A program made the translations under genes and the position numbers. Under the pieces are notes generated by a model. The model was not told the DNA's origin. It did not search any database and saw only the letters and a list, made by a program, of their open reading frames with translations. DNA of 21,637 nucleotides, from the NCBI GenBank assembly GCA_003024985.2, contig PXIH01S0003596.1; one strand, given 5' to 3'. Of the stretch, positions 1 to 21,637 are shown one piece after another (within the stretch, counting starts at the first letter, position 1; each line of letters begins with the position of its first letter). Source of the DNA: Euperipatoides rowelli. Taxonomy: Eukaryota > Onychophora > Udeonychophora > Euonychophora > Peripatopsidae.

Positions 1-489
1 TTTATTTATTTATTTACTAAGATATCGGGATCTTCACCAGTCTAGGTGCTGCTCCAGATCCCTCGTAGTATAAAAGGCATATACAATGTGAACAAACATA
101 TTATATAGAGATTAAGAAAAAAAAAAAAAATAATAGTCATGCACAATAAAAGAGGCTATACTACAGTATATACTAATAAAAAAATAAAAATTTCATTACT
201 TTTGCACTTTTTATCTAAAGGCCATCAGAAAAAAAAAAATTTGAACAAGCCCTCAAGTAATTGTCCTGTTCAGTAAGCTATATTGAACTAATAAATTTGA
301 TATGATTTTATTACTCTATTATTAATTTTCCACGTGGCAATTTACATTCATTATACATACGAATTCGTTAGATTATTTTTACTAATGTTCTAGGTACCGG
401 TACTCACAAGATTAAGACTTTATATTATTGGTCTTCTATTTATAATAGTTATCATATAGAGGGCGCTGCTGGTTTTTTCATAGTGAAAT
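1..489. other. non-coding flank with TTTA microsatellite
   Basis: The window opens with a (TTTA)n run at 1-17. Read on the minus strand this could be the A-rich tail of a retroposon, because the adjacent 60 bases are less AT-rich than the surroundings. The rest is AT-rich sequence with several poly(A) runs and no open frame or recognisable motif. No gene is supported here. Confidence 0.5.
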
Positions 490-1862
490 TTATAGAATTT
501 ACTGATTGCTCCCCCCTTGTTAAAATCAAGGTTGACTTCTGATCTTCATGGATTAATGACGGACGACTTTTATCTTAACTTAACAAAATAAATTCTGCTT
601 ATAAGCAAAATAATAAAATACTTTTTAAATCCTTAAACTGTGAAATAAAAATTCTATGTAAACAAATTAAGAAAAATGGTTTAACAATCTCTTTGAGGAT
701 CAGTCAGTTGGTTCATCACAATTATTCCATAATATTAACAATCTTATAGGCAGTAAAAAAACTTTATAATAAGTATTATTTTTCCTAATAAAAATGAAAA
801 TGAATCTTATAATGATATTGCATCTTTTTTTTCATCACTTGCTAATTCTCATCCACCAAACTTAATCTTTTTGTTCATATATTCCACTAATTGATAAACA
901 ATTTGTATTTAGCAATTTAAATAAAATGTCAAAGTTCTGGTCTTGCTCCTGATTTAATACCCCCTTTTTTATGGGATCTTCTGTGAAATTAACAGAACCA
1001 ATCACCTCAATTATTAATCTCTCCTATCAGGCCATTGTCCAAAAAATTGGAAAGATAACCTTCATTATCTCTGTTCCTAAGATTTCCAACCCCATTGACC
1101 CTTATCAAATTAGGCCGATTGCAATTACCTCTCCAATAGGTAAGATCTGCAAGAGATTTATTCTTCAAAATATCCTTGCAATCAGGTTTAGGTTTATTAA
1201 CAATGTAATTAATACATAAAAATTTATTATATCAACTTGGCCCAGAAGGATATGGCTGATATTTCTCCCGATGCTTGATATTTTCCTATTTGGAGGCATC
1301 CCAGATACATCTCCTACTCAATACCTTACAATTTTGCTAGATACTATAATTAAAGAATTAGAAAACCGTTCAATTGGAGTATGCTCCATTATAACAGACT
1401 TCAAAAAGGCTTATGATAACCTGGACCATAATGTCTTCATGAACATTTTTAAAGAAATATTACCCCTTCTCTCTATTATTTGTTGGTTTGGATCTTTTTT
1501 TATCACATAGATATCAATGGTTAAAGAATAAAACCTTTAAAACATGTTTCACTTTGTTAACTCCAATGGAGTCCCACAGGGTTCTGTTCTGGGTGGAATT
1601 ATTTTTGCTTTTTTAGTAAATGAAATTGCTTCAAATTCCCAGTATCTAAAATTTGTTGATGACATGACAGCCAATTGTGTCATTAACCAAAATACCACCA
1701 ATTGACCTGAAATCACAGCTGATCAAATTTCCAGACAAGCTAATAATTGAAAGCTACCTTTAAACCCTATTATGTTATTTATTATTTGATTTTCACAAAA
1801 TCAGACTTAATCATCATATTGAAATAGATGGGACTGATTTGAATGAGGTCAATCGTTGCAAA
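490..1862 (+). mobile_element. decayed CR1/Jockey-type LINE reverse transcriptase
   Basis: This is a non-LTR retrotransposon fragment spread over several broken frames. In order one sees: a PGPD-like segment (SSGLAPDLIPP) just before 970; the RT1-2 block at 971-1219 ending in YQIRPIAITSPIGKICKR; motif A at 1271-1510 (TDFKKAYDNLDH, the family's DFSKAFD-VDH with the catalytic Asp kept); motif B near 1560-1600 (NGVPQGSVLGG); and motif C near 1650-1665, KFVDD, where the family usually has FADD or YVDD. A weaker continuation (HIEIDGTDLNEVNRCK) stops near 1862. Stops and frameshifts lie between blocks, so it is dead. No endonuclease domain, poly(A) tail or TSD was found, so both ends are truncated. 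The VDD signature and VPQGSVLG block favour the CR1/Jockey group; the exact clade is not resolvable by eye. Confidence 0.85.
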
Positions 1863-2906
1863 GTGAGGTGTGGTTATGTAATGAAATGATTATTATATGC
1901 AGTGATGATGTAATATGAGTACACACACAAATGAACAACAGTCTAATGCACTAATACTCATGTATAAATAAATACACTTTTTCTTTTACTCTCTCTTTAT
2001 TGGTAGTAATACTGTATATTTCAAACTCCAATAAGTAAATAAAAAAAAAGGTACATCTTATGACTTTAATTGTAGTCCAAGAATTTTTTTTTTTTTTGTT
2101 TAGTCCTTTGGTAGATACTGAGAGTTTTAAATCAATAAAAAGGAAAGAAAAATATAAGAAACATTCAGTGTGGAACTAACTTTTTGTTTCACAAGTAATT
2201 CAATAATTGTCTATATAATAATTGTTGAATGAAGTACACAAGGATAAAAGTTCAATATGTATTCTTTGTACCAAAAAAAAAGATATCAGTGGTATGCATA
2301 AATTTACTGTCCGTAAATAGGATCAAACAATAAAATATTTCTTCTCCATTATTTATCCAACGAAAAAAATCTTTTATGTTAATCACCAATGATGTTATCA
2401 AATGAAAAAAACAGTGATTCCATATGCATGAATTCAATAAAGCTCAGATTTGCAAATAAAACTGACCTGTCATGGATATCGTAATTGTAAAAACTATAAA
2501 TGATAATCTTGTCACTAATTATGCTCTTAAACAGCTTTATAATATCGTAATTTTTTATTCAATAGATTTCTTGATAAAAACGTACTGCATCAACAATTAC
2601 TATACTCCTTAAAATCTATATAACACTTAATGTATTTTTCGTAGTAATCGTAACATAAACATACATTCATATAACAACATTAATCAAAGAATATTTTGCA
2701 ATAGGCTATATTAATTTGTATACATGGCAGCGGACATGAACAAATTTTGAACTTAAATTCCAAAATCGATAGTTATCTACAGCACTCGTAAAATATTTCC
2801 TTTGAATTGCAACATTTACCGTATCCTTAAGATATATAATTATTCGTTAAACAAATGAAGGCAATCAAATTCCTGAATCAATTTCGTGTAAGTAAGTATC
2901 CCTTAC
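1863..2906. other. no recognisable gene
   Basis: AT-rich sequence with homopolymer runs (for example T13 near 2083-2096). Short open frames on both strands have low-complexity translations and no motif. I see no RNA gene or repeat pair here. Confidence 0.5.
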
Positions 2907-3019
2907 CTATAATCGTATCTTCTTGACTCCATTTTGTTTTTCGTAATGCACATATCCAAATTCTTAAAAACATTTCTGCCCAAGTTAATGTGCTTATCAT
3001 GATAACTGAAGTCTGCCAT
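2907..3019 (-). CDS. possible first coding exon, unrecognised protein
   Basis: On the minus strand an ATG at 3019 opens 37 codons plus two bases that end at a textbook splice donor (exon ...ATAG, intron GTAAGG, first intron base at 2906). The peptide starts MADFSYHDKHINLGRN and continues with a mixed, charged, non-repetitive composition ending ESRRYDY, unlike the low-complexity shadows around it. An in-frame stop lies two codons upstream of the ATG, so the start is defined. If not spliced, the frame stops one codon past the donor. A pyrimidine-rich stretch ending in CCAAG lies 5' of the ATG and might be an acceptor. No second exon could be located between 1863 and 2906, and I do not recognise a family. 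It may equally be a chance frame. Confidence 0.25.
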
Positions 3020-4554
3020 TGATTAAGCTTGACTTGGATAAGAAAAAAAAACTTCCTTTTCAATCTTTGCTGCTTTTTTTCCCTCCTGATCGCCTGCTTT
3101 AAAAGAAAGGTGCGTGCAAGAGTGAAGTCAACTAAAATTTGTGATTTTAATCATTACTGACAATCACTATTATAGCTATTTCTTTCATGAACATGAGTAG
3201 TATTTTATAGTAACCAATAAGCAACTGAAAATTTCCTTTGATTTTTTAATGTGGGTTAATTAATTTTAAGTTAAATAACGACTGTTAACCATTTTCACAA
3301 AATCTTCTAAATCCTAAACTGGATTACACACCTTGCCAAATTGCAAACCAGTTTTACATCTTGGAAATCTGTCCCAACTTCGATTTTTTCAACAGTTTTT
3401 GCCATCTTGTGCATTCTTGAAGTTTACAATGATTTATTGGATATACAGTAGTGGGCTTTAATGTTTCATGTGTCAAAAAAAATTCCAAACCCAACCCTGC
3501 TCATACCAAATAAAGTCATACATTTCATTGCTTACCAAAATATTCATACATGCCCACTGCCCAGTGCCAACTTGATGAGTAAGGAATCAAAAATGAAATG
3601 TTAATCTAAAAAAACTCAGCCCAATCTGCCAACTAAAACATGATATTACCAACTTTTCAGGTATTTTCCAACATTTGGAGTGGGGCCGGTAGGCTCCTCC
3701 CTTCGTCCCCCCCCTCCCCTTTAGCTATGGCCCTGAATGTATATACTGAATAATTTACTGCATATATTATATACTATATGCTTAAAATATAAAATTTGTA
3801 GCATACATTGTTGTCATAATAGCGGTTGGCTACCAATACTCTTCCCCAATAACACACACATAAAACACTATAAAAATGTCTTTTTTTTTTATAAAAAAAA
3901 ATCTAAGAAATTTAATTTAGAGTTAGAATCAGCCACAGTATAGTCATTTTATAAAGCGGGACAGTAGCACTGTATTTAAACAGTCAATCATGCCCCTATT
4001 TAGAATGGCTTTCCAATTTAACGTGCCATTTTAGTTCTTTTAAAATTAAATATTAATGTATGGTTTATTACTAATTTCTACTATAATATGTTCAATTGTT
4101 AAATTCATTGCTTTGAGAAAAATAATTGTAATAAGCTTTCACCACTTTTCAGTTATTAAAACCAAATATACCCAATACTGAAGGTAATCTTTATAAAATT
4201 TATATTGTAATATCAGTTACCATAGTCTATATTATTATTATTTATTGATTAATTTTGAGATTTTTTTTTTGAGGTGATAGTAGCTTTTTTTTTAAAAAAA
4301 ATATACTGTCTCCATGAGTGGCAAAGGTTATTCAGATAATTGCAGAAGCTTAGGAAACTACCAAACTTTTTGTAAATTCTAGAATGCCTAAATTATTAAG
4401 TTTCCTTTGTTGCTGGTGTAAAAATATTTAACATTTTCATTGGATGATGCGGCACATTTATTATAATGGTGATTGGTCATTCAAATTACACAATGCTGTG
4501 TGAATTAGGAACTTTCATCCACCTAGCAAAATAATGGCCTAATATTTGTTCAGT
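3020..4554. other. no recognisable gene; C-rich tract
   Basis: This is AT-rich non-coding DNA. The only notable composition is a pyrimidine tract (C and T only) of about 30 bases near 3691-3723, flanked by GGGGCCGG and TAGCTATGGCCC, which resembles the end of a dispersed repeat. Long T/A runs occur at 3883-3900 and 4260-4305. No credible open frame was found. Confidence 0.5.
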
Positions 4555-4850
4555 CAGTAGCATAGCTTAATGAATAACCGTCTATCAGTAAACAAGATCC
4601 TAGACCATCATTACTACTATCTGTTTGAATAATCAACTCTTTGTTATGGTCATAGCACTTCAAAATAGGCGCATGCATTAAATGATTTTTTAAACTAGTG
4701 ACAGTATCCGAATGTATCTGTTCCCATGTCCAAATAACATTTTTTTTAACAAATTGCGTAGTGTTACAAGTTCGGAATAAATTTGCCCAAAAAATTCACC
4801 ATACCCAACAAACCTTGCAGCTCTGTTTTGTTGGTAGGCTCATCCAAGTC
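4555..4850 (-). pseudogene. Gypsy RT connection and RNase H fragment
   Basis: After the RT core, a +1-shifted frame reads SPDKESVQAILDLDEPTNKT followed by an ELQGLLGMVNFLGKFIPNL block. This is the typical Gypsy segment in which the next codon positions of RT lead into RNase H. After a further break, the RNase H start is visible as IIQTDSSNDGLGSCLL, with the conserved D-x-S-x-x-G-x-G pattern, preceded by LMHAPILKCYD. Homology is lost soon after SYATD near 4560, which defines the truncation point. At least two frame breaks are visible. Confidence 0.85.
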
Positions 4851-5480
4851 TAAAATTGCTTGCACACTTTCCTTGTCAGGAGATATTCCTTTTCTGGAAA
4901 AGACTCTGAATGTATCTTCTTTGAGTTAAACCTGATATTAAAATCCTTTGCTCTTTGTATTAGTCTGCTGAGAATTTCATCACGCTCTTCTAAAGTATTT
5001 GCACTGATGATTATATCGTCAAAGTATAATGCGACTCCCACAATATCTCCAAAAGTTTGTGTCATAATTTTATGAAATATTTCAGGCGCAGATGACAGTC
5101 CAAAAGGCATCCTTTTAAACCTAAATCTCCAAAATGGAGTGTGAAAAGTGCACAAACGGCTGCTTTCATCATCTAATTCCAACTGAAAAAATCCATCATT
5201 GAGATCCAGTACCGTATAATAGTTTTTTATTGGCCAACCCAGGGGTAAGTTCATCCATAGATGGTATCTGAAAATGTTCTCTTTTAATAACAAGATTATG
5301 TCTCTGTTTAGATCCAAAGGAAATTAAAGTACCATCGACTTTTTCAACAATTGTCAGGTTATGAACCCAGTCTGTTGGTTCGTTGAATTTTTTTCAATAA
5401 AACCACTGCATTCGTACCTCTCCAAAGTATCTTTTAGTCTGTTTTAATGACTCAGCAACCCTATATGCTGGTTTTTCAGT
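4850..5480 (-). pseudogene. Gypsy reverse transcriptase core
   Basis: A 155-codon open stretch (4850-5317) carries RT motif A (TVLDLNDGFFQLELD), the TFHTPFWRFRFKRMPFGLSS block (TF-TPFGRYRF-R-PFGL-SAPE in the family) and motif C as ALYFDD, with both catalytic Asp residues. The N-terminal RT block lies just upstream in other frames: NEPTDWVHNLTIVEKVDGT at about 5330-5390, then IKREHFQIPSMDEL at about 5240-5285. The core is intact while the flanks are shifted. YFDD replaces the more usual YLDD/YIDD, a tolerated position. A small deletion near 4890 removes the usual YLG-x-x-x-S segment and shifts the frame. Confidence 0.9.
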
Positions 5481-5559
5481 TGAATAGCATCACTAACAAT
5501 TACTATTTTTTGTTTAATAGGAAACACCTCATTTTCATTTATAAAATCTGTTACACTAT

Positions 5560-5804
5560 TATATATTTTAGTAACAGTTTTTTTCCACTTTTCTAATTCT
5601 TTTAACAAAATTTAACTTTTCACAAGCATCATAATCCAATATAGGATTATCGCACACATCTGCTAACGTAAACTCAAGTTTGGCCACACTGCCATTTTTA
5701 GTAAAACTATCCAAGCCACTACTCCCCTATGTTTAATAGTAGCCTCTCCATACAGTATTGGTTATACAGGTGTATGTTTAACAGGGTAATTATAGTTTTT
5801 ATTC
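5560..5804 (-). pseudogene. Gypsy protease, C-terminal part
   Basis: Minus-strand codons on this side of the nested insertion read YPVKHTPV near the insertion, then a KVEFTLADV-like strand and NPILDYDACEKLN. The last corresponds to the ILG-x-x-x-C-x-x-L turn that closes the Gypsy aspartic protease, with the usual Gly replaced by Asp. It is degraded and shifted relative to the DTG half, which now lies 1.6 kb away at 7414-7505. Confidence 0.7.
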
Positions 5805-5808
5805 ATAT

Positions 5809-6372
5809 TATGATGAGCCTATAGTTATATATTATAAATTGTTCCCTTGGTTCATGTGCTCTCTGGTTACATTGTGTTTACATATTTTTGTCATGGCTTC
5901 GATAAACATTGATCAAAGTCATGGCAACATGGCTTAATTAGCCATGTTTATGTAAACACTGCGTAAGCAGGGCATGTGCTTTCGAGTGCATGAATCAAGG
6001 CAAAATTATTCATTTGGCAAATTTAAATATGCATGTACTATTTAGTATTTTAGTGCATTAAAAGCTTGCTTAACTGTCATTCTCTGAGGGTCGTTCTGTC
6101 TGACCCAACGAGACTTTCCTGCTAGACCTGTTGGTATTGTTGGGTCGGAGTGAGCGACCCGAGGTGTAATATCCGGCTTCCTGTGTTACCACGGCCGTGT
6201 AATAAGAAAATAACTGGAGCCTCTTTATTTTGTCAGCCTAAGTTGGTTCATTATAGTAATCCCTATGTTGGAGTTTATTTACCAAACAAATGATTTATAT
6301 TTATCAAGTTTGCCTCCTGTTTACTGCTTGCAATGTAATGAGCGTATTCAAAGCTAGAATATGTTCATTATA
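5809..6372 (+). repeat. 5' LTR of the nested element
   Basis: 564 bases. By eye it differs from its partner at roughly 29 sites (about 5%), about three quarters of them transitions, plus a few indels. A TATTTTAGTGCATTAAAAG stretch near 6047-6065 is TATA-like. At 6088-6160 two nested stems (GGGTCG/CGACCC and GACCCAAC/GTTGGGTC) could fold the presumed R region. A copy of the LTR terminus, GTTCATTATAGT, also occurs internally near 6247-6258. Confidence 0.88.
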
Positions 6373-6800
6373 GTTGACTCTTGCCGACGGAGTTTTTTTT
6401 CCAGCGCTTAAAGACTTTGTTATTAAATTAAATCATTGCAGTACTCCGGATTCATACTGTACATCGAGGGAAGATTGAAAACAGCGCCACTAATTGTAAA
6501 GCCAAATTTGAAATGGACACTCCCACAATCCTGAGGAAATATCAATCATGGAGTTGTACATAGGACTTTTAACAGTGCAAATATTGTAAACTTTTGCTCG
6601 AAATTGAAATGGAACTTTAAAAGAAAGAAAAACCGGTAATGATTTTTTTTTTTTAAAAAAAAGAGAGAAATGAATTTATAGACTTTAAAGAAAATAACCG
6701 ATAGCGGACAAATAGAACTGTGATAGACAATTATATTTTTGAAGTAATTGTTCTCTAAACAAAAAAAGAAAATATGTTCTGTACAATTTTTTTTCCCTGT
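6373..6800 (+). other. internal domain of the nested element, non-coding
   Basis: This region follows the 5' LTR with GTTGACTCTTGCCGACGGAG and holds no significant open frame. No TGG-initiated PBS sits at the LTR junction, so priming by a normal tRNA 3' end is not evident. It may use an internal tRNA fragment or another primer, or the site may have decayed. The rest is A/T-rich filler. Confidence 0.6.
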
Positions 6801-6812
6801 GAGGGGGAGGAG
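6801..6812 (+). promoter_or_regulatory. polypurine tract
   Basis: Twelve purines (GAGGGGGAGGAG) lie immediately before the first base of the 3' LTR, preceded by a T-rich box. This is the plus-strand primer site of LTR retroelements. It fixes both the orientation and the LTR start as TATGATGA. Confidence 0.85.
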
Positions 6813-7413
6813 TATGATGAACCTATAAGTTATATATTATAAATTGTTCCCTTGGTAGCCGATTGATCTCTGGTTACATGTGCTCGGTAGCCGATTGATC
6901 TCTGGTTACATTGTGTTTACATATTTTTGTCATGGCTTCGATAAACGTTGATCGAAGTTATGGCAACGTGGCTTAATTAGCCACGTTTATGTAAACACTG
7001 TGTAAGCAGGGCATGTGTTTTCGAGTGCATGAATCAAGGCAAAATTATTCATTCGGCAAATTTAAATATGCATGTACTATATTTAGTATTTAAGTATATT
7101 AAAAGCTAGCTTAACTGTCATTCTCTGAAGGTCGTTCTGTCCGACCCAACAACACTTTCCAGCTAGACCTGTTGGTATTGTTGGTCAGAGTGAGCGACCC
7201 GAGGTGTTATGTCCGGCTTCCTGTGTTACTACGGCCNTGTAAGAAGAAAATAACTGAAGCCTCTCTATTTTGTCAGCCTAAGTTGGTTCATTATAGTAAT
7301 CTCTATGTTGGAGTTTATTTACCAAATAAAATGATTTATATTTATCAAGTTTGCCTCCTGTTTCCTGCTTGCAATGTAATGAGCGTATTCAAAGCTAGAA
7401 TACGTTCATTATA
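6813..7413 (+). repeat. 3' LTR of the nested element
   Basis: 601 bases, longer than the 5' LTR because of an extra copy of a roughly 26-base segment (GGTAGCCGATTGATC..., at about 6855-6910) that is tandem here and reduced in the 5' LTR. AAATAAAATG near 7324-7333 could be the polyadenylation signal. One base is N (7237). Confidence 0.88.
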
Positions 7414-7505
7414 ATATCAAGAAACACATGGTATGGCAAAATATTAGTCTCGGCACCAGTATCTAGTGTGAATCTAATGTTTTTATCACATTCTTAGATA
7501 TTCAA
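7414..7505 (-). pseudogene. Gypsy protease, N-terminal active-site half
   Basis: The minus strand reads IRFTLDTGAETNILPYHVFL, the active-site strand of a retroviral-type aspartic protease. The catalytic D-T-G codons are at 7455-7463. The frame stops exactly where the nested LTR element begins, and the protease resumes at 5804 beyond it. Aspartic proteases of this type mature Gag-Pol and work as dimers. This copy is split and dead. Confidence 0.85.
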
Positions 7506-7589
7506 ACCAATAGTTATTTTTAATTTTATTTACATGCGACATATGAATTATAAAAGATTCAATATCATCAACGTCCTCAGTTACTACAG

Positions 7590-8389
7590 CTCTAGTTTTC
7601 CTTACCCAATTTTTTGAACCAGCATTCATTTTAATTTTATTTTTAAATAACCTTCAGCAAAATGGTTAGGTTTTTTACATAGATTACAATTTTTTCCAAA
7701 TACAGGACATTGCAACTTTGAGTGGGATCGGCCACCTTTTTTGCACTTAAAAACTTCAACATTTTTAGGATTATTATTTTGCAATTCATAGTTTTTTAAA
7801 CAATTTGTCTCTTTTTAATTTTATTTATAGATAAGGATGCATCTATTTTAACCTCACCTTGTAAAACTTTAGTCTGTCGATTAGAAATTACAGCCGCTTG
7901 ACAGAATTCCATTGCCTTTTGTAATGTTAAGTCCGAAACCTGTAGCAATCTCTCTTGTAAAGCCTCATCATTTATACCTATTATGATCTCTAAGCATCAA
8001 ATCTGGATCACTAAATCCACAAGTTTTTATCAATTTTTTAATAACTGTTAGAAAATGATCAAAAGGCTCACCTTGCTCGCAATTCCTATGATAAAACACA
8101 AATCAATCGTAAACAATATTCCTTCATGGACAACAATACAACTCAAAGGCTTCAATTATCTTAGATAAATCATTGGCATTATCTTCTTCAAGACCAAACA
8201 CTAGAAATATATCATGAGCTTCGTAACCGATCAGATCTAAAAGCATCCAACTTTTTTTTCCGACGACGTTGCCCCATATCCTGTAGCCAGCATGGAAACA
8301 TCAAATCGTTTCATAAATTTCCTAAAGTTGTCTTCCAGATTTCATGAGAGCATTAATGGTTCTGGTGGTCTAAAGCCACCCATCGCCAT
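7590..8389 (-). pseudogene. Gypsy gag with zinc knuckle
   Basis: On the minus strand a start ATG at 8389 (second in-frame ATG at 8383) opens MAMGGFRPPEPLML, a common Mag-like Gag N-terminus. After frame breaks the capsid-like text continues: MKRFDVSMLATGYGA, LIGYEAHDIF, EGEPFDHF-type and LQERLLQVSDLTLQKAMEFC segments. Near 7650-7745 is the nucleocapsid region, a basic stretch followed by CPVFGKNCNLCKKPNHFAEG (C-x2-C-x4-H pattern preceded by C-P-x-x-G-K-x). Several stops and shifts are present. Gag would coat the element RNA in a virus-like particle. Its position directly after a PBS confirms that it is the first gene of the element. Confidence 0.85.
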
Positions 8390-8474
8390 CAACAAGGGAC
8401 TAACAATAAGTGAATTAGTATTACCACACCGGTTGCCATTTTTAGCTAATGCACATTTCCCATCAGTTCAATAT

Positions 8475-8491
8475 CCCTTTTGCCGACACCA
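8475..8491 (-). promoter_or_regulatory. primer-binding site of the outer Gypsy element
   Basis: Minus strand TGGTGTCGGCAAAAGGG follows directly after an LTR-like end ...ATATTACA. PBSs start with TGG, the complement of a tRNA CCA end. The TGGTGTC start resembles tRNA-Leu-type PBSs, but I cannot confirm the tRNA. It lies about 85 bases upstream of the gag ATG, the expected place. Confidence 0.65.
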
Positions 8492-8683
8492 TGTAATATC
8501 TAGTATACTATTAATAATACTATATATTAAAGATAATTAATAAAGATTACTCTCAACATTTGAACACAATATGTACTTTAATAACACGTAGACTGACATA
8601 AAAGCATGGCTGAACACAGCTACAGGGATCCTTCCCAGCTTCCAGGGAGGAGATACACAAAAATTGATGACAACTACGTCACA
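8492..8683 (-). mobile_element. putative 5' LTR of the outer Gypsy element
   Basis: The 3' edge (8492, minus strand ...ATATTACA) is fixed by the adjacent PBS. The 5' edge is less sure: a minus-strand TGTGACG at 8683 would give a 192-base LTR with TG...CA ends, in the size range of Mag-like elements. A TATTAAAG-type signal lies inside. The 3' LTR is missing, so neither the edge nor a TSD can be tested within the window. Confidence 0.5.
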
Positions 8684-8775
8684 GATGCTGACTGCTATCA
8701 TTTTGAGGTCATATGCTGGGAAAGCACAGGTTCGACTCCCAGCTGAGCCGGTTCTGAAACGTTTTTTTTTTTCTG
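8684..8775 (+). repeat. tRNA-like B-box sequence, possible SINE remnant
   Basis: GGTTCGACTCC matches the Pol III B-box consensus and lies in the loop of a perfect 7-bp stem (GCTGGGA 8715-8721 with TCCCAGC 8737-8743). A run of T follows about 20 bases later. There is no convincing A box upstream, and the fold is not a full cloverleaf, so a SINE remnant is likelier than a tRNA gene. Confidence 0.35.
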
Positions 8776-8887
8776 GTTTAAAACATCTTGCTAAGGGTTT
8801 TTAACTCAGTACGCCGGCGGCTCTTTAGAACCTTTTTCTCTAATTACGAATTATTAAAATTTAATTCATGAATATTTAATTGCAGGA

Positions 8888-9110
8888 AATTTTTTTCTTT
8901 TTTTTTTTAAATTAATATACAGTACCATCATTGGTTGTGTTGTCCTAGGCAAAGGGTAGGTCTCATCGATCACCAAAGATTTATATCTTGAGCTCTTCTT
9001 TTTAATAATAGAGAATTGACTGATATTAGCCCAGTCCTTAATGTCATCCAGCCATTCTCTTCTCAGTCTTCCTCCCTCCCTCTTATAAAAGTTATTTATT
9101 GGGGAACTAG
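8888..9110 (-). mobile_element. LINE 3' end fragment
   Basis: The minus strand reads KREGGRLRREWLDDIKDWAN, the R-P-R-x-x-W-x-D-D-I-K-x-W block seen near the C-terminus of many invertebrate non-LTR ORF2 proteins. A short 3' UTR and an interrupted poly(A) (minus strand, 8889-8912) follow. It is severely 5' truncated. The block is related to but distinct from the RTE-like LINE at 13003-13750. Confidence 0.65.
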
Positions 9111-9460
9111 CTAGTTCTTGAGCTAAAAATGCTCATGGAGAGCTTTAATATTCAAAGGGAGTTGAACTAATAATATACTATTTAAAATTTCCTTTTCATG
9201 GTCTACAATGGCAAGAAATTTATATGGATAACAATAATAATAAATGATTTTAAATATAAGAAATGATTTTAAATATATTTCCAAACCCAAATATTCAAAT
9301 ATGGTGTTGTTTATTCAAGTAGAGTATTTAGGATTAATGACTTTATTCTCAAGATTACATTAAAGCACTGAGCTCACTCACATTGTGCCATGTTTCCACT
9401 AATGGCTGCACACTGCTGCTGTCCCAGACATTTACTGTATGTTTATTTTATCTGTCCACC
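9111..9460. other. no recognisable gene
   Basis: AT-rich sequence with a local near-repeat AAATGATTTTAAATATA around 9243-9280. No open frame or RNA gene was found. Confidence 0.45.
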
Positions 9461-9732
9461 ATACTAGCGTCTGCGTATCAAACTTACCATTGCCCTTTCA
9501 TTACAAAATGCCCGTGATTGGTTAACTGTTGGGCCGCCGGAAGTTTTGTCAAATTTATCAAAATTGATCAAAAAAGAATTATTTCACCCCTTCATCATCA
9601 TCTGGCTGGAGCCAAGTGGATTCAACACGCAGCAGGAGTCAGGGCAAGAGTAAGGTCATGACTAAATATGGCATCTGAGCCCATAAGCTATTTTGATGAA
9701 AGGGCAATGGTTTGATAACCAGATGCTAGTAT
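9461..9732. mobile_element. fold-back MITE with 5-bp TSD
   Basis: The left arm starting ATACTAGCGTCTG (9461) and the right arm ending CAGATGCTAGTAT (9732) are inverted copies of each other over about 45 bases, with small indels. Both arms include CCATTGCCCTTTCAT. The pentamer CCACC abuts both outer ends (9456-9460 and 9733-9737), as a TSD would. The 272-base element has no open frame, so it is a non-autonomous fold-back/MITE-type DNA element. The superfamily cannot be set from this one copy. Confidence 0.75.
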
Positions 9733-10339
9733 CCACCACAATGTTTATACATCACAAGAATATAATACAGTTTAAGAGTAGAACATTTCAGTACAGTTTT
9801 AACAAAAGTTTTTCTTTATATGAGAAAGAAAGATATCTTAATCATTAAATCTGGATTAGTACTTTTATGTGTATATTTCTCTGCAAAGTTATCTGGCTTT
9901 AGAATAAACTTCTTATGTTTTATACAACTTTAAAACCCTTAATCAGTACTTGTAAAGAACACAACTTGCCAAATTTTGCTGTATAGCTTTCCCCCCCCCC
10001 CCCAACAGTATACTTTTTAACTTTTGTATTGTCTCCAATGTTAAAACTATAGTGTTCTGATGATTAAATATTTTTTGTTTAGTCTGATTTGCTTCAATTT
10101 AAACTTTGTATACAGGGGTGTCAACAAGGGGGAAGGTTGATGAGCTACTCATCAAATGTATTTTTTTTTGGTTACTTAAATTAAACTTATAATTGACTTA
10201 AAATAAATCTATCTTCCTCTTGGAAGTGAGATTTATTTTAAAGTAAAAAAAAATAATAATTTCCCAGATATTGACAACATTGGTGTTTTATGTCCTGATG
10301 AGTAATTAAATTGAGTGAAATGTTCTAGAATATTGGCTT
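9733..10339. other. no gene; C14 homopolymer
   Basis: Non-coding AT-rich DNA. A run of about 14 C at 9991-10004 interrupts it. A short hairpin-like region near 10200-10240 (AAAATAAATCT and AGATTTATTTT, separated by about 20 bases) is visible. No credible frame was found. Confidence 0.5.
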
Positions 10340-10637
10340 TACACCTAATTGTTTCATTTTTTAAATGTTTCACCCCACACAGGGGCTAAAACAAACCTTT
10401 ATTTACATACACACAAATAATAGTTAATTTACAATCTCGGTTTGATGTATAAACAGGTTTCACCTTCAGATGATTGGGGGGTGGTGGTGGATCCATTTCT
10501 TATTTCTTTCCAGTGATTCTAAGAGATAATAAACAAGAAACATCCCTAGTGCATACCCTTGGACTTCCCAGGATCGAACCCTTGACCCCTTATATGCACT
10601 ATCCCTGGAATCCAACTAGCTGTACACCTAATTGTTT
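10340..10637 (-). mobile_element. tRNA-derived SINE with 15-bp TSD
   Basis: TACACCTAATTGTTT occurs at 10340-10354 and 10623-10637, bracketing a 268-base insert. On the minus strand the insert begins near the right TSD and holds GTGCATATAAGGGGTCAAGG followed by the B box GGTTCGATCCT. That wording parallels the head of the + strand SINE at 18332. The 3' end toward 10355 is A-rich. An older, diverged member or relative of the same family is the simplest reading. Transcription would be by Pol III, and mobility would depend on a LINE. Confidence 0.75.
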
Positions 10638-10898
10638 TTTTTTAATTTTTAATTTTTTTAAAATAAATTTCCTCTCAGAATAAGTACAATAAGAAATAAA
10701 TACAAGAAAAACATTGAAGCATATAATTGACATTTCTATGTACAGAAATCGATGAAAAAAGCATATACTACTTGAACTTATTTAATCCGGGGAACGAAGG
10801 TTTCTCTGGATTCGTACCAGCAACTGACTTGTCCATCGGAGCACCGAGTGGTGTATGCTAACCACTCAATTAGCCCTGCATGGCTACCTAATTGTTTA
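10638..10898 (-). mobile_element. second tRNA-derived SINE, adjacent insertion
   Basis: On the minus strand the head reads GAGTGGTTAGCATACACC (A-box-like region, tRNA D-arm style) followed by a B-box-like GGTACGAATCC about 50 bases on. The body ends in an A-rich tail at 10638-10665. The right flank TACCTAATTGTTT (10885-10897) repeats the target motif that bounds the neighbouring SINE, so this copy shares its left TSD with that insertion. Confidence 0.65.
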
Positions 10899-10991
10899 TA
10901 TTTCAATAAAATGACCTTTTCAAGAAAATAATTTGCTGTCTCAAATAGCTGTTATTTCAATATAAATTTTGATTGTATTTTATTAGATATA

Positions 10992-11080
10992 NNNNNNNNN
11001 NNNNNNNNNNNNNNNNNNNNNNNNNNNNNNNNNNNNNNNNNNNNNNNNNNNNNNNNNNNNNNNNNNNNNNNNNNNNNNNN
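10992..11080. other. assembly gap
   Basis: A run of 89 N. The true length and content are unknown. Confidence 1.
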
Positions 11081-12289
11081 ATACCATTTTTTAAATTTAT
11101 TATATTGGAGATTCATCTTGGACTTCTTGCTTCAAAGTTGACCTAATATATAATGTATTTCTCATTAAGGCTTTCTTTTTTAAGTGTTTATTAGACCTTA
11201 TAAATAAGTTCGGAAAAATCTTCAATAATCAAGTTTTTAAATATTTTGTACAAATATAATTAAAGAATTTAATTGTTTAGGGATAAAGCTTAATGTCATG
11301 AAATCTTGTCTTTTCATTTAAAAAAAGGTTTGAAAGAATAATGTTTAAAGTTGCTCATAGATGGCAGTGATAGATTTACAGTATTTTTAAATGAATTTTT
11401 GAGTCCAGATTTTTCTATTTTGTTGCTTTTATTTCATTCTATTTATAAATTGTTTTTGTTTCACTCATCATTAAATAATTTTTATAACATACCTAACTTG
11501 ATTTTAACTAAACTTAAAGTGGTTTATCAATGCCTATTTCAACTTCATTGATTTATGTGTATTTTTGCATAAAAATGCTTGTTTAATTAATATCTGGAAT
11601 AAGCCATCTTGGTGGGGGAGGACAAGTAAGCTGGAATATAGCAAGAGACGTTAGATACTGGAAGATATAAATCAATAAGTCCTAAACATTTTTAGGGAAG
11701 ATATAAATCAATAAGTCCTAACTTTACCACACTCCTGAACCCTACTACATATTAAGCCCACTATGCCCCAACCCTATGATGATGAAGAGGTGTTTCCAGT
11801 ATTTAGACACTTCTGAATATAGCCCTGCTATCAAAGAAGAAACGTAAATGTATGGGGATGGAACAACATGAAGATGGTGAAACTCACCGAAGTTTGAGCT
11901 GCAGATAAGGCAGAAGAGAAATATCAGCTTGATGTAAATACAAACTGTAGATCATCAATAACTTCATGAAGCTATTCTGGCTGAACTAATAGTTTTCATC
12001 GTTACCCAATTTGGCCATAATATACAAGATTTTGGTAATCCTCAATATTACAAGCTGCTCAGCAGAGCGTACATTGTGTAAGCTACATGTTACCAAGAAC
12101 ATAATCAGAAGTAAAATGCTTGACGATTGGTTATCCTGCATGATGATTTGGGCTTCTGAAAAATCTGTTGGATAAAGTTGGTAATGATATAATAGATCAA
12201 CCAGAGCTCTCTTCGCCAGTCATAAAGAAATTACTTTTGAAGAGATGACTTCTGGACTTTNAAATTCAAGGTATTCTGAAATTAATGAG
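11081..12289. other. no recognisable gene
   Basis: AT-rich DNA up to about 11580, then a more balanced stretch up to 12290 with no open frame longer than about 40 codons that reads convincingly. A direct repeat lies at 11661-11721 (listed separately). A single N at 12261 could hide a frame break. Nothing was assigned. Confidence 0.45.
11661..11721. repeat. 25-bp direct repeat
   Basis: A 25-base unit starting GAAGATATAAATC occurs at 11661-11685 and again, identical, at 11697-11721, separated by 11 bases. A recent small tandem duplication with a spacer, or an assembly slip, could explain it. Confidence 0.8.
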
Positions 12290-12550
12290 AGAATGGTTCT
12301 TATAAAGATCCCGATTACCTGCTCCAGTCTACCATTTTTAAAACCCGGGGATCGGTACATGCAATTCTTCACACACAATATTTGACTGTCGAAAGTGTGT
12401 GAAAAAAAAAAAGCCGCACTGGCAACTGGGTTCGGAAAAATCGGGATGGTACTGGCGCTCCCAGTGATCGAACCAATCACAGGATCTGTATGTCTTAAGA
12501 TACAGCAGCCCAGTATGTTACCGACTGAGCTACTACTCCTCGACAGTGTT
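12290..12550 (-). mobile_element. tRNA-derived SINE, different family
   Basis: On the minus strand from about 12545 comes a close A-box match, TAGCTCAGTCGG (TRGCNNARNNGG), then, about 50 bases on, a B-box-like GGTTCGATCACT. This is a tRNA-like 5' head with an expanded middle. The body contains GCCAGTGCGGC, then a T run and a hairpin with 9-bp arms TTCACACAC/GTGTGTGAA (12368-12403). Its 3' end is unclear and there is no clear TSD. The body differs from the SINEs at 14281 and 18332, so it is a separate family. Confidence 0.65.
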
Positions 12551-12701
12551 CTCCTTTTATGTATATATTTTAAAAAAACTAATGTTATGTTTATGTCTGG
12601 TAGATCGGTCATGAGGTGGCATCAACTGTTTAACCTGGTCAAAACAGAAAAACTGGAAATGAGGTTTGATTAGTCCCGAACAAAGCTTTGGGTATTCTTT
12701 G

Positions 12702-12729
12702 TATATTGTAAAATATATTTTACAATATA
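12702..12729. repeat. perfect 28-bp palindrome
   Basis: Each half reads TATATTGTAAAATA from the outside inwards, with no spacer. It is A/T-only except for one G/C pair per arm. It could extrude as a cruciform; no gene is nearby to regulate. Confidence 0.9.
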
Positions 12730-12828
12730 TTGTTATTGATTTACCCATCAGTATGATGAATCTAGGGCCCCAATGTTTTTCATTCACAAGACACTTTTCA
12801 GATAGTATATGTATAAATTCACCAAGAT

Positions 12829-12992
12829 TGTTCTAGAAAGTTTGAAACAGTTCTAGAAAGTTCCAAGAAGTTCTAAAAGTTCTGGAAATTTCAAAATAAT
12901 TCTAGAAAGTTCCAGAAAGTTTCAGAAACTTATAAAGTAGAAAGTTCTGGAAAGTTCGAAAAAGTTCCAAGTTTCAAAAATTTTTAGAAAGT
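12829..12992. repeat. 10-bp minisatellite of heat-shock-element type
   Basis: About 15 degenerate copies of a 10-base unit, TTCTAGAAAG, lie head to tail. The unit equals two inverted nGAAn pentamers, so many stretches are contiguous heat-shock elements with correct spacing, for example TTCTAGAAAGTTCCAGAA at 12900-12917. Variants TTCCAAGAAG, TTCTGGAAAG and TTCGAAAAAG keep the TTC/GAA positions more often than the spacer bases. No heat-shock gene or other open frame follows within the window. It may be a simple minisatellite that happens to match HSEs. Confidence 0.85.
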
Positions 12993-13002
12993 GCTACTAC
13001 TT

Positions 13003-13750
13003 ATGAGTAGTCATCATCATCATCAGCAACAGCAGCAACCTATATCATTCCACTGCTGGATGAAGGCCTTCCCAAGATTTCTCCATGAATTTCTTTCTTC
13101 AGCAATTCATTTCCAGCAAAAAATTTCATCCTCCCATCTGGCGTTAGGTCTTCTTCGTGTTCGTTTTCTGTTCTTGGAATCCAGTTGATTATTTCTGTAG
13201 TTCATCTAGTATATTTTCTTCTTGCTATATGCCCTGCACATTTCCACTTTAATTACTTTACTCTTTTAATAATATCACAAACCTATGTTTGTGCTCGAAT
13301 CCATTCAATGTTTTTTCTATCTCTCTGGATTACTCCTATCATGCACCCCTCCTCCTATCATGCACCTCTCTGTATTTCTTTGAGTAGTTTGTATCTTTAT
13401 AATCATCTTTGTATTTAGTGTCCAAGTTTCAGCTCCATATGTTTTCACTCGTAGTTCACACTCGTCAAAAACTTTCCTTTTGAGACATAAAGGAAGTTTT
13501 CCTTTTAAAATATTATTTAATTATCCAAAATCACGCCAGCCCATTTTCATTCTTCTGTTGACTTCACACATCTGGTTTTCACTTGTAGTAATCAATTGAC
13601 CCAAATAAATATAGGTGTTGACCTCTTCAATAATCATTCACTTCAATCACTTGAAAAGTAATGTTAGATTATTGTGAATCGGTGCAGATTACATTGAGTC
13701 TATTAATCAGTTGATTCTTATCTTCATCATTATATTATGGTATTTATAAT
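13003..13750 (-). mobile_element. RTE-like LINE, 3' terminal fragment
   Basis: The minus strand shows, in order, the C-terminal half of an endonuclease-reverse transcriptase: NTYIYLGQLITTSENQMCEV (the YLGS-I block, near 13585-13640), GWRDFG, LCLKRKVFDECELRVKTYGA and ETWTL near 13440-13510. The end is RTRRRPNARWEDEI and WRNLGKAFIQQW near 13050-13150, the very common last block of RTE-type ORF2. A GCT/GTT/GAT trinucleotide tail follows at 13010-13040, in line with RTE elements ending in short tandem repeats rather than poly(A). Stops and frameshifts break it, and the catalytic RT part is missing. Confidence 0.85.
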
Positions 13751-14267
13751 TGCTTAGAAGTGTTTCATTTCTTTCAGCAAGATTCTGCTATTCTGTTATC
13801 CCATTTACTTTGAATGCTTTTTTATGATATCTGACAAGTCACATGTCATGCCTTGATTCTTCTGGATGTGAACAACTAACCAGCATGTGTCATGCTTGGG
13901 GGATAGAATGAAAGGTGGCACCCTATGAGGTATCTTATATGAGGAGCACTATTAATTTCGGAAGATGCCATCTTGTCACATCTATTTAACATTAATGCAG
14001 GTTACTTCACATGTGTTTTTTAAAAGACATTGATTTTACTGATAGCCAATATGATAAGATTAAGATGAAATTCTTTCTAACTAATTTAATCAATTTCACT
14101 TATTAAGGAATGAGAAAAAGACTTGTATCTCTGTCTGCAAGACTACATGAAACCATGGTTCAAAAAAAAATAAGACCCTAGGCTTGATAATATCTAAATA
14201 ACAAGAGGATGATCATGCAAACATTAGCTCAAATCTTTTTATAATACTCAGTACAAATCCTACACAA
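13751..14267. other. no recognisable gene
   Basis: AT-rich non-coding DNA. Short frames only, with no repeat pairs or RNA motifs seen. Confidence 0.45.
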
Positions 14268-14658
14268 ATATTATGTTAAGCCAAGGTGCCATGGCCGTGA
14301 AGTTTTTTACCGGCCATGATAGGCATGAGCATATAAAGAGGTTGTGAGTTAGATCCCTGGGCAGCTCCAGTATCAAAAAATTAACAAATTTTCTTTCACG
14401 CTGTTTGGAAGCACTGAAGGCATTGGGAATTTATCTACTATAAATGTGTTAATTGTTTGTTTCTTAATAGAAATATGGATTTATGATGAAAGAAAAGGAA
14501 TAATAGAATTAGAGATGGATAATGGACATGGTAAGAAGAAGGCTTGCATCACTGTTCTATCCGGTTTAGAAGAATGTAAAACCCTACAAATGTATATAGT
14601 GTAAATAAACCGGTCTTTGGCAAACATATTTTTTAAAAGAAAAAAATATCATGTTAAG
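14268..14658 (+). mobile_element. tRNA-derived SINE (older copy of the 18332 family)
   Basis: The 13-base flanks ATATTATGTTAAG (14268-14280) and ATATCATGTTAAG (14646-14658) match at 12 of 13 positions and bracket a 365-base insert. It shares with the copy at 18332 the segments CATATAAAGAGGTTGTGAG/CATATAAGGGATCGGGTTCG, ATCCCTGGGCAGC, ACAAATTTTCTTTCA, ATGGATTTATG, and ATCCGGTTTAGAAGA plus a TGTAAA...CAATGTATATA end. The B box is decayed (GAGTTAGATCCC). A 7-bp stem (ATGGCCG/CGGCCAT) marks the altered head. Its tail is A-rich. Confidence 0.8.
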
Positions 14659-15189
14659 TTTAATGATAACAATGTTTTGAATACAACATAGTGGTGGAAA
14701 TACTATTAGAGCATATCTCTTATTAAATACTCTGCAGTATAAATGGATTCCATTTTTTAGATTGGTGTCACCTAGGAATCCAATTTGAAGTGTTACTTAC
14801 TGGTCTCATAATTTTTTCTACACCGTATATATTTATCAATGAGACGTCATTACTTTTACATTAGGTTTATAATGAATATGCATGTCACTGGATTAGTTTA
14901 GACTACATTATAGAATAAATATGTTACTATCTGCTATAAAATTATATATTAAACTAAAATGTGTGTACAGGTAGTTATTATATCAAACATATCATTACAT
15001 CTTTGATTATTCCTACTAATATGTATGTATAATCCCTAAGATGTAATGGGGAGAATAATACATTGTAAATTTAAAGTTATAATCAACACTATGATAGATT
15101 GCAAATAATATAATAAAAAGGTCATATATAAGATAGTTAATGTACATTGTTATGAAGCATTAGTATAAATACAAATAGGCTGATTTCTG
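14659..15189. other. no recognisable gene
   Basis: Strongly AT-rich DNA between a SINE and the 3' end of the secreted-protein gene. It may hold downstream flanking sequence of that gene. No frame or repeat was assigned. Confidence 0.45.
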
Positions 15190-15210
15190 TGCTTCATAAA
15201 AGGTTTGTCT

Positions 15211-15216
15211 TTTATT
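15211..15216 (-). terminator. polyadenylation signal of the secreted-protein gene
   Basis: Minus-strand AATAAA lies 43 bases after the stop codon of the 111-codon frame. This is the right place for a short 3' UTR, with cleavage expected near 15185-15200. Confidence 0.5.
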
Positions 15217-15258
15217 TCGAAATATTTTCATTAATAAACCTTCTTCCAAAACTGGTTC

Positions 15259-15594
15259 CTATTCAGGCATCTTATCAATGACAGTTATAACTTCTTTTAG
15301 TTGGGTTAAAGCATAAAGTTTTAGGTCATCAATTACGAGTGTTAAATTAGCAATTTTATCATCACCAAGTTTCGGTGCCATTTCATTTAGTTTGGAATAA
15401 ACATTTGGAGCACAAATATCGGTTATATTCATGTATTTAGATAGCGTTAGTTTCAAACCTTCTTTGTCGAATTTATCAGACTCCTCAGTCGAATTTGATT
15501 TGTTCAGAGTTTGATTTTTATCATCTGCACTCATAACATTTGATATCAATAGTACCCAAACTGAGATACTTATGCATAAAGCGAGGGAAACCAT
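15259..15594 (-). CDS. small secreted glycoprotein, orphan
   Basis: A 111-codon frame from ATG at 15594 to TAG at 15259. Residues 1-23 form a clear signal peptide (MVSLALCISISVWVLLISNV, then SA, cleavage likely before DD at 24-25). The mature chain of about 88 residues is acidic and lysine-rich, has only one Cys (C61) and carries five N-glycosylation sequons (N27, N31, N34, N56, N83). Residues 78-108 look helical and amphipathic. The two bases before the ATG follow a strong acceptor (pyrimidine run then ACAG, ending 15597), so at least one non-coding or short upstream exon lies at higher coordinates and was not found. A polyadenylation signal follows the stop. I recognise no family. A lone Cys argues against disulphide-knotted peptide classes. 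This is the best host-gene candidate in the window. Confidence 0.62.
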   Translation of the reverse strand: MVSLALCISISVWVLLISNVMSADDKNQTLNKSNSTEESDKFDKEGLKLTLSKYMNITDICAPNVYSKLNEMAPKLGDDKIANLTLVIDDLKLYALTQLKEVITVIDKMPE

Positions 15595-15596
15595 AT

Positions 15597-15611
15597 CTGT
15601 AAAAAAAAAAA
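15597..15611 (-). promoter_or_regulatory. 3' splice acceptor upstream of the secreted-protein ATG
   Basis: The minus strand has a CT12-type pyrimidine run followed by ACAG and then AT-ATG. The exon would start two bases before the initiator codon, which is common for secreted-protein genes with a 5' UTR intron. Confidence 0.6.
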
Positions 15612-15626
15612 GAAATATAGGTTAAC

Positions 15627-15650
15627 TGTGTATATATATATATATACACA
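15627..15650. repeat. palindromic TA microsatellite
   Basis: TGTG, eight TA units, then CACA: a perfect 24-base palindrome inside the presumed intron of the secreted-protein gene. It is likely length-polymorphic. Confidence 0.9.
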
Positions 15651-15747
15651 AGAAGCAAGTGTTAGATGAAAATTTAAAGTTCAAATTAATAAAAAAGTGG
15701 TTTCTTTTCATACAGGGCTAACATTTTTTATTTGTTAACTAGGTTTA

Positions 15748-15852
15748 TTCTCCTAGTCTTGCTTGATGCATTTCCTCAGTCCTGTTCTCTGGTTTATTTG
15801 GAATAAATTGTGGCAGGACTTTCTCTAGATTGTATCCTTTCTTTATTTTTCT
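15748..15852 (-). other. short protein-like open stretch, unassigned
   Basis: Thirty-five minus-strand codons between stops read KKGYNLEKVLPQFIPNKPEN and end ...RTEEMHQARLGE before TAA. The composition is far more protein-like than random AT-rich frames here. It has no ATG at its start and no clear donor, so it may be a last-exon relic or part of a transposon gene. No family was recognised. Confidence 0.25.
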
Positions 15853-16522
15853 TTATACTTAAATCCATTATTTTATGCACCTTCAACACACACAATTCCT
15901 TGATATTGGCTCTGTTCATTTATCATAAAATATTTCTCTTTTTTAAGAGTTATAATTTCAAAGGAGAACTAAAGACAACTCTTTCTTAATTTCTAATTTA
16001 AAAGAGAGATCCATGGACAAAATGTCTATGTAGAGGGCATCAAAAAATGTAAAGATTGTGTCTTCTTCTCCACTGCAGAGATATATAATATCAAAATATT
16101 CTTTACTTACACAGATTTAGCAACAGAAAAATCCATATTTTAAAATTCAATTGATTGAAGCAGTNGGACCAGTAAAATAAAATAAAAATGAGGAGGTAAC
16201 AGATATTAAAAGTCAGTCAATCATTCTTATGTAAACAAAACTGACCAGTAGAGTTATTTTAATTTCAAAGAAATAAAAAGACTGTAGAACATTTTAATGC
16301 ACAGTTGAATGGAGAAGAATTTTAGCAGAAATTGACCAACATCAAAGGAATACATGAACAGTAGATAATTGCCTACTTTTGTTAGACCCAGCAGTGTATT
16401 AAGAGTTGAACAAAATAAATTATAACAAGTATATATTAAAAAACTAAATCATTATAAGGTTTTCTAAATAAATCAAATAGGGTTTGTATATGAAGGTATA
16501 TGAAATAGTTAAGAAAAGGTGC
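15853..16522. other. no recognisable gene
   Basis: AT-rich DNA with one N (16165). Only short low-complexity frames are present. Confidence 0.45.
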
Positions 16523-16735
16523 TTACAATAATTAAAATAAAATAAAAATATTATAGTTCTGAAAAGTAGACTATAAAAACAATGTTGACAAAAATAATAA
16601 AGCTTCTATTATTATATTTGTTACAATATAAAATACAAGAATAAAGTTCATTTTCTTTACTTTTCTCAAAGTAGGAAATCTATGGGCATCAATCTCTCAA
16701 CAACGTTACAAAAATAAAGCTATGCCGCAAAAGTG
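16523..16735. repeat. diverged direct repeat, copy 1
   Basis: It starts TTACAATAATTAAAATAAAA and runs about 210 bases. Copy 2 (17341) matches it almost perfectly for the first 37 bases and then with increasing divergence (shared ACAATATAAA, CATTTTCTT-like and ATCAATCTCTC-like blocks). The pair flanks the fold-back at 17117-17234. Its nature (old duplication, solo terminal repeats, or two copies of a short element) is not settled. Confidence 0.65.
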
Positions 16736-17116
16736 CTTTGATTAATGGCCTGAAATTGTATGGGAAAAAACAGTGAAAACTTTGGCACAACATTGTGTTG
16801 AATGCAAAAGTAAACTTCGTATGGGAAAAATTTAGCCACAAGAGTCAATAGCTAAATGGACCAAAAAGAACAGAAAAAAAACATTCAATTTACGATTAAT
16901 TCAAACAAGATATTTTCTAAAATGGAAAATTATTGAGAAACTTTCTAAAATTTAATATCAAACATTTAAAACATTGAAATGAAATAAATACAACTATGAA
17001 GTGAAATTGCTGATCATAAACAAATCAAATTTTTAATAAATGAAAGCTTGGATAAACAAAATTTGCTTACTTGTTCATTTTATAGTAAAATAATAATTAA
17101 ATTCATAAAGTTAAAA
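16736..17116. other. no recognisable gene
   Basis: A-rich non-coding sequence between a direct repeat and a palindrome. Nothing was identified. Confidence 0.4.
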
Positions 17117-17234
17117 TCCAGCATTAATCTCTATACAGTACATGATTACATTGATGTAAGTGTTAACAAGTAACTAATCAATTGATTACTTACATAACTT
17201 GTTAACACTGTATATACAGTAGATTAATGTTGGA
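17117..17234. repeat. 118-bp fold-back palindrome
   Basis: The outer arms TCCAGCATTAATCT (17117-17130) and AGATTAATGTTGGA (17221-17234) are inverted copies with one mismatch. Inside are perfect 12-bp arms, GTGTTAACAAGT (17160-17171) with ACTTGTTAACAC (17197-17208), and a central 14-base palindrome TAATCAATTGATTA (17175-17188). Both arms keep TATACAGTA-type sequence in between. This looks like a small MITE or hairpin element; no TSD is obvious. Confidence 0.8.
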
Positions 17235-17340
17235 GTGATAATATTAAAATGTCAAGCTAAAAGAAGATGTTATTCCTTCAATAACAAAACATGTTAGAAG
17301 AAATTGATACAGACATATTTTCTTGTATACAGTATATATN

Positions 17341-17555
17341 TTACAATAATTAAAATAAAATAAAAATATTATAGTTCAGAAAAGTAGGCTATAAAAATGA
17401 ATTTGGCAAAAGGAACACAGTTTCTATGAAGTATATTTTCCACAATATAAATTAAAATAAAAAAGTGCATTTTTCTTGTTTTTCCCACAGTGGGAATAAT
17501 CTAAACATTGATCTCTCACCCAGGTTGAATAAAAAAAAGCCATGAAAGTAGCTTA
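17341..17555. repeat. diverged direct repeat, copy 2
   Basis: Second copy of the repeat at 16523, 818 bases further on, in the same orientation. It begins directly after a single N (17340). The divergence of the later part rules out a simple assembly duplication. Confidence 0.65.
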
Positions 17556-17822
17556 CTTACTAATGAATTTTATAAAAAAATTATATCAGTCCTTTTAAGC
17601 TCTGTTTTAATGAGTTATCTTTTGGAGGAATTGATGGAGAAGCCATGAAAGGTGCCAATCTGTTGTACATTTGCATTATTTTGAAGAAACAATGTACTAA
17701 CTCAATACCAGAAGTAGGGCACTTTAGGCCTATAGCCAGGGGTGTCACTGTGTAGCCAATTCGCCAAATTTGACTATTTCCTTAATATTCATGGGTGAAT
17801 GTCAGCAATCTCCATTTTATGA
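17556..17822. other. no recognisable gene
   Basis: Non-coding. It includes GGCCTATAGCCAGGGGTGTC near 17727-17746, a motif reminiscent of repeat termini but not assignable. Confidence 0.4.
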
Positions 17823-17870
17823 TATTGGCGATAGGAAGAGCATTTATTGAAAAAGATCGCCAGCTATTAA
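17823..17870. repeat. 48-bp direct repeat, copy 1
   Basis: TATTGGCGATAGGAAGAGCA onwards for 48 bases, repeated at 18156 with one visible mismatch. A TGGCGAT/ATCGCCA inverted pair within the unit can form a 7-bp stem. Confidence 0.85.
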
Positions 17871-17925
17871 TTTATATTCTTAAATAAAATAGTCTATATA
17901 CTGTACGTTTCCTAGAAATTTAAAA

Positions 17926-17964
17926 TAGTCCAGCAAGGTTGATAGGGACAACCTCGCTGGACTA
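17926..17964. repeat. strong 16-bp hairpin
   Basis: Arms TAGTCCAGCAAGGTTG (17926-17941) and CAACCTCGCTGGACTA (17949-17964) pair at 15 of 16 positions around a 7-base loop. The position between the two 48-bp repeats suggests it belongs to the same element. It is GC-richer than its surroundings. Confidence 0.85.
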
Positions 17965-18155
17965 TAGTCTGTTGTTGTCGTCATATTTGTATTTGTATTT
18001 GTAATGTCAAGAATTAAAATCTTGATAATCTCTGCCTTTTTTACTTTTATTTCTCGGATTGAATTGTTTTCATAGTCAAAATCTACTATCTAAGATTTTT
18101 ATCCACAAAACACTTTTTATCTTCTTTAATCTAGCCAAGAATCATTGAACTATAG

Positions 18156-18203
18156 TATTGGCGACAGGAAGAGCATTTATTGAAAAAGATCGCCAGCTAT
18201 TAA
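18156..18203. repeat. 48-bp direct repeat, copy 2
   Basis: Matches 17823-17870 with one substitution (GATAGG to GACAGG), which turns the internal stem from 7 to 6 bp. The pair spans 381 bases. Confidence 0.85.
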
Positions 18204-18315
18204 AGTGATGTTCATGTTAGATTTTTTCGGTGTGTTTCATTTATTTAGTTTATACCTGGTCACGTGAACATTTAATTTTATAGACAAACGATCAAATTTA
18301 GCCCTTTCTGAGTAT

Positions 18316-18693
18316 CAAAGTACTCGATCATGTACAGCTTTGGTGGTCCAGCGGTTATGGCTGCTGCTGGATTTTGAAAATGTGCATATAAGGGATCGGG
18401 TTCGATCCCTGGGCAGCCTTGGAGCTAAAGGATGACAAAATTTTCTTTCATCGTCGTACGGCACCGTGGATTTATTATAATCATTATTCTCTATGTAATA
18501 GAATTTTCGATGACAAAATGGATTTATGGCGAACTATGAACGGAACACGAACACGGACATGGCATCATTGTTGTATCCGGTTTAGAAGATTGTAAAAACC
18601 ATACACAATGTATATATGTATATAGAAGTTTAACTTTCCTTAGCCGTTAGGCAGGATTAATAAAGTTTAAAAAAAAACAAAGTACTCGATCAT
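18316..18693 (+). mobile_element. full-length tRNA-derived SINE with perfect 16-bp TSD
   Basis: CAAAGTACTCGATCAT occurs at 18316-18331 and 18678-18693, flanking a 346-base insert. The head carries the Pol III A box TGGTCCAGCGG (18344-18354) and the B box GGTTCGATCCC (18399-18409), about 45 bases apart. A non-tRNA body of about 250 bases follows, ending TTAATAAAGTTTAAAAAAA. A second copy at 14281 and a probable relative on - at 10355 share the body or head wording. The perfect TSD suggests a recent insertion by a LINE machinery. The 3' end is not visibly shared with the LINE 3' ends in this window, so the partner LINE is unknown. The family was not recognised. Confidence 0.88.
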
Positions 18694-18951
18694 AATATAA
18701 TAGTTCAGTATGTTTTTATGCAGCAATAATTCCGATGCAAGTGAAGATGAAATTCTAACTTATTAATAAAATGAGCAAAAAAATGTTTGTATCGAAGACT
18801 ATTTTACAAAGACTAGCATTTTCAAATCACTACATTAATCCTTTCAGGTAAATCTTGCAAGCCTTACTTACAGGGATATTTTAAAAAAAAAAAGAATGAT
18901 CAGACCCTTGATGCCAATCTTAATTTTTTTAATTACTTTTTAGTATATTAG
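18694..18951. other. short non-coding spacer
   Basis: AT-rich DNA between the SINE and the LINE. It may include 5' LINE sequence too decayed to read. No gene was seen. Confidence 0.4.
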
Positions 18952-21222
18952 TGATGCACTTGGCTAGTAAATCGATCTTGTTCTCCAGGTCCAGACCTTA
19001 TTAGTTTTGGTGTTTATAACATTTTTAACCATTTATTTAATAGAGTATTGTATGTTTTATTTAATGAGTTAATCAATGTTAGTTATTTGAACTGTCAATT
19101 GTTTGAGTCATATTTGGTGTTACTTATAAAAAGGAATATTGCACCATCACAGTTCGTTGAATTGAAGTCTCCCAGGCCCATTTGCATTCAAAACTTCAAT
19201 TCTAAGTTGTTTGCCAAAATTTTGAACAGTAAGCTTTCTTTTCATTTGCCCAGGACTTTATCTCCATTTCAATTTGCCTTCAAAAACTTGAATATTCATA
19301 TACCCATATTTATACTACAGGAAGCTATTTTTGAAATAAACAAGCAAAAGCTGGAGAAGGCAGTAATCATATTTGTTGATGTATCCAAGGCTTTCGAATT
19401 TGTTAATCTTAAGTTTTTATTACAGGTAATCATCAATAGTTTTGGTAATTCTAATCTTGCAAGAGGGCTGATCAACTATATATCTAACAAATCTGTGAGT
19501 ATTAAATTTCAGAATAGACTATATTACACCCTTGCTTTGAAAAGAGGTTTGACTCAGGGTTCTCCCCTGAGTTCAAATCTCTTCGCTGTGTACACTAACA
19601 ATTTAGTTATACAGCTGAACAATCTCAACTTGGGTATCCATTTACCAAACTTTGGTGCTGCTATGTCCCGTATTGCGTACTTAGATGATATAACCATCAT
19701 CTTGGAAGACATGGACTATATTCATCTAGTGTTCAACACCATTAGAAATTTTTTGGTTGTGACAGGCTCCCAGTTCAATAATGAAAAAACTTTTGTGTGG
19801 AGACCTTATTTGAATCGAATGATGGAAATTTTAATCAAGCATTTCCATCTAAATTTATGGGCATCTCCTTTCCTTTTGATGGTATTGTTACTAGAAATAA
19901 GATACGATTAGAACTTTTAGATATTTTCGATGGCATACAGGACCGATTACAGTCTAAATACTTATCCTTGCTAACTAGAGTAAGAATTATTAACTGATAT
20001 ATGTTCAGCCATATCTATTACTTTGGATATCACTTTAAGTTTACCAAAAGATTTATTGACAGGGTCTATTCAATTGTAAATAAGATTTTGTGGAATAAGA
20101 AGCTTATCCCCATATCCAAATTTAAGGTGATGCTCCAAATTTCTAAAGGTGGTCTCGGTTTACACAACTTAGAGATGATTCTGACTATAATTATGCTTTT
20201 CTGGTGTTCATAAGGTTAAAACAGTCTCTCCTGGTGTTATGGAGGTAGATCCAACAGACACTCCTCCGCCGGACTTAATACAGTCTCACCCCTTTTATTC
20301 TATAGCTGCAAGTTTTATTGACATAGTAGACACTTTGGATCAGGAGATCACTTCTAAGATTCAATACAAGCTATATTACAACATTATAAGTGATGTCACT
20401 TTGGTGAGCAATGAAGCAAGGCTTATTCGGTTCTTTACTAGGATTATCGTTACATGAACTATCCCCCTAATATTTTCTATTTTATTTTTAAGACCCTTCA
20501 TCAGGCGCATATGACTAAAGTTTTAATGATTTCTAAATATGGGCTTAATATAGATGACCAATGTGTCTTTTGCAATTTACCAGAGGACGATAGTCATATC
20601 TTTTCTGGGTGCAATTATTTTTTTTTTCATTTAGAAATAAGTTATGGTATTACACAGGGTTTCAGTTAAATAACTCTAATGTTATGAGTTTGGGGCTTTT
20701 CTTATTGCCAAATAGTGAAGTTTGTGTTATTCTTTTTTTATGGCCTATTCCTATTATGGAAAACCAGGAATGCAGCAGTTTTCAACGGTTGTAGGCTAAA
20801 AATTTGGCCTTATTTTGCATCAGAGCTCAGAATTTTGTATAACAATGATAATTTAGATTTGGAGGCTGAGATAGTACAGAGGAAATGTTGGAATAACAGC
20901 TGTAAGTTGTTTTTTGATAATATAATTTTATACAATGGATTATAATTACTTATTGAGCAAAGTAGTCTAAGTAAATTTCCCAATCTTTATTTTCATAAAA
21001 AAAAGAAAAAGGAAAAAAGTGGATCAATGTGGTAGCCAAATTTCTTTTTTGTTGAATTAATTGTGTTGTATGAACTATGCTGTTTAAAGTGTTTTGTATA
21101 ATTATTTCTCAATTGATGTAATTTAGTCTTCTTGTTAATAAACATTTTTAAGGGAGAAAATCCCCCCACCCCCCAAAAATTCAGACTGTTTGATTAATAA
21201 AAAATAAAAAAAAAAAAAAAAT
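18952..21222 (+). mobile_element. 5'-truncated L1/Tx1-like LINE with poly(A) tail
   Basis: An open frame from 18952 to 19911 starts in mid-protein (no endonuclease) with SCSPGPDLISFGVY, the PGPDG block that opens the L1 RT. Then come RPICIQNFNSKLFAKIL (RT2), FVDVSKAFEFVN (motif A), RGLTQGSPLSSNLFA (motif B) and AYLDD (motif C, codons at 19678-19689), where L1 usually has FADD. A frameshift near 19790-19850 moves the thumb (FMGISFPFDG) to another frame, followed by an in-frame TGA at 19998, KGGLGLHNL near 20150, two more shifts and a C-terminal zinc knuckle CVFCNLPEDDSHIFSGC (C-x2-C-x7-H-x4-C) near 20560-20615. The coding part ends at about 20945. A 3' UTR and an A-rich tail follow at 21204-21222. 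No TSD was found. Dead copy. Confidence 0.88.
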
Positions 21223-21637
21223 GAAAGTAAGATTCTTGATTAGGATTTCAGATGATTAAAATGAAAAATTATCACTACTCCATCATCTAAGATATTGTAA
21301 TTACTAATCATTTAATTTCAAGACCTTTAATAAATTCAAGTTTTAGCTATAAGAATTTTTTTTTGTCAGCCCTTATGAAAACCAAATCTCATGAAGTAAC
21401 AAAGTAACCGTAACCGCTTCTCTAGCAGGGTTACAAAGTTTGAAACGAAACGAATGAAATGGAAGAGATTTTTTAATGACAAACAGTCTGGTTCATTTGT
21501 AGGCCTAATGACGAACGGAAAAGTATCGAATATTTTAAATAATTCAAAAGGTTGGTATTTCTGTCTGAGGTGAGAGAGTTGTATGATCACGATAGTAAAT
21601 ATCTTGAATTTAAGTTATTTTTTGATAGATGGTGCCG
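21223..21637. other. no assigned gene; possible acceptor-like site
   Basis: After the LINE tail the sequence is AT-rich, then more balanced from 21400. A T-run plus GTCAG at 21357-21370 resembles a splice acceptor, but no frame stays open across it. One + frame is open at about 21397-21570 (contains SNRNRFSSRVTKFETKR) without a start or a known motif, and it overlaps a minus-strand open frame. Neither is supported as a gene. Confidence 0.35.

Follow-up and report, generated by a model that had tools for sequence, protein, structure and literature searches.

A decayed TRIM-like LTR element inside a Gypsy protease of Euperipatoides rowelli and the candidate tRNA-Asp primer sites of its relatives

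A gene-free LTR element in the protease of an older Gypsy copy

The window, by which we mean the whole stretch of 21,637 nucleotides that was analysed (contig PXIH01S0003596.1 of the onychophoran Euperipatoides rowelli, GenBank assembly GCA_003024985.2), contains a complete LTR element of 1605 bp at 5809-7413, composed of two LTRs that begin and end with TATGATGA / TCATTATA, a short interior, a purine tract and a flanking duplication of ATAT. The element sits in the protease of a decayed Gypsy copy on the opposite strand. The features are as follows, left and right of the insertion being those of the Gypsy strand for the host parts:

4553-5808, - strand: host Gypsy, right of the insertion; remaining protease, linker block, reverse transcriptase (PF00078), then broken frames
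5805-5808: target site duplication ATAT, left, from the sequence
5809-6372, + strand: 5' LTR, 564 bp, aligned to the 3' LTR; homologues in the genome
6022-6028, + strand: TTTAAAT, a possible TATA box by its motif, with putative function
6373-6812, + strand: interior, 440 bp, no coding
6801-6812, + strand: purine tract GAGGGGGAGGAG, abutting the 3' LTR; similar tracts in relatives
6813-7413, + strand: 3' LTR, 601 bp, with an AATAAA at 7325 that is absent from the 5' LTR
7414-7417: target site duplication ATAT, right, from the sequence
7414-8102, - strand: host Gypsy, part left of the insertion, with gag-like frames, zinc knuckles and the beginning of the protease

Over 562 aligned bases the two LTRs show 34 differences (6.05%; K2P 0.064; 24 transitions and 10 transversions), and their alignment has 39 gapped columns, chiefly one 34-bp indel. 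An earlier reading made from the sequence only had estimated a divergence of about 5% and called the insertion not recent; the second part stands, while the measured value is 6.05% plus the indel. The longest stop-to-stop frame lying fully within the element is 96 aa long and antisense, a 99-aa frame extends one base beyond the element end, and the longest frame of the interior has no Pfam match at E values up to 1. What had been proposed is confirmed: a two-LTR, gene-free element of 1605 bp with a 440-bp interior, a purine tract and ATAT at its borders.

The host Gypsy retains zinc knuckles (7629-7814, - strand), a DTG protease motif (7414-7490, - strand) and a reverse transcriptase (4853-5323, - strand) that matches PF00078 at 5.4e-19. 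The spacing between the protease motif and the conserved block that follows it was measured between residues aligned in each of two Gypsy paralogues, the element and one ATAT being subtracted: 110 bp in the window compares with 109 bp in the paralogue on contig C148 (contigs of the assembly are given as C numbers), and between other aligned residues 164 bp compares with 165 bp in that on C560. The agreement with both paralogues indicates that nothing else was gained or lost at the insertion, to within one base, and so the suggested clean split of the protease holds at that resolution; the protease part immediately right of the insertion has no match in either C148 or C560.

ATAT precedes seven of the 13 LTR starts whose left flank was inspected (window, C603, C2071, C92, C1301, C3856 and C298), part of this being expected from the AT-richness of the surrounding DNA; the remaining left flanks read ATAG (C597, C736), GCGT (C3595), CTAT (C3840), GTAT (C1159) and ATGT (C1673). 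With both sides considered, the duplication is exact only in the window and matches at three of four bases in C3595, C736 and C1159; the flanks disagree in C2071 and C3840, and C603, with TATAT on either side, is ambiguous.

A family of short copies

A search of the 100.9-Mb genome with the window LTR finds 32 places on 27 contigs; a nucleotide-level search with the interior recovers, apart from the query, just 63 bp at 81% in C597, which makes the interior nearly single-copy. Beyond the window, short LTR pairs occur in nine of 30 locus comparisons (11 + 14 + 3 + 2, with three contigs entered twice), namely in C597, C1711, C298, C2482, C3188, C685, C2053, C429 and C1673; the pairs are 0.6-1.6 kb apart, with no coding recognised in between, and C2348 is likely a tenth such locus. 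The second copy, in C597, has an interior of 377 bp and a truncated 3' LTR, and the third, in C1711, an interior of 458 bp and a 5' LTR cut down to its last 113 bp; the two interiors are alike at 73% over about 165 bp, up to the 3' LTR, and share sequence with the window at corresponding places. LTR-like pairs are spaced by about 1140 bp in C298, 998 bp in C2482 and 600-650 bp in C3188, the last so closely that an interior hardly fits.

The remaining pairs were reached by other routes. C685, found through the end of the C1711 interior, has repeats 89% alike and 1561 bp apart, and its LTR has no blastn match to that of the window. C2053, found through a pattern combining an LTR end with a tRNA-Asp complement, has repeats 85% alike and 1243 bp apart; a search with its LTR finds at least 44 places on 36 contigs, 40 of 51 candidates having been scored. 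C429 (LTRs 87.8% alike) and C1673 (85.7%), picked from these matches for showing pairs about 1 kb apart, each have a purine tract before the 3' LTR and a tRNA-Asp-like site. C1976, the sole match of its search, was rejected as a relative, its sequence context being unconvincing. In C365 (G000:C365:1168-4972, - strand) a C2053-type LTR is broken into pieces that match query 1-103 and 106-488 and are separated by about 3.3 kb, perhaps through a later insertion between them. The other LTR loci show no pair within the flank examined, which was only 1.5 kb at several of them, so that long copies could have escaped there.

The longest interior frames in 11 copies measure 43-104 aa; a Pfam scan of ten of them, all but that of C2348, gives no match at E values up to 1. 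Divergence within LTR pairs ranges from 6% (window, and C1711 over 113 bp) to 21% (C2482), which places the window copy among the younger ones. Since the interiors are mostly too diverged to align, the common descent of the three LTR groups is argued from signals, namely LTR ends, primer site and purine tract, rather than from overall similarity.

The short coding-free copies at nine other loci, together with the lack of coding in the window element, bear out its description as non-autonomous; of the many copies with the same short interior that had been anticipated, the genome search recovers the architecture, but the interior sequence only weakly. A partner supplying the proteins is then a logical need. 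A reverse transcriptase search with the host Gypsy gave 358 candidates, the best 150 of which, on 145 contigs, were scored; among 70 contigs with an LTR or primer-site match, only C921, the window's own, is in this scored set, where about two would be expected by chance. No gag-pol was found together with family LTRs or LTR ends among these best 150 of 358 candidates, where some flanks extended to only 1.5 kb, and no integrase was identified. C89 was considered as an autonomous partner and rejected: its joined stretch of 6.1 kb holds no LTR pair and no known domain recognised by eye.

These results bear on the alternative that the window element is a single copy of an autonomous LTR retrotransposon, with the same LTRs but part of its interior deleted. 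The near single-copy state of the window interior at the nucleotide level, and the variation of interior length and sequence among loci, speak for such a deletion; yet short LTR pairs recur at nine other loci, the C597 and C1711 interiors have sequence in common with the window at matching positions, and the best 150 of 358 reverse transcriptase candidates coincide with the family on the window's own contig alone, about two shared contigs being expected by chance. A lone deleted copy is therefore highly improbable, and the window element very probably belongs, as a decayed copy, to a TRIM-like family of non-autonomous LTR retrotransposons.

Hairpins in the LTRs

Four regions of the window LTRs fold into hairpins:

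5868-5966, + strand: U3 hairpin region; fold z -7.1, 87.7% of cells paired over 28 copies
6088-6160, + strand: R hairpin region; fold z -5.3, as against -1.9 for the reverse strand; across 25 copies 87.3% of cells pair
6334-6372, + strand: hairpin of 16 bp that terminates the 5' LTR at its 3' end; its fold is equalled by 0 of 300 shuffles
7375-7413, + strand: the same 16-bp hairpin at the end of the 3' LTR; 0 of 300 shuffles

The U3 and R hairpins could be inherited palindromes without a role in RNA structure. Consistent with this, covariation within LTR group A (28 copies for U3, 25 for R) is not clearly above column shuffles, with the exception of U3 cells changed on both sides, a level reached by 12 of 500 shuffles; RNAalifold finds only 6 and 8 consensus pairs for the two hairpins in this group, and the R hairpin of the 3' LTR has a z of only -2.2. 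Covariation was discarded as proof of these hairpins within group A. Against inert palindromes, the LTR of C685, for which blastn shows no similarity to the window LTR, forms hairpins in comparable positions (z -3.6 and -2.2), and the hairpins at LTR ends stay paired despite different sequences among groups. We regard the palindrome explanation as rather unlikely; the lack of a clear excess of covariation fits copies that only decay after insertion, and a function of the hairpins stays putative.

The LTR 3' end behaves differently. Of the 24 ends examined, drawn from 20 loci, 20 have a terminal or near-terminal stem, mostly of 13-17 bp, and 20, a slightly different set, are matched in folding by at most 15 of 300 mononucleotide shuffles; the stem is absent from C1159, C2632, C89 and C685. 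Pairing is kept with differing sequence across the LTR groups, four or more pair types occurring at positions 7, 11, 12 and 13 from the end, where the pairs are those of each end's own best fold and C2053, C1006, C2348, C1473 and C89 come from a pattern that fixes the last five LTR bases. Separately, the interior of C685 (L055) contains, at about 1005-1150, two tandem hairpins with like loops and, by eye, different stems, perhaps a packaging signal.

The primer site and the tRNA-Asp complement

Two segments of the window interior are candidate complements of tRNA-Asp:

6375-6390, + strand: degenerate putative primer-binding site for tRNA-Asp, by comparison with relatives; Asp is not the best tRNA for this copy alone
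6456-6469, + strand: block complementary to the tRNA-Asp 5' end, from tRNA complement scoring against shuffles

Ungapped primer matching against 35 tRNAs was uninformative, many of these looking bacterial and the host tRNA-Asp not being among them. One tRNA-Asp reference was taken from C46, a tRNA-Asp-like gene without CCA; the base preceding CCA was set to G after the model of C1006 and C2348, where C46 itself reads A, and this choice may favour tRNA-Asp. The second, C1006, is itself part of a relative and so not independent.

After the LTR end stand TGGCTTCCCGAC in C1711, TGGCTCAACCGACG in C3188, TGACTTCCC in C429 and TGGCTCC in C1673. Ranked among 37 sequences, tRNA-Asp comes first singly for C597, C1711 and C3188; for the window copy taken singly another tRNA outscores it, and tRNA-Phe leads for C2632. 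Alignment of the window to the whole tRNA-Asp gives a score equalled in 446 of 1000 shuffles. Summed over window, C597 and C1711, the primer site scores 27 for tRNA-Asp versus 19 for the next of the 37, a value reached by 0 of 2000 shuffled tRNA ends. The second block, which complements the tRNA 5' end, occupies interior positions 84-97 in the window, 74-92 in C597 and 81-98 in C1711. Asp is the top tRNA in each, 96, 31 and 149 of 2000 shuffles respectively scoring as high; the summed score of 31 versus 21 is equalled by 1 of 2000. Because these copies are relatives of one another, neither set of scores amounts to independent tests. Across the 11 sites tested the second block is clear in C2053 and at the first site of C1473, weak in window, C597 and C1711, and absent from C3188, C2632, C89, the second site of C1473, C2348 and C1976. 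At the level of the family, the primer site fits tRNA-Asp as judged by these comparisons; on weaker evidence, the window's group appears to keep both ends of a tRNA-Asp complement.

The pattern TTATA, three bases and the tRNA-Asp complement has five matches in the genome and none with a reversed control; LTR-end hairpin and primer site thus provide handles for finding relatives beyond the reach of similarity search, as the pattern search showed. The complement, CCA included, covers positions 1-69 of tRNA-Asp in C2053 and 1-67 in C1473; C1006 complements the whole tRNA, C2348 has 24 nt, and C89 an ordinary length. The C1006 locus (L099) consists of an LTR end, the complete tRNA-Asp complement and then an inverted LTR, forming a palindrome; it looks like a fold-back product of reverse transcription, in which the tRNA end AGAA could have paired with TTCT of the LTR.

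Such full stretches could instead be tRNA genes or tRNA-derived repeats that lie beside LTRs by chance. ARAGORN calls a tRNA-Asp in C1006, and Ty3-like elements insert near tRNA genes, both of which count for this explanation. Ty1 and Ty3 have bipartite primer sites whose genomic copy is reportedly not derived from the tRNA (PMC5371799), an argument against read-through if the partner is Ty3-like. However, in C2053, C1473, C1006 and C2348 the stretch starts with TGG, which complements the CCA tail missing from the gene-like C46, and lies at a constant 2-3 nt from the LTR end; it runs antisense to the LTR, as required of a primer site, and the LTRs beside it differ in sequence. Chance proximity to tRNA genes is therefore unlikely.

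The reading that we put forward, tentatively and with slightly less than even confidence, is that a coding-free LTR lineage of an animal retains a copy of its whole primer tRNA: tRNA-Asp would have been copied past the usual 18-nt stop and the extended complement inherited, and the window's group would keep two blocks about one tRNA-length apart, beside a self-pairing LTR end. Among the papers listed by a literature search, no title or abstract beginning describes a whole-tRNA primer site in an LTR element. Ty1 and Ty3 resemble the present family in that pairing with the primer tRNA extends beyond the 3'-end site, but they use tRNAiMet, and the second segment of Ty3 lies in U3 rather than one tRNA-length downstream as here (PMC5371799).

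In the corresponding mechanism, the LTR would drive RNA synthesis, and the proteins of a Ty3/Gypsy-type partner would package and copy the RNA; minus-strand copying would start at the tRNA-Asp site 2-3 nt past the LTR and plus-strand copying at the purine tract; and the partner integrase would insert the product into an A/T-rich target that it cuts with a 4-bp stagger, in this case the protease of an older Gypsy. In the relatives with a near-whole or whole tRNA-Asp complement, reverse transcriptase would have copied the primer past its usual stop, and the copy would have been kept. If this is true, a natural near-complete or complete tRNA imprint at a primer site is a record of primer read-through, and it would make testable the idea that long pairing with the tRNA helps a protein-less element to compete for the reverse transcriptase of its partner. 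The whole-tRNA imprint in the relatives and the self-paired LTR end are the features most worth specialist attention.

Comparison with known short LTR elements

To our knowledge, few TRIM-like families are on record from animals, and most of these have no known partner. The window element shows the TRIM architecture of an LTR pair, a short coding-free interior, a purine tract and, at family level, a primer site, and the nine other short LTR-pair loci supply the several copies expected of a TRIM. The size limits given for TRIMs, under 1000 bp in total with repeats of 100-250 bp (PMC6934838), are exceeded by its 1605 bp and its repeats of 564 and 601 bp; hence 'TRIM-like' rather than TRIM in the strict sense.

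PbTRIM of ants is likewise coding-free, with two LTRs, a primer site, a purine tract and 4-bp duplications, ATAT being the commonest (PMC3532108); it differs in being 480-781 bp long, with LTRs of 152-184 bp and a tRNA-Leu site, as against 1605 bp, 564/601 bp and tRNA-Asp. The Helenus TRIMs are also non-autonomous, have 4-bp duplications in animals and are tied to Gypsy in general by their primer sites (PMC10886601). The ATAT target had been taken to suggest a partner of the 17.6/297 or Errantivirus-like type; with ATAT duplications common in PbTRIM, and 4-bp duplications found in animal Helenus too, that suggestion is not supported, and ATAT gives no pointer to 17.6/297.

Helenus elements, at most 1263 bp long, have within their LTR a pol III promoter that resembles a tRNA and includes boxes A and B (PMC10886601), whereas the tRNA-like stretch of the present family is antisense and at the primer site; membership in Helenus was rejected, with no tRNA (ARAGORN) in the window LTR and no box A or B in a motif scan of the 5' LTR. 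The TRIMs of bivalves are similarly short, coding-free LTR elements; their interior contains inverted repeats and pieces resembling tRNA but reportedly no clear primer site, unlike the present family (PMC6934838). The window LTRs are longer than those of the animal TRIMs compared. Retrozymes, as reported, resemble the window element in being small and non-autonomous with structured LTRs (PMC4918200); membership was rejected, since Rfam matches up to E 5 over 5700-7500 include no hammerhead and the 5' LTR has no core motif.

Other features of the window and the assembly

A second reverse transcriptase frame of 287 aa (19048-19911, + strand; PF00078 at 8.4e-22) lies away from the Gypsy and looks LINE-like by eye. 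A 111-aa frame (15259-15594, - strand) has no Pfam match and, by eye, a start resembling a signal peptide. Direct repeats occur at 16523-16609 and 17341-17427 (86% alike) and at 17818-17870 and 18151-18203 (94% alike). Elsewhere in the assembly, C432, C425 and C85 of G000 carry bacterial-looking tRNA clusters, which suggests symbiont or contaminant contigs. At 12830-12992 of the window lies an array of 10-bp units around TTCTAGAA/GTTC, which we take to resemble heat-shock elements.
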